Shown here piece after piece: positions 1-41,659 of a DNA stretch of 41,659 bases. The position numbers and the translations under genes are program-made. Within the stretch, counting starts at the first letter, position 1. The number at the start of each line of letters is the position of its first letter. Source of the stretch: a virus; IMG/VR virus record IMGVR_UViG_3300031455_000098, positions 1 through 41,659 of that record; one strand, given 5' to 3'. The notes below the pieces were generated by a model. That model worked only from the letters and a program-made list of their open reading frames with translations. It searched no databases and was not told the DNA's origin.

Positions 1-648
1 ATGACGGATATCGAGAACAAGCAGGATGCGCTCGCGCGGATCCTGGCGTTGGCGCCCGTGATACCGGTCGTCGTCGTCGACTCCGCACGCGACGCGGTCG
101 CGCTCGCCCGTGCGCTGGTTGCTGGCGGCATTCCGGCGATCGAGGTGACGCTGCGTACCGCCGCGGCGCTCGAGGCGATCCGCGCGATAGCGGCCGAAGT
201 CGAAGGTGCGGTCGTCGGTGTCGGCACGGTGCTGAGCGCCGAGCATCTGCACGCCGCCGAGCGCGCGGGCGCCCGCTTCGCGGTATCGCCCGGAGGCACC
301 GCGACGCTGCTCGATGCCGCCGACGCGATCGCGTTGCCGTATCTGCCCGGCGTTGCGACGGCGAGCGAAGCGATGACCCTGCTCGAGCGCGGCTATCGGC
401 ATCTGAAGTTCTTCCCGGCCGAGAATGTCGGCGGCGCGCCAGCCCTGCGTTCACTCGGTGGCCCTCTGCCACAGCTGCGGTTCTGCGCGACGGGTGGCAT
501 CGGCCTGGCCAATGCGCGCGACTATCTTGCTCTGCCCAACGTCGCCGCGGTCGGCGGTTCCTGGCTCACACCGGCCGCCGCCGTGAAGTCAGGCGACTGG
601 GCTGCGATCCAGACGCTTGCGCGCGAGGCCGCCGCATTGCGTGGCTGA
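1..648 (+). CDS. eda: KDPG/KHG aldolase (2-dehydro-3-deoxyphosphogluconate aldolase)
   Basis: Cytosolic class I aldolase that splits 2-keto-3-deoxy-6-phosphogluconate into pyruvate and glyceraldehyde 3-phosphate (Entner-Doudoroff pathway), often also cleaving 4-hydroxy-2-oxoglutarate. The 215 residues match the usual family length. Visible motifs are IEVTLRT near residue 47, which carries the family catalytic Glu, GVGTVL near 73, and LKFFPAE near 136, whose Lys forms the Schiff base with substrate; ATGGI near 163 is the phosphate-binding turn. The frame is open from the first base of the window with an ATG, so the start is assumed. This is the only clear host gene in the window, and it sits just outside the prophage. 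The edd partner is not visible and may lie upstream. Confidence 0.95.
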   Translation: MTDIENKQDALARILALAPVIPVVVVDSARDAVALARALVAGGIPAIEVTLRTAAALEAIRAIAAEVEGAVVGVGTVLSAEHLHAAERAGARFAVSPGGTATLLDAADAIALPYLPGVATASEAMTLLERGYRHLKFFPAENVGGAPALRSLGGPLPQLRFCATGGIGLANARDYLALPNVAAVGGSWLTPAAAVKSGDWAAIQTLAREAAALRG

Positions 649-676
649 ACCGCGTGTCGGAGGGGGAAAGAAAACC

Positions 677-774
677 AGCCGAGCAAGCTCGGCTCTACGG
701 GGGTGCTCGCCCGCCTTGGCCTCTCGTAGAGCTTGCTCCGCTGTCTTTGCTTTTCCCTTCTCCCTCCGGGAGAA
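677..774. repeat. Host intergenic palindromic repeat, cut by the prophage
   Basis: Two short hairpin modules lie in inverted orientation: CCGAGC-AA-GCTCGG at 679-692 and GAGC-TT-GCTC at 729-738, each next to CTCTACG or CGTAGAG. A third palindrome follows, TTCTCCC-TCC-GGGAGAA at 758-774. Repeats of this appearance are common between genes in Xanthomonadaceae; this is recalled, not searched. The third palindrome is perfect up to 774 and fails at 775. The set may also act as the transcription end for the aldolase gene. Confidence 0.6.
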
Positions 775-787
775 TGATGGGGCGCAC

Positions 788-821
788 GATAACCGGGAGG
801 GGTGTTGCTTGATAACCGGGA
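788..821. repeat. Terminal direct repeats, candidate transposase-binding sites
   Basis: The 11-mer GATAACCGGGA occurs at 788-798 and again at 811-821, 23 bp start to start (about two helical turns). A degenerate third copy, AACCAAGGGA, begins at 832. Mu-family ends carry several transposase-binding repeats just inside the terminus, and these lie 13 bp inside the proposed left end at 775. Function is inferred from position only. Confidence 0.5.
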
Positions 822-855
822 AATCATGGGCAACCAAGGGAAGAAATGGGAAGCC

Positions 856-885
856 AAAATGAAAACTCGTTTCGCCGTGCGAAAG
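856..885 (-). terminator. Probable terminator of the leftward early operon
   Basis: Perfect inverted repeat TTTCGC-CGT-GCGAAA at 870-884. Read on the minus strand the stem is followed within a few bases by TTTTCATTTT. It lies directly after the last minus-strand ORF, whose stop is at 891. The stem is short and the T tract interrupted, so this is a moderate call. It could also be a transposase site, given its closeness to the phage end. Confidence 0.5.
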
Positions 886-890
886 CCCTG

Positions 891-1043
891 TCAGGCGACT
901 GGAGCGCCCGGGGCGACATCGCGAATAAGCAGCACCGTACCGGGTGGTGAAGGGAACGTCTCGTAGCCAGGATGCGAGGCGATCCAAGCGTCCAGCGCTC
1001 CTTGCCAATCCTCGTCAGGGCCGGCGCCGCAGCGAACGACCAT
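891..1043 (-). CDS. Small protein, last gene of the early operon
   Basis: A 50-codon ORF from ATG at 1043; GTG at 1052 in the same frame is an alternative start. The frame is open back to the mor stop codon, and a CTG there overlaps that TGA. The product is acidic to neutral, with GPDEDWQGALDAWIASHPGY near the start and a hydrophobic TVLLIRDV segment near the end. I do not recognise it. It is supported by protein-like composition, by its position between mor and a hairpin terminator, and by the absence of any other explanation for this stretch. The ribosome binding site is weak. Confidence 0.45.
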   Translation of the reverse strand: MVVRCGAGPDEDWQGALDAWIASHPGYETFPSPPGTVLLIRDVAPGAPVA

Positions 1044-1069
1044 CTCGTGCACGGCAACGAGTCTCGCGG

Positions 1070-1432
1070 TCAGTCGGCGGGGTCAAACAGGGCGCCCTGG
1101 CGCAGCGCGTAGGCGGCGGATTCGACGAGCTTGATGCGGCGGTAGGCGGTCTGGATGCAGACGCCGAAGTGCTTGGCGACGGCGACCGCGTCGCGGCCGT
1201 TGGCCAGGTAGAGCGAGAACATGTCGCGGTCGCGCTGGTCGATCTTGGCGAGCGCGTTCATCGGGATGTAGATCAGTTGACCGCCGAACTCCGAGCAGAC
1301 GTCCTGGGCGATCTGCATGCCGATCTCGGCCGCGCGCTCCTCCGGAACCGCCAGCTCGTCGCGCACAATGCGCGTGGCCACGTCGGCCAGCTCGCGGGTC
1401 AGGTTGGCGAAGCGGTCGAGGTTGGCGCTCAT
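1070..1432 (-). CDS. mor: Mor-family transcriptional activator
   Basis: A 120-residue protein of the Mor/C family, which in Mu switches on middle and late promoters by binding dyad DNA as a dimer and recruiting RNA polymerase. The N-terminal half (residues 10-60) is the helical dimerisation region. The C-terminal half contains GRDAVAVAKHFGVCIQTAYRRIK (quoted in part: AVAKHFGV, QTAYRRI), a clear helix-turn-helix at about residues 79-101. ATG at 1432 overlaps the stop of the upstream gemA-like gene by 4 bp (ATGA), so the two are translationally coupled. Its place at the end of the early operon fits a role in turning on the rightward late genes; a matching dyad element occurs at 15484 and 23212. 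Confidence 0.85.
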   Translation of the reverse strand: MSANLDRFANLTRELADVATRIVRDELAVPEERAAEIGMQIAQDVCSEFGGQLIYIPMNALAKIDQRDRDMFSLYLANGRDAVAVAKHFGVCIQTAYRRIKLVESAAYALRQGALFDPAD

Positions 1433-1911
1433 CCTGTCGCCTGCTCCTTCGCGGCGAGCTCGATGCGGGCGAGCCAGCGTTTGAGCTGCTCGATGACGGA
1501 CGAGGTCGCCTGCCGGTCCAGGTGCTGCGGGGCGATCTCGTCGCCGATGGCGCCGGGCAGATGGCCGGCGATGTAGCGGCGCAACGCCCGGTCGCTGTTG
1601 TCGTCGACGGCGCCGGCCTGGTGCAGCTGCGTCCAGAGCCAACGGATCAACGCGGCGGGCGTGCCCTTCTTGTAGGCCGTGCCGCCGGCCGTCGAAGTGT
1701 CCTTCCAACCGCAGCTGCGCAGGTGGCGCAAGACGGCCTCGCGGCCGCCGCCGTCCAAGTCCTTCGCCGAGCGGACGCGGGCGACCGACCACAGCATGTC
1801 GCGGTACGTGTCGTCTTCCAGGTGCAGCTGCGCCTTGGCGATGTGGATCTTGGCCAGATCGTTCGAGCGTTCCGGCTTGCCGTTTGCGCCGCGACGGCGA
1901 GGCGCGCTCAT
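1429..1911 (-). CDS. gemA: GemA-like regulatory protein (Mu gp16 family, DUF1018)
   Basis: 160 residues. The family signature is visible at residues 20-70: IHIAKAQLHLEDDTYRDML, then SAKDLDGGGREAVLRHLRSCGWK in part (GREAVLRHL, CGWK). In Mu this protein modulates host gene expression and is made early. The start is ATG 1911, preceded by a strong GGAGGA ribosome binding site. A longer frame upstream is ignored because it overlaps the neighbouring gene. Overlaps of 4 bp on both sides show a tightly coupled operon with mor downstream. The C-terminal half (QHLDRQATSSVIEQLKRWLA) is helical and typical of the family. Confidence 0.85.
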   Translation of the reverse strand: MSAPRRRGANGKPERSNDLAKIHIAKAQLHLEDDTYRDMLWSVARVRSAKDLDGGGREAVLRHLRSCGWKDTSTAGGTAYKKGTPAALIRWLWTQLHQAGAVDDNSDRALRRYIAGHLPGAIGDEIAPQHLDRQATSSVIEQLKRWLARIELAAKEQATG

Positions 1912-2171
1912 TGCTCCTCCCAACCCTGTGCGAGAAGCTGCTCGGCCTTCGGCAGCAGCGCATCGCTGTCGGGCTCCACGATAAACACGTCGATCTCGTT
2001 TGGCTTGGAGCAGTCCCATAGGACCTCCGCGACGGGATGATGATCGCCGTGCTCGTGGAACTTGAGCGCCATTCCAGGATGAGGGATGAAAGGCAGCGTC
2101 GTGCGCAGGGCGAGATCCAACGCTGGGCCATCATCCCCTGGCGAAGCAACGCAGTAGATGGTTGCTTTCAC
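1908..2171 (-). CDS. Hypothetical early phage protein, 87 aa
   Basis: Not recognised. A compact alpha/beta-looking protein starting MKATIYCVASPGDDGPALDL and ending PKAEQLLAQGWEEQ. There are no obvious metal-binding or DNA-binding motifs and no membrane segment. It is joined to its neighbours by 4-bp overlaps at both ends (start with the 2168 gene, stop with gemA). Base composition is somewhat richer in A/T at third positions than the transposase region, as for the next several genes, which may mark a more recently exchanged segment. Confidence 0.7.
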   Translation of the reverse strand: MKATIYCVASPGDDGPALDLALRTTLPFIPHPGMALKFHEHGDHHPVAEVLWDCSKPNEIDVFIVEPDSDALLPKAEQLLAQGWEEQ

Positions 2172-2449
2172 GGATTCCGCTCCTGGCCTTCATAGCCAGG
2201 CGCCGGGAGCGCCTTCCCATTCTCGATGAAATCGGACTTCACCCCATTCAGGCGCGGCGCGTTGATTCGGACTTTGAGGAAGTCGACCTCGACACGCGCA
2301 GAGTCGATGATGGTCTTCGCGACATCGCTCATCGCTTTCGCCCGCGTGATCTCGCGTTCGAGGCCACCGTCCTTTACCACGTCGTCGTCGCTCAAGCGTT
2401 CAAGCTGCTCGAACAGATGGTTCCGAAGGTCTTCAATCTTGTTTTTCAT
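2168..2449 (-). CDS. Hypothetical phage protein, helical, 93 aa
   Basis: Begins MKNKIEDLRNHLFEQLERL, then REITRAKAMSDVAKTIIDSA and ARVEVDFLKV. This pattern (short N-terminal helix, then an AKA..DVA..II.SA.VEVDF helix) is one I know from conserved small early proteins of many temperate phages; no function is established. It contains a high proportion of charged helix, and a dimeric helical bundle is likely. The start is ATG 2449, inside the end of the upstream HNH-like gene (17-bp overlap). The stop overlaps the start of the 1908 gene. Confidence 0.75.
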   Translation of the reverse strand: MKNKIEDLRNHLFEQLERLSDDDVVKDGGLEREITRAKAMSDVAKTIIDSARVEVDFLKVRINAPRLNGVKSDFIENGKALPAPGYEGQERNP

Positions 2450-3146
2450 GGGTCCCCTTTTCGAGTCCTCGGATCTTGCGATTGAGCGCGCTGCGCAGCT
2501 GGATCAGCTGTGGCAGCGGCGCTGGCAGGTTGTGCACGGTGTTGCGTCGCATGTTCTCTCGGAGCGACACCAGCTCGATTCGATCGATCGTGATCTCCGA
2601 CGCGATGAACGTCTTCCTGCCTGGGCGAAAAACGACGATGTGGCCGGGCGGCACGACGCCGTGAGCGGACTCCCAGACCAAGACGTGGACAGGTCGCCAA
2701 CGCATCACGGGAAAGATCGAAGGATCGTCTGTGATCTTGCGCATCAACACGCGGCGCTTAGGGTGGACCTTCTCGGTACCGATCGGCACATAGTTGCGCG
2801 CCTCGCTCGCGGGACGCCCCTTCTTGAATTGCGTTGCTGCCATACGACCTGGCGCCCAGCCGGGGCGACGCAACCCTTTGTTCGCCGGCACGTTGCCCTT
2901 TGGGAATCGATAGGCGGCGCCGACGTTGTCACCGCGACGCAGCCGGCATGCCTCCGGCGAAGCCAGATACGCGTCCGTCTTTTTCAGCCCGAGCCGCTTC
3001 GCGCCGCCGGCGACGACACACTCCCGTAGCTCCATCGCGGCAGCGATGATCCGCGTAGGGATGTGGGGGTAGAACTCGCGCAGCACGATCAGCTCGGCCG
3101 CATCCCACCTGTGACGAGGAGCAAGGATTCCGCGAGACTTGGTCAT
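2433..3146 (-). CDS. HNH-like endonuclease, phage family
   Basis: A 237-residue protein. The N-terminal 50 residues (RHRWDAAELIVLREFYPHIP, TRIIAAAMELRE) form a Myb-like helical DNA-binding region; the centre is basic and glycine-rich (ANKGLRRPGWAPGRM). At about 160-185 lies an HNH-like core, HVLVWESAHGVVPPGHIVVF, followed by helical C-terminus. The His of the family is present (HVLVW, PPGHIVVF), but the second Asn/His pair is not obvious, so nuclease activity is uncertain. The first 49 codons are duplicated at 4140-4290. ATG 3146 overlaps the stop of the upstream 39-codon ORF. Probable role is an early or packaging-related nuclease. Confidence 0.7.
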   Translation of the reverse strand: MTKSRGILAPRHRWDAAELIVLREFYPHIPTRIIAAAMELRECVVAGGAKRLGLKKTDAYLASPEACRLRRGDNVGAAYRFPKGNVPANKGLRRPGWAPGRMAATQFKKGRPASEARNYVPIGTEKVHPKRRVLMRKITDDPSIFPVMRWRPVHVLVWESAHGVVPPGHIVVFRPGRKTFIASEITIDRIELVSLRENMRRNTVHNLPAPLPQLIQLRSALNRKIRGLEKGTHEKQD

Positions 3147-3186
3147 GGGCGCGCCTTCCGGGCCCGAGGCCGCGAGTACCAGTGCA
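2996..3186. repeat. Direct repeat copy 1 (191 bp)
   Basis: Identical to 4140-4330 except for one base (T at 3027, A at 4171). It spans the last 14 codons of the upstream gene and the first 50 codons of the HNH-like gene. The offset between copies is 1144 bp, and the copies bracket the NADAR cassette. Confidence 0.95.
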
Positions 3187-3262
3187 GAACGTCCTCGCGC
3201 ATTGCCCCCGCATACGTCTCGGGCAGCTTATCGAGTTCGGACTGATAGCGAGTCGTAGGCAT
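3143..3262 (-). CDS. Small chimeric ORF, 39 aa
   Basis: Starts MPTTRYQSELDKLPETYAGA and ends with WYSRPRARKARP. The last 14 residues, together with the stop that overlaps the HNH start (ATGA), lie inside the 191-bp repeat and are the same as the C-terminus of the gene at 4287-4538. So this ORF looks like a foreign 5' portion joined to the duplicated 3' end of that gene. AGGAC about 15 bases upstream of ATG 3262 is a weak ribosome binding site. It may be functional, or simply a scar of the cassette insertion. Confidence 0.5.
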   Translation of the reverse strand: MPTTRYQSELDKLPETYAGAMREDVLHWYSRPRARKARP

Positions 3263-3281
3263 CGTACGCGCGCAGGTCCTA

Positions 3282-3866
3282 CTAGGCAGCCACGCGAATC
3301 GATTCGCGGATGGCTGGTCTGCTCACTTGCTTGGCCTTCTTTGTGCTGGCCTTTGCCGATGATTCGTCCTGCGCTCTGATCTCGTCGCGGACCTCCATCA
3401 GCAGCACTCCCAGCATGTTTTGTCCCTTTCCGTTCACTTCGCCCCACGTCCGGTTGACGGCATTGTCGGTGCGTCCTGCCTCCACCAGCCGTGCGTCGCC
3501 CGTCGAGAGGAGCAGCTGCTTGAGATCCTCGTGCTGGTTGAACTTGGCGCTCAGCACCTTGCGCATCCTGTCGAACTTGGTTCGCGACCACTCGGGGACG
3601 ATATCCCAGGTGTAGAGACCGTGCGCCGCCATTGCGACCAGCGACGGCGTGGGCGCACTGAGGATCCATTCGCGCACTTCATCCTTTCTCGCCTTACCGG
3701 CCTGATAGGCGTGCTCCGCGGTTGGATACACGCGGCCTTCGAACTCCATCGGGCGTCGGAAGAGATTGCTGAAGGCGCCGAAGGGCTTTTCGTTCGACCT
3801 GTAGAACGGAATATCAGCCTTCTTGACCGACTTGGCGGGCTTCCGAGTCGCGGTGTTTTTCTTCAT
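3282..3866 (-). CDS. NADAR-family (YbiA/DUF1768-like) protein
   Basis: A 194-residue protein with the full NADAR pattern: FYRSNEKPFGAFSNLFRRPM near 21-40, PTAEHAYQAGKAR near 48-60, DRMRKVLSAKFNQ near 99-111, LKQLLLSTGDARLVEA near 115-130, and WGEVNGKGQNMLGVLLMEVR in the 141-160 stretch. The Lys-rich N-terminus (1-18) and C-terminal tail (168-194) are extensions. Family members act on ADP-ribose-type or riboflavin-pathway N-glycosides; some remove ADP-ribose from guanine in DNA and serve as antitoxins to DarT-like toxins. In a phage this suggests defence against host ADP-ribosylation; that is inference. ATG 3866 overlaps the preceding stop (ATGA). A longer in-frame upstream extension reads through another gene remnant and is not used. 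No toxin partner is visible. Confidence 0.85.
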   Translation of the reverse strand: MKKNTATRKPAKSVKKADIPFYRSNEKPFGAFSNLFRRPMEFEGRVYPTAEHAYQAGKARKDEVREWILSAPTPSLVAMAAHGLYTWDIVPEWSRTKFDRMRKVLSAKFNQHEDLKQLLLSTGDARLVEAGRTDNAVNRTWGEVNGKGQNMLGVLLMEVRDEIRAQDESSAKASTKKAKQVSRPAIRESIRVAA

Positions 3867-4139
3867 GGGCTGGTCTCCTGGTTGGCAGCTGGAATGGGGA
3901 TGTCGTGGGACTTGCAGTGATTGAGGATCAGGACCTCGATCAGGTTCACGATCGGCCCACGATGACCGACCGCCCTTCGTGAGATCCCGGCCGGCAGACG
4001 TGCCCGCGTTCGGATGCTTCGACTCGACGGCGGCTTTCAGCGCTGCGTCGCGACCATCTGGCAAGACGGCCTGGCCGAACTGAGAGGAAATTGCTTGCAC
4101 CCATCCGATCGCGAACGCTTCGCCTCGTGCGACCTTGTT
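3863..4139 (-). pseudogene. Gene remnant upstream of the NADAR gene
   Basis: Two protein-like segments sit in different frames. Residues such as EAFAIGWVQAISSQFGQAV and LPDGRDAALK are read in one frame (about 4037-4139). A second frame, ending at TGA 3863 and overlapping the NADAR ATG, reads GPIVNLIEVLILNHCKSHDI then PIPAANQETSP. No start codon serves the second frame. The simplest reading is the 3' part of a small phage gene that lost its 5' end when recombination fused it to the HNH repeat, and which may also carry a frameshift. I do not recognise the parent gene. Confidence 0.45.
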
Positions 4140-4290
4140 GCTTCGCGCCGCCGGCGACGACACACTCCCGAAGCTCCATCGCGGCAGCGATGATCCGCGT
4201 AGGGATGTGGGGGTAGAACTCGCGCAGCACGATCAGCTCGGCCGCATCCCACCTGTGACGAGGAGCAAGGATTCCGCGAGACTTGGTCAT
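4140..4290 (-). pseudogene. Truncated 5' copy of the HNH-like gene
   Basis: The first 49-50 codons are identical in protein to the intact gene at 2433-3146, up to CVVAGGAK. After that the frame runs into unrelated sequence and ends without any HNH core. ATG 4290 still overlaps the stop of the upstream gene, so translation initiation is probably retained, but the product would be a short N-terminal DNA-binding fragment with an arginine-rich junk tail. It arose as part of the 191-bp duplication. Confidence 0.8.
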
Positions 4291-4330
4291 GGGCGCGCCT
4301 TCCGGGCCCGAGGCCGCGAGTACCAGTGCA
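4140..4330. repeat. Direct repeat copy 2 (191 bp)
   Basis: Partner of 2996-3186, 190 of 191 bases the same. It includes the end of the 4287-4538 gene and the truncated HNH start. Near-identity shows the duplication is recent compared with ordinary phage gene divergence. Confidence 0.95.
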
Positions 4331-4538
4331 CCTCGTCCATGTCCGCCTCAAGCGCCCTCGCGTGACCACGTAGAACAGAAGCTGCGTCATCCAGCTTGCG
4401 CTCCAGGAACCCGTCAACGTCTCCCCACCAGCCGCCTGCCTCGCGGAGTGATTCCGCGGCGGCGGCCAACTTCTTCACCGCGGCACGTGAAAATCTCAGA
4501 GCGGTGAGTACCTCGGGATCGAGCTTGGCCGGCTTCAC
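4287..4538 (-). CDS. Hypothetical early protein, 83 aa
   Basis: GTG start at 4538 with a GGGAGG ribosome binding site; a longer frame upstream is rejected because it is arginine-rich shadow. The protein begins MKPAKLDPEVLTALRFSRAA, has a helical alanine-rich core (AVKKLAAAAESLREAG) and GWWGDVDGFLERKLDDAASV, and ends HWYSRPRARKARP. The basic C-terminus suggests nucleic-acid contact, but no family is recognised. Its stop overlaps the start of the truncated HNH copy; originally it would have preceded the intact HNH gene directly, so the cassette split a two-gene unit. Confidence 0.7.
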   Translation of the reverse strand: MKPAKLDPEVLTALRFSRAAVKKLAAAAESLREAGGWWGDVDGFLERKLDDAASVLRGHARALEADMDEVHWYSRPRARKARP

Positions 4539-4918
4539 GGCACACCTCCCGGCGGCGTGAGCATCGTGAGGCATTGGCGGTTGGCGCCCACGACCGCCAG
4601 GCCGCGGGCCAGCAGCCAGTCGACAGCGCGGCGGATGTGGCCCGCGGCCTGGTCGAGGGTCTCGGTCTCCGCGCCGTTCTCGCCGACGAACGTGTAGACG
4701 CCCATGCCGCGGTGATACACGCATTCGCGCTCGACGATTTCGGTCATGCTCTCGTCGGTGAACGCGAGCGCACGCTGCGTGATCGCCTCCTGGGCCCGGT
4801 ACGCGAGGATGGCGTTTCGCGCGAGCATCTGATCGCCATCCGTCGCGCGGCCGACCATGAGCCGGTCCAGCGTGCCCTCGGGCAGTTCGGTGATTTCTGC
4901 CGTGCGGCGCTGGTTCAC
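4535..4918 (-). CDS. Hypothetical early protein, 127 aa
   Basis: Not recognised. It starts MNQRRTAEITELPEGTLDRL; the middle is helical (DGDQMLARNAILAYRAQEAI), and the end has a likely small helical domain (TLDQAAGHIRRAVDWLLARG) and a hydrophobic strand LAVVGANRQCLTML. There are no cysteine clusters or membrane segments. It overlaps both neighbours by 4 bp (GTGA and ATGA type), so it is an integral member of the early operon between the Gam-like and the 83-aa gene. Confidence 0.7.
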   Translation of the reverse strand: MNQRRTAEITELPEGTLDRLMVGRATDGDQMLARNAILAYRAQEAITQRALAFTDESMTEIVERECVYHRGMGVYTFVGENGAETETLDQAAGHIRRAVDWLLARGLAVVGANRQCLTMLTPPGGVP

Positions 4919-5436
4919 GTGACGTCCTCCAGATCCTTGTCGTTGACCAGGGCGTCGATGAGCTTGTCCAGGTCGCTGTCGGCGGCCTTGATCACGACCG
5001 CGTCGATATCGTCGGATAGGGTCACGCCGAGGCGCTTGAGATCCTTCGCTGGCAGGTTGGCCAGCGCGGTCATGACCGGTTTCTCGGTGACCTTGATGTA
5101 GCCGACTGCCTCCTCGCCGAGCATCTTGCGGATGCGATCGACGATCCCGTCCGGATCGCCAACTTCCAGCTTGCCTCGCTGTTTCATCCAGCCCACGCGG
5201 ATGCCGTGCATGACGCGGGTCTTTGGGTTGTCGAACAGATCCTTTCCGGCCTGGACCGCCGTCTTCAGTTCGTCGTGCGCCGACTGAACGCGGCCGAGCG
5301 CGTTCTTGATGCCCTGCAGGCGCCGACGCTTCGCGTCCTCCTGCTCCTTGCGCAAGGTCTCCAGGCGCTCGGCGAGTTCCGCACGCGCGGCGGCGAATAC
5401 TTTGGTGAGGCTTTCGATCTGGGTCATGGTGCTCAT
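4915..5436 (-). CDS. Gam-like host-nuclease inhibitor (DNA end protector)
   Basis: 173 residues: a long N-terminal coiled coil (15-65, AARAELAERLETLRKEQEDA), then a compact domain with VGWMKQRGKLEVGDPDGIVD, EEAVGYIKVTEKPVMTALAN, and a C-terminal LKRLGVTLSDDIDAVVIK strand region. The order (coiled coil, V.W strand, D..IV helix, K..L helix, lkrLGV..) matches Mu Gam family proteins, which bind linear DNA ends, resist RecBCD and resemble Ku. The match is by pattern only. ATG 5436 is preceded by GAGGAAA. The early-operon location fits protection of transposing or incoming phage DNA. Confidence 0.65.
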   Translation of the reverse strand: MSTMTQIESLTKVFAAARAELAERLETLRKEQEDAKRRRLQGIKNALGRVQSAHDELKTAVQAGKDLFDNPKTRVMHGIRVGWMKQRGKLEVGDPDGIVDRIRKMLGEEAVGYIKVTEKPVMTALANLPAKDLKRLGVTLSDDIDAVVIKAADSDLDKLIDALVNDKDLEDVT

Positions 5437-5485
5437 GGTGTTTCCTCGTTGACGTGGCGGTGGCCTGCGGGGGCAGCGGGAACCG

Positions 5486-5830
5486 TCAAGTCGGGAGCTT
5501 CAGCTGGCCGAACAGATCGGGCAGCGAGATACGTTTCATGGCAGCGATCTGCTCGAGCGAGGACATCGCGCGCTTGCGCAGAAAGCTGATCGTCTGGTCG
5601 AGCTCGTCGGAGGTCGCAGCCAGGTAGTAGCCATCGTCGGGGTGCGCGCAGACGTGGTGGCCTTCGCTGCGCAGCTCGACCACGAGCTTGCGCACGAGAC
5701 GTTCCTCGCCGCGCGTGGGCTCGGCGCCGAGCAGCTGGCGCGCCAGCGCCGTTACCGTGACGCCGCGCGCGCGGCCGATGTGATTGCGCAGCGCGATGAG
5801 CAGCGTGTCGCGGGTGAGGACGTCATGCAT
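5486..5830 (-). CDS. Winged-helix phage protein, 114 aa
   Basis: Start ATG 5830 (MHDVLTRDTLLIALRNHIG), overlapping the stop of the upstream gene by 8 bp; an upstream ATG at 5860 lies well inside that gene and is less likely. A winged-helix fold is suggested by VTVTALARQLLG (helix 2), RGEERLVRKLVVELRSEGHH (recognition helix) and VCAHPDDGYYLAAT (wing). A C-terminal helix follows, LDQTISFLRKRAMSSLEQIA. Small proteins of this layout are frequent in phage replication regions; the DNA target is unknown. Confidence 0.7.
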   Translation of the reverse strand: MHDVLTRDTLLIALRNHIGRARGVTVTALARQLLGAEPTRGEERLVRKLVVELRSEGHHVCAHPDDGYYLAATSDELDQTISFLRKRAMSSLEQIAAMKRISLPDLFGQLKLPT

Positions 5831-6413
5831 CGAGCACCTCCGGATTGATGCCGGCAGCACGCAGCTGCTCGGCGGCTTGGTCGCGGGTAATCAGCCCGAG
5901 GTCGAGATCCCCGCGGATGCGTGAGATCGTCCACGTGCGCTGCACGCGCGCGTCGGCCTCGGTCGACCTGGCGGGGTCGCGGTGCTGCCCGCGCTGGCGC
6001 GCTTCCTCGGTCTGCCGTTCGGCCTGGGCCTCGGCCTTGTCGGCCAGGCCAAACACGATCTCGATCAGGTAGCCGTGGGTCTTGAGCGGCAGATCGAGCT
6101 TGCCGACATCGCGGTGCTCGACCATGCGTTCGAGCGCGGCTTGCCAGACGCTCAGCGGCGCGGCACGCGTGCTGCCCGCGCGCGTGACCTTCTCGTCGGC
6201 CAGCATCGGCTGGAGCTCGCCGAGGAGCTTCTCGACGCGATCGAAGTTGATCGCTCGACCGGCGGACCGGAACATGCCCAGGTACGCAGCGAGCAGGCGC
6301 GCGAGCGGCGCCGGCATGGCCAGCGCCTGCATCAACGCCGAGCGGCCCGCGTCGATCGCGAGGGCCGCTTCGAGCGCGAACGACGCGTTACAGGCGGGAC
6401 ACTTGACCAGCAT
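5823..6413 (-). CDS. Phage protein with N-terminal CxxC knuckle, 196 aa
   Basis: Starts MLVKCPACNASFALEAALAI, with Cys5-x2-Cys8 resembling half of a zinc ribbon; no second pair is visible, so a dimer site or a relic is possible. The middle (residues 30-125) is helical, including RLLAAYLGMFRS and VEKLLGELQPML. The C-terminal region is charged (AQAERQTEEARQRGQHRDPA) and ends with a small helical module, LGLITRDQAAEQLRAAGINP. Proteins with this layout occur in the replication or transposition region of Mu-like prophages, but I know of no defined role. Confidence 0.7.
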   Translation of the reverse strand: MLVKCPACNASFALEAALAIDAGRSALMQALAMPAPLARLLAAYLGMFRSAGRAINFDRVEKLLGELQPMLADEKVTRAGSTRAAPLSVWQAALERMVEHRDVGKLDLPLKTHGYLIEIVFGLADKAEAQAERQTEEARQRGQHRDPARSTEADARVQRTWTISRIRGDLDLGLITRDQAAEQLRAAGINPEVLDA

Positions 6414-6759
6414 CGGGCGTCATCCGTTGGTGGTGCGGGGCCGGTACGGCCTGCTCGCGCTGGATCTCCTCCAGCTGCCGCCACAGCGCGTCGACGCGCG
6501 CCTCCTTGTCCAGCAGCTGCTGGTGGGTCGCCTCGGCTGCCGCGAGCGTCGCATTCGCGCGCACGATGGCGCCGATGATCGAGCCCGCGATGAACGCCGT
6601 GAACAGGGCGCCCACGAGGCAGGCGCACTGCAACGCGAGCAGCCACGGGCTGCGCGTCATGCGCTGGACTTCGCGCGCGATCTTCTGGCGTTCGTTGGTC
6701 GCGCAGATCTCGCGCTCGCGCAGAACGTCGGCCAACAGGGAACGTGCGTTGGTACTCAT
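6388..6759 (-). CDS. Single-span membrane protein with coiled coil, 123 aa
   Basis: Start ATG 6759 after GGCAGGAG; longer upstream frames lie inside the next gene. One membrane segment is clear at residues 38-65 (WLLALQCACLVGALFTAFIA then GSIIGAIV). It is preceded by a basic cytoplasmic stretch (RQKIAREVQRM) and followed by a coiled coil (AAAEATHQQLLDKEARVDAL). The 3' end overlaps the next gene by 26 bp. It is unusual for a membrane protein to lie in the middle of a transposition operon; an envelope-linked early function such as exclusion is possible but unproven. Confidence 0.65.
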   Translation of the reverse strand: MSTNARSLLADVLREREICATNERQKIAREVQRMTRSPWLLALQCACLVGALFTAFIAGSIIGAIVRANATLAAAEATHQQLLDKEARVDALWRQLEEIQREQAVPAPHHQRMTPDAGQVSRL

Positions 6760-7046
6760 CTCCTGCCCCTCAAGTGATTGCGCAGCCGGTAGTACCAGGG
6801 GCGCCTGCGCTCGCGCTTCCCGTGATGGAATGGATCGACCAGTGCGCTGTCGCGCAGACCGGCGTCGGGGATCTCGCGCTCGATGCGCTCCTGGATGGCC
6901 GCCGCGAACGTGGACCGGGCAACGCGACGCGCGCGCAAGCCCACCGGCAGACTCATGAAGTGATCGAACGTCATGACCGCGCGCAGACCCGATGCGACGA
7001 ACTGCTCGCCCCAGTGCGCCAGGTGCTCGTCGGTATGCACGCTCAT
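6756..7046 (-). CDS. Hypothetical early protein, 96 aa
   Basis: ATG 7046 (MSVHTDEHLAHWGEQFVASG), overlapping the next and previous genes by 4 bp. It contains GLRAVMTFDHFMSLPVGLRA and ends in a very basic tail (HHGKRERRRPWYYRLRNHLR). The FDHF..LP.G pattern recalls small conserved early proteins of Mu-like phages, without known role. The basic tail suggests nucleic-acid or membrane-surface binding. Confidence 0.65.
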   Translation of the reverse strand: MSVHTDEHLAHWGEQFVASGLRAVMTFDHFMSLPVGLRARRVARSTFAAAIQERIEREIPDAGLRDSALVDPFHHGKRERRRPWYYRLRNHLRGRR

Positions 7047-7438
7047 GGCGCACCCCGCGCGATCACGTCGGCCTTTTCTGCCCAGGTGCGCCAGGACTTG
7101 GCGCGCCAGAACAACCCGCGGACGCCCTCCACGCGCACGAGCGCACCGCTGTTTGCGATCGCGACGCCCGTCACCGCGCGGGTCTCCGTTCCGCGCCGAA
7201 GCGCATCGCCGCATCGCGGATCTCGGCGTGGATCGCGATCGAGCAGACGCCAGTGCAGCAGGGGGTTGTCGCGCTGTACGACGCGCGCGACCCGCCCGTA
7301 CTGCGCATAGCGGTGGAGCATGCTGCTGACTTCGCACGTCTGGACGCCGAGCTGGTTGGCGACATCCCTCGATGTCATCGCGGTCGGCGACGCGGCGAGC
7401 GTGGACTGGACGCGGGACCACAGACCTGGCGTCTTCAT
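7043..7438 (-). CDS. Winged-helix/HTH protein, 131 aa
   Basis: MKTPGLWSRVQSTLAASPTA is followed by a helix-turn-helix, MTSRDVANQLGVQTCEVSSM, with LHRYAQYGRVARVV as the wing region (residues 20-60). The layout is that of a MarR/IclR-like winged helix. The C-terminal part includes VRVEGVRGLFWRAKSWRTWA, basic and aromatic. Overlaps of 4 bp at each end. A role as early regulator or replication accessory protein is likely; the target is unknown. Confidence 0.65.
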   Translation of the reverse strand: MKTPGLWSRVQSTLAASPTAMTSRDVANQLGVQTCEVSSMLHRYAQYGRVARVVQRDNPLLHWRLLDRDPRRDPRCGDALRRGTETRAVTGVAIANSGALVRVEGVRGLFWRAKSWRTWAEKADVIARGAP

Positions 7439-7707
7439 GAGCGCTCATCCCCGGTCTGGTCGGCACACTCACGCTGGAGCGTTTCGATCAGGCTTACTGC
7501 CTGGGCGAACGTGAGCGACGCGAGCGCGGTGTCGATGCGCTCACCTGGCTCGCGCACAGGCACACCTGCGGATTCGTAGAAGCGACGGTGCAGCAGCGTG
7601 ATCTGGTCCGTGGGCAGCTCGATCTCGCCCATGAGGATTCGGATGTAGTTGCGCTGGTTCGGCGTGGCCGGGCGCGTGGGCGCGAAGCCGGTGCGGGCGG
7701 TGCTCAT
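7435..7707 (-). CDS. Hypothetical early protein, 90 aa
   Basis: Start ATG 7707 (MSTARTGFAPTRPATPNQRN); a longer frame upstream is rejected as overlap. The sequence ATPNQRNYIRILMGEIELPT and RIDTALASLTFAQAVSLIET is typical of short phage proteins whose N-terminal segment (ATPKQ..YI..L) resembles the helical hairpin seen in small replication or recombination accessory proteins. I can give no defined function. The stop overlaps the next start by 4 bp. Confidence 0.65.
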   Translation of the reverse strand: MSTARTGFAPTRPATPNQRNYIRILMGEIELPTDQITLLHRRFYESAGVPVREPGERIDTALASLTFAQAVSLIETLQRECADQTGDERS

Positions 7708-7895
7708 CGGGCACCCCCCGCGCGCCGCACGGCACAGGTTTCGCAGCGCAGCACCTTGGCTCGCGGCAGCACGAGCATGCGGAAGCCCTCGGCGGGCTTC
7801 ATCCGCCGACACGCAGGGCAGCAGCGCTTGCCGCCCTGGGCCTTGATCAGCGCGTCGTTGACTTTCGTGTAGAGGGAGTTCGCGGCGTGGGCCAT
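7704..7895 (-). CDS. Zinc-ribbon small protein, 63 aa
   Basis: A 63-residue protein with CCPAC (Cys25, 26, 29) and CETC (Cys51, 54), a two-knuckle arrangement expected to bind one zinc ion. The segment between them is basic (RRMKPAEGFRMLVLPRAKVL). ATG 7895 overlaps the stop of the transposition ATPase gene (TGATG), so its translation is coupled to it. It is likely to bind nucleic acid or protein during transposition, but this is inference. Confidence 0.65.
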   Translation of the reverse strand: MAHAANSLYTKVNDALIKAQGGKRCCPACRRMKPAEGFRMLVLPRAKVLRCETCAVRRAGGAR

Positions 7896-9148
7896 CACAC
7901 CCTCCCCACGAGTTGCGCGTCGATCCTCGTGGCGCTGGAGGCGCCAAGCTCGACCGCGAGGTTCATCGCCTTGGCCACGAGATTGTTGATGACGAGCGGA
8001 TAAAGGTGCGACTCGACATCCGTCGAGCCCTGGCGGCGGCGCGTCAAGCGCGCCCGGATCGCGTCGAACGCATCGGCCGCGAACACGTCTGACAACTGCA
8101 GGCCGATGCGCTTGAATTTGAGGGCCAAGTACTCTTCGAGATTGCCGTTGAGGCTCTTGAGCCGTGCGACCTCGCATCGGCGGATGAACTCGCGCAGATC
8201 CGGATTGCGCTGCTCGTCCAGCCGCAGCGCAAGCTCGGGCTGGCCAACGAGCACGACGCCGATCAGTTTCTTGAAGCCGTCCTCCATCTCCCAGAAGCGC
8301 TTGAGGTACTTGATCGTGGGGTTGGAGAGGTCGTGGGCTTCCTCGATGATCAGGACGTGCGCATGACCGATGCCAGCGCTGGCAGCGAGGATGCGCTGGA
8401 TCTGGCGCGCCTTTGCTTCGAGCGAAAGCTTGGGCTGTTCGGCAGACAAGTCGGCGATGATCGCGTCGCAGATGTGCGCCGCGGTCAGCGCCTTCTTGTC
8501 GATCGTCTGAGGCTGGATGACGACGATCCGTTCGTTGTCGCGGCGTAGGCGATCGAGCAGGTCGCGGCGCAAGGTGGTCTTGCCGCTGCCGCTTTCACCG
8601 ATGATCGCCAACAGCCCCGCGTGCTTGGCCGCGTAGTACATCGACTCGCGCACGTAGCGCTGGTCGCGCGACAGGTAGACATCCTGCGGGCCCTGCACGT
8701 CGTTGACGAACGGGTGGGTCGCCAACTTGAAGTGTTCCTTTGCCGCGGGTGATAGCATTTCGTTCTCCGGTAGATCGAGTGAGGTCGCCTGCTCTGGCTC
8801 TGAATTGGCCTTCGCGCCCGAGCGGGAATTACTGGAGCCGGCGTGGGGATCGAGGTCACCCTCGATCTCCCACGCCGTTGCCGCGATGGCATCGGGCACG
8901 TTGTGTTCGCGCAGGAATTGCGCCGTCGTGGACTCGATGAGTTCGCGCGGCAACGTCATGGGCCAGACGCGCCGCGTGATCAGCGTGGAAATCGTCGTGT
9001 GCGACATGCGCTGACCGACCCGGACGCCGCTCTGATACGTGAGCCGGCTCGCGAGATCGCCTTGCTTGAGCGCGTGGTCGTAGAGGATCGCGCGGAGCTT
9101 GTAGGGCCCCGTGCTCTTCTCGCTGGACAGTGGACGGCCCGTGATCAT
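7895..9148 (-). CDS. ExeA-like AAA+ transposition ATPase (MuB/TnpB functional analogue)
   Basis: A 417-residue protein starting at ATG 9148; the longer frame upstream reads through the next gene. The N-terminus (17-60) has an HTH-like region, LKQGDLASRLTYQSGVRVGQ and SHTTISTLITRR. The ATPase core has Walker A GESGSGKT at 184-191 and Walker B VLIIEEAHD at 265-273, then a YLKRFWEMEDGFKKLIGVVL segment with sensor 1 and arginine-finger region LREFIRRCEVARLKSL. This matches the ExeA-type ATPases paired with the transposase of BcepMu-like phages, which choose target DNA and activate the transposase. The transposase gene lies two genes upstream in the operon. Confidence 0.85.
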   Translation of the reverse strand: MITGRPLSSEKSTGPYKLRAILYDHALKQGDLASRLTYQSGVRVGQRMSHTTISTLITRRVWPMTLPRELIESTTAQFLREHNVPDAIAATAWEIEGDLDPHAGSSNSRSGAKANSEPEQATSLDLPENEMLSPAAKEHFKLATHPFVNDVQGPQDVYLSRDQRYVRESMYYAAKHAGLLAIIGESGSGKTTLRRDLLDRLRRDNERIVVIQPQTIDKKALTAAHICDAIIADLSAEQPKLSLEAKARQIQRILAASAGIGHAHVLIIEEAHDLSNPTIKYLKRFWEMEDGFKKLIGVVLVGQPELALRLDEQRNPDLREFIRRCEVARLKSLNGNLEEYLALKFKRIGLQLSDVFAADAFDAIRARLTRRRQGSTDVESHLYPLVINNLVAKAMNLAVELGASSATRIDAQLVGRV

Positions 9149-9149
9149 G

Positions 9150-9461
9150 TCAGCGCACCACGGCCAGGCGCATGGGCTGCGCGACGCGCAGCGGCTCGAC
9201 CTGGGCATCACGCGGCAACGCGACGAGCATGCCGGCCTGGTGGTGGCTCGCATCGTGTGCGGCGATCACGACGCACCAGATGCGCGCCCCATCCATCACA
9301 CCCATCGCATCGTGCGAGAGCAGCGCGAACACGTGGTCGGGATCGTTGACCGGTTGGAACAGCCGCCCGGGCATCATCTGATGCACGCGCGGGAACGGGC
9401 GACACGGTGGCGCGCAATCGAGCGCGTCGACCGATGAAACTGCGGGGGCTGCGTATGACAT
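9150..9461 (-). CDS. Hypothetical protein between transposase and ATPase genes, 103 aa
   Basis: ATG 9461 with GGAG upstream; MSYAAPAVSSVDALDCAPPC then FPRVHQMMPGRLFQPVNDPD. The core alternates hydrophobic strands (VFALLSHDAMGVMDGARIWC, VVIAAHD) and ends QVEPLRVAQPMRLAVVR. Possibly a small beta-rich protein. It is not recognised and has no known motif. Its constant neighbours suggest an accessory role in transposition or early growth. Confidence 0.6.
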   Translation of the reverse strand: MSYAAPAVSSVDALDCAPPCRPFPRVHQMMPGRLFQPVNDPDHVFALLSHDAMGVMDGARIWCVVIAAHDASHHQAGMLVALPRDAQVEPLRVAQPMRLAVVR

Positions 9462-9504
9462 GGCGGATCTCCTGTTTGGGGGGCGTGGGTGGAAAACCCG
9501 GCGG

Positions 9505-9981
9505 TCAGCCGGGGGTGGGTGTGGGCGTGCGCAGCATCGACACCAGGCCGGCATGGACGATCTTGTCGGCGGCTTCGTTGATGAGCTGGTCGGTTGCCTC
9601 GTCGATGAGCAGGTCGCGTACAGTCGAGGCGGACCCAGGCGTGGCACGTTCGGTCGCTACTGCGGGTGCCTCGCTGCCATCGGCGTGGCGCTCGCGGAAC
9701 GCAAGCGTCTCGACCGGCTCGACGAACGTGACCCAGTTGTCGAGCGAGACGAACTCGGTGTGACCGGCGGGGCGGTGGCCGACTTCACCGAAGTGCACGC
9801 GGCACGCGATCACGACCACCGTATCTTCGACCGCGCGTGGATCGGTCTCGACAGAGTCGCCCTCGTCGGTCTGACGCACGCAGACACATTCCTGCAGGGC
9901 AACGGCGTGGACGACGAACGCATCGCCGGCCTTCGCCTCGCGGAGAAGGTTCGGCTCTCTAATGAAAATGCTGGCTCTCAT
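9505..9981 (-). CDS. Hypothetical protein downstream of transposase, 158 aa
   Basis: ATG 9981 with AAGGAG; begins MRASIFIREPNLLREAKAGD. The sequence is strand-rich: AFVVHAVALQECVCVRQTDE, DTVVVIACRVHFGEVGHRPA, TEFVSLDNWVTFVEPVETLA. A C-terminal helical tail follows (DLLIDEATDQLINEAADKIV). There is no recognised family. The single Cys-x-Cys is not a convincing metal site. It sits 17 bp after the transposase gene and is probably translated from the same message. Confidence 0.6.
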   Translation of the reverse strand: MRASIFIREPNLLREAKAGDAFVVHAVALQECVCVRQTDEGDSVETDPRAVEDTVVVIACRVHFGEVGHRPAGHTEFVSLDNWVTFVEPVETLAFRERHADGSEAPAVATERATPGSASTVRDLLIDEATDQLINEAADKIVHAGLVSMLRTPTPTPG

Positions 9982-9998
9982 GGCGGGGGCTCCTTGGG

Positions 9999-11774
9999 TC
10001 AGCGCACCGCGACGAGGCGCGGCGCGTCGGTGGGTGCCGGCGGCATGCCGGCAGAACTGAGTTGCTGGATGCGCTCGACGAGCCGCTCGACTTCCTCGTG
10101 CGGCACGCCGTCGGGAAACCACGCCCGCACGGCTTCGGCTTCGGCGGCGACCAGGGGGCGCTGCAGGCGCGCGCGCAGTTCCATGAGCGCGTCGATGTGC
10201 GTGAGGGGACGCAGCTCGACGTGCATCGGGTTTGGCAAGTGCAGCTCGGTGCCGCGACGCTGCATGTACGCAGGCGTCTGCTCGGCTTTCTCGCGCGAGT
10301 CGGCGAATGGATCGATGCGGCCATCGAACGCGATGGCGCCCTTGGTTTTCGCGGCCGTGGCATCGAGCGTTTCGCGCGCGCCGTAGGCCGCTTCGTTGGC
10401 CTCCTTGCGCGCGGTGTCGACATCGGTGTCCGCCTGCGCCGCGTAGCGCTCGCCATAGACCGGCGCGTCGGCAAAGAAGCCCGCGGCGTCGAGTGCGATC
10501 GGCTCGCACTCCCAGTAGCGCGTGCTGCCGTCCTCATCCTTGCCGACGACGAAGATCGCCGGGGCACGGTACGGATTGGCGACCACGTCGACGGTTTCGC
10601 CGACGCGCACGCACGGCACGTGCGCGACGCTGTAGGTCGCGCGCTCGTGACCGCGCGGGCGGAACGTGATCGTAAGGTTGCCGATGACCGTGCGCGGCTC
10701 GGGCTTGGAATGCATGAGCACGGCGCAGGTCGCGATCGGCGGGCACAGGCGCAGCTGGTCGGTACGGATCGTCTGCCACAGCGCGTCGCGGGTGTGGCCG
10801 TGGCGGCGCATCACGTGTGCCCCGTTGAATCCGCGCAGCCACGTGTCCAGGTGGGCGTTGAGCTGCTCGATGCTGTCGATGCGCGTGAACGTGAGCCGGC
10901 CCTCGAACTTGCGCTCGATCACGTTGTGCACGCACTCGATCTGACCCTTCGCGCGCGGGTTGCCGGGGATGTGCGCCCAGTGGCGGACGGCCAGCTGATC
11001 GAGCAGGTTGCGAATGCCGTGGCTCTGGTTGGCTGAGCCTGCATCCCAGACGAACATCCACGGCACGCCGTGCATGACGCGGCCGGGCTGCGGCCGGAAC
11101 GCGAACAGCAGGAAATCGAACAGGGTTTTCTGATCCTCGCCCGCGGCCTCGTAGTAGCGCGCGATGACATCGCCCGTGTAGTGATCCGTCAGCGCGTAGC
11201 GCATGACGCGCTGATTGCCGATGCGCGCCAGATCCTTGGGCTTGCGCGCGTTGAACGTGCGCTCGTCCATGACCGCGGCCTGGCCGTTGCGCAGGTAGTA
11301 CAGGACGCAGATCGACGCATCGAGCTGCCAGACGTGGTTGGGGTGGAGCGAGCGCATGCTCGTGTGCGGCGTGGGCTGCGCGAGCTGGCTCGGATGACAG
11401 CCCTCGCGCCGCATGATGCGCAGCATCGTGGTGGGGCTCACGCGCTCGGTGAGAATGCCGTTCGCCCCGGCGACATCGATCGCATCGCACACCGGGAGCA
11501 TGCGCTTTCCGGTGGTTCGACGAGAGGCTTGCAGCATCGCGGCGACCGTGCGCACCTGGTCGACGCTCACGCGGCTGTCGCCTTTGTCGGCGCGCAGCTT
11601 GCGGCCGCTGTTGTAGCCGACCTTGCGCAGGCGGGAGTAGAACGTCTGCACGCTCACGCCCAACGCGCGCGCACCTTCGGCCGCAATCTCTCCGCGGCCT
11701 TTGTGCGGCGCTTGCGTGAGTTGCTCTGCGTAGCGTGCGAGCAGCTGCATCGTTGCCAGTTCCCCTGCGTGCAT
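9999..11774 (-). CDS. Mu-type DDE transposase (BcepMu TnpA-like)
   Basis: A 591-residue protein that cuts and joins phage ends for integration and replicative transposition. The N-terminus (30-60) holds an HTH, ARALGVSVQTFYSRLRKVGY. The integrase-fold catalytic core has WQLDASI (Asp152), MFVWDAGSANQ (Asp244) and AKGQIECVHN (Glu280), giving D-x91-D-x35-E, a complete DD35E triad. A beta-barrel region follows (about 350-420), with VRVGETVDVVANPYRAPAIF, and a helical C-terminus that in this family contacts the partner ATPase. ATG 11774 has an AGGGG site; an alternative ATG lies 8 codons later. No defect is visible, so the enzyme looks intact. Confidence 0.9.
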   Translation of the reverse strand: MHAGELATMQLLARYAEQLTQAPHKGRGEIAAEGARALGVSVQTFYSRLRKVGYNSGRKLRADKGDSRVSVDQVRTVAAMLQASRRTTGKRMLPVCDAIDVAGANGILTERVSPTTMLRIMRREGCHPSQLAQPTPHTSMRSLHPNHVWQLDASICVLYYLRNGQAAVMDERTFNARKPKDLARIGNQRVMRYALTDHYTGDVIARYYEAAGEDQKTLFDFLLFAFRPQPGRVMHGVPWMFVWDAGSANQSHGIRNLLDQLAVRHWAHIPGNPRAKGQIECVHNVIERKFEGRLTFTRIDSIEQLNAHLDTWLRGFNGAHVMRRHGHTRDALWQTIRTDQLRLCPPIATCAVLMHSKPEPRTVIGNLTITFRPRGHERATYSVAHVPCVRVGETVDVVANPYRAPAIFVVGKDEDGSTRYWECEPIALDAAGFFADAPVYGERYAAQADTDVDTARKEANEAAYGARETLDATAAKTKGAIAFDGRIDPFADSREKAEQTPAYMQRRGTELHLPNPMHVELRPLTHIDALMELRARLQRPLVAAEAEAVRAWFPDGVPHEEVERLVERIQQLSSAGMPPAPTDAPRLVAVR

Positions 11775-11792
11775 TCCCCTGCCCCTGCCCCG

Positions 11793-12629
11793 TTATTCGC
11801 CCAGGTCCGTTTCGATCTGTCGGAGCCATTCGGCGACGAGGTTGAGATCGTTCTCGATGCGCTGCGTGACCTCCTCATCCGCCTGCAGGCCGGCGTCGGC
11901 GTAAACCGAATCGATCGCGCGCGCGGTGTCGCGCAGGTGCTTGAGGTTGGTCGCGCACTCGACCGTGTACTGATCGAGATCGTTGAGCAGTCCGGCGACC
12001 TGTTCGCGCTGGCTGCTGCGCGTGGCGCGGCGCGAGAGCTTGTTGATTCGCTCATCCTTGTTGCGGATGATTTCCTCGTCGGCGGCTTTCTCGTCCTCAC
12101 GCTCGGCGCGCTCGGCGCGCAGCGTGCGCTTGAGCTCGCGCACGCTCATGCGCTCGATCTTGTCGAGCGTGAGCCCGGCCAACGTGCCGCCGGCTTCCAG
12201 ATCGTCCAGCGTGTCGTCATCCTCGCTCAGCAGCTCCAGCGCCTTGCTGACACCGAGCGCCTGGATCGCGCGGCGATCCTGCAGCTTGAACGCGGCCTGC
12301 ATCGCGCGCTGAGCGAAGCGAGGCGGGAGGCCGATCCGATCTAGCGCGGTGGCGAACACTTCGCGCGTCTCGCGTTCGCGGATCTGGATCAGCAGGCAGC
12401 CCATTTCGATCATGCGGGACGCGCTCTCCGCTGCGCGGTGGTGGATCGCGGCGATGTAGACGTCGAGGTTGTAGGCGATGTCGATGCTGAACTGCCGGTC
12501 AACCAGCGCGACGTTGCGCGAGAGTTCCGACGCCGCGGCGCCAGCGCTTTCGAGCGCCGCGTGATCCACGCCGGCGGCCGCGATGCCGTCTGTTGCTTCG
12601 GGTGAACGCTGTGTGCGGGGACGTGCCAT
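11793..12629 (-). CDS. Coiled-coil phage protein, DUF3102-like, 278 aa
   Basis: Residues 40-110 carry a ParB/KorB-like or DUF3102-like helical region: RAAESASRMIEMGCLLIQIR, then REVFATALDRIGLPPRFAQR and AMQAAFKLQDRRA, ending in GVSKALELLSEDDD. From about 160 to 220 is a long charged coiled coil (RELKRTLRAERAEREDEKAA). The last 60 residues are helical. Comparable proteins precede the transposase in BcepMu-like phages, where they may organise DNA or regulate early expression; function is not established. ATG 12629 starts 7 bp downstream of the HTH gene's stop. Confidence 0.65.
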   Translation of the reverse strand: MARPRTQRSPEATDGIAAAGVDHAALESAGAAASELSRNVALVDRQFSIDIAYNLDVYIAAIHHRAAESASRMIEMGCLLIQIRERETREVFATALDRIGLPPRFAQRAMQAAFKLQDRRAIQALGVSKALELLSEDDDTLDDLEAGGTLAGLTLDKIERMSVRELKRTLRAERAEREDEKAADEEIIRNKDERINKLSRRATRSSQREQVAGLLNDLDQYTVECATNLKHLRDTARAIDSVYADAGLQADEEVTQRIENDLNLVAEWLRQIETDLGE

Positions 12630-12636
12630 GTGATCC

Positions 12637-12954
12637 TCAGTGCGGGTGTGTGGAGAAGCGCTGACGCGCGTCGGTGAGGCGGTCTTGCGCCTTGGCCAAG
12701 GCGGCGCCCGTGGCCAGGCTGATCTGGACGATGCGTGGCGCCAGGCGCCAGCGATTGATGGTTTCGTCGATCGGCTCGGCGAGACCGGCTTCGCGCAGGT
12801 TGGCGAGATCGCGCGTGACGTTGCTCGGGCTCGTGCGCAAGGCGAGGGCGAGCTCGCTCGGCGCGATGCCTTCGATCTCGTGACCCGCCAGACGCAGGAG
12901 CATCTGCAGGACGCGTTGCTGGGCAGCGTTGATGTAGCGGCGATCCGCGCTCAT
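12637..12954 (-). CDS. Winged-helix transcription factor, 105 aa
   Basis: MSADRRYINAAQQRVLQMLL forms helix 1; IEGIAPSELALALRTSPSNV and TRDLANLREAGLAEPI give a clear helix-turn-helix with recognition helix near residues 40-58; INRWRLAPRIV forms the wing. This is the MarR/IclR-type fold, about 60 residues, with a helical C-terminal tail. It is a probable regulator within the early operon. The start overlaps the stop of the upstream gene by 4 bp. Confidence 0.7.
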   Translation of the reverse strand: MSADRRYINAAQQRVLQMLLRLAGHEIEGIAPSELALALRTSPSNVTRDLANLREAGLAEPIDETINRWRLAPRIVQISLATGAALAKAQDRLTDARQRFSTHPH

Positions 12955-13169
12955 GCGGCCACCTGCGCGCGCACGTACTTGCGCGACATATCCCAGTCGC
13001 TGATTTGCACGTAGCCCGCATCATCCGGCCCCCCCTGGCCGCGGTAGGAATCGCACTGGAGCGTCGATTGCCGGCGGACCTCGCAGCGGTGCACGAACAC
13101 CAACGGCGGGGAATCCGGTCGATCGACACGACGCACGCACATGCCGGCGCGCAGACAGGAAGGTTTCAT
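12951..13169 (-). CDS. Hypothetical early protein, 72 aa
   Basis: ATG 13169 (MKPSCLRAGMCVRRVDRPDS), with VFVHRCEVRRQSTLQCDSYR and a C-terminus ending in SRKYVRAQVAA. Four cysteines are spaced singly (5, 11, 31, 39) without a CxxC knuckle, so a metal site is uncertain. The strand-rich start resembles a small SH3-like or cold-shock-like barrel, but I cannot assign a family. It overlaps both neighbours by 4 bp. Confidence 0.55.
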   Translation of the reverse strand: MKPSCLRAGMCVRRVDRPDSPPLVFVHRCEVRRQSTLQCDSYRGQGGPDDAGYVQISDWDMSRKYVRAQVAA

Positions 13170-13636
13170 TGCAGGTCGAGCTCCGGTTGGGCGTGGCGTT
13201 CCACCTCGGCGCGTTCGCGTGCGAGGCGTTCGATGGCATCGGTGACCGCGGCGATCGTCGGCGCGGCCTGCGCCTTGCCCGCGGTGAACATGAGCAGCGC
13301 ACCGATCGCGCTGGTGCAGGCGTCCTGCACGGCGTGGATGTCGGCGGGTGTGGCCTTGCGGCCTGTGGGGATATCGATCACGAGCTTGCGCGCGGACGCG
13401 GCCAGGTGCTGCGTGACGAAGGTGGCGTGGCAGGCGACCTCGAACGGGCGGATCAGGCGCGCGGGGATGCTGGCGCTCTCGATGTACTTGTAGAGCGTCC
13501 ACTTGGACGCGATTCCCATGTCCTCGGCGATGCGATCGACCGACATCTGGTGGCGCTCTCGCGCGAAGTCGACACAGGCCTCGATCGCGTCCTGCAGGGA
13601 CGTTGGGCGGTAGCCCTTCCAATTACGGCGCGGCAT
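13166..13636 (-). CDS. HTH-containing early protein, 156 aa
   Basis: ATG 13636 (MPRRNWKGYRPTSLQDAIEA) with a GGAGGGG ribosome binding site; an upstream ATG 33 bases earlier lacks a site. Residues 27-60 contain a helix-turn-helix, MSVDRIAEDMGIASKWTLYK and YIESASIPARLI. The rest is helical with a hydrophobic alanine-rich patch (AIGALLMFTAGKAQAAPTIA). Proteins of this layout (MPRRNWKGY.. start with a phage-regulator type HTH) are common in early operons of transposable phages of Xanthomonadales and Burkholderiales, where the role is unknown. Confidence 0.65.
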   Translation of the reverse strand: MPRRNWKGYRPTSLQDAIEACVDFARERHQMSVDRIAEDMGIASKWTLYKYIESASIPARLIRPFEVACHATFVTQHLAASARKLVIDIPTGRKATPADIHAVQDACTSAIGALLMFTAGKAQAAPTIAAVTDAIERLARERAEVERHAQPELDLQ

Positions 13637-13764
13637 TGGGCACCCCTCCGATGGGCGGGCCACAAACACGGGACGGGTTTGCTATTGCGCAAACGGCTTG
13701 CGCATGGCGAAATGCCCGAATGAGCACACTCACCACCGACTTAGCGTGTGTCCTTGTCACTGGG
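13637..13764. other. Non-coding gap inside the early operon
   Basis: 128 bases between the Ner-like gene and the next early gene. TTGCGCA occurs at 13685 (within the palindrome TTGCGCAA, 13685-13692) and again at 13698, 13 bp apart. The repeats could bind a regulator or set a second early promoter. No ORF with a ribosome binding site is visible here, and no clear terminator. Confidence 0.35.
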
Positions 13765-14052
13765 TCAGCCAGCGGACGCACGGAGCAGCTCCGCGACCTG
13801 CATCGCCGACATGACCGGGCGGCGGGAGCGCTTGGCCGATGGGCTGTGCCACTGGGGCCAGAGCTCGGCGAGCGCCATCCCTGTAATTGCCGCGATGCGA
13901 GCCTCGATCTTCTTGCTACGGCTGCGGCCGTGGATAACGGCCCCGACCGTCGTGGCTTCAACGTCACATTCGCGCGCGACGCCGGTCTGCGTGTAGCCAC
14001 GCAGCGCGAGCGCGTACTTGATGAGAGCTGGTTGCTGTGGGGATGGGCTCAT
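13765..14052 (-). CDS. Ner/Nlp-type HTH regulator, first gene of early operon
   Basis: A 95-residue protein. Residues 8-68 are a lambda-repressor-like HTH domain of the Ner/Nlp type: LIKYALALRGYTQTGVAREC, then DVEATTVGAVIHGRSRSK, then ALAELWPQW, the conserved end of the domain. Its recognition region is the same 14 residues (TTVGAVIHGRSRSK) as in the divergent regulator at 14172. In Mu, Ner represses the early and repressor promoters. ATG 14052 is chosen because it leaves a clear intergenic control region; ATG 14067 in the same frame is an alternative. The C-terminal tail (SPSAKRSRRPVMSAMQVAEL) is basic, then helical. Confidence 0.8.
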   Translation of the reverse strand: MSPSPQQPALIKYALALRGYTQTGVARECDVEATTVGAVIHGRSRSKKIEARIAAITGMALAELWPQWHSPSAKRSRRPVMSAMQVAELLRASAG

Positions 14053-14107
14053 TGCTCGTCTCGTCATCCGGCGGCGGACAGTTCGCCGCTCAAAAATGTG
14101 CGCGTGA

Positions 14108-14133
14108 AATGTACTACAGTGCGACGGTACATT
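14108..14133. promoter_or_regulatory. Candidate operator between divergent regulators
   Basis: Perfect inverted repeat AATGTAC-N12-GTACATT, with half-sites 19 bp centre to centre, close to two helical turns. It lies near the middle of the 119-bp region between the two regulator genes. TACAGT inside the spacer and TACATT could serve as -10 elements. Because both regulators share the same recognition helix, both may bind here. Function is inferred from position and symmetry. Confidence 0.6.
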
Positions 14134-14171
14134 CATGGCGCGCGAACGTCAAGCGGCATGGCCTCGCGCTG

Positions 14172-14564
14172 ATGCACCCGGCGCAAATAAAGGCAGCCCT
14201 GTCCATCGCGGGCTTCAAGCAAACCGAGGCGGCTCAGCGGTGCGGCGTAGCGCCGACGACGGTGGGTGCCGTCATCCACGGCCGCAGCCGCAGCAAGGCG
14301 GTGGAAGAGTGGATCGCCCAGGCAACACGACTCCCGCTCGCCGAACTTTGGCCTCAGTGGTACGGCGATGGAGAGGTGACGCTCACGGGAGAGGAGCGCC
14401 AGCTCGTGCGCGACTTCCGCACCCTGCACCCTGCGCAGCGCGAGCAGACACTCGCGTTGGTGCAATCTCTCAAGCTCGGCGTGCCGACTGGCAGCGTCGT
14501 CATCGGCGGCAAGAATTCACGCATCGCCGGCCGCGACTACATCTCAAACAAGCCGAAGAAGTGA
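14172..14564 (+). CDS. Ner/Nlp-type HTH repressor, rightward
   Basis: A 130-residue protein: HTH at residues 3-63 (AQIKAALSIAGFKQTEAAQR, CGVAPTTVGAVIHGRSRSK, PLAELWPQW), paralogous to the leftward regulator. An extra linker and helical part follow (EERQLVRDFRTLHPAQREQT), then VIGGKNSRIAGRDY near the C-terminus, a short glycine/asparagine motif seen at the ends of many phage regulators. This is the likely lysogeny repressor, longer than the leftward protein. ATG 14172 has no strong ribosome binding site; ATG 14109 in frame lies in the operator and would shorten the control region. Possibly leaderless or weakly translated. Confidence 0.75.
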   Translation: MHPAQIKAALSIAGFKQTEAAQRCGVAPTTVGAVIHGRSRSKAVEEWIAQATRLPLAELWPQWYGDGEVTLTGEERQLVRDFRTLHPAQREQTLALVQSLKLGVPTGSVVIGGKNSRIAGRDYISNKPKK

Positions 14565-15151
14565 CCGTCTCTATGGTCAATGCATGCCCTCTTTGCGGCA
14601 TGTGCCTTGCGCGTCCGGTACAGCGAAAGACCAAGTGCCCCGGCTGCGGTGACTACCTCTTTTTGAAGTGCAGGCCGGGCGAGCCGCGCGAGGCGCGTCG
14701 TGTCGTCGGGAGTACAGAGGCCGCCGAAATTGACCGGGCGTGGGAGGTCTACATCGAGGCGCAGACCGGAAACTTTCGCTTGCAGCGCGAACTGGACGGG
14801 GCGCGCTATCGCGAGCGCATGCAGGCGCAGGTTTATCCCGAATCCCTGGCCGTATTTCACGTCCAATTCTTTGGCCCGGTCCGGGACGGCGATCTTCTCC
14901 AGTTCACGCGGCCGCAGGATCGAAGCGAGTGGCTCATGGTGCTCGATATGGCGCGAGGCGCGCTCGTGCACCGGACCGCCTGGACGAGACATACGGTGCC
15001 TGCCGTGTGTCCTATTGAGGCGTTGGTGCGCCCGTTCGTGGATGGCTCCAGCATCGACTGCGTCGATCCCGCAAGCAACACGGTCGCCAGGCGGCAGGTT
15101 GCGATGCCTTCACTGTGGCGTGTCGACGCGTGGCGACTGACCGCCGATTGA
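14561..15151 (+). CDS. Zinc-ribbon phage protein, 196 aa
   Basis: GTG 14561 overlaps the repressor stop (GTGA); ATG 14573 in frame is an alternative. Cys9-x2-Cys12 (with Cys15) and Cys26-x2-Cys29 make a zinc ribbon at the N-terminus (NACPLCGMCLA, TKCPGCGDYL). Residues 50-90 are helical (EIDRAWEVYIEAQTGNFRLQ). The C-terminal half is strand-rich (SLAVFHVQFFGPVRDGDLLQ, RSEWLMVLDMARGALVHRTA). The protein is not recognised. Its coupling to the repressor suggests expression in the lysogen, perhaps as a regulator or accessory factor. Confidence 0.6.
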   Translation: MTVSMVNACPLCGMCLARPVQRKTKCPGCGDYLFLKCRPGEPREARRVVGSTEAAEIDRAWEVYIEAQTGNFRLQRELDGARYRERMQAQVYPESLAVFHVQFFGPVRDGDLLQFTRPQDRSEWLMVLDMARGALVHRTAWTRHTVPAVCPIEALVRPFVDGSSIDCVDPASNTVARRQVAMPSLWRVDAWRLTAD

Positions 15152-15227
15152 GCGCATGGCGCCGCACCATCAGCGTGGCACGCATCGTGCTGGAAATCTC
15201 TCTCCTACAGGAGCGGGGAGAGGAGCG

Positions 15228-15428
15228 ATGCAAGACGAGCAAATGGAACCCAAGGGCGTGGCGGATGTTGCGATCAACGCCGCGAGTGGCGCACGCGTGG
15301 CAGCGCGCGACTACTATGAGCTGACACTTCGATTGCGGGGCCAATGCAGCACCTGTGCGCTGCGCCTGGTCACGTGCATGATGACGGGACGCGAGCATCC
15401 TGGATCGCCTGCGGACGACACCGGATGA
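15228..15428 (+). CDS. Small protein with RVAARDYYE motif, 66 aa
   Basis: ATG 15228 with AGAGGAG upstream. Residues 10-35 read VADVAINAASGARVAARDYY then ELTL, echoing the C-terminal VIGGKNSRIAGRDY of the repressor two genes upstream. Cysteines at CSTC (residues 40-43) and one at LVTC could bind metal. Not recognised further; likely part of the same immunity-side transcription unit. A 76-bp gap separates it from the zinc-ribbon gene. Confidence 0.55.
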   Translation: MQDEQMEPKGVADVAINAASGARVAARDYYELTLRLRGQCSTCALRLVTCMMTGREHPGSPADDTG

Positions 15429-15434
15429 CCCCGC

Positions 15435-15462
15435 TTTCCACGCACGCCATGTGCGCTATATT
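15435..15462 (+). promoter_or_regulatory. Possible sigma-70 promoter before the lysis module
   Basis: TTTCCA at 15435-15440 and TATATT at 15457-15462, 16 bp apart, lie between the 66-aa gene and the holin. The -35 match is moderate. Together with the dyad element at 15484 it suggests a regulated late promoter region. Confidence 0.35.
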
Positions 15463-15483
15463 GGTGGTGCCGGCACCGCGGCT

Positions 15484-15502
15484 CAGTAGCAGCCGCTAAA
15501 AG
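15484..15502 (+). promoter_or_regulatory. 19-bp dyad element, late-module copy 1
   Basis: CAGTAGCAGCCGCTAAAAG, with the symmetric core TAGC-N4-GCTA. It matches 23212-23230 at 17 of 19 positions; the two differences are both in the N4 spacer. It lies 34 bp before the holin start. Candidate binding site for the Mor-like activator. Confidence 0.5.
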
Positions 15503-15514
15503 CCGATCCGATGT

Positions 15515-15539
15515 CCATGCCGCAGCATCTGCGGCATGG
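15515..15539 (+). promoter_or_regulatory. Hairpin enclosing the holin start codon
   Basis: Perfect 10-bp stem CCATGCCGCA / TGCGGCATGG with a 5-base loop GCATC. The holin ATG (15536-15538) is inside the 3' arm. An overlapping 23-codon ORF in another frame starts at ATG 15511 and ends at 15582, so its translation would open the stem. Confidence 0.6.
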
Positions 15540-15931
15540 ACACTCCCTCGAAGCTCTCGACGTTTCTCGGCTCCGCGCGTGACACATTGCGCGGCTTCTG
15601 GCTGCCGGTGCTCAGCGTCGCCACGACGTTCCTCGGCTCCGCGCGCGACAAGCTGCGCGGCATCACGCTGCTGCTGATCGGTGTCGCCACGTTGTGGCTC
15701 ATCGCCCAACCCAACCCGCTGGTGGAATACGCGCAGCCCGTGAAGATCGGCCTGCTCGCGTGGCTGGTCTGCAAGATCAGCATTGCCGCCTATCTGGGCT
15801 ACTGGATCGACCGGCTGCTGCATCCGCGCTCCCGGCCCGGCGCGCTGCGCGACATCGAGCGCATGGCCGCAGAAAAACGCCGGGCCTTCATCGTGTGCGC
15901 GTGCATCCTGGCTGCGGGGTTCTTCACGTGA
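15536..15931 (+). CDS. Putative holin
   Basis: A 131-residue membrane protein with predicted spans near 22-30/43-57 (GITLLLIGVATLWLIA), 70-92 (IGLLAWLVCKISIAAYLGYW) and 115-130 (AFIVCACILAAGFF). The segment ISIAAYLGYWIDRLLHPRSR with a following charged region is typical of putative holins of Xanthomonadales and Burkholderiales phages. It would form the inner-membrane hole that releases the transglycosylase encoded next (GTGA overlap). The N-terminus carries an internal repeat, TFLGSARDTLRG and TFLGSARDKLRG, 22 residues apart. No good ribosome binding site precedes the start, which is inside a hairpin. Confidence 0.75.
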   Translation: MDTPSKLSTFLGSARDTLRGFWLPVLSVATTFLGSARDKLRGITLLLIGVATLWLIAQPNPLVEYAQPVKIGLLAWLVCKISIAAYLGYWIDRLLHPRSRPGALRDIERMAAEKRRAFIVCACILAAGFFT

Positions 15932-16608
15932 GGCGCCGCGCGACGGACACCTGCTACGGGAACCCGCTGCTGCGCGTGACGATCTGCTGCGCGGTGCTGA
16001 TCGGCCTCCTGCTCATGGCCGCATGGGCCAAGGACGCGCACGCGTCCGGCACGGACCGCATCGTGATTCCCCAGGCGTCGGTGCTGTACCGGCTCAAGCT
16101 CGACCGCGAAGTGACCTCACGCTTCGGCGTGAACGATGCGGTCGCTCGCATCGCCGGGCAGATCCACGTGGAGAGCCGATGGAAAGCCGACGCGCGTAGC
16201 AAGTACGCCGAGGGCATGGCGCAGTTCACCCCGTCGACATCGACGTGGCTCGAATCCGTGTGCCCGGACATCGGCCCACCCGATCCGTGGTCTGCCGATT
16301 GGAGCGTGCGCGCCGTGGTCTGCTACAACCACTGGCTGCATGCGCGCGTGCGCGGTGCGACGCCGTGTGATCAATGGGCGTTTGTCCTGGCTGCGTACAA
16401 CGGCGGGCTCACGTGGATTCCGCGTGATCAAGAGCGGGCATCGGCGCAGGGAGCCGACGCCGCCCGCTGGTTCGGTCATGTCGAGTTGCACACCCCGCGC
16501 GCGGACTGGGCACGACGCGAGAACCGCGCTTACGTGTATCGCATCCTCAAGCTCGCCGAGCCCGCGTACCTCGCGGCCGGCTGGCCCGGCATCGCGGTGT
16601 GCGGATGA
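15928..16608 (+). CDS. Lytic transglycosylase endolysin (SLT family)
   Basis: A 226-residue protein starting at GTG 15928, which overlaps the holin stop. The N-terminal hydrophobic segment (VTICCAVLIGLLLMAAWAKD, residues 17-36) is a signal peptide or signal-arrest anchor ending near AHASG. The catalytic domain has the SLT hallmarks: IHVESRW with the catalytic Glu near residue 81, YAEGMAQFTP, VVCYNHWL, and AAYNGG near 153. It cleaves peptidoglycan glycan strands in the periplasm during lysis. It lies between the holin and spanin genes, a standard lysis cassette. Confidence 0.88.
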   Translation: MRRRATDTCYGNPLLRVTICCAVLIGLLLMAAWAKDAHASGTDRIVIPQASVLYRLKLDREVTSRFGVNDAVARIAGQIHVESRWKADARSKYAEGMAQFTPSTSTWLESVCPDIGPPDPWSADWSVRAVVCYNHWLHARVRGATPCDQWAFVLAAYNGGLTWIPRDQERASAQGADAARWFGHVELHTPRADWARRENRAYVYRILKLAEPAYLAAGWPGIAVCG

Positions 16609-17015
16609 CAGGCCGAGGCACTTCCCTTGCGATGGCGGCCCTCGTGGCCGCCCTCGTTTTCGGCGCCGGCTGGATGACGCGCGGATGGCGCGACGCGAGC
16701 CAGCGCGAGGATGACCTGCGCGACCAGGCGGCGGCACAGGCGCGCGAGGACGCGCGACGCCAAGGCGTTGCCCTGGCCTACACCGAACGATTGACTCAGA
16801 TCGAGGCGAGCTATGCGAGCGTGCCAGCGTGGTGGGTGTGGTTTGTGGCTGAGCGCGGCGTGCTGCGCGATCTCGACGTTGGCCCTGTCGGGTTGTGTAT
16901 CTGGTCGAGCTGGAACGCCGCCACGTCCGCCGAATCCTGCACTGCTGGTGCGCCCGGCCCTGGTGTTGCCGGCGCCGCAGAGCGCGCGACTGGAACACCT
17001 GATGGCCAACCATAA
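16605..17015 (+). CDS. Rz-type inner-membrane spanin
   Basis: A 136-residue protein with ATG overlapping the endolysin stop. An N-terminal transmembrane anchor (TSLAMAALVAALVFGAGWMT, residues 6-25) is followed by a charged coiled coil (QREDDLRDQAAAQAREDARR) to about residue 75, the usual i-spanin layout. The 3' end encloses the start of the Rz1-like gene in another frame. The last 50 residues are of odd composition for a spanin (GLCIWSSWNAATSAES), probably a by-product of the overlapping lipoprotein frame. Confidence 0.75.
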   Translation: MTGRGTSLAMAALVAALVFGAGWMTRGWRDASQREDDLRDQAAAQAREDARRQGVALAYTERLTQIEASYASVPAWWVWFVAERGVLRDLDVGPVGLCIWSSWNAATSAESCTAGAPGPGVAGAAERATGTPDGQP

Positions 17016-17124
17016 GTCCACCGCCGAGCGCTATCACCGCTGCGCCGCGCAACTCAACGCGCTGATCGACGAGGTGCAGCCGCACGCGATCGTGCCGCCG
17101 TGGCTGCCCGGGTGGCTGCAATGA
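16813..17124 (+). CDS. Rz1-type outer-membrane lipoprotein spanin
   Basis: Nested out of frame in the Rz-like gene. The signal sequence (GLWLSAACCAISTLALSGC) ends in the lipobox LSGC at about residues 25-28, followed by the proline-rich stretch TPPRPPNPALLVRPALVLPA typical of Rz1. ATG 16813 is used; TTG 16843 would give a cleaner signal peptide. At 103 residues it is longer than lambda Rz1: a helical C-terminal part (KSTAERYHRCAAQLNALIDE) may extend the bridge to the inner-membrane partner. The stop overlaps the next start (ATGA). Confidence 0.75.
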   Translation: MRACQRGGCGLWLSAACCAISTLALSGCVSGRAGTPPRPPNPALLVRPALVLPAPQSARLEHLMANHKSTAERYHRCAAQLNALIDEVQPHAIVPPWLPGWLQ

Positions 17125-17315
17125 CCGAGCGCGACCGCGACGCATGCCTGGCCAAGGCCGACGAGTGGGTGCGCCTGGCCGTCTCTGCCGAGAGCGAAGG
17201 CAATCGCCATCCACCGATGAGCGCGCGCCGGCTCACCGGGCACCAGCACGCGCGCACGCTGCAGCGCTGTGCCGCCGAACTACGTGAGCTCATGGGACCG
17301 GTGCGCCGTGGGTGA
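17121..17315 (+). CDS. Hypothetical small protein, 64 aa
   Basis: ATG overlaps the Rz1 stop. It is helical and charged: MTERDRDACLAKADEWVRLA, then HQHARTLQRCAAELRELMGP. No membrane segment or known family. It lies between the spanins and the DUF2730 gene and overlaps the next start by 8 bp. Confidence 0.6.
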   Translation: MTERDRDACLAKADEWVRLAVSAESEGNRHPPMSARRLTGHQHARTLQRCAAELRELMGPVRRG

Positions 17316-17739
17316 AAACTGGGACGCCGTGCAGCTGCTCGTCGCGATCGTCTGCGCCCTGTGCGCCGTGATCTCGGCGACGGTGTGCCTGCTGATCTGG
17401 CGCAAGGCCAAGACCGGGGATCTCGGCCAGCAGATCGCCGACGGCGATGCGCGCGTGCAAGCGCATGCCGAGCAGCTGCTCGGTCATATCCGCGACGACG
17501 TCGACGCCGTGCGCGATGCGGTTGCGCGAATCGAGTCGCACCAGGCTGCCGACGACAAGCACGTGCTGCGCGCGAGGGACTTGTCGCCGCTGCACGAAAA
17601 AATCAACCGCGTCGCGATCGAAGTCGCCGAGACGCGCTCGCGGACCAGCGCGGAGAACCGTGCCCTGGGCGAGCAGATGAAGGTGCTCCAGGGGCTCATG
17701 CAAAACCTGCTGACAAACAGCACTGGGAGAAGCCGATGA
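17308..17739 (+). CDS. DUF2730-like Mu-type membrane protein
   Basis: 143 residues from GTG 17308 (MGENWDAVQLLVAIVCALCA). One membrane segment at residues 9-30, then a basic stop-transfer RKAK and a long coiled coil (QQIADGDARVQAHAEQLLGH through QMKVLQGLMQNLL). This layout is the DUF2730 family found just before the small terminase in Mu-like phages (near Mu gp25). Its function is unknown. The start is set by overlap with the preceding gene. The stop overlaps the next ATG by 4 bp. Confidence 0.7.
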   Translation: MGENWDAVQLLVAIVCALCAVISATVCLLIWRKAKTGDLGQQIADGDARVQAHAEQLLGHIRDDVDAVRDAVARIESHQAADDKHVLRARDLSPLHEKINRVAIEVAETRSRTSAENRALGEQMKVLQGLMQNLLTNSTGRSR

Positions 17740-18026
17740 ACATCACCGAAGCCACGATGCCGTACCGGCGTGGCCGCATTCTGGCGATCGTCAAGGCCAG
17801 CAACGCGAACGGCGTATCCGAATCGCTGCTGCGCTCGACGCTGTGCGCGTTCGGCTACAAGGCTGACAAGGACACGATCGAGATTGACCTCGCCTGGCTG
17901 AGCCGCCACGGGTTGATCGACCGCCGCACCGTGCAGGGCGTCGGGTTCGTGAAGATCACGCCACGCGGATCGGACGTGATCTCGGGCGATCTGGATTTCC
18001 CCGGCATCCAGCTGATCGAGGACTGA
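17736..18026 (+). CDS. Mu gp26-like winged-helix protein
   Basis: 96 residues: RRGRILAIVKASNANGVSES, LLRSTLCAFGYKADKDTIEI, DLAWLSRHGLIDRRT, VGFVKITPRGSDVISGD. This is the conserved winged-helix protein that sits immediately before the DUF3486 small terminase in Mu-like phages. Probable DNA binding; the exact role in packaging or regulation is not known. ATG 17736 overlaps the stop of the DUF2730 gene. Confidence 0.75.
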   Translation: MNITEATMPYRRGRILAIVKASNANGVSESLLRSTLCAFGYKADKDTIEIDLAWLSRHGLIDRRTVQGVGFVKITPRGSDVISGDLDFPGIQLIED

Positions 18027-18029
18027 CGC

Positions 18030-18602
18030 GTGGCCGCGCGCTCGACCATCGCAAAGCTGCCGCGCGAACTCGCGGAGCTGTGCCATCGCCTGATCCGCGA
18101 AGGGGCGACGATCCACCAGATCACGGACAAGCTCAACGAGCTCGATGCGGACGTGTCGAAGTCGGCGGTCGGGCGGTACGTGAAAAGCACGCGCGCGATG
18201 ATGCAGCGCTACCAAGCGGCGCAGGAGATCGCGGGCAAGCTCGTTGCGCAGATTGGCGAGAACCCCACCGGCGATGTCGGCGCGTTGCTCGCCGAAATGC
18301 TCAAGACGATCGCGTTCCAGATGATGGCCGATCTCGGTGACGCCGAAGCGCCCGAGGAGGGCGACACCGACGCGGAGGACCTGCGCGTCAAGCCGATGGA
18401 GTTCATGCTGCTCGCGAAGGGGCTGGATCATCTAGAGCGCGCGGGTGCGGTTGGACTCAAGCGCCGCCTGGAGATCGAGCGCGTGGCGCTGCAACGGCAA
18501 GCCAAGGCCGCGGAGAAAGTAGCCCGCGAGAAGGGACTCAACGATGATCAGTGGGAGGCGATTCGGGCGCGGTTCCTCGGCATCCAGGCGGCCGCTGCGT
18601 GA
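18030..18602 (+). CDS. Small terminase subunit (DUF3486, Mu gp27-like)
   Basis: A 190-residue protein from GTG 18030. It starts with the typical STIAKLPRELAELCHRLIRE and an HTH (TIHQITDKLNELDADVSKSA, VGRYVKS), which contacts the packaging site. The central helical part (YQAAQEIAGKLVAQIGENPT) mediates oligomerisation, and the C-terminal helix includes the charged QRQAKAAEKVAREKGLNDDQ. The stop overlaps the large-subunit GTG by 4 bp. It matches the Mu-type packaging set in order and length. Confidence 0.88.
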   Translation: MAARSTIAKLPRELAELCHRLIREGATIHQITDKLNELDADVSKSAVGRYVKSTRAMMQRYQAAQEIAGKLVAQIGENPTGDVGALLAEMLKTIAFQMMADLGDAEAPEEGDTDAEDLRVKPMEFMLLAKGLDHLERAGAVGLKRRLEIERVALQRQAKAAEKVAREKGLNDDQWEAIRARFLGIQAAAA

Positions 18603-20251
18603 CGCCGGAAGAACGCGAAGAAGCCCTGAACCTGGTCGACGAGATCCAGGCCAAGCGCGCGGGTGTCCAGCTGGCCGGCATCCCCAAGGCGCAGATCCCG
18701 CACATCCTGCTGCCGTACCAGGTGCGCTGGCACCTTGACGAAAGCATCGTTCGGATTTGCGACAAGGGGCGCCGCGTCGGATTCACGTGGGGCGCGTGGG
18801 CGGCCGAGGCTGCGCTCGAGGCCGCGCGAGCGAACGGCGGCATGGATCAGTTCTACATGGGCTACAACCAGGGGATGGCCGCCGAGTTCATCGGGGACTG
18901 CGCCACCTTCGCGCGTTGGTACAACCAGATCTGCTCCGAAGTCGATGTGGGTCTGGAGCACGTGCTCATCGACGATGAGAAACGCGATATCGTCACGTAC
19001 AAGATCAAGTTTGCGAACGGCAACAAGATCGAGGCGCTCTCTGCGATGCCGCACAACTGGCGTGGCCGGCAGGGCCACGCGCGCATCGACGAAGCGGGTC
19101 ATCACATGCGACTGGAAGCCGTGATCGATGGCGCGCTCGCCTATCGGATATGGGGCGGGCGGATCAGCATCGGCGGCACGCACAAGGGCGAAGACAATCC
19201 GTTCAACGAGTACGTGAAACGCTGCGTCGAGGGCAAGCTCGGCTGGTCGCATCATCGCGTGCGATTCAGCGATGCCATCGCCGAAGGATTGTTCAAGCGC
19301 ATCTGCCTGGTGACGAAGAAGGTCTGGGCGCCCGACGCGGAGGTGGCATTCGTCGCGGATGTGCGCAGCCAGTATCCGACGCCGGAATCGGCGAACGAGG
19401 AACTGGAGTGCATCCCCAAGCGCGGCAGCGGCGTGTACTTCAGCCGGCTCCTGTTGGAGAAGTGCGCCGAGCCCGGAATGCCGGTGGCGGTGTACTCCAA
19501 GCCGGCCACGTTCGTCACCGATCCTGATCGCCTCGCGGTCACGCAGAAGTGGATCGAGGAGGTGCTCGCGCCGCTCGTGCGTGCGCTGCCTGCGCACCTG
19601 CGCAGCGTGTTCGGCCAGGACTTCGGGCGCTCGGGCGATCTGTCCATCATCGTAATAGGGCAACCCGAGGAACGCAGCCGCGCGTGGCGTACGCCGCTGC
19701 GCATCGAGCTGCGCAACATCCCGTTCGACTGCCAGCGCTTGATCGTCTCGTGGCTGCTCGACAATCTGCCGCTGTTCCATCACGCCAAGTTCGACGCGCG
19801 TGGCAATGGCCAAAGCCATGCCGAGGCGGCGCTGCAGAAAGTCGGCGCGCAGAAAGTCGAATGCGTGATGGCGACCGGGAAGTGGTACGACGAGTGGTTC
19901 CCGAAGTACCACCAGGCATTCGAAGACGGCGAGATCGTGACCTTCGGCGACGAGGATTGGATCGCCGATCATCGCAGTGTCGTGCTCGTTGCCGGCTGCC
20001 CGCGCATGAGCGACGCCCGGACCAAGGGCAGCGACGGTGGCGACCGCCACGGCGACGCCGCGATTGCCGGTGTGCTCATGTGGGCGGCCGCGCGGCAGGA
20101 AGCACAACCCGCCGCGGGCGAGACTGTGGAGGCGACCAACGACGATCAGCTGCCGGAGGCCCTGCGTGGTCGCCGCCGGAGCCCGATGTTCGGTCGGCCA
20201 CAGGAACGCACAGGACGCGTTCTAAGCGCCACCGACGATTCGGAGCGCTGA
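18599..20251 (+). CDS. Large terminase subunit (Mu gp28-like)
   Basis: A 550-residue packaging motor from GTG 18599 (TPEEREEALNLVDEIQAKRA). A Walker A variant CDKGRRVGFTWG lies at 54-65 and Walker B-like RIDEAGHH at 162-169. The nuclease domain starts near 335 with FGQDFGRSGDLSII (Asp341), HAKFDARGNG (Asp399) and GDRHGDAAIA near 484-493, giving the acidic triad of the RNase H-like nuclease. It translocates phage DNA into the prohead and cuts it after a headful. In Mu-like phages packaging starts at the left host-phage junction. Confidence 0.9.
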   Translation: MTPEEREEALNLVDEIQAKRAGVQLAGIPKAQIPHILLPYQVRWHLDESIVRICDKGRRVGFTWGAWAAEAALEAARANGGMDQFYMGYNQGMAAEFIGDCATFARWYNQICSEVDVGLEHVLIDDEKRDIVTYKIKFANGNKIEALSAMPHNWRGRQGHARIDEAGHHMRLEAVIDGALAYRIWGGRISIGGTHKGEDNPFNEYVKRCVEGKLGWSHHRVRFSDAIAEGLFKRICLVTKKVWAPDAEVAFVADVRSQYPTPESANEELECIPKRGSGVYFSRLLLEKCAEPGMPVAVYSKPATFVTDPDRLAVTQKWIEEVLAPLVRALPAHLRSVFGQDFGRSGDLSIIVIGQPEERSRAWRTPLRIELRNIPFDCQRLIVSWLLDNLPLFHHAKFDARGNGQSHAEAALQKVGAQKVECVMATGKWYDEWFPKYHQAFEDGEIVTFGDEDWIADHRSVVLVAGCPRMSDARTKGSDGGDRHGDAAIAGVLMWAAARQEAQPAAGETVEATNDDQLPEALRGRRRSPMFGRPQERTGRVLSATDDSER

Positions 20252-20343
20252 TGGCCTGTCAGAACGCCCGGCCCCTTTTTGAGAAAAGTCCTGTGCCGGT
20301 CTGGCGCGGTTCCGCGGCCCCATTCTGGAGATGCACCCCATGA
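20251..20343 (+). CDS. Micro-ORF bridging terminase and portal, 30 aa
   Basis: ATG 20251 overlaps the terminase stop (TGATG), and its own stop overlaps the portal ATG at 20340 (ATGA). It encodes MACQNARPLFEKSPVPVWRG followed by SAAPFWRCTP. It is too short for family recognition. Exact coupling at both ends suggests translation through this stretch delivers ribosomes to the portal start, whether or not the peptide matters. Confidence 0.45.
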   Translation: MACQNARPLFEKSPVPVWRGSAAPFWRCTP

Positions 20344-21746
20344 GCTGGCTCAATCGTCTGGTTTCCGCCCTCACACCGGCCCGCTTCGTCGAAGCGGCCG
20401 GCGCCACGATCGACCACGAGGACGAGGAAGGTTGGCGCCGATTGACGGGTGACAGCAACCGCGACCTGGCGCCGATGACGCAGGACCGCATGCTGCGCCT
20501 GGCGCACTACGTGTGGCGCACGAACCTCCTCGCCAACCGCCTCATTGAGCTGCCGTTGGCCTACCTGCTTGCCCAGGGCGTGAGCTGGCGCGTGGATGAC
20601 GAAGAGGCGCAAGGCGCGCTCGATCGCCACTGGCGCGACGGCCTCAACGCGTGGGACATCAAGCTCGTCAAGCGGGCGCGCGAGCTCGGGCTCTTCGGCG
20701 AAGCGTGCTATCCGGTATTCCGCAGCGACATCACTGGCGTCGTGCGGATCGGCTATCTCGATCCGGTCGAGATCGCGACCGTCGTCATGGACCCCGCCAA
20801 CCGCGAGCAGCCGATCGGCATCGTGACCAAGAAAAACCTCAAAGGGGAATCGCGACGCTACCGCGTGATCGTGAACGTGCCCGAGGACGCGTTCGATGAA
20901 CGCACGCAGGAGATCCGCAAGACCTTCACGACGGGCGATTGCTTCTACTTCAGGGTCAACGATCTCTGCTCTGCCAGCCGCGGCGTAAGCGATCTGCTCG
21001 CGCAACTGGACTGGCTGGATGCATACGATCAGTTCCTGTTCGGCGAGGTCGATCGATCCAGCGCCTCGCGCGCCTTCATCTGGGATGTCACGCTCAAGGG
21101 CGCGACGCCCGACGAGGTGGCCCAGCGCGCGAAGAAGATCACGGCGCCGAGGAGCAACTCGGTGCGTGTGCACAACGACGCGGAAGAGTGGAAGGCCGAG
21201 GCGCCCGCGCTCAACAGCTACGACGCGGCCAGCGCGGCGAGGCTAATCCGCAACCACATGCTCGGCGGGGCGACGGTGCCCGAGCATTGGTATGGCGGGG
21301 CCGAAGACGTGAACAAGTCGACCGGCAGCAGCATGACCGAGCCGACCGAGAAGATGCTGCAGATGCGGCAGACGTTCCTGGGCTACATGCTCATGACGAT
21401 CGGCGAGTACGTGATCCGCTCGCACTGGCGCGTGCTCGATCGCGAGCCGAGCGCGAAACAGCAGGCGATCCTGCTGAGTCTCCAGGTGCAGTGGCCGGAG
21501 ATGACGGCCAAGGACACCACGAAGTACGCCGCCTCGCTGCAGCAGATCGTGACCGCTGTCGCGCAGTCGATCGCCGAAGGGCTGCTGACAAGGAGCACAG
21601 CGCTGCGGCTCATCGCCGCGATGGCGGAGCGCCTGGGTGTCGACATCGAGGTGGAGGAAGAACTGGAGGCTGCGCTGCGCGAGCAGATCGACCACACGCC
21701 GCCCACCGACGACGGCACGCCGTTGCCCACCGACGATGTCGAGTAA
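20340..21746 (+). CDS. Portal protein (Mu gp29 position)
   Basis: A 468-residue portal that forms the dodecameric ring at the head vertex. ATG 20340 is preferred because GGAG lies 9 bases before it; ATG 20331 has no spacing. The core has typical portal segments: YVWRTNLLANRLIELPLAYL, LFGEACYPVFRSDITGVVRI and GYLDPVEIATVVMDPANREQ, the clip/stem region GVSDLLAQLDWLDAYDQFLF, and crown helix SIAEGLLTRSTALRLIAAMA. The C-terminus is acidic. The last 11 bases overlap the next gene. Confidence 0.85.
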   Translation: MSWLNRLVSALTPARFVEAAGATIDHEDEEGWRRLTGDSNRDLAPMTQDRMLRLAHYVWRTNLLANRLIELPLAYLLAQGVSWRVDDEEAQGALDRHWRDGLNAWDIKLVKRARELGLFGEACYPVFRSDITGVVRIGYLDPVEIATVVMDPANREQPIGIVTKKNLKGESRRYRVIVNVPEDAFDERTQEIRKTFTTGDCFYFRVNDLCSASRGVSDLLAQLDWLDAYDQFLFGEVDRSSASRAFIWDVTLKGATPDEVAQRAKKITAPRSNSVRVHNDAEEWKAEAPALNSYDAASAARLIRNHMLGGATVPEHWYGGAEDVNKSTGSSMTEPTEKMLQMRQTFLGYMLMTIGEYVIRSHWRVLDREPSAKQQAILLSLQVQWPEMTAKDTTKYAASLQQIVTAVAQSIAEGLLTRSTALRLIAAMAERLGVDIEVEEELEAALREQIDHTPPTDDGTPLPTDDVE

Positions 21747-22623
21747 CGACGAGCGCGTGCGGGCGTTCAACGCCGCGCGCTCGGGCGAACTGTCGCGGCT
21801 CACGCGCATCCAGAAATCCACGGATCTGGAAATCATCAAGCAGTTGCGCGATGCGCAAGCGGAGATTGCGCAGATCCTCGGTGGCCTGGGCGATGGCGCC
21901 GAACGCAGCCGACTCGAAGCGCTGCAGCGTGAGATCGCGCGCGTGCTCGATGAGTTCGCACGCACCGCGGCGCGCACCGGTACCGCCGCGCTGTCTTCTG
22001 CCTGGTCGGCCGGCGCGCAGCTCGTGAGCGTTCCGCTGGCTGCCGCGAACGTCTCGGCCCAGGCCGTGCTCAACCCGCGCGCACTGCGTGCACTGGAACG
22101 GTCACTGACCGGATTCATCGGCGACATCAGCACGCGCACGGCGAACCGCATCAATGCCGAGATTGCCCAGGTCATGATCGGCGCGCGCCCCGCTGCCCAG
22201 GCGATCAGCAACGTCGACCGCATGCTCGGCGGCGGCGTGCGCGGCCGCGCGCGGCAGATCGTCAACGACGAGATCGGCCGGGCCTACTCGTCATCGAGCC
22301 AAGCAAGCATGGAACAGGCCGCCGAGCGGCTGCCCGGCCTGCGCAAGCGCTGGGTCAAGAGCGGCAAGCTGCACCCGCGCCCGGACCACGTCGCCGCGCA
22401 CGGCCAGACCGTTCTGGTGAAAGAGTCTTTCGTGGTGGGTGGCGTCGAGCTGCTGTATCCGCGTGACCCGAACGCGCCGCTTTCGGCCATCATCAACTGC
22501 GGGTGCCTGTCGATCCCCGTAACCGATGGCAGCGGATGGGGCGAGTCGACCGTGCGCCTGGACCCGTTCGATGCCGGCGTGCCGCTGCGCGTCGTGCGTG
22601 ACCCTGACCTTCCCGCCCTGTAG
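21736..22623 (+). CDS. Minor head morphogenesis protein (Mu gp30/SPP1 gp7-like)
   Basis: 295 residues from ATG 21736 (MSSNDERVRAFNAARSGELS). A helical N-terminal half with a long alanine-rich coiled region is followed by the conserved C-terminal module: DEIGRAYSSSSQASMEQAAE, KRWVKSGKLHPRPDHVAAHG, then VELLYPRDPNAPLSAIINCG with the paired CGC near the end. These match the phage Mu F / SPP1 gp7 domain, a minor protein that associates with the portal and interior of the prohead. It overlaps the portal gene by 11 bp. Confidence 0.85.
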   Translation: MSSNDERVRAFNAARSGELSRLTRIQKSTDLEIIKQLRDAQAEIAQILGGLGDGAERSRLEALQREIARVLDEFARTAARTGTAALSSAWSAGAQLVSVPLAAANVSAQAVLNPRALRALERSLTGFIGDISTRTANRINAEIAQVMIGARPAAQAISNVDRMLGGGVRGRARQIVNDEIGRAYSSSSQASMEQAAERLPGLRKRWVKSGKLHPRPDHVAAHGQTVLVKESFVVGGVELLYPRDPNAPLSAIINCGCLSIPVTDGSGWGESTVRLDPFDAGVPLRVVRDPDLPAL

Positions 22624-22795
22624 GAAATATCCTACCGCTGGACGCGGCGATTGCCTCGTGCATATCGCAGGCGCGGCGTGCATCATTCGCTCGTCGCCCG
22701 GCAGCCATCCGTGCCTGACCCCGGCCCGAAGGGAGTCCCAAGCTGTGCCGGGCGACACATGCGAATGCCCGCAGTGGCGATGACTGGAGTCGGCT
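22620..22795 (+). other. Non-coding gap with a small hairpin
   Basis: The stop of the head gene lies in the hairpin GTAGGA-AATA-TCCTAC (22620-22635), without a T tract. The remaining 160 bases show no convincing ORF or promoter. The hairpin could slow transcription or protect the message end. This gap isolates the following membrane-protein gene from the head operon. Confidence 0.4.
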
Positions 22796-23185
22796 ATGGA
22801 AGAGATGAAGTCGGTGACCTGGTGGGAAGAAGCTCTGGCCGCAGCAGAGGATGCCGACGCGCAAGCTGATGCCCTGCGAGGCCTTGTCGACGCCTACGAT
22901 CGCGGCGAATCGTCCGAAGCATTGCTGCGCGTACTTGCGATGCTGTTCCTCGCAGCGGGAATCATCGCGTGCGGGTATTGGATATGGGTCGCCACCGATA
23001 CGCGATATGCAGGTGTGCTGCCGAAGGATTTCCAGGACGCAGCGAAGCGAGCGGCGGGCGTGTGGTCCGTCATCGCGTTGTTGTCGGGAATTGTATCTGC
23101 CTATCTGTGCAAGAAGTTTGCTGATCTTGTGGATCTCGCCAAGGCAGCGAATGCGCGCTTGCGTCTTGGGCTGTTGCGAGGATGA
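22796..23185 (+). CDS. Two-span membrane protein, possible moron
   Basis: 129 residues with ATG 22796 after GGAG. A short helical N-terminus (EEALAAAEDADAQADALRGL) is followed by two membrane segments, LLRVLAMLFLAAGIIACGYW (44-66) and VWSVIALLSGIVSAYLCKK (about 88-106), and a helical tail (LVDLAKAANARLRLGLLRG). Not recognised. It sits alone between the head gene and the capsid unit, with non-coding gaps on both sides (172 and 109 bases), the usual setting of a moron gene. Superinfection exclusion or another envelope function is possible but unproven. Confidence 0.6.
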   Translation: MEEMKSVTWWEEALAAAEDADAQADALRGLVDAYDRGESSEALLRVLAMLFLAAGIIACGYWIWVATDTRYAGVLPKDFQDAAKRAAGVWSVIALLSGIVSAYLCKKFADLVDLAKAANARLRLGLLRG

Positions 23186-23211
23186 CGCACCACGCGCGCG
23201 ATCGTGGCCTC

Positions 23212-23230
23212 CAGTAGCACGCGCTAAAAG
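23212..23230 (+). promoter_or_regulatory. 19-bp dyad element, late-module copy 2
   Basis: CAGTAGCACGCGCTAAAAG, core TAGC-N4-GCTA, 17 of 19 identical to 15484-15502. It precedes the capsid unit by 65 bp. Candidate activator site or promoter core. Confidence 0.5.
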
Positions 23231-23243
23231 TATCCAGGGCCAG

Positions 23244-23255
23244 TGATCTAGATCA
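23244..23255. promoter_or_regulatory. Palindrome with two GATC sites
   Basis: TGATCTAGATCA is a perfect 12-bp palindrome holding two Dam recognition sites, 14 bp downstream of the dyad element and 40 bp upstream of the capsid-unit start. The phage encodes a Dam-type methyltransferase at the end of the window. A methylation-sensitive operator is possible. Confidence 0.4.
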
Positions 23256-23294
23256 TCCGTCTCCGTCGTGCCGTCCCACGGCTACGGAGGCGAG

Positions 23295-23633
23295 ATGTCC
23301 AAGAAACCTGCTGCTCCCAAGGCCAAGGCCCCCAAGGCCAGGCCGGCTACGGCCGTGACCAAGAATAACCCCCCGCCGACGAGCGAGACGGCACCCCCTG
23401 CAGGCGCGCCTGCAGGGGGCGAGCCGGTGACGCCGCCGACGCCACCGGCCGATCCGCCCGTGGTTGATCCGCCTGTCGGCGATCCGCCGGCGGCCAAGAC
23501 CAAGGCCAAGGCCAAGACCGACGGCTACGTTCCCGTCGGCACCGTGCACGTGCTCGCCCAGGGCAAGACGCCCGACGGGCAGCGCGTGCGTGTGCTCATG
23601 GACGACAAGAACACCTGGAAGGAAATCGGTTGA
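23295..23633 (+). CDS. Alanine/proline-rich protein before the capsid gene, 112 aa
   Basis: ATG 23295 with GGAGG upstream; the earlier in-frame ATG at 23268 lacks a site. The first 75 residues are lysine/alanine then proline/glycine-rich (KKPAAPKAKAPKARPATAVT, PVVDPPVGDPPAAKTKAKAK), likely disordered. The last 30 residues form a small folded part (VPVGTVHVLAQGKTPDGQRV). The position just before the protease/capsid gene suggests a minor head or decoration protein. A 26-bp perfect palindrome lies in the coding sequence at 23394-23419. Confidence 0.65.
   Translation: MSKKPAAPKAKAPKARPATAVTKNNPPPTSETAPPAGAPAGGEPVTPPTPPADPPVVDPPVGDPPAAKTKAKAKTDGYVPVGTVHVLAQGKTPDGQRVRVLMDDKNTWKEIG
23394..23419. 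repeat. 26-bp perfect palindrome in coding sequence
   Basis: Thirteen-base arms without a spacer, left arm CCCCCTGCAGGCG. It is a self-complementary block of overlapping CCTGCAGG, GGCGCGCC and CCTGCAGG. It encodes part of PPAGAPAGGE, so proline/glycine-rich codon bias can account for some of the symmetry. In RNA it would fold into a very stable hairpin. Confidence 0.85.
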
Positions 23634-26122
23634 TGATCCGCCGGCCGGCCAAAGGCATCGTCGGTGTGATCGCCTTGCGCGAGGCCGCCTCGGAGTTTGG
23701 TGAAATCACCAACCTCCTGCAGGCGGCGATGCGCCGCCACTACGGCCTGGGCGCCAATGACTGGGTGTGTCTTCACGCGATCTTCGCCGATCGCGTGATC
23801 GTGCAGCGCGATGGCCATCTCTACGAGTTCCCGTACACGCTTGGCGATGACAACACCGTCACGATTGGCACCGCCACGCAGGTGTCGGTGGACTATCGCA
23901 GCGTCGCGCTGCGCGAGGCCGCCTCGACCGAACTGAGCCAGATTTTCGATCTGGTGCGCCGCGCGGTCCGCGATGCGCGACCCAACCACTACGTGGAAGT
24001 CGACTCGGTCTTCGCCGACCGCGTCGTGATTACGGTCGACGGGCGCTACATCGCCTATCCGTACACGGTCACCGATCAAAACACGATCGCGCTGGGCAGC
24101 CCGAGCGAAGTGCTGCTCGACTATCAGCCGGTCAACGAACCTGTGGGGGCACGGGTGGCGGAGGCGGCGAGCGTTTTCATTGAAGCGCTCGCCGCCGATG
24201 CTTCTGCGCCACCGCGCTATCTCGTGCGCGTGATTCGCGCCGGCACATCGATCAACGGCGTGGATTACCCCGCCGCGGTGCTTCGCGAGGCCGTCAAGTT
24301 GTTTGACGGCGTGCGCGTGTTCGTGAAATCCGATGACGCCCACGTGAGAGGCGACGCGACCGCCAAAGACTTCCGCGCGCTGGTCGGAAAACTCACAGAG
24401 CCGCGCTTCGTCGAAGCTGCAGGCGGTGAGATCCACGCCGTCCTCGATGTGCTGGAGTCCAGCAGCGTGTCCGCGCAGCTGCGCGAAGCCGTCACGCGCG
24501 GCATGACCGACCTGTTCGGTCTGTCGATCGACGCTGAGGGCAACGCCAAGAAGAAAGGCAAGTTCCGCGAGGCCACGAAGCTCACGAAAGTGAGCAGCGT
24601 GGACCTGATCATCGAGCCCGGCGCGGGCGGGCAAGTTATCCGTTTTGTCGAATCCGTACAGGCCCAGGAGCCCAACATGAAACTGCGTCAAGCGATGCTT
24701 GCGGCGCTCGCCGTGATTTCCGCACCCCGTGCTGCCGAACTCGCTGAGGCGCCGGACGATGATCTACTCACGGCCTACCGCGAAGCGGTTGGCGCACCTC
24801 CGAATTCCCCGGCACCCGCCGCGGTTACGGTCGCCGACGTGGAGTCGCGCATCCGCATGGTCGAGGCGCGCGCCACCGCACGCGTCGCGATTGCCGCGAG
24901 CAACCTGCCGGCTATCGTGCAGGATCGGCTCGTGCAGCGGTTCGCCGAAGCCGCCTCGTTCGAGGCCGCCGACGTCGACGCTGCGATCAAGGGCGAGCGT
25001 GAGTTCCTGGCCAAGCTGCGCGAAGGCTCGCCGCAAATCGGCGGCCTGGGCGTGATCGAGCCGGGCGAGGATCGCGCGGACAAGGTCAAGGCGATGTTCG
25101 ACGACTTCTTCGATCCGACGAAGAAGGCCACGAGCTTCCGGGAAGCCTACATCGAAGTCACCGGCGATCGGCGCGTCACTGGCCTGTTCGCCGAGTGCGA
25201 CAAGCAGCGGCTGCGCGAAGCGGGCGGTACCGAGTTCCGCGAAGCGGTCAGCTCGACCACGTTCAGCAACATCCTGGGCGACTCGATCACGCGTGCGCTC
25301 ATCCGCGACTACGGCGCGCTGGAGGCGTACCAGGACTGGCGCTGGTTGTGCGATGTCGTTCCGGTCACGGACTTCCGCAGCCAGGAACGCACGCGCATGG
25401 GTGGCTACGGCAATCTGCCGGCAGTCGCGCAGAACGGACCGTACGACGCGCTGACCACGCCGACCGATGAGAAAGCCACCTATTCGGTGACCAAGCGCGG
25501 CGGCACCGAGACGATTTCGCTCGAAGCCATCGCCAACGACGATGTCGGCGCGCTTCGGCGTATCCCGATGAGCCTCGCCGTGGCGGCAGGACGCACGCTC
25601 TACGAGTTCGTCTACAACTTCCTCGCGACCAACCCGACGATCTACGACACTGTCGCGCTCTTCCATGCCACGCACGCGAACCTCGGCACGGCCGCACTCT
25701 CCGAGGCGAGCTTCGCCGCGGCACGCCTGGCGATGAAGAAACAGGCCGAGAAAGACAGTGCCAAGCGCCTGGGCATCACGCTGCGCCACCTCGCCATTCC
25801 TGCCGAGCTCGAGGAAACCGCGTTCGATCTGTTCGTGCGCGACACGAACAACGACGAGACGTTCGTGCAGAGCCGCAAGCCGACCGTGCACGTGGTCGAC
25901 TACTGGACCGACACGAACAACTGGTTCGCGACGGCGGACAACGCGCAAGTCCCGCTGCTGGAACTCGGCTTCTTCGGTGGCGAGGAACCGGCGCTGTTCG
26001 TGCAGGACAACCCGACGCAGGGTTCGCTGTTCTCCAACGACCAGATCAAGTACAAGATCCGGCACATCTACAGCGGCGCGGTGCGTGACTTCCGCGGGTT
26101 CTACGGCGCGATCGTCGCCTAG
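23633..26122 (+). CDS. Prohead protease/scaffold-major capsid fusion protein
   Basis: 829 residues. Residues 14-90 and 92-166 are a tandem repeat of one domain (shared LREAAS, FADRV, Y.YPYT features). Residues 195-340 match a Mu I/U35-type prohead protease: YLVRVIRAGTSINGV, DDAHVRG (catalytic His237), LFGLSID (Ser298), SSVDLIIEPGAGG. Residues 350-500 are a helical scaffold (VESRIRMVEARATARVAIAA). From about 500 to the end is the capsid domain (TFSNILGDSITRALIRDYGA, KRGGTETISLEAIANDDVGA, LFHATHANLGTAA). ATG 23633 follows AAGGAAAT; TTG 23630 is possible. An internal ATG at 24677 has a perfect AGGAG site and would give a 481-residue scaffold-capsid product. Confidence 0.85.
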   Translation: MIRRPAKGIVGVIALREAASEFGEITNLLQAAMRRHYGLGANDWVCLHAIFADRVIVQRDGHLYEFPYTLGDDNTVTIGTATQVSVDYRSVALREAASTELSQIFDLVRRAVRDARPNHYVEVDSVFADRVVITVDGRYIAYPYTVTDQNTIALGSPSEVLLDYQPVNEPVGARVAEAASVFIEALAADASAPPRYLVRVIRAGTSINGVDYPAAVLREAVKLFDGVRVFVKSDDAHVRGDATAKDFRALVGKLTEPRFVEAAGGEIHAVLDVLESSSVSAQLREAVTRGMTDLFGLSIDAEGNAKKKGKFREATKLTKVSSVDLIIEPGAGGQVIRFVESVQAQEPNMKLRQAMLAALAVISAPRAAELAEAPDDDLLTAYREAVGAPPNSPAPAAVTVADVESRIRMVEARATARVAIAASNLPAIVQDRLVQRFAEAASFEAADVDAAIKGEREFLAKLREGSPQIGGLGVIEPGEDRADKVKAMFDDFFDPTKKATSFREAYIEVTGDRRVTGLFAECDKQRLREAGGTEFREAVSSTTFSNILGDSITRALIRDYGALEAYQDWRWLCDVVPVTDFRSQERTRMGGYGNLPAVAQNGPYDALTTPTDEKATYSVTKRGGTETISLEAIANDDVGALRRIPMSLAVAAGRTLYEFVYNFLATNPTIYDTVALFHATHANLGTAALSEASFAAARLAMKKQAEKDSAKRLGITLRHLAIPAELEETAFDLFVRDTNNDETFVQSRKPTVHVVDYWTDTNNWFATADNAQVPLLELGFFGGEEPALFVQDNPTQGSLFSNDQIKYKIRHIYSGAVRDFRGFYGAIVA
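24666..24679 (+). promoter_or_regulatory. Internal ribosome binding site and start in the capsid fusion gene
   Basis: AGGAG at 24666-24670, a 6-base spacer, then ATG at 24677-24679 in the fusion reading frame (codon 349, MKLRQAML). This is as good a start as any in the window. It lies exactly between the protease and scaffold portions. Confidence 0.6.
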
Positions 26123-26128
26123 CACTCC

Positions 26129-26812
26129 GTGAGCCTGGCTGAGATCCAAGCGACAGTCGATGACCTGGTCCGTGACAAGGACCAGGTCATCACGTCTGTG
26201 CAACGCGATACCGCGATTGCCGATGCGCTCCAGCGCTACAGCGCCGACGCGCCGCGCGTGATCGTGGAGGATGTCGCCAGTGCCGGCGGGCAAGTACTGC
26301 CGCTGCCGTTGCACTGGATCGACGGGCAAAGCGAGATCCACGGCATCGAGTATCCGCTGGGCAGCGTGCCGCCGAACGAGATCCTGCCGACGGCGATCCA
26401 CGTCACGCGCACGCCGACCGGCCCCTCCCTCATCTTCGTGTTCTCGCCCACCAGCGGCGAGGACGTGCGCCTGACCTACACGGGCGCGCATGTGGTGGAT
26501 GTCACCACGAACACCATCCCGAACCGCCATCGCCGCGCGCTGTGCGCGCTGGCTGCGGCGGATCTGTGCGGGCAGCTGTCTGCCGACTACGCGACCGAGG
26601 GCGCGCCGACGATCGGCGCCGACTCGGCCGACCACATGGGCAAGACCGAACGCTATCGCAATCGCGCGCGCGACCTGCGCGCCGAGTACACCTCGCTCAT
26701 CGGCAACGTGAGCGAGCGCACGAAGCCCGCATCCGTGGACGTGGCCCTGCCGCGCCGTGATGCGCTGGGCGGCCGGCCCCTGTTCCATCCGCCCACGCAG
26801 TGGCCGCGATGA
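26129..26812 (+). CDS. Head-tail connector-position protein, 227 aa
   Basis: GTG 26129 (MSLAEIQATVDDLVRDKDQV). An N-terminal helical segment (QRDTAIADALQRYSADAPRV) is followed by a beta-rich middle (QVLPLPLHWIDGQSEIHGIE, PSLIFVFSPTSGEDVRLTYT) and a helical C-terminus with RRALCALAAADLCGQLSADY and KTERYRNRARDLRAEYTSLI. This helix-strand-helix order and the location directly after the capsid gene are typical of connector/adaptor proteins such as gp6-like families; I do not recognise the specific family. Confidence 0.6.
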   Translation: MSLAEIQATVDDLVRDKDQVITSVQRDTAIADALQRYSADAPRVIVEDVASAGGQVLPLPLHWIDGQSEIHGIEYPLGSVPPNEILPTAIHVTRTPTGPSLIFVFSPTSGEDVRLTYTGAHVVDVTTNTIPNRHRRALCALAAADLCGQLSADYATEGAPTIGADSADHMGKTERYRNRARDLRAEYTSLIGNVSERTKPASVDVALPRRDALGGRPLFHPPTQWPR

Positions 26813-27324
26813 GATTCGCGATCGACGCCACCCAGTTCACGCAGCTCGCCGAGCTGTTCACGCGCGCACCCGACATCACGCGCGAGGAACTGCTCACGAC
26901 GATGACCGACGTGGACCTTCTCCTGCAGGGCGAGCTCATGCAGCAGCTGCCGGCCGGTGCCGGCGGCGCGGCTGGACTGCGCGGTTCGATCGCACGTGAG
27001 GAACAGATCCTCGGCGACCAGGTGCTCGGCCTGGTCAGCACCGATCGCCCCTACGCCGTCTACGTCGAAACCGGCACGCGGCCCCATGCCGTGGGCATGA
27101 TCGGCATCCAGGCATTGATCGACTGGGTCGAGGCCAAGCTCGGCGTGCGCGGCAAGGAAGCTACCGGCGTCGCGTTCGCCATTGCGCACAAGATCCGCAA
27201 GGTGGGCACGAAGCCCAACCCCGTCTGGCAGCGCACGCTGGAACAGCGCACCGCGGCCATCGTGCGCAAGTTCGATGAGGCCGTGATCCGGATCTTCGCG
27301 CGACTCAACGAGGTGCGCACATGA
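26809..27324 (+). CDS. HK97 gp10-like head-closure/minor tail protein
   Basis: 171 residues; ATG 26809 overlaps the previous stop (ATGA). The region VSTDRPYAVYVETGTRPHAV and GIQALIDWVEAKLGVRGKEA with VWQRTLEQRTAAIVRKFDEA is the pattern of HK97 gp10/minor tail Z-like proteins (Y..yvE.GT..h, then a terminal helix). These stand at the head-tail junction or complete the tail. The start is set by tight coupling; the upstream ATG at 26800 lies inside the previous gene. Confidence 0.7.
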   Translation: MRFAIDATQFTQLAELFTRAPDITREELLTTMTDVDLLLQGELMQQLPAGAGGAAGLRGSIAREEQILGDQVLGLVSTDRPYAVYVETGTRPHAVGMIGIQALIDWVEAKLGVRGKEATGVAFAIAHKIRKVGTKPNPVWQRTLEQRTAAIVRKFDEAVIRIFARLNEVRT

Positions 27325-27803
27325 GCGCTGCTGCGATTCGTGCTGCGATCGTTGCCGTGCTGGCGTCCGTACCGGCAGCGGGCGTGGTGCAGGCGTATGA
27401 GCGCTATGCGACCAACGTGGCGCAGCTCAAGTCGTTCTACCTGGCCGCGCCAGCCACCGCGCTGCGCGGCTGCCACGTGCGCCGCGTGAGCGTGAGCGAG
27501 GTCGGCAACATCCAGGGCCGAACGGTCGAGATGACGGCCTGGCGCATCGTCTACCTGGTCGCGCTCGATGACGCGCAGGAAAGCGAGCTCGCGTTCGATG
27601 CCGGCATCGACGCGCTGCGCGATGCGTTCGCGGCCGACGAGACGCTCGGCGATGTCGTTGACCAATGCACCGAGCCGGGCAACCCCGCCGGTGAATCCTG
27701 CCTCCAGCTCGATGATGCTGGCCCCGCGATGTTTGCCGGCGTGCTCTGCCACGTCGCGCGACTTCGACTCACCACCACCCGCTACCTGGACCGACTCCCA
27801 TGA
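27321..27803 (+). CDS. Tail terminator-like protein, 160 aa
   Basis: ATG overlaps the previous stop. AAIRAAIVAVLASVPAAGVV is the first helix; strands GRTVEMTAWRIVYLVALDDA and a helix LAFDAGIDALRDAFAADETL follow, with a strand RLRLTTTRYL at the end. This alpha/beta order (helix, strand with W.iv.l, helix, strand) fits tail terminator or tail completion proteins of the lambda gpU/Mu gp37 type. Assignment is by order and fold pattern only. Confidence 0.6.
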   Translation: MSAAAIRAAIVAVLASVPAAGVVQAYERYATNVAQLKSFYLAAPATALRGCHVRRVSVSEVGNIQGRTVEMTAWRIVYLVALDDAQESELAFDAGIDALRDAFAADETLGDVVDQCTEPGNPAGESCLQLDDAGPAMFAGVLCHVARLRLTTTRYLDRLP

Positions 27804-27991
27804 AAAACCCGAATCGCAGCGACGGCGGCACCTTCGTGTACGAGAACGACAAGCTCGTGCGGCACATCCCGTGCACGCGGCCGGCCCCGCCGAAATCCAC
27901 GCCACCCGCCGAAGCGCGTGCGCCTGCGCCCGCTGCCACACCCGCTGCCAATGCGACGACTGGCGAGCGCTGCGCGCGCGGCAAGAAGTAA
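27800..27991 (+). CDS. Small alanine/proline-rich protein, 63 aa
   Basis: ATG overlaps the terminator stop. The first 25 residues look folded (SDGGTFVYENDKLVRHIPCT); the rest is a proline/alanine tail (PAEARAPAPAATPAANATTG). Its N-terminus, FVYENDKLVRH, is the kind of short beta hairpin found in small proteins placed before tail tube genes in Mu-like phages. Function unknown. Confidence 0.6.
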   Translation: MKNPNRSDGGTFVYENDKLVRHIPCTRPAPPKSTPPAEARAPAPAATPAANATTGERCARGKK

Positions 27992-28026
27992 TCGCTCTCA
28001 ACGACACGACCACCTGAGGAAATCCC

Positions 28027-28953
28027 ATGTCTCTCAAGACGCGCAAAACCACGATCTTCGCCGCGCTGGAAGCGGTCTACGGGACAGCCGAAGCGCTGGA
28101 CGGTAACGATGCGATCCGCACCCACGCCGCGACGATCTCGCCACTCGAAGGGAGCACCGTCAAACGTGACCTCGACGGTCAGGGCTTCGGCAACGACGGC
28201 GAGATCCACGTCGGCGTGCATGTCAAAGTCGAGTTCGATGTCGAGATGGCTGGCAGCGGGGCTGCCGGAACAGCGCCCGCGTACGGTCGCCTGTTCAAGG
28301 CCTGCCAGATGGCGGAGACCATCGACACCGGCGTGAGCGTGACCTATGCGCCGGCCAGCAACGGCACGGACTCGCTGACGATGTACTTCCAGCTCGATGG
28401 GCAGCGCCACGCGCTGCGCGGCGCGCGCGGCACCTGGTCGATCAAGGGCGACAGCCAGGGCATCCCCTATTTCCATTTCGTGTTCACGGGCCTGTGGGTC
28501 AACCCGGCCACGGCGACCGACCTCGTGCCGGATTTCACCGGCTTCCTCGCGCCCAAGCCGATCACGTACGAGCACACGCCGACCGTGACGCTGCACGCGT
28601 TGGCCTCGGTGTTCATCGGCTTCACGTACGACCACGCCAACCAGGTGGAGCACTTCGACAACCCGGGCGAAGAGGCCGTGGAAATCACCGACCGCATGCC
28701 GGCGGGCACGATCAACCTGCTGGCCCCAGTGCTCAGTACGAAAAACTATTTCACGGCAGCAAAGGCCGACACGGTAGGAAACCTGTTGTTCACGCATGGC
28801 GTGGTCGCCGGCAACATCATCAAGCTCGCCGCACCTCGCGTGCAGCTGCTGCAGCCCAAGTACGGCGACGATCGCGGCCGCGCGATGGTGACCGCCAACA
28901 CGAGCTTCGTGCGCGACGTCAACGACGACGAGATGGAGCTCGAGTTCACCTGA
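28027..28953 (+). CDS. Major tail tube protein
   Basis: 308 residues, ATG 28027 after GAGGAAAT. Typical of phage tail tube proteins: MSLKTRKTTIFAALEAVYGT at the start, ending in NDDEMELEFT. The middle is beta-sandwich-like (HVGVHVKVEFDVEMAGSGAA, DSLTMYFQLDGQRHALRGAR, PYFHFVFTGLWVNPA), with the paired ITDRMPAGTINLLAPVLSTK. It would assemble into stacked hexameric rings around the tape measure. Confidence 0.85.
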   Translation: MSLKTRKTTIFAALEAVYGTAEALDGNDAIRTHAATISPLEGSTVKRDLDGQGFGNDGEIHVGVHVKVEFDVEMAGSGAAGTAPAYGRLFKACQMAETIDTGVSVTYAPASNGTDSLTMYFQLDGQRHALRGARGTWSIKGDSQGIPYFHFVFTGLWVNPATATDLVPDFTGFLAPKPITYEHTPTVTLHALASVFIGFTYDHANQVEHFDNPGEEAVEITDRMPAGTINLLAPVLSTKNYFTAAKADTVGNLLFTHGVVAGNIIKLAAPRVQLLQPKYGDDRGRAMVTANTSFVRDVNDDEMELEFT

Positions 28954-29023
28954 TCGGTTTCACCGCACCACCGGTTGTCCCGTGCCCCCCAGGGAGCCCG
29001 CTCCCCACATAGGACACCCCCCC

Positions 29024-29377
29024 GTGTTTGTCATCGATCAAAAGCCCACCTACTGGTACCCCGTCGAAGTCGAGCTCACCGACGACGAGACCGGCCGCAA
29101 GAAGAAGTTCACGTTCGACGGCCAGTTCAACCGCCTGCCGCAGGACGAGCTCGGCGAGCTCGTACGAACGCGCGAGGACGGCGAGGCGCCGCTCAAAGAC
29201 TCCGAAGTGCTCGACAAAGTGTTCCGCGGCTGGCGCAAGGTCCAGAACGCCGACGGGACGGAAGTCGAGGTCAACGAAGTCAACCGCGCGAAGCTGCTCG
29301 CGATCTTTCCGGTGCAGCCCTCGATCGTGCGCGCGTTCCTCAAATCGATCGGCGTTGAGGGTTACCGAAAAAACTGA
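29024..29377 (+). CDS. Tail assembly chaperone, short form (G-like)
   Basis: 117 residues from GTG 29024 (MFVIDQKPTYWYPVEVELTD). A frame from GTG 28982 is 14 codons longer but lacks a ribosome site; TAGGA precedes 29024. The protein has a strand-rich start and a helical end (VQPSIVRAFLKSIGVEGYRK). It sits between the tail tube and tape measure genes and ends in a slippery sequence, the standard signature of the G chaperone that binds the tape measure during tail assembly. Confidence 0.8.
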   Translation: MFVIDQKPTYWYPVEVELTDDETGRKKKFTFDGQFNRLPQDELGELVRTREDGEAPLKDSEVLDKVFRGWRKVQNADGTEVEVNEVNRAKLLAIFPVQPSIVRAFLKSIGVEGYRKN

Positions 29378-29742
29378 CGGACGCGGCCGCGTGGTGGGGA
29401 CAGGGATGCCCCGGCGCCGACGTCGAGCAAGCGATCCAGGACCTGCGCGACCAGGGATGGAGCGAAGAGGCACTCGCGATCGAGCGGCAGGAAGCCGAGC
29501 AGCTCATGGAACCGCGCTGGATCTGGAGGGAGAACTGGGTAACCGCTGGCGTGTTCCTGTCGTGCCGATGGGCGCGCGCCGGCATGGGTGGCGAGATCCC
29601 CGTGGGGATCGATGCGCAGGAGATCGCCGCGGCGTGCGTGCTGATGCGCGTGCCGCGCGCGGAGTGGCCAAGCGTATTCGCGGGGGTGCGACTGATGAGC
29701 GATGCAGCCAAGCCGAAGCTGCTGGACCGGATCAAGAAGTAG
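29024..29742 (+). CDS. Tail assembly chaperone, frameshifted long form (GT-like)
   Basis: A -1 shift at A_AAA_AAC (29368-29374) joins the short form (117 codons) to a second frame from 29374, LTDAAAWWGQGCPGADVEQA on to KPKLLDRIKK, ending at TAG 29740-29742: about 239 residues. The T-like part has DLRDQGWSEEALAIERQEAE and EPRWIWRENWVTAGVFLSCR. The slip site lies immediately before the zero-frame stop TGA, as in other GT pairs. The T frame has no start codon of its own near the junction; its first ATG is at 29506. Confidence 0.8.
29368..29374 (+). promoter_or_regulatory. Programmed -1 ribosomal slippery site
   Basis: A_AAA_AAC in the zero frame (CGA AAA AAC TGA). Both tRNAs can re-pair after a -1 slip. 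The next codon in the new frame is CTG at 29374. The adjacent stop codon would increase the pause. Confidence 0.85.
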
Positions 29743-29745
29743 GAG

Positions 29746-29892
29746 TCAAGACGCGGTGAGGCGCAGCAGCGAGCGGGCCATCGAGACGAGGAGCGCGACG
29801 CCGCAGATGGCCCAGGCGATCCAGGCGAGCGGCTGCATGCTGACCAAGGCCAGCGAGAGCACGAGGAACGCAAGGGCAAGGGGCACGGTCAT
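29746..29892 (-). CDS. Antisense micro-ORF, two-span membrane peptide
   Basis: 48 codons on the minus strand, filling the gap between the GT stop (29742) and the tape measure ATG (29904). The peptide starts MTVPLALAFLVLSLALVSM and continues PLAWIAWAICGVALLVSMA, two hydrophobic helices with a short basic end (RSLLRLTAS). No good ribosome binding site precedes its ATG. It could be a chance frame, but the exact fit and composition are notable. It would be the only leftward gene in the late region. Confidence 0.3.
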   Translation of the reverse strand: MTVPLALAFLVLSLALVSMQPLAWIAWAICGVALLVSMARSLLRLTAS

Positions 29893-29903
29893 CGAGGGAC
29901 AGC

Positions 29904-32900
29904 ATGGCCGAGCATGAGCTGCGAATCAAGCTGAGCGCCGACGGCAAGGGCCTGGTCGGCGAGATGCGCCTGGCCAACGGCGAGATCCAGCGTTTCGGCA
30001 CCGGCGCGGAGACCGCGGCCGACAAGGCGACCGGCGCGATGGGCCGCACGCGCGCGGGCGTGAAATCGATCAGCGATCAGCTGCGTGACGCGCGCAACCT
30101 CGCGATCGGGTTTTTCGGCATCCAGATGGGTGCTGGACTGGCGAAGGAGATCATCAACGTCGCCGATGCCTGGGGGCAGATCTCTTCGCGCATCAAGCTG
30201 GCCACGGTCGACGGCGCCGAACAGGCGATGGTGCAGGAGCGCCTGATCGACATCTCGCGGCGCTCGTTCCGCGCGATCGACGAAACCTCGGAGGTGTACC
30301 TGCGCTCGGCCGGCGCGATGCGCGAGGTCGGATTCGTTGCGCGCGATACGCTCGCCATGACCGAAGCCGTGTCGCTCTCGCTCGTGGTCAGCGCGACCAA
30401 CGCGCAGACCGGCGCGAGCGTGATCGACCAGGTCGGCAAGGCGATGGAAACCGGGACGCTGCGCGGCGACGCATTCAACACGATGCTCGCCGGTGCGCCG
30501 CGCCTGGCCACTGCGCTCGCCGATGGGTTGGGCGTGACCCGACAGCAGCTGCGCGCAATGGCCGAGGCGGGCGAGCTCACGACCGCGCGCGTGCTGCCCG
30601 CACTGACTTCGCAGCTCGGCAAGCTGCGCGAGGAAGCCGACAGCATGCCGACGACGGTCGGCGACGCGATCACTGTGTGGACCAACGCGTTCAAGGTGTG
30701 GGTCGGCGAGGCGAACAAAGGCATGGGCGTCACCGCCGGTCTCGCTGCCGGCATCGAGTTTCTGGGCGAACACTTCTCGACGCTGGTCGAGATCGGCGGC
30801 GCGGTGCTGGTCGTGTTCGGCGCGCGTTGGGTGTCGACAATGGCCGCCAGCGCGGCCGCGATGGTGCGCAACCAACTCGTGGCGCGCGCCCTGGCGGCGG
30901 AGATGGGCATCGCCAGTGTGGCGTCACGCACGCTCGGATCGAGCATGCTCGCACTGGCGGGTGGGCCGATCGGCGCGATCCTCGTGGTGCTCGGCGGCGT
31001 CGCGGCGGCCGTGTTCGCCTGGCGCCAGGCCGAGGCCGAACGGCAGCGCGAGTTCGCGGCCGGCATCGATCAGCTCAAGGAGGGTGCCGCGCGCGCGCGT
31101 GAGCTGACCAGCGCGCTCGAGGACGCGGCATCGGGCACCGCGCCGGCAACGCTGCGCAACGCGCTGCAGGAGTGGAGTACTCAACTCGGCACGATCGCCA
31201 CGCAGCAAGACGAATACAACGCCAAGCGTGAGGCGTTGATCGCGATCGAGTACCGCATTGCGCAGGCGCAACAGTCATCGCGCGAGGGCGCCGGCATCCA
31301 ACTGCTCAGCCTGATTCCAGCAGCCGAGCAACTGCGCGCGGAACTCGCACAACTCGGCACGGCGCTGGGCTTGTCCAGCGAGCAGACTACGGTGCTGGGT
31401 ACGGCAATCCAGAGTCACCTCGGTCCGGCAACGGAACGCGTCGCCATCGCGATCGATCGCCTGGGCAATGTGCGCAGCCTGGCCGATGGATTCGGCCTGC
31501 TGCGCGACGGTCTGCGTGGTGTCGTGGATCTCATGTCGCTGTTCAGCGAGGTCGCGGGACCGAGCGCGGACAAGATCGAGAAGCTCAACAAATCGCTTGG
31601 CGATCAGGCCGCGCGCTTGCGCGTGCAGCACGTGGAACTGACAAGTGGGGTACGCGCCGCCGCAGAGTACCAAGCGCGGCAGGAGCTCGGGCTCCAGCAG
31701 ACTGACAAGATTCCGGCCTCGGTGCAGAAGGAGATCGACGCGGTTGTGGCTGCGCGCGCGGCGTACGAAGGTGCGCGCACTTCACAGGAGGCGTCGAAGA
31801 AATCCAAGGAAGAGGCCAAGCGTGCCGCCGAGGCGCTGGCGAAAGCCCAATTCGATGTCGTCCATGCGCTGTCGCAACAGCAGGCGGCACTGTCGCCGCT
31901 CGACGCCGCCACAGAAGCCTACAAGCAACGCGTGACCGCGGCGCACGTGCAGGTCGCCGAATGGACGAAGGCCGGGATCGACGCGGGCCAGACGCAGGCG
32001 TACCTGCGCGGCGAAGTCGACGGCGCCGGTGCGGTGTTTGAGAAGACCACGGCACAGATCGCCGAGCAGGCAGACGTGCTCGCAGCGTATCGGAAACAGG
32101 TGGCCGATGACCGCTTACTGGTCGGTATGACCCAGCGGCAGCGCGCGGTCGCCGAGGCCGTTGCTTCCGTGACCACGCAATACAAGGCGAATGTCGTCGC
32201 GGGCATCGCGATGAAGAGCTCGCTCGCCACCGTTCAAGCCGGCGCGGCGGCGGCCGCCGGCGAATTGTTCGACTACGCCACGAAGGCGGAAAAATCGATC
32301 GCCGACGTCGAGAGCATCCTCTCTCGAGTCGGCGAAACCAGCGCCTTCGACAGCATCACGGAGCAGATCAAGGTTCTCGAAGACGCGATCAAGTCCGGAT
32401 TCAGCACGCGGCCCGTCGAAGAACTCCAGGCGGCGATCGACAAGCTCAGGACCAAGAGTGTGCGCGCCAACATCGGCGCGTTCCTGGAGCTCGGCCAAGC
32501 GATCGTCGGCGCCATGAAAGACTCCGCCCAGGAGGGAACTCGGCACTACGCGGCGCTCGAAGTTGCGCAATCGGTGCTGGCGCTGGGACAGGGCATCCTT
32601 GCGATCCTCAACCAAGGCCAGGGCGATCCCTATACGGCATTCGGGCGTATGGCGGCGATGGCTGCCACGGTCATCCCGTTGGCCGCGCAGCTGGGCGCGA
32701 GTATCAGCAACTTCGCCGGCGCCGGTTTCGCTGACACAGCAGGCCAGCGTCAGGCCGCGCAGGGTACGGGAACGGTGTTGGGCGACAGTGAGGCGAAATC
32801 CGAAAGCATCCTGAACGCGGCTCAGATCACGGCCGACGCCACAAGCGAACTCGTGGCACTCAATCGCGGCATTCTGCGCGCCTTGATTGCCTTGCAGGCG

Positions 32901-35591
32901 GGTCTCGGCTCGGCGGCGAACATGCTGGCGCGTGGTGCAGGCGATGCCGATTTCAGCGGCATGAACTTGTCGACCGTGGGGCAGGGCTTCATGGCCGGGC
33001 ACGCGGCCCGCATGGACCCTCTTGGCTTCTTCAAGGGCAAGTCGAAAATCACGGATGAGGGCATCATCATTTTTGGCGGGCTACTGAGCGATCTGCTCGA
33101 GAACATTTCAGTTGGTGCCTACCAGGAAGTGCAATCGAGGAGTTGGGCCTTTGGATCGACAAGCACGCGCGAGGGCGTCGTGGATGTCTCCGACCAGTTC
33201 GGGCGCCAGTTCCAGCTGATCATCGGATCGATCGTCGACACCGTGCGCGAGGGCGCATTGGCGCTCGGGCTGCTGCCCGATGAAATACAGGCCGCGCTCG
33301 ACCGTTTCCGGGTCGCCGAGATCCGCATTAGCCTGAAAGACCTCTCCGCGGAAGAAAAGCAAGCTGAGTTGCAGGCGGTCCTCGGATCGCTCTTTGACGG
33401 GATGGCTGTTGCAGTGGTTCCGTTCATCGAGCAATTCCAGCAGCTCGGCGAGGGCCTCGGGGAGACCCTCATTCGTGTCGCGACCGGCGTGCAGGTGACG
33501 CAGGAGGCCATGCGGCTTCTCGGGTTCGCGTTGGACGAAACGGACCCGGAGCGGTTCGCGCAGGCCAGCGAAGGCTTGATCGCGCTGACCGGCGGGATCG
33601 AGGGCCTGATCAGCGGAATGAGCAGTTTCGTGAGTCATTTCGCCAGCGACGCACATCGTTTCGAGGTCGCAGCGCAGGCGCTCGCGTCGGCATTCGGACA
33701 AGCCAACCTCGCAGTGCCGGCCACGCGCGATGCGATGTGGGACCTGATGCAATCTCTCGACGCGACCACGGAATCCGGTCGCGAGCAGATTGCCACGCTG
33801 CTCCGCTTGGCCGATGTCGCAAGCGAGTACTACACGCTACTCGATCAACAGGTATCGGCAGCGCAGGAACGGCTGGAAAGCATCGGTCTGGCCGGGCCTG
33901 CGATGAGCGCGTTCGGCGGTGAATTGGCGCAGATCCACGCGCAGCGTGATGCCGCGCTGCAGGCGGCCAACGCCATCGCGCAGGCACAAGGCCGCGTGAG
34001 CGCGAGCAATCGGCAGATCGCTGCGATCCACCAATGGACGGCACGGCAGATCGAAGCGGCCATGCGCTACCTGCAGGCGCAGACGCAGGACATCGTTTCG
34101 ATGCTGTACGGCGGGGTGCCCGCTTCGCTCGATGCGATCAATGCGCGGATCTCGCAGATCGAGAGCGAGGGCGGCGGACTCGCCGACTTCGCGAACACGT
34201 TCGCCGCGGCCGTGGACCGCTTCGCCGACGCCACGCAGCTCGCGATCAGCGATCTGTCGCCGCTCTCGGATCGCGAGAAGCTGGAGATCGCCAGGCAGGG
34301 TTATCTCGCCGGCACCGTGAGCGATACCGATGTGCTCACGATCGCGCGCCGGCTGTTCGCCAGCGGCAACGACTACCGTCAGCAGTACGACTGGGTGCAG
34401 GCCAATCGTCCCGCCGAACGCGATGATGGCGGTCCATCCACGACGGAACTGGTGCCCTCGGCCGAGCTGCGCGCGCTCTACGCCGCGCGCGATGCCGCCC
34501 TGGCCGAGCAGGAGGCCGCGCAGCGCGCGGGCCTTGCGCAGCAGCTCGCGCAGAACCTCAGCGACATGGCGATCATCGGGCGGCAGTCCGTCCTTGAGTT
34601 GATTGCCGCGCAAAGCGATTTCACGCTGCGTGATCTCGCGACCGACCTCGGCGTCACGCTCGATGCGCTCAATGCCGACAGCGTGCTCGCGCTCGGCAAC
34701 ATGGCCACGACCCTGGGCGTGGGTTTCGGCGATCTCATCGGGGCGCTCGGGCTCAACCTGGGCGGGCTCACCGAGGGCGTGGCCGAGCTCGCCGGTCGCG
34801 TGGGCATCGATCTGAGCGCGCTCAATGCCGGGACCGCACAGGCGCTGGCAGACCTCGCGTCCGGCCTCAACGCCGAGCTGCGCGACCTGGCCGATTCCCT
34901 GGGCATCGATCTCGGCTCGATCACGGATGCGACCAGCGCGTTCTACGGCGCGCTGGCCAACGAAATCGCCGGCATGCCCGCCGCCCAGCGCGAGGCGCTC
35001 GCGCCGCTGCTCGACGCGATCACGTCCGCGCGCGATGCCGACGGCGCGAATGCCGCGATCACGGCGCTCGAAGATGCCATCAACGCGATGGGCCCGGAGA
35101 TCCGCAACCTGCTCGCGCCGTACCTGGAGGGCGTGGTCAACGCGCCCGCGCTCTCGCAACTGGACGTGCTCAGCGAGATCCAGGGCCTGGCGGTCCAGCA
35201 GCTGGACGTGCTGCGCGAGATCTCGGCCAAGCTCGGCGGCAGCGAGAGCGTGCCGGGCTATGCCGTGGGCACCGCTTACGTGCCGCGCGACATGCTGGCC
35301 AACATCCACGAGGGCGAGAAGATTATCGACGGGCAGTCCGCGGCGATCCTGGAACGCTACGGCATCCGCGTGACCGGAGAGGGTGGCGCGAGCGCGGAAC
35401 GCTTCGCGGCGCTCGAAGAACGCATGGCGCAGGTGCACGAAACGCTGGAGCGCTACCTGCCGGCAGTGGCGGAAAACACCGAGCGCAGCGCCAGCGCGGG
35501 CATGGTTGCGGCCGACGAGACCGAGCGCATGCGCCGATACGCCGAGTCCAGCGGCACGCACGCGGGCTCAGACCGGTACAGGGTGCGCTGA
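29904..35591 (+). CDS. Tail tape measure protein
   Basis: 1895 residues with GAGGG upstream. The N-terminus (MAEHELRIKLSADGKGLVGE) leads to the tape measure domain (about 70-280: QISSRIKLATVDGAEQAMVQ, ETSEVYLRSAGAMREVGFVA, GTLRGDAFNTMLAGAPRLAT). Hydrophobic spans lie at about 280-375 (STLVEIGGAVLVVFGARWVS, GGPIGAILVVLGGVAAAVFA). A long helical coiled middle follows. Near 1580-1680 are degenerate short repeats (DLGVTLDALNADS, LGLNLGGLTEGVAEL, VGIDLSALNAGTAQALADL). The length corresponds to a tail of several hundred nanometres at the usual 1.5 A per residue, or about 280 nm. This protein sets tail length and is ejected with the DNA. Confidence 0.9.
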   Translation: MAEHELRIKLSADGKGLVGEMRLANGEIQRFGTGAETAADKATGAMGRTRAGVKSISDQLRDARNLAIGFFGIQMGAGLAKEIINVADAWGQISSRIKLATVDGAEQAMVQERLIDISRRSFRAIDETSEVYLRSAGAMREVGFVARDTLAMTEAVSLSLVVSATNAQTGASVIDQVGKAMETGTLRGDAFNTMLAGAPRLATALADGLGVTRQQLRAMAEAGELTTARVLPALTSQLGKLREEADSMPTTVGDAITVWTNAFKVWVGEANKGMGVTAGLAAGIEFLGEHFSTLVEIGGAVLVVFGARWVSTMAASAAAMVRNQLVARALAAEMGIASVASRTLGSSMLALAGGPIGAILVVLGGVAAAVFAWRQAEAERQREFAAGIDQLKEGAARARELTSALEDAASGTAPATLRNALQEWSTQLGTIATQQDEYNAKREALIAIEYRIAQAQQSSREGAGIQLLSLIPAAEQLRAELAQLGTALGLSSEQTTVLGTAIQSHLGPATERVAIAIDRLGNVRSLADGFGLLRDGLRGVVDLMSLFSEVAGPSADKIEKLNKSLGDQAARLRVQHVELTSGVRAAAEYQARQELGLQQTDKIPASVQKEIDAVVAARAAYEGARTSQEASKKSKEEAKRAAEALAKAQFDVVHALSQQQAALSPLDAATEAYKQRVTAAHVQVAEWTKAGIDAGQTQAYLRGEVDGAGAVFEKTTAQIAEQADVLAAYRKQVADDRLLVGMTQRQRAVAEAVASVTTQYKANVVAGIAMKSSLATVQAGAAAAAGELFDYATKAEKSIADVESILSRVGETSAFDSITEQIKVLEDAIKSGFSTRPVEELQAAIDKLRTKSVRANIGAFLELGQAIVGAMKDSAQEGTRHYAALEVAQSVLALGQGILAILNQGQGDPYTAFGRMAAMAATVIPLAAQLGASISNFAGAGFADTAGQRQAAQGTGTVLGDSEAKSESILNAAQITADATSELVALNRGILRALIALQAGLGSAANMLARGAGDADFSGMNLSTVGQGFMAGHAARMDPLGFFKGKSKITDEGIIIFGGLLSDLLENISVGAYQEVQSRSWAFGSTSTREGVVDVSDQFGRQFQLIIGSIVDTVREGALALGLLPDEIQAALDRFRVAEIRISLKDLSAEEKQAELQAVLGSLFDGMAVAVVPFIEQFQQLGEGLGETLIRVATGVQVTQEAMRLLGFALDETDPERFAQASEGLIALTGGIEGLISGMSSFVSHFASDAHRFEVAAQALASAFGQANLAVPATRDAMWDLMQSLDATTESGREQIATLLRLADVASEYYTLLDQQVSAAQERLESIGLAGPAMSAFGGELAQIHAQRDAALQAANAIAQAQGRVSASNRQIAAIHQWTARQIEAAMRYLQAQTQDIVSMLYGGVPASLDAINARISQIESEGGGLADFANTFAAAVDRFADATQLAISDLSPLSDREKLEIARQGYLAGTVSDTDVLTIARRLFASGNDYRQQYDWVQANRPAERDDGGPSTTELVPSAELRALYAARDAALAEQEAAQRAGLAQQLAQNLSDMAIIGRQSVLELIAAQSDFTLRDLATDLGVTLDALNADSVLALGNMATTLGVGFGDLIGALGLNLGGLTEGVAELAGRVGIDLSALNAGTAQALADLASGLNAELRDLADSLGIDLGSITDATSAFYGALANEIAGMPAAQREALAPLLDAITSARDADGANAAITALEDAINAMGPEIRNLLAPYLEGVVNAPALSQLDVLSEIQGLAVQQLDVLREISAKLGGSESVPGYAVGTAYVPRDMLANIHEGEKIIDGQSAAILERYGIRVTGEGGASAERFAALEERMAQVHETLERYLPAVAENTERSASAGMVAADETERMRRYAESSGTHAGSDRYRVR

Positions 35592-36229
35592 TGCCGATCC
35601 TCGTGCAGATTATCGACGGTATCGAGATCTACGGCACGCTGCCGCACGCGCCGCTCGGCGCTGCCTACAGCGCGCAGCTGCGCGCACTCAGTGCCTACCT
35701 GCCGGTCTACTGGCGCGTCGCCGATGGCGCGCTGCCAGACGACTGGAGCATCGGTGCGGAGACGGGCATCGTCAGCGGCGCCGAGGCCGAAAACATCGGC
35801 GAGTACTCCGTGCAGATCGAGGCGCGCGACGGCCACGGGCGCTATGCGCGCAAGTGGTTCACGTTCCGCATCCTGGCCGAGCCGATGGTGATTTCTGGCA
35901 CGTTGCCCAATGCAGTGATCGGTGAAGAGTACTCCGCGGTGCTCACGATCACGGGTGGCTATCCGCCCTACGCATCCGTCGCGCGCGTGTTCGGGCCCGG
36001 CTGGATTCTCACCACGCTCGATCCGCCCGCCGACATCGATGTCACCGGCGAGGCGTACGGCGATGGCAACGGCCAGCTCGTCGTCATTCGGGTCACCGAT
36101 GCGCTCGGTGACACCGCCGAATTCTCACAGCTGATCGACGTCGTTCCGGCACCCGCGGGCTACGTGCTCACGGCGACGGGCGATCGCATCATTCTTGCCG
36201 GCGAATCCGGCTTCCTAACGAGGGCGTAG
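35591..36229 (+). CDS. Tail protein with two Ig-like domains
   Basis: 212 residues; ATG overlaps the tape measure stop (TGATG). Two related modules are visible: YGTLPHAPLGAAYSAQLRAL with ARKWFTFRI at residues 14-94, and ISGTLPNAVIGEEYSAVLTI with a shared strand pattern at 101-187. This is the putative-Ig (He_PIG-like) pattern, typical of cell-surface or polysaccharide binding modules in tail proteins. A short C-terminus ends GFLTRA. Likely distal tail or adhesion; the target is unknown. Confidence 0.7.
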   Translation: MPILVQIIDGIEIYGTLPHAPLGAAYSAQLRALSAYLPVYWRVADGALPDDWSIGAETGIVSGAEAENIGEYSVQIEARDGHGRYARKWFTFRILAEPMVISGTLPNAVIGEEYSAVLTITGGYPPYASVARVFGPGWILTTLDPPADIDVTGEAYGDGNGQLVVIRVTDALGDTAEFSQLIDVVPAPAGYVLTATGDRIILAGESGFLTRA

Positions 36230-36231
36230 CC

Positions 36232-37116
36232 GTGGCCGACAAAGAAGTTGATGACATGACGTTGCTCAGCACGATGCAGGGCGATGAAAACTTCTACGTC
36301 GTCGCGCAGTCAGGCCCCTCACGCGTCGACCGGCGCGTGCAGCCGACGCAGGTCATGCAGATGAACTTGCGGTTGATGGGATTGGGCGAACGCCTTACGT
36401 GCGCCGAGGACATCCCGAATCAGCGGCTCATTCACGCGAGCAACGCCTCGATGTACCTCGCCGATGCGGCGCTGGCGCGGCACGCCACCGGTTTCGTGGC
36501 GACCGGAGAAGTCAGCGGAGAACTGGCATGGATGCAGTCTGTTGGCCTTTCCGCAGTGACCATCGAAGGATCGGAGACGGATTTCCCCATCGGCACCAAG
36601 CTGTGGCTGGGCACCGAAGGCAGGGTTGTCGCCGCACCGCCGATCGTGGGCATCCCGCAAGTCGTGGGGACGGTGGTCAAGACCTTTGCCGGCACCGGCG
36701 TCCTGCGTATCGTGTTCGCGCCCGAACCCCCGCCCGGCGAAACCATGCTCGCCGGCGAAACGCTACAAGACAGGACACTGGTCACCGTGATCGACGGCGC
36801 GGTGTGGGTCGCACCGAAATCCGGGTATGGTGCCAACGCGTTCGTGATCAAAGGCGCCGCCGAGTCCGATCCGGTCACTGTGTATTTCGTTGGCACGCCG
36901 GTCGTGCGCAGCTCGAACGAAGATATCGTCTCAGGGCAGAGCGTCTACTTGAAGAACGGAGGGACGATTGGGCCCGAGCCGTTGGCCGGCATGGGCAACA
37001 TCCCGCAGTTCGTCGGGCCTGCGATCGAGATCCTCGGCGCGGACCCAGATGAACTCGGCCAGTTCCTCTACCGCATCCGGTTTCAGGCCGGCGAAACCTT
37101 CCCGGAAGAGATATGA
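36232..37116 (+). CDS. Tail protein, 294 aa
   Basis: GTG 36232 (MADKEVDDMTLLSTMQGDEN). The N-terminal part has FYVVAQSGPSRVDRRVQPTQ. The rest is strand-rich, with VTIEGSETDFPIGTKLWLGT and VVGTVVKTFAGTGVLRIVFA, then a second similar stretch, DIVSGQSVYLKNGGTIGPEP. Repeated beta modules suggest a trimeric or fibre-like tail component. No family is recognised. Gene order between the Ig-like protein and the hub suggests a structural role at the tail tip. Confidence 0.55.
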   Translation: MADKEVDDMTLLSTMQGDENFYVVAQSGPSRVDRRVQPTQVMQMNLRLMGLGERLTCAEDIPNQRLIHASNASMYLADAALARHATGFVATGEVSGELAWMQSVGLSAVTIEGSETDFPIGTKLWLGTEGRVVAAPPIVGIPQVVGTVVKTFAGTGVLRIVFAPEPPPGETMLAGETLQDRTLVTVIDGAVWVAPKSGYGANAFVIKGAAESDPVTVYFVGTPVVRSSNEDIVSGQSVYLKNGGTIGPEPLAGMGNIPQFVGPAIEILGADPDELGQFLYRIRFQAGETFPEEI

Positions 37117-37442
37117 CGCGGGTCGATCTCTACGCGCAGATCGCCGCGGTCACGAACGCCGCGTGCGGGCAGTGCGCAACACGCTCGTGCTGCACGCCGG
37201 AATTCTGCGCTCGCGCGGAGCGACACATGCGCGCGACGCACGTCGAGCCGCCGCCGGCCGGCGAGCACCCAACGCTGCGCTTCATGGGCCCGGCAGGATG
37301 CGTGCTCGCGCCGCACCTGCGCCCGGAGTGCGCGTCCCATTGCTGCGCGTTGGCCAGCGCGCGCTGGCGGCGTGAGCATCGCGCCGAAGTCATTACCATC
37401 CTGCAGCTGAAAGCGCAGATTCGCCGCGCGGTGCGTGCGTGA
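37113..37442 (+). CDS. Cysteine-rich protein, 109 aa
   Basis: ATG overlaps the previous stop (ATGA) and its own stop overlaps the hub GTG. Nine cysteines: 18, 21, 26, 27, 32, 63, 73, 77, 78, in the pattern C-x2-C-x4-CC-x4-C, then C-x9-C-x3-CC. ACGQCATRSCCTPEFC and GCVLAPHLRPECASHCC recall the YkgJ-type cysteine cluster that may bind zinc or iron-sulfur. It is unusual inside a tail operon; possibly a maturation factor for the neighbouring tail-tip protein. Similar cysteine-rich proteins precede hub proteins in some siphoviruses. Confidence 0.65.
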   Translation: MTRVDLYAQIAAVTNAACGQCATRSCCTPEFCARAERHMRATHVEPPPAGEHPTLRFMGPAGCVLAPHLRPECASHCCALASARWRREHRAEVITILQLKAQIRRAVRA

Positions 37443-39919
37443 GCCGGCTCTATGCCCAGTTTGATCCCGCCGCGCTCGGCGCGGGACTCGTGCTGGAGCG
37501 CAGCGGCACGGTGCTCACGTACGAGTCGTCGAAGACGACGGATCGCACCGCGCGTGCGCTCGGCGGGAAGATCGCGGGCGTGGGATACGCCGAGTTCTAC
37601 CTGTGGGGCGAAGCGCCGATCGACGACGCGGTGAGCGTGGGCCTGGTGACGCCCGATGCCAGCCTGGCGACGTACGTGGGCGGTGACGAGTACGGCATCG
37701 GCTACCGCGTGGGAGAAGGCCAGATCCACGTCGACGGAGCCAGTGTCGCGTCGGTGGATGTGGGCGCCAAGAGTGTGTGGATCGGCGTCCTGTGCGATGT
37801 CGATGCGCTGCTCGCCTCGTTCTACCTCGGTGACGTCCCGCTCACGACCGTGAGCCTGCCCCATGATGGCCCGTGGCACCTTGCCGCCACCGTCTCCGGG
37901 AGCGCGGGATATGACCTGCGCTGCATGCTCAACGCCGGCCAGCGCCGGCTCGCGTCGACACGGCCAGGCATGCCGGGATGGGTCGCCGAGCGCGAGAGCC
38001 TGGGCATCGCGCGGCTGGCGACGCGAGGGTTCATCACGGCGCCGACCGATGATCCGCCGAATGTCGTCTATCGCGGGTCGATCGCTGCAGGAAGCCGCCT
38101 GTCATTGCGTCGGCGCACGCACTTCTGGATGTGGGGATCTCGCACGAGCAGCGTGCAGGCAGCCAGCGGCGATCTGCGCGTGGGCAACAAGGAGCGCGAT
38201 CTGGACCCGTTCATCATGGGCGATTCGCGTGGCGCGCTCGTGCGCATCCTCGACGTGCCCGATGGCGGGACGTTTGCGCAGGCGACGCAGCTCGGCGTGA
38301 TGTCGCTGGATACCGCCTCTGGCGACAACGATGTGATGGCGTCGCTGCGCTTCTCCGACGCGATTCGCGAGCTGTCCGTCGCGTTGCAAAACCGCACGTT
38401 CCCCCCCGACGCGCACGAGTCCAGCCGCGACCAGCTGTGGCCGTTCGCAGCCGGGGCGCCGCGCTCGGTCGAAGCGCCGATGGTGAGCACCGACCCGATC
38501 ACGTATGCGCTCAACGATGGCCCGGTGCTCGGCCTGGGCGCCGTGCGCGACAAGGGCGATCCGCTGGATCATTCGGCCGATCCGCCCGACTACACGCTCG
38601 ATGCGCACGGCAACCTGGTGCTCAACGAGCAGGCGCAGGGGCGAGTGACCGTCGATTTCTCAACGATCGGTGGCGACATCCCTGGCGGGCCTGAGGATCT
38701 GCTGGACGACGATGGCCTGTTTACCTCGGGCACGAACTGGACACTGACCAACGCGGCCGTCTCTGCAGGGCGGCTTGTCCTGACCAACAGCACGCCCGGC
38801 ATCGAGCCGATCACGGCGTATGCGCGCCACACCACGTTCACCATGCTCGCCGGAAAGACCTATCGCATCCGCCTGCAGATCGACTTTCTCAGCGGTGGTC
38901 TGCCGACGTTTGGGCAACGCCCGTCGATCCTGCTCACAGGCTCGCCCAATGGCACGACGCCGTGGCCAACACGACCGCAAGGCTTCTGGTCGATGGCCTC
39001 GCTCGGGCAGTTCGTGGCCGTGATCTCGCCGACGTATGACACCGCACTATTCATCGCGCTGGTGGGCACTCAGGCGGGGGTCGATATCGGGCGGGTAAAG
39101 GCGGTCGTGATCAACGAGATCAACACCGATCCGATCGACGATGAGGCACTCGTGCCGATCAAGCTGGAGCCGTTCCTGCGCCTGGTCTTCGAGCGCGCTG
39201 GCTGGCCGGAGGAGACCTGGTCGGCGGCCGATGCCGCTGCGATCGACGCCGAGACAGGCTACGCGGGCATCAATTTCTACACGCGCGATGCGATCTCGTG
39301 CGAGGCCGCGCTGCCGAAGGTGCTCGACGCCTATTGTGCGTCGCTGTGGCGTGACCGCGATGGCGTGGTGCGCATCGCACGCCTGCGCGCACCTGATCTG
39401 GTCGACCCCGAGAAGTACGCTGGCACGATCACGCGCAAGCATATGCGCGGTGAGCTGCGCGTGCGACCGGATCTGGCACCTGGTCTAAGCACGCAGGCAC
39501 GCGGCCGAGAGAACTTCTCGCCGCTGACGGATTCGGACTTCGTCAGCGACATCGAGGCCGAGGGCGGCGTGCCGCTGACGCAGCGCGAGCTGCTCAAGGC
39601 CAGTCACCGCATCACGTGCTCCTACGACGGTCCGCTCGCCGGCAGCTATGCCTTCGCGCGCTATGCCCCGCCCGTGGATTTCGCCTTGGACAAGCGCCCT
39701 GACGTGCAGGCGGGGATCGACCATGCAGGCGGGCTGTACGCAAACCAGAAGCGTCGGTTCTTCGAGATCCCGCTGCCCTTGAACACGGACTTCCGGCCGG
39801 ACCAGGTCCGCGTGCTGATCTATGACAACTACGGCCTCGACAAGGGACTGCCCGTGTACATCTACGACGTAGACGAAGATCCGCTCTCGCGCACCGCTAC
39901 CGCACACGCCTGGGGTTGA
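37439..39919 (+). CDS. Tail hub/tip protein with SPRY-like domain
   Basis: 826 residues from GTG 37439. Residues 20-170 look like a SPRY/concanavalin-like sandwich: AEFYLWGEAPIDDAVSVGLV, DEYGIGYRVGEGQIHVDG, SVWIGVLCDVDALLASFYLG. Residues 190-420 fit a hub or baseplate-like part with FIMGDSRGALVRILDVPDGG. A second lectin-like beta region lies near 425-545 (TNWTLTNAAVSAGRLVLTNS, TMLAGKTYRIRLQIDFL), and a C-terminal domain near 570-820 includes INFYTRDAISCEAALPKVLD. It is the likely tail-tip protein that recognises the host. Boundaries are approximate. Confidence 0.6.
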   Translation: MSRLYAQFDPAALGAGLVLERSGTVLTYESSKTTDRTARALGGKIAGVGYAEFYLWGEAPIDDAVSVGLVTPDASLATYVGGDEYGIGYRVGEGQIHVDGASVASVDVGAKSVWIGVLCDVDALLASFYLGDVPLTTVSLPHDGPWHLAATVSGSAGYDLRCMLNAGQRRLASTRPGMPGWVAERESLGIARLATRGFITAPTDDPPNVVYRGSIAAGSRLSLRRRTHFWMWGSRTSSVQAASGDLRVGNKERDLDPFIMGDSRGALVRILDVPDGGTFAQATQLGVMSLDTASGDNDVMASLRFSDAIRELSVALQNRTFPPDAHESSRDQLWPFAAGAPRSVEAPMVSTDPITYALNDGPVLGLGAVRDKGDPLDHSADPPDYTLDAHGNLVLNEQAQGRVTVDFSTIGGDIPGGPEDLLDDDGLFTSGTNWTLTNAAVSAGRLVLTNSTPGIEPITAYARHTTFTMLAGKTYRIRLQIDFLSGGLPTFGQRPSILLTGSPNGTTPWPTRPQGFWSMASLGQFVAVISPTYDTALFIALVGTQAGVDIGRVKAVVINEINTDPIDDEALVPIKLEPFLRLVFERAGWPEETWSAADAAAIDAETGYAGINFYTRDAISCEAALPKVLDAYCASLWRDRDGVVRIARLRAPDLVDPEKYAGTITRKHMRGELRVRPDLAPGLSTQARGRENFSPLTDSDFVSDIEAEGGVPLTQRELLKASHRITCSYDGPLAGSYAFARYAPPVDFALDKRPDVQAGIDHAGGLYANQKRRFFEIPLPLNTDFRPDQVRVLIYDNYGLDKGLPVYIYDVDEDPLSRTATAHAWG

Positions 39920-39921
39920 CC

Positions 39922-40761
39922 ATGTTGATCGGATACGACCTGCCAATCGACTGGGCGCTGGCGATCACGAGCGGCACCTGGGTCACGCCCGAAGCTGCGT
40001 TGCAGGACAGGTCGCCATCGGAACGTACGCGCGTGCAGTGGCCATCTGGCTCGCAGCACACCGCTGTTACCGTGGCGATCACGGGGGCGCGGTCACGCGC
40101 GTTCGTGCCGCGCCTGGCTGCTTTGCTGGGCACGACGTTGCCCGCTGGCCTGCGCGTGGAGATCCGGGGCAAGCGCGCGACCGATGCCGGCTTCACGTAC
40201 GAGCTGGGCGGGAACGCGCTCACTCGACGGACTGTGGAATTCGACGATGGCTCGGTCGGCTGCATATGGGCGTTCGCCGATGACCTGGACCCGATCTTGG
40301 CGTGGCAGCTCCTCATCTACAACGACGTCGACGGCGTGCCCGGGATCAGTGCGAGTGCCTATCTCGATCTCGGCGAGATCGTCGTTTGCCCGGCGGTCGA
40401 CGTTCCGCATCGGCCGGGTCGGCGATTCGCGACGGTGGATGCGAGCCCAAGCTATCGGCTGCTCGGCGGCCGAACGATCCGCGCCGGCCGGACTGCCTAC
40501 AGAGTGCTGACGGTGCGCCCGATGTTCGATCGCATCACAGTGGCGCGCGGCCGAACCCTGCCGGGCGACATGGACTGGGGCCGTCTTCAGACGAAACTGT
40601 CAGCAGACCCCTGGACACTCGTGGTGCTCACGCCGTGGGATCTCGACCTGGCGCAATACGAGTCGATCTACGGCGTGGCATCACGCGTGCCGAGCCTGGA
40701 TTCGATCGCCGGGTCACTGAATCAACTGGCCGAGCTCGTCGTCGAGGAGGAGCCCGCTTAG
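39922..40761 (+). CDS. Tail protein, 279 aa
   Basis: ATG 39922 (MLIGYDLPIDWALAITSGTW) 2 bases after the hub stop; TTG 39916 is possible but overlaps it. A beta-rich protein: RVQWPSGSQHTAVTVAITGA, AGLRVEIRGKRATDAGFTYE, ASAYLDLGEIVVCPAVDVPH, and an end RVPSLDSIAGSLNQLAELVV then EEEPA. Strand pattern and position suggest a tail-tip or baseplate accessory protein, often following the hub in Mu-like siphoviruses. No family is recognised. Confidence 0.6.
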   Translation: MLIGYDLPIDWALAITSGTWVTPEAALQDRSPSERTRVQWPSGSQHTAVTVAITGARSRAFVPRLAALLGTTLPAGLRVEIRGKRATDAGFTYELGGNALTRRTVEFDDGSVGCIWAFADDLDPILAWQLLIYNDVDGVPGISASAYLDLGEIVVCPAVDVPHRPGRRFATVDASPSYRLLGGRTIRAGRTAYRVLTVRPMFDRITVARGRTLPGDMDWGRLQTKLSADPWTLVVLTPWDLDLAQYESIYGVASRVPSLDSIAGSLNQLAELVVEEEPA

Positions 40762-40894
40762 AGGAAAGAGGGAGCGACTGGCCAGGCGCGGGAACGTCTG
40801 GCCAGCCCCGAACCCACGGGACACAGCCCGTTGGCCCAGCAAGGCTCCCCCACCGCGACGTCACGGCATCGGGGAGCGTACTACCGGAGGTTCA
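40762..40894 (+). other. Non-coding gap before the methyltransferase gene
   Basis: 133 bases. It contains two copies of the palindrome CTGGCCAG and a hairpin GCTCCCC-N20-GGGGAGC (40844-40877). GGAGG follows just before the next ATG. The hairpin could attenuate or protect the message of the methyltransferase. No promoter is obvious. Confidence 0.4.
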
Positions 40895-41659
40895 ATGAAA
40901 CCGCTGATCCCGTGGCCGGGCGGAAAGACCCGCCTGGCCAAGACGCTGCTGCCGCTGTTCCCCGAACATTCCTGCTATGTGGAGCCATTCGCAGGCGCTG
41001 CCGCGCTCCTGTTCGCTCGCCCGGAACCTGCCCGCGTGGAGGTCATCAACGACGTCCACGGCGAGCTGATCCGCATGTACCGGTGCGTGGCTCACCACCT
41101 CGACGAGTTCGTCCGCCAGTTCCGCTGGGCGCTCGTGTCAAGGGAAATGTACCGCTGGCTCCAGCTGCAGGAGCTGGACACCTTGACCGACATCCAACGC
41201 GGCGCGCGGTTCTTCTACCTCCAGCGCCTCGCGTTCGCTGGCAAGGTCGACGGCAAGACGTTCGGCTACTCGACCACGGGCCGGCCTGGCTTGAACCTGC
41301 TGCGGGTGGAGGAGGCGCTCAGCGAGGCGCACCTGCGGCTCGCCCAGGTCACGATCGAGCAGCTGCCCTGGCAGGCGATGTTCCAGCGGTACGACCGACC
41401 GCACACGTTCTTCTTCTGCGATCCTCCCTACTGGGAGACGGAAGGCTACGGCGTCGACTTCGGGCTCGATCAATACGAGCAGCTGGCTGACCGCATGAGG
41501 CAGGCGCAAGGGAAGGTCCTGCTCACGGTCAACGACCACCCGAAGATGCGCGAGACGTTCGCCGGTTTACGTAGGACCAAGGTGCCGATCCGCTACATGA
41601 TGGGCAACAAGTCGGGGCCGCCAAAGCAGAGCATCGAGCTGGTCATCCGGAGCTGGTGA
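40895..41659 (+). CDS. dam: Dam-type adenine-N6 DNA methyltransferase (D12 class)
   Basis: 254 residues, ATG 40895 with GGAGG. Motifs: PLIPWPGGKTRLAK (residues 3-16, the SAM-binding PGGK), YVEPFAGAAALLF (28-40), and DPPYW (176-180), the catalytic motif IV; IELVIRSW ends the protein, and the stop codon is the last base of the window. Transfers a methyl group to the N6 of adenine, probably in GATC. Phage-encoded Dam can protect against host restriction or set methylation-sensitive promoters. It is probably the last or near-last gene before the prophage right end. Confidence 0.85.
   Translation: MKPLIPWPGGKTRLAKTLLPLFPEHSCYVEPFAGAAALLFARPEPARVEVINDVHGELIRMYRCVAHHLDEFVRQFRWALVSREMYRWLQLQELDTLTDIQRGARFFYLQRLAFAGKVDGKTFGYSTTGRPGLNLLRVEEALSEAHLRLAQVTIEQLPWQAMFQRYDRPHTFFFCDPPYWETEGYGVDFGLDQYEQLADRMRQAQGKVLLTVNDHPKMRETFAGLRRTKVPIRYMMGNKSGPPKQSIELVIRSW

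Follow-up and report, generated by a model that had tools for sequence, protein, structure and literature searches.

A Mu-like phage carries, between its Gam and GemA genes, an intact NADAR gene that is collinear with part of a bacterial operon and is bracketed by two nearly identical copies of a phage gene junction. The window, by which we mean the whole stretch of DNA that was analyzed, is a virus record of 41,659 bases. Its matches to transposase (phrog_310), MuB-type transposition ATPase (phrog_296), Gam, GemA, and Mor identify it as a Mu-like phage, and gene-family matches place the early genes on the minus strand. We lean toward the view that the arrangement records the capture of an accessory gene in the Gam–GemA slot, through a two-step illegitimate history that would have left an expressed, protective NADAR gene, which recombination between the repeats could remove again.

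The repeated junction and its insert

In the reading direction, the region runs from Gam through a 127-aa gene and an 83-aa gene to a truncated HNH gene (from 4290) and the insert, after which come an intact HNH gene, phrog_2044, and GemA. The features are as follows:

4915–5436, minus strand: Mu Gam-like gene (phrog_491, E 2e-13; 51–67% amino acid identity in sister phages), left edge of the variable slot
4287–4538, minus strand: complete 83-aa gene, no family found
4140–4330, minus strand: upstream repeat copy R1, holding the 3' end of the complete 83-aa gene and the HNH start
3946–4290, minus strand: truncated HNH, 50 N-terminal codons followed by out-of-frame sequence (translation, alignment)
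3945–4139, minus strand: 3' scrap of a DUF7168 (phrog_421-type) phage gene (PF23771, E 0.004; phrog_421, E 9e-4)
3866–3944, minus strand: final codons of a ribbon-helix-helix-like (RHH) gene whose 5' part is absent (blastn and tblastn)
3282–3866, minus strand: intact NADAR gene, 194 aa (PF08719, E 2e-28; TIGR02464 above cut-off)
3143–3262, minus strand: 39-codon chimera, in which the first 25 SIS/HAD codons run into the final codons of the 83-aa gene
2996–3186, minus strand: downstream repeat copy R2, holding the 3' end of the 83-aa gene and the first 50 HNH codons, and running into the intact HNH gene
2433–3146, minus strand: intact HNH gene, 237 aa (phrog_1891, E 2e-35), whose start codon (ATG) overlaps the stop codon of the frame before it
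1429–2019, minus strand: GemA gene (PF06252, E 1e-22), right edge of the variable slot

A sequence-only reading of this DNA had described a direct repeat with 190 of 191 positions identical and an offset of 1144 bp, and the two copies indeed lie at 2996–3186 and 4140–4330. Their sole mismatch, T3027 versus A4171, is synonymous in HNH, and the longest exact stretch common to both is 159 bp. The repeat is the top self-match in the window, with an E-value of 2e-94 versus 5e-13 for the next best (about 80 orders of magnitude). As that reading had proposed, both copies span one gene junction, each comprising the end of the 83-aa gene, an overlapping stop and start, and 50 HNH codons; one HNH copy is whole, and the other, starting at 4290, is cut after these 50 codons. 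All of the frames it had named (83-aa, NADAR, 39-codon, and both HNH copies) are present. With a single difference in 191 positions, compared with roughly 70–76% DNA identity to the nearest HNH genes, the repeats are by this measure much younger than any sampled split. The truncated HNH frame retains the N-terminal, putatively DNA-binding part without the nuclease and could yield a 114-aa product. PHROGs labels the small gene at 2168–2449 (phrog_2044) as "RNA polymerase beta subunit," a label that is probably wrong, because the gene comes after HNH in most relatives.

The insert consists of two parts, a DUF7168 scrap (4139 to about 3945) and a block collinear with a bacterial operon (about 3944 to 3188). 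A gene remnant had been reported between the repeats, and such material is present, but it comprises two remnants of different origin, the 3' piece of a DUF7168 gene and the 3' end of an RHH gene. The PF23771 match of the DUF7168 scrap is weak, lying below the curated cut-off and covering only the C-terminal part; in pairwise alignment, the match to the full-length gene of the Mu-like prophage L075 is clear (52–53% amino acid identity, E 2e-17).

Beyond this scrap, the window is collinear with the operon of two genomes of the Xanthomonadales, the order of Stenotrophomonas (L048 and L049), at 75–76% nucleotide identity over about 570 bp. The DNA match starts within their small RHH-like gene (at 3944 for L048 and 3940 for L049) and spans NADAR; the tblastn match of the RHH protein ends at 3866, and protein similarity picks up again where the 650-aa SIS/HAD gene begins. 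The predicted presence of a NADAR gene between the repeats is confirmed by the PF08719 match, and the 39-codon chimera is likewise real, with the start of the SIS/HAD gene joined to the 83-aa gene's end. The SIS/HAD protein of L069 matches residues 1–25 at 76% (3262–3188), the 83-aa gene matches 3193–3146, and in L048 and L049 this SIS/HAD start lies directly downstream of NADAR. GC content is 0.60 in the NADAR block versus 0.664 for the window.

The variable slot in related phages and the donor operon

Related phages (L075 and L077–L081) have core early genes in common with the window, at roughly 63–80% nucleotide identity, and the content of the Gam–GemA slot varies from one to the next. L078 carries HNH and phrog_2044 behind a 119-aa gene, L075 has a DUF7168 gene between Gam and GemA, L081 has a DUF7168 gene too (with no Gam or GemA match in the stretch covered), and L079 and L080 hold other genes in the slot. 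The order HNH–phrog_2044 recurs in most relatives, the closer HNH proteins being 41–62% identical. None of 47 related HNH loci, 42 of which have at least 900 bp of upstream sequence, has a NADAR gene or a second HNH start (the three HNH matches in L023 are fragments of a single HNH gene). Being absent from these loci, the duplicated arrangement is neither ancestral nor widespread in this sample, so the comparison does not bear out the ancestral, widespread duplication that would have refuted the sequence-only reading. An uninterrupted 83-aa/HNH junction, for which the sequence-only reading had suggested a search, was not found in the relatives: HNH is uninterrupted in L078 but lies behind a different gene, and the 83-aa gene has a single weak match (36%, L027) with no HNH adjoining.

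Megablast returned no near-identical relative in phage records, and a 30-mer from the repeat had no exact match in IMG/VR; in both cases the records nearest the window may be outside the search. Single-sequence searches of IMG/VR with NADAR, Gam, and the DUF7168 scrap returned no relative, and tblastx of the insert against the relatives gave composition noise only. In the Mu-like relatives L002, L003, L004, and L019, a protein type of about 215 aa with an RPILFNG-MVRAILAG-KTQTRR motif, ASCH-like by eye, lies upstream of HNH.

The operon to which the NADAR block corresponds is intact in two Xanthomonadales genomes, with the order RHH–NADAR–SIS/HAD–PRTase–ORC/CDC6–CARF6, and in L068, L069, and L070 all of these genes run in one direction. 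The same partners occur with NADAR at the other end in L072, L073, and L074, and are accompanied by a PfkB-type kinase on Paraburkholderia, Bosea, and Sinorhizobium plasmids. Across the loci sampled (L068, L069, L070, L072–L074, L085, L087, and L095–L097), a conserved operon of the form RHH or HTH–NADAR–(PfkB kinase)–SIS/HAD–PRTase-CE–ORC/CDC6-like–CARF6 is found on chromosomes, plasmids, and two viral contigs. Its families include HAD-IIB (TIGR01484), PRTase-CE (PF24390), ORC-CDC6-like (PF24389, in the L068 copy), and CARF6 (PADLOC, E 7e-113); PADLOC recognizes single parts of the operon only. On the S. meliloti plasmid pRRI128_5 (L097), NADAR lies between two PRTase/ORC-like/CARF6-like sets (L097:3352–7485 and L097:9418–15529). 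From the family names and the presence on plasmids and viral contigs (L085 and L087), we infer that the operon is a candidate conflict or immune system; no paper on the whole PRTase/ORC/CARF6/NADAR operon was found in the literature searched. The window itself contains NADAR as the sole whole gene of this operon, with no SIS/HAD, PRTase, ORC, or CARF6 gene elsewhere and only the RHH and SIS/HAD scraps.

Origin of the arrangement

The collinear operon match, the lower GC content, and the absence from the 47 related HNH loci argue that the NADAR block is a foreign cassette. Insertion by a transposon or IS element was rejected, the insert having neither a transposase nor terminal inverted repeats and a 191-bp duplication being far too long. 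The sequence-only reading had likewise seen a gained cassette, and had attributed it to homologous insertion or unequal exchange. Homologous insertion is not supported as the origin, because all three joints (about 4139/4140, 3944, and 3187) fall within genes, and alignment with the donors reveals no extended homology at them. The joints look illegitimate, and unequal exchange is possible in the form of an illegitimate crossover between sibling phages.

The two-step history that we favor, and consider the simplest, is suggested by the position of the DUF7168 scrap, a gene native to the slot in sister phages, directly before the operon piece. First, a sibling phage would have gained the NADAR piece next to its own DUF7168 gene by illegitimate recombination. 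Second, one phage would have crossed over illegitimately at its HNH codon 50 with the DUF7168 gene of this sibling, giving the present genome with two copies of the junction region. Finally, recombination between the repeats would delete the insert and restore both genes; clean excision of this kind had been proposed from the sequence, and when the flanks are joined in silico, the 83-aa gene and the HNH gene are indeed both whole again. The searches turned up no sibling phage carrying either half of this history.

A single break-repair or template-switch event in one phage genome would dispense with the sibling phage, whose HNH start must otherwise be 99.5% identical. Replication would exit at HNH codon 50, copy the DUF7168 gene of another phage and then the operon piece, and return 191 bp upstream of the exit, duplicating the junction, so that one event would account for all three illegitimate joints as well as for the near-identical duplication on the flanks. 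However, two different foreign templates are then required in one event, and this history gives no reason for one of the templates being a gene that sister phages natively carry in the slot. We regard this alternative as possible but doubtful. Much less probable is a Campbell-type homologous integration of a circle bearing the repeat and the cassette, which is the form that homologous insertion would take. It would yield the order repeat–cassette–repeat exactly, and the excised product is such a circle, but cassette and repeat must already have been joined at both ends, which explains re-insertion and not origin. An assembly error is also unlikely as the source of the repeat arrangement, and we give scarcely any weight to an assembler having passed the repeat twice and joined two phage variants of one sample: the record is of metagenome type and the 159-bp exact stretch is near short-read length, but the single mismatch and both outer junctions tell the copies apart, and any account requires a molecule in which the cassette has a repeat on both sides.

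The NADAR protein and its possible use

The window NADAR matches PF08719 with 100 bits versus a cut-off of 35.1, and E. coli YbiA (2b3w) with an E-value of 2e-23. It keeps E51, K58, and E129, which are invariant in the NADAR alignment and correspond by alignment to the catalytic E43, K50, and E125 of Phytophthora NADAR (PMC11543638). This correspondence places the protein in the YbiA family, in which the last-strand catalytic residue is Glu, as it is here, and not Asp or His. The closest NADARs are bacterial, being 73–76% identical in the Xanthomonadales loci L048 and L049 and about 70% identical on Rhizobiales and Paraburkholderia plasmids; an origin solely from phage NADARs was rejected, the copies in isolated phages being less than 47% identical. 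In the NADAR tree, the window sequence groups with L068 and L069 (support 92/85, not starred). Compared with two operon copies, dN/dS is 0.09–0.16, a value that spans the whole phage–chromosome divergence and is no proof of selection after capture. The match to the NCBIfam model of the anti-phage NADAR DS32_2 reaches 64 bits, below the cut-off of 240. Nor does the gene form a DarT–NADAR or YarT–YbiA pair: its neighbors are the RHH scrap, the SIS/HAD scrap, and phage early genes, with no ADP-ribosyltransferase gene. Stand-alone NADARs of the same clade occur in five unrelated viral contigs (L086 and L088–L091), with no operon partners within about 5 kb. These are instances of repeated recruitment by phages.

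We hypothesize that NADAR is expressed with the early operon and either strips ADP-ribose from nucleic acid or hydrolyzes an ADP-ribose-type signal, an activity that would shield the phage from host immune enzymes. Expression of the cassette is an assumption, because a simple consensus scan found no promoter-like site nearby; the scan also found no terminator-like site on the coding strand. YbiA-family and phage NADARs hydrolyze guanine-linked ADP-ribose in vitro, and YbiA-type and phage NADARs failed to rescue cells from DarT1 (PMC11125620), so that activity against any particular toxin cannot be taken for granted. A role in countering ADP-ribose-based immunity has been put forward for phage NADARs (PMC9503650). 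The most likely use here would be protection of the phage against host ADP-ribosylating or ADP-ribose-signaling enzymes, possibly those of the donor operon, a role supported by the stand-alone viral NADARs of the same clade, the low dN/dS, and the early-operon position. A further proposal, that a NADAR taken from a host immune operon is used by itself to neutralize that operon and that the repeats make it a switchable cargo, lost or kept across the phage population, strikes us as rather unlikely.

The arrangement resembles the morons in regions of genomic plasticity of Pseudomonas Mu-like phages (PMC4378225), which are likewise short genes of foreign origin that occupy fixed variable slots among the core genes, with contents that differ per phage and GC content below that of the phage; some of these accessory genes act against host immunity (PMC4378225). 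As expected of a moron, the window NADAR is a foreign gene between core genes, absent from the 47 HNH loci, in a slot where sister phages hold other contents, although the consensus scan gives it neither a promoter nor a terminator of its own. What sets the window apart from the Pseudomonas cases is that its donor operon is known, that the insert still shows both of its cut edges, and that the target region is present in duplicate. The fold family and the E/K/E catalytic set are common to the YbiA-type guanine-ADP-ribose hydrolases (PMC11543638; PMC11125620), but in contrast to those enzymes the window NADAR has no adjoining ART toxin and groups with NADARs of PRTase/CARF6 operons. The phage NADARs proposed to act against NAD+/ADP-ribose immunity also stand alone among early genes (PMC9503650); large myophages often carry them and small ones seldom do, whereas the window NADAR, at 73–74% identity, is far closer to the copies in bacterial operons than to those of isolated phages.

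As a rule, cargo genes in phages no longer show how they were captured. In this window, we can put a name to the donor operon and locate the cut points within three genes, which makes it possible to trace the path from a bacterial conflict operon into the early region of a phage. If NADAR blocks its donor operon, it would offer a direct handle on a candidate immune system and on the antidote part of that system.

Follow-up and report, generated by a model that had tools for sequence, protein, structure and literature searches.

What, if anything, does a phage gain from a single NADAR gene placed among its early genes? The first-pass annotation of this DNA suggested that the protein might counter DNA ADP-ribosylation, given that some NADAR proteins remove ADP-ribose from guanine and neutralise DarT-type toxins. 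The window, by which we mean the whole stretch of DNA analysed here, is a viral contig 41,659 bases long (IMGVR_UViG_3300031455_000098). By gene content it is a Mu-like prophage, with matches for transposase A (9999-11774, minus strand; tblastn matches to Mu-like phage transposases in 58 phage records), a DNA transposition protein B-like ATPase (7895-9253, minus strand; phrog_296, E 1.8e-60), a Mu Gam-like protein (4915-5436, minus strand; phrog_491, E 2.3e-13) and a Mor-type activator, which Pfam and phrog searches place in the C-terminal part of the open reading frame at 1070-2149. It is read as a prophage because a host gene of the KDPG-aldolase type occupies its left end (1-648). This aldolase is up to 72% identical to proteins from the order of Lysobacter silvestris (100 of 299 genomes at E<=1e-60), which is consistent with, and not proof of, a phage host from that order. 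Megablast of positions 1000-9300 against 50,697 phage records returned no near-identical phage DNA. An open reading frame that closes the record on the right (40895-41659) resembles by eye a D12/Dam-class DNA adenine methylase and is possibly a second protective gene of the phage, and a tandem 66-nt repeat lies at 15558-15689 in two copies that are 80% alike.

The NADAR gene (3282-3866) is real and complete, running on the minus strand, which the annotation had not stated, from an ATG at 3866 through 194 codons to a TAG at 3284-3282. Its family assignment is far beyond chance: the 194-residue product matches Pfam PF08719 over profile positions 2-163 of 163 (E 2.2e-28; 100 bits against a cut-off of 35.1) and phrog_1017 (E 3.1e-32), and it passes the NCBIfam model for the riboflavin-intermediate N-glycosidase, TIGR02464, with 92 bits against 73.7. 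Among solved chains, phmmer finds E. coli YbiA (E 2e-23) and the Phytophthora NADAR with ADP-ribose (E 2e-7). The structure prediction that had been proposed as a check on the pocket gave a confident fold with the tested pocket residues kept. The AlphaFold2 model, made with 42 sequences, has a pLDDT of 92.2 and a YbiA-like fold, with closest solved structures (Foldseek/VIA-align) in YbiA 2b3w (Z 19.1, Foldseek E 9e-12) and the Phytophthora enzyme 8bau (Z 18.0, Foldseek E 4e-8); the DarT1-linked NADAR of Geobacter (G. lovleyi) is the most distant solved relative (Z 8.0, Foldseek E 0.21). Catalytic and pocket residues reported for the P. nicotianae NADAR are E43, K50, E125, D130 and W133 (in the available text of PMC11543638). 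Alignment with YbiA and the Phytophthora protein places their equivalents at E51, K58, E129 and D134, and W141 is the pocket tryptophan by motif, with a spacing that is off by 4 residues. E51, K58, E129 and W141 are invariant across 84 relatives, and D134 is not among the invariant positions. The phage copy retains all 48 columns that are invariant in 84 system NADARs and all 69 that are conserved in at least 95% of them.

The pass against TIGR02464 and the proximity to YbiA raise the possibility of a housekeeping-like N-glycosidase, acting on riboflavin intermediates or in swarming as the E. coli protein does. We consider this very improbable, because the subfamily to which the gene belongs resides in a CARF/PRTase locus, described below, and because the model cannot separate these roles: a NADAR from the annotated defence pair DS32 (L225) passes TIGR02464 as well, with 89 bits.

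A single residue in the last strand region has been used to divide the family, with Glu marking the YbiA type, Asp the DarT1-linked type (BC4488) and His the T4-type phage proteins, according to the available portion of PMC11125620. The phage protein carries Glu here (E129, aligned with YbiA and 8bau) and is thereby of the YbiA (Glu) type; neither the Asp of BC4488 nor the His of T4 gp30.3 is present. This bears directly on the DarT1 proposal, in which the protein would strip ADP-ribose from guanine in phage DNA and so neutralise DarT1-type toxins. In its favour, the pocket is kept, and every NADAR class assayed in the same paper, including those of T4 phage and YbiA, removed ADP-ribose from guanosine in vitro (PMC11125620). 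Removal of ADP-ribose on RNA is also reported (PMC11833690, available part). On the other hand, the in vitro cleavage of guanosine-ADPr by YbiA and the T4-phage enzyme was not matched by protection of cells from DarT1, as reported in the accessible text of PMC11125620. The Glu type and the large structural distance from the G. lovleyi protein (E 0.21, Z 8.0 against 19.1 for YbiA) also speak against it. The absence of an adjacent toxin partner, which the annotation had remarked on, extends to the whole of this possibly incomplete record, in which DarT (PF14487) has no match even at E 10. Likewise, a NADAR shared a contig with DarT in 0 of 21 DarT-bearing genomes among 299 from the order of Lysobacter silvestris. 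Taken with the origin of the gene in a PRTase-CE/CARF locus, the residue type, the lack of DarT1 rescue by YbiA and T4 proteins and the missing linkage leave DarT1 unsupported as the target, and we regard it as improbable. The general idea of an intact NADAR with a counter-defence role stands, given the pocket and fold; having been cut from a PRTase-CE/CARF locus, the gene points to an opponent other than DarT1.

Where, then, did the gene come from? A first single-protein scan of viral contigs for NADAR relatives found none. Plasmid records contain relatives with 66-71% identity in eight alphaproteobacterial or Paraburkholderia plasmids, all of them beside the same set of genes, and at least three partner families accompany each of the eight. 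Partner families, counted within about 9 kb, were HAD/SIS, PRTase-CE, an ORC/CDC6-like ATPase, CARF and PfkB. Scanned with a profile, the genome collection yielded 192 NADAR relatives, and among the best 80 of these, 75 loci have at least two partner families beside the NADAR gene and 69 have at least four. The five exceptions are L029, L082, L086, L090 and L094; L029, L086 and L094 are close to the end of their contig, and the surroundings of L090 look phage-like from the genes alone. The order in the host locus is regulator, NADAR, HAD/SIS, PRTase-CE, ORC/CDC6-like ATPase and CARF6, with PF24390 and PF24389 matched above their cut-offs, the HAD protein assigned to PF08282 and CARF6 identified by PADLOC at E 1e-114. 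In two contigs classed as viral (L097, L099) the other genes of the system accompany NADAR; these are either flanking host DNA or phages in possession of the complete system. A second NADAR group, 47-49% identical to the window protein, occurs on Paraburkholderia and Methylibium plasmids (L015, L016) in phage-like gene runs with DUF4326 genes.

The five closest loci (L017 to L021) come from Lysobacterales or from less precisely placed (gamma)proteobacteria and are 73-78% identical to the phage protein, 76% in the case of L017. With these five, the window protein forms a six-member clade with support of 99/95, and of 100/95 in a second tree. By sequence and tree, it is thus a member of the PRTase-CE/CARF6-locus subfamily that stands apart from the partner genes. 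The idea of an ordinary old phage gene was rejected, since all 426 phage matches are below 60% identity, the best at 47%, compared with 73-78% for the host loci. No published description of a CARF6/PRTase-CE/NADAR locus, or of a phage copy, was found in a literature search that left subscription papers and preprints mostly outside its reach.

What the phage DNA holds is one continuous slice of such a bacterial locus: the end of the regulator, the whole of NADAR and the start of HAD/SIS. In the host loci the end of the small regulator gene overlaps the start of NADAR, with HAD/SIS next in line. Of the regulator, the window retains the last ~27 codons at 3863-3943 (minus strand; 66.7% identity to the L017 protein over 33 aa by tblastn, E 8e-11, and DNA alignment with L017 to L021), and the stop of this stub overlaps the NADAR start codon (ATGA). 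The regulator is ribbon-helix-helix-like by eye only, and the L017 protein has no Pfam match. On the other side, the first ~24-25 codons of HAD/SIS lie at 3188-3262 (minus strand; 64.5% identity to the L020 protein over 31 aa by tblastn, E 2e-7, and DNA alignment) before running into a repeat. DNA alignment shows likeness to L017 through L021 from about 3943 down through NADAR, continuing with L021 to 3189. When the host-locus proteins were compared with the whole record by tblastn, NADAR and the two stubs were all that was found, and PRTase, ATPase, CARF and PfkB were absent, so that the earlier description of a lone NADAR holds. In our view these alignments show well that a single component was captured from a PRTase-CE/CARF6 locus.

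The slice occupies a variable slot among the early genes, bounded upstream by the Gam-like gene and downstream by a phrog_286 gene (1429-2019, minus strand; E 5.4e-31) that is also found in related phages. The early operon envisaged by the annotation fits by position, with NADAR lying between the Gam and Mor-type genes, on their strand and downstream of both transposition genes. What had been overlooked are the flanks, with truncated neighbour genes and a 199-nt direct repeat on both sides. Copy A (4140-4338, minus strand) comprises the end of the upstream gene and the first 50 HNH codons, and copy B (2996-3194, minus strand) lies within the intact HNH gene and its leader; both came from a repeat search, and the repeated sequence is the start of the HNH gene plus leader. 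The copies are identical at 195 of 199 positions (98%), with three of the four differences at one edge. The HNH endonuclease-like gene itself (2433-3146, minus strand) is intact at 237 aa and matches phrog_1891 (E 2.4e-35) and, just under the cut-off, Pfam HNH_3 (E 2.6e-4), while the gene preceding the cassette (4287-4724, minus strand) has no family in Pfam or phrog. Between copy A and the regulator stub is a remnant of a phage DUF2786/DUF7168-type gene, its C-terminal part (3946-4139, minus strand; blastp to L125 at E 2e-15 and L120 at E 4e-9; DUF7168 in Pfam at E 0.0025, below cut-off), and a gene of this type occupies the same slot in the related phage contigs L125 and L120. Recombination between the repeats would excise 1144 nt and bring back the cassette-free gene order. 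With transposase A as the query, 357 related viral contigs were found and 80 of them kept; NADAR is present in 0 of these 80, and the HNH gene was found in none of those among the 80 that share at least three genes.

This arrangement gives rise to the main rival of a counter-defence reading, namely that the gene is an accidental passenger: illegitimate recombination would have put host DNA into a tolerant slot with no benefit to the phage, or none yet. Both neighbouring genes are cut and unrepaired, and the DUF7168 remnant and the duplicated HNH start have the look of a messy and recent join. The gene is missing from all 80 of the related phages kept from 357. Codon changes, counted at columns where the other five sequences agree, point the same way, with a ratio of amino-acid to silent changes of 8:10 in the window and 21:80 pooled over the five host copies (Fisher p 0.04). 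Such an excess in the phage lineage fits relaxed constraint, and stubs that are both still readable suggest that the capture may be recent and unselected; these two points keep weight on the passenger. Against it, the open reading frame is whole and retains its start context, none of the 69 conserved columns has been lost, the gene is on the strand of the early genes, and solo members of the subfamily recur in other phage contigs. The evidence for selection, as judged from the sequences, is therefore mixed, and we consider the passenger rather unlikely though a serious contender.

The recurrence just mentioned concerns five further viral contigs (L098, L100 to L103), in which NADARs of the subfamily occur without partners. 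Clear phage genes accompany two of them, a terminase in L098 and an integrase and endolysin in L102, and those in L100, L101 and L103 are weaker; the L100 contig ends close behind NADAR, and a partner is possible there. In L101 (8650-10103) an HNH endonuclease gene of phrog_826 directly follows the solo NADAR, compared with phrog_1891 for the HNH gene of the window. A single origin of all solo phage copies was rejected at the borderline when the window and six others were forced together (p-AU 0.048), whereas the other six as one clade without the window gave p 0.63. At least two separate entries of NADAR into phages are therefore likely, with the tree alone being no proof.

Is the host locus a defence system? 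Above cut-off, PRTase-CE occurs in 12, NADAR in 28 and DarT in 21 of the 299 genomes from the order of Lysobacter silvestris. Eight of the 12 PRTase-CE genomes have a NADAR no more than 5 kb from the PRTase-CE gene, or 5 of 9 without the previously known G003, G004 and G256. In the order of Burkholderia sp. OK233 (300 genomes) the same linkage is seen in 3 of 7, and in 2 of 6 when the known G316 is left out. Three loci in the former order (L223 to L225) are tight two-gene pairs of PRTase-CE and NADAR, and these match an annotated anti-phage pair: all three NADARs exceed the DS32_2_antiphage cut-off (279-286 against 240), and both of the PRTases scanned pass DS32_1_antiphage, the phosphoribosyltransferase-like component (383 and 429 against 250). 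The window NADAR scores 64.2 bits against DS32_2 (NF053876), below the cut-off of 240, and DS32 is for this reason a relative and not the same system. In L223 and L224 the NADAR open reading frame is fused to a long C-terminal part matching a type I restriction specificity subunit, and type I methylase-like genes adjoin the fusion. A PRTase-CE-type gene with an ATPase gene and no NADAR is found at L226 (3248-7095), adjacent to a methyltransferase-like open reading frame and an HTH gene.

The host-locus PRTase is also akin to the retron PRTase_III-A (PADLOC, E 8e-20), described as a retron effector in the available part of PMC12548924. Its model has a pLDDT of 90 and no match to solved structures at E<=0.001 (best E 0.007), and many of the best matches, at E about 0.01, are uracil and purine PRTases. 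At E 1e-10, PADLOC finds 80 families in the flanks of the system loci and 31 in recA flanks, with few proteins in each. For the 20 system loci the sample was 117 of 119 flank proteins, all but the two longest; for 20 recA loci it was 116 of 188 flank proteins, after thinning to 119 and removal of three long ones. DefensePredictor describes validated systems that contain NADAR domains, and a PRTase is named in a figure legend on validated systems, in the accessible text of PMC13092281. We infer that what is described there corresponds to DS32; no paper under the name DS32 was found in the literature searched. Both folds of the DS32 pair recur in the larger locus, which, together with the kinship to retron III-A, suggests that the larger locus is an anti-phage defence system in which NADAR undoes the action of the PRTase.

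A mechanism can be proposed on this basis. Controlled by the CARF sensor and the ATPase, the PRTase-like protein would attach a (phospho)ribosyl group to a base or nucleotide through an N-glycosidic bond, and NADAR, as an N-glycosidase, would remove this adduct and so serve as the antitoxin or off-switch of the host locus. The phage would make NADAR early and alone, the adduct or signal would be erased and the defence blunted, in a manner we liken to phage antitoxin mimics that act on DarTG. The direct repeats would allow the cassette to be lost or multiplied through recombination. Both the defence function of the locus and the counter-defence function of the phage protein are what we infer, and we put the probability that an eraser or antitoxin taken from a PRTase/CARF defence has been turned to counter-defence use, the most likely use, at about one half.

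Alternatively, the prophage NADAR may shield the lysogen from the host's own locus or hamper rival phages, rather than aid lytic growth. The record is a prophage, going by the aldolase gene at 1-648, and prophages often carry defence genes. The gene's place, however, is within the early transposition operon and not a lysogenic cassette, and it lacks the partners that a defence would need, which makes this reading quite improbable, slightly more so than action against DarT1.

A broader version of the counter-defence reading is that PRTase-CE writers (phospho)ribosylate a nucleobase or nucleotide and NADARs erase the mark, as a second chemistry beside DarT-NADAR, with a five-gene CARF/ATPase form widespread in Proteobacteria that Mu-like phages defeat with a lone eraser in a droppable or multipliable repeat-flanked cassette by an HNH gene. 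This we put forward tentatively, as something that may well prove wrong. If true, phage theft would reveal the off-switch of an undescribed defence locus and offer a way into what the phosphoribosyltransferase-like protein does in DS32, in retron III-A and in the CARF6 locus. Counter-defence would gain a new kind, in which the enzyme is a copy taken out of the defence operon itself, and the lone NADARs of phages, for which action on ADP-ribose derivatives has long been predicted, would have a concrete opponent.

Several known systems can be set beside this one. DS32, an adjacent gene pair (NF053875 phosphoribosyltransferase-like and NF053876 NADAR), shares both folds with the host locus, but the latter adds HAD/SIS, ORC/CDC6-like and CARF6 proteins, and the phage differs in having NADAR alone, at 64 bits against 240. 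DarT1-NADAR (DarTG1) has in common with the window the NADAR fold, an eraser of base-linked ADP-ribose and possibly an antitoxin logic, whereas the Asp, the extended fold and the DarT partner of the DarT1-linked proteins are all missing from the window. E. coli YbiA carries the same Glu and is the best solved relative (E 2e-23, Z 19.1), but at no more than 37% identity the window NADAR therefore belongs to another subfamily; the neighbours of ybiA in E. coli are given as dinG, rhlE and ybiB (PMC11125620, available text). NADARs of the T4 gp30.3 type are likewise phage-borne early genes, and phage NADARs including these were already predicted (PMC9503650) to counter host NAD/ADPr systems; they have His in place of Glu (PMC11125620, in part), and the window gene is a slice of host DNA. 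AdfB of ICP1, as presented in the accessible portion of PMC11481870, resembles our proposal in that a phage protein takes the role of the antitoxin against a host DarTG defence, but it binds DarT directly in a macrodomain DarTG setting, whereas the window would supply an enzyme copied from the locus. Finally, SegB-driven amplification of anti-defence genes, in the available text of PMC13096335, offers a parallel to an endonuclease gene beside a repeat-flanked, possibly anti-defence gene, with the difference that the nuclease of the window is of the HNH type, not SegB, and amplification is not seen in the window.
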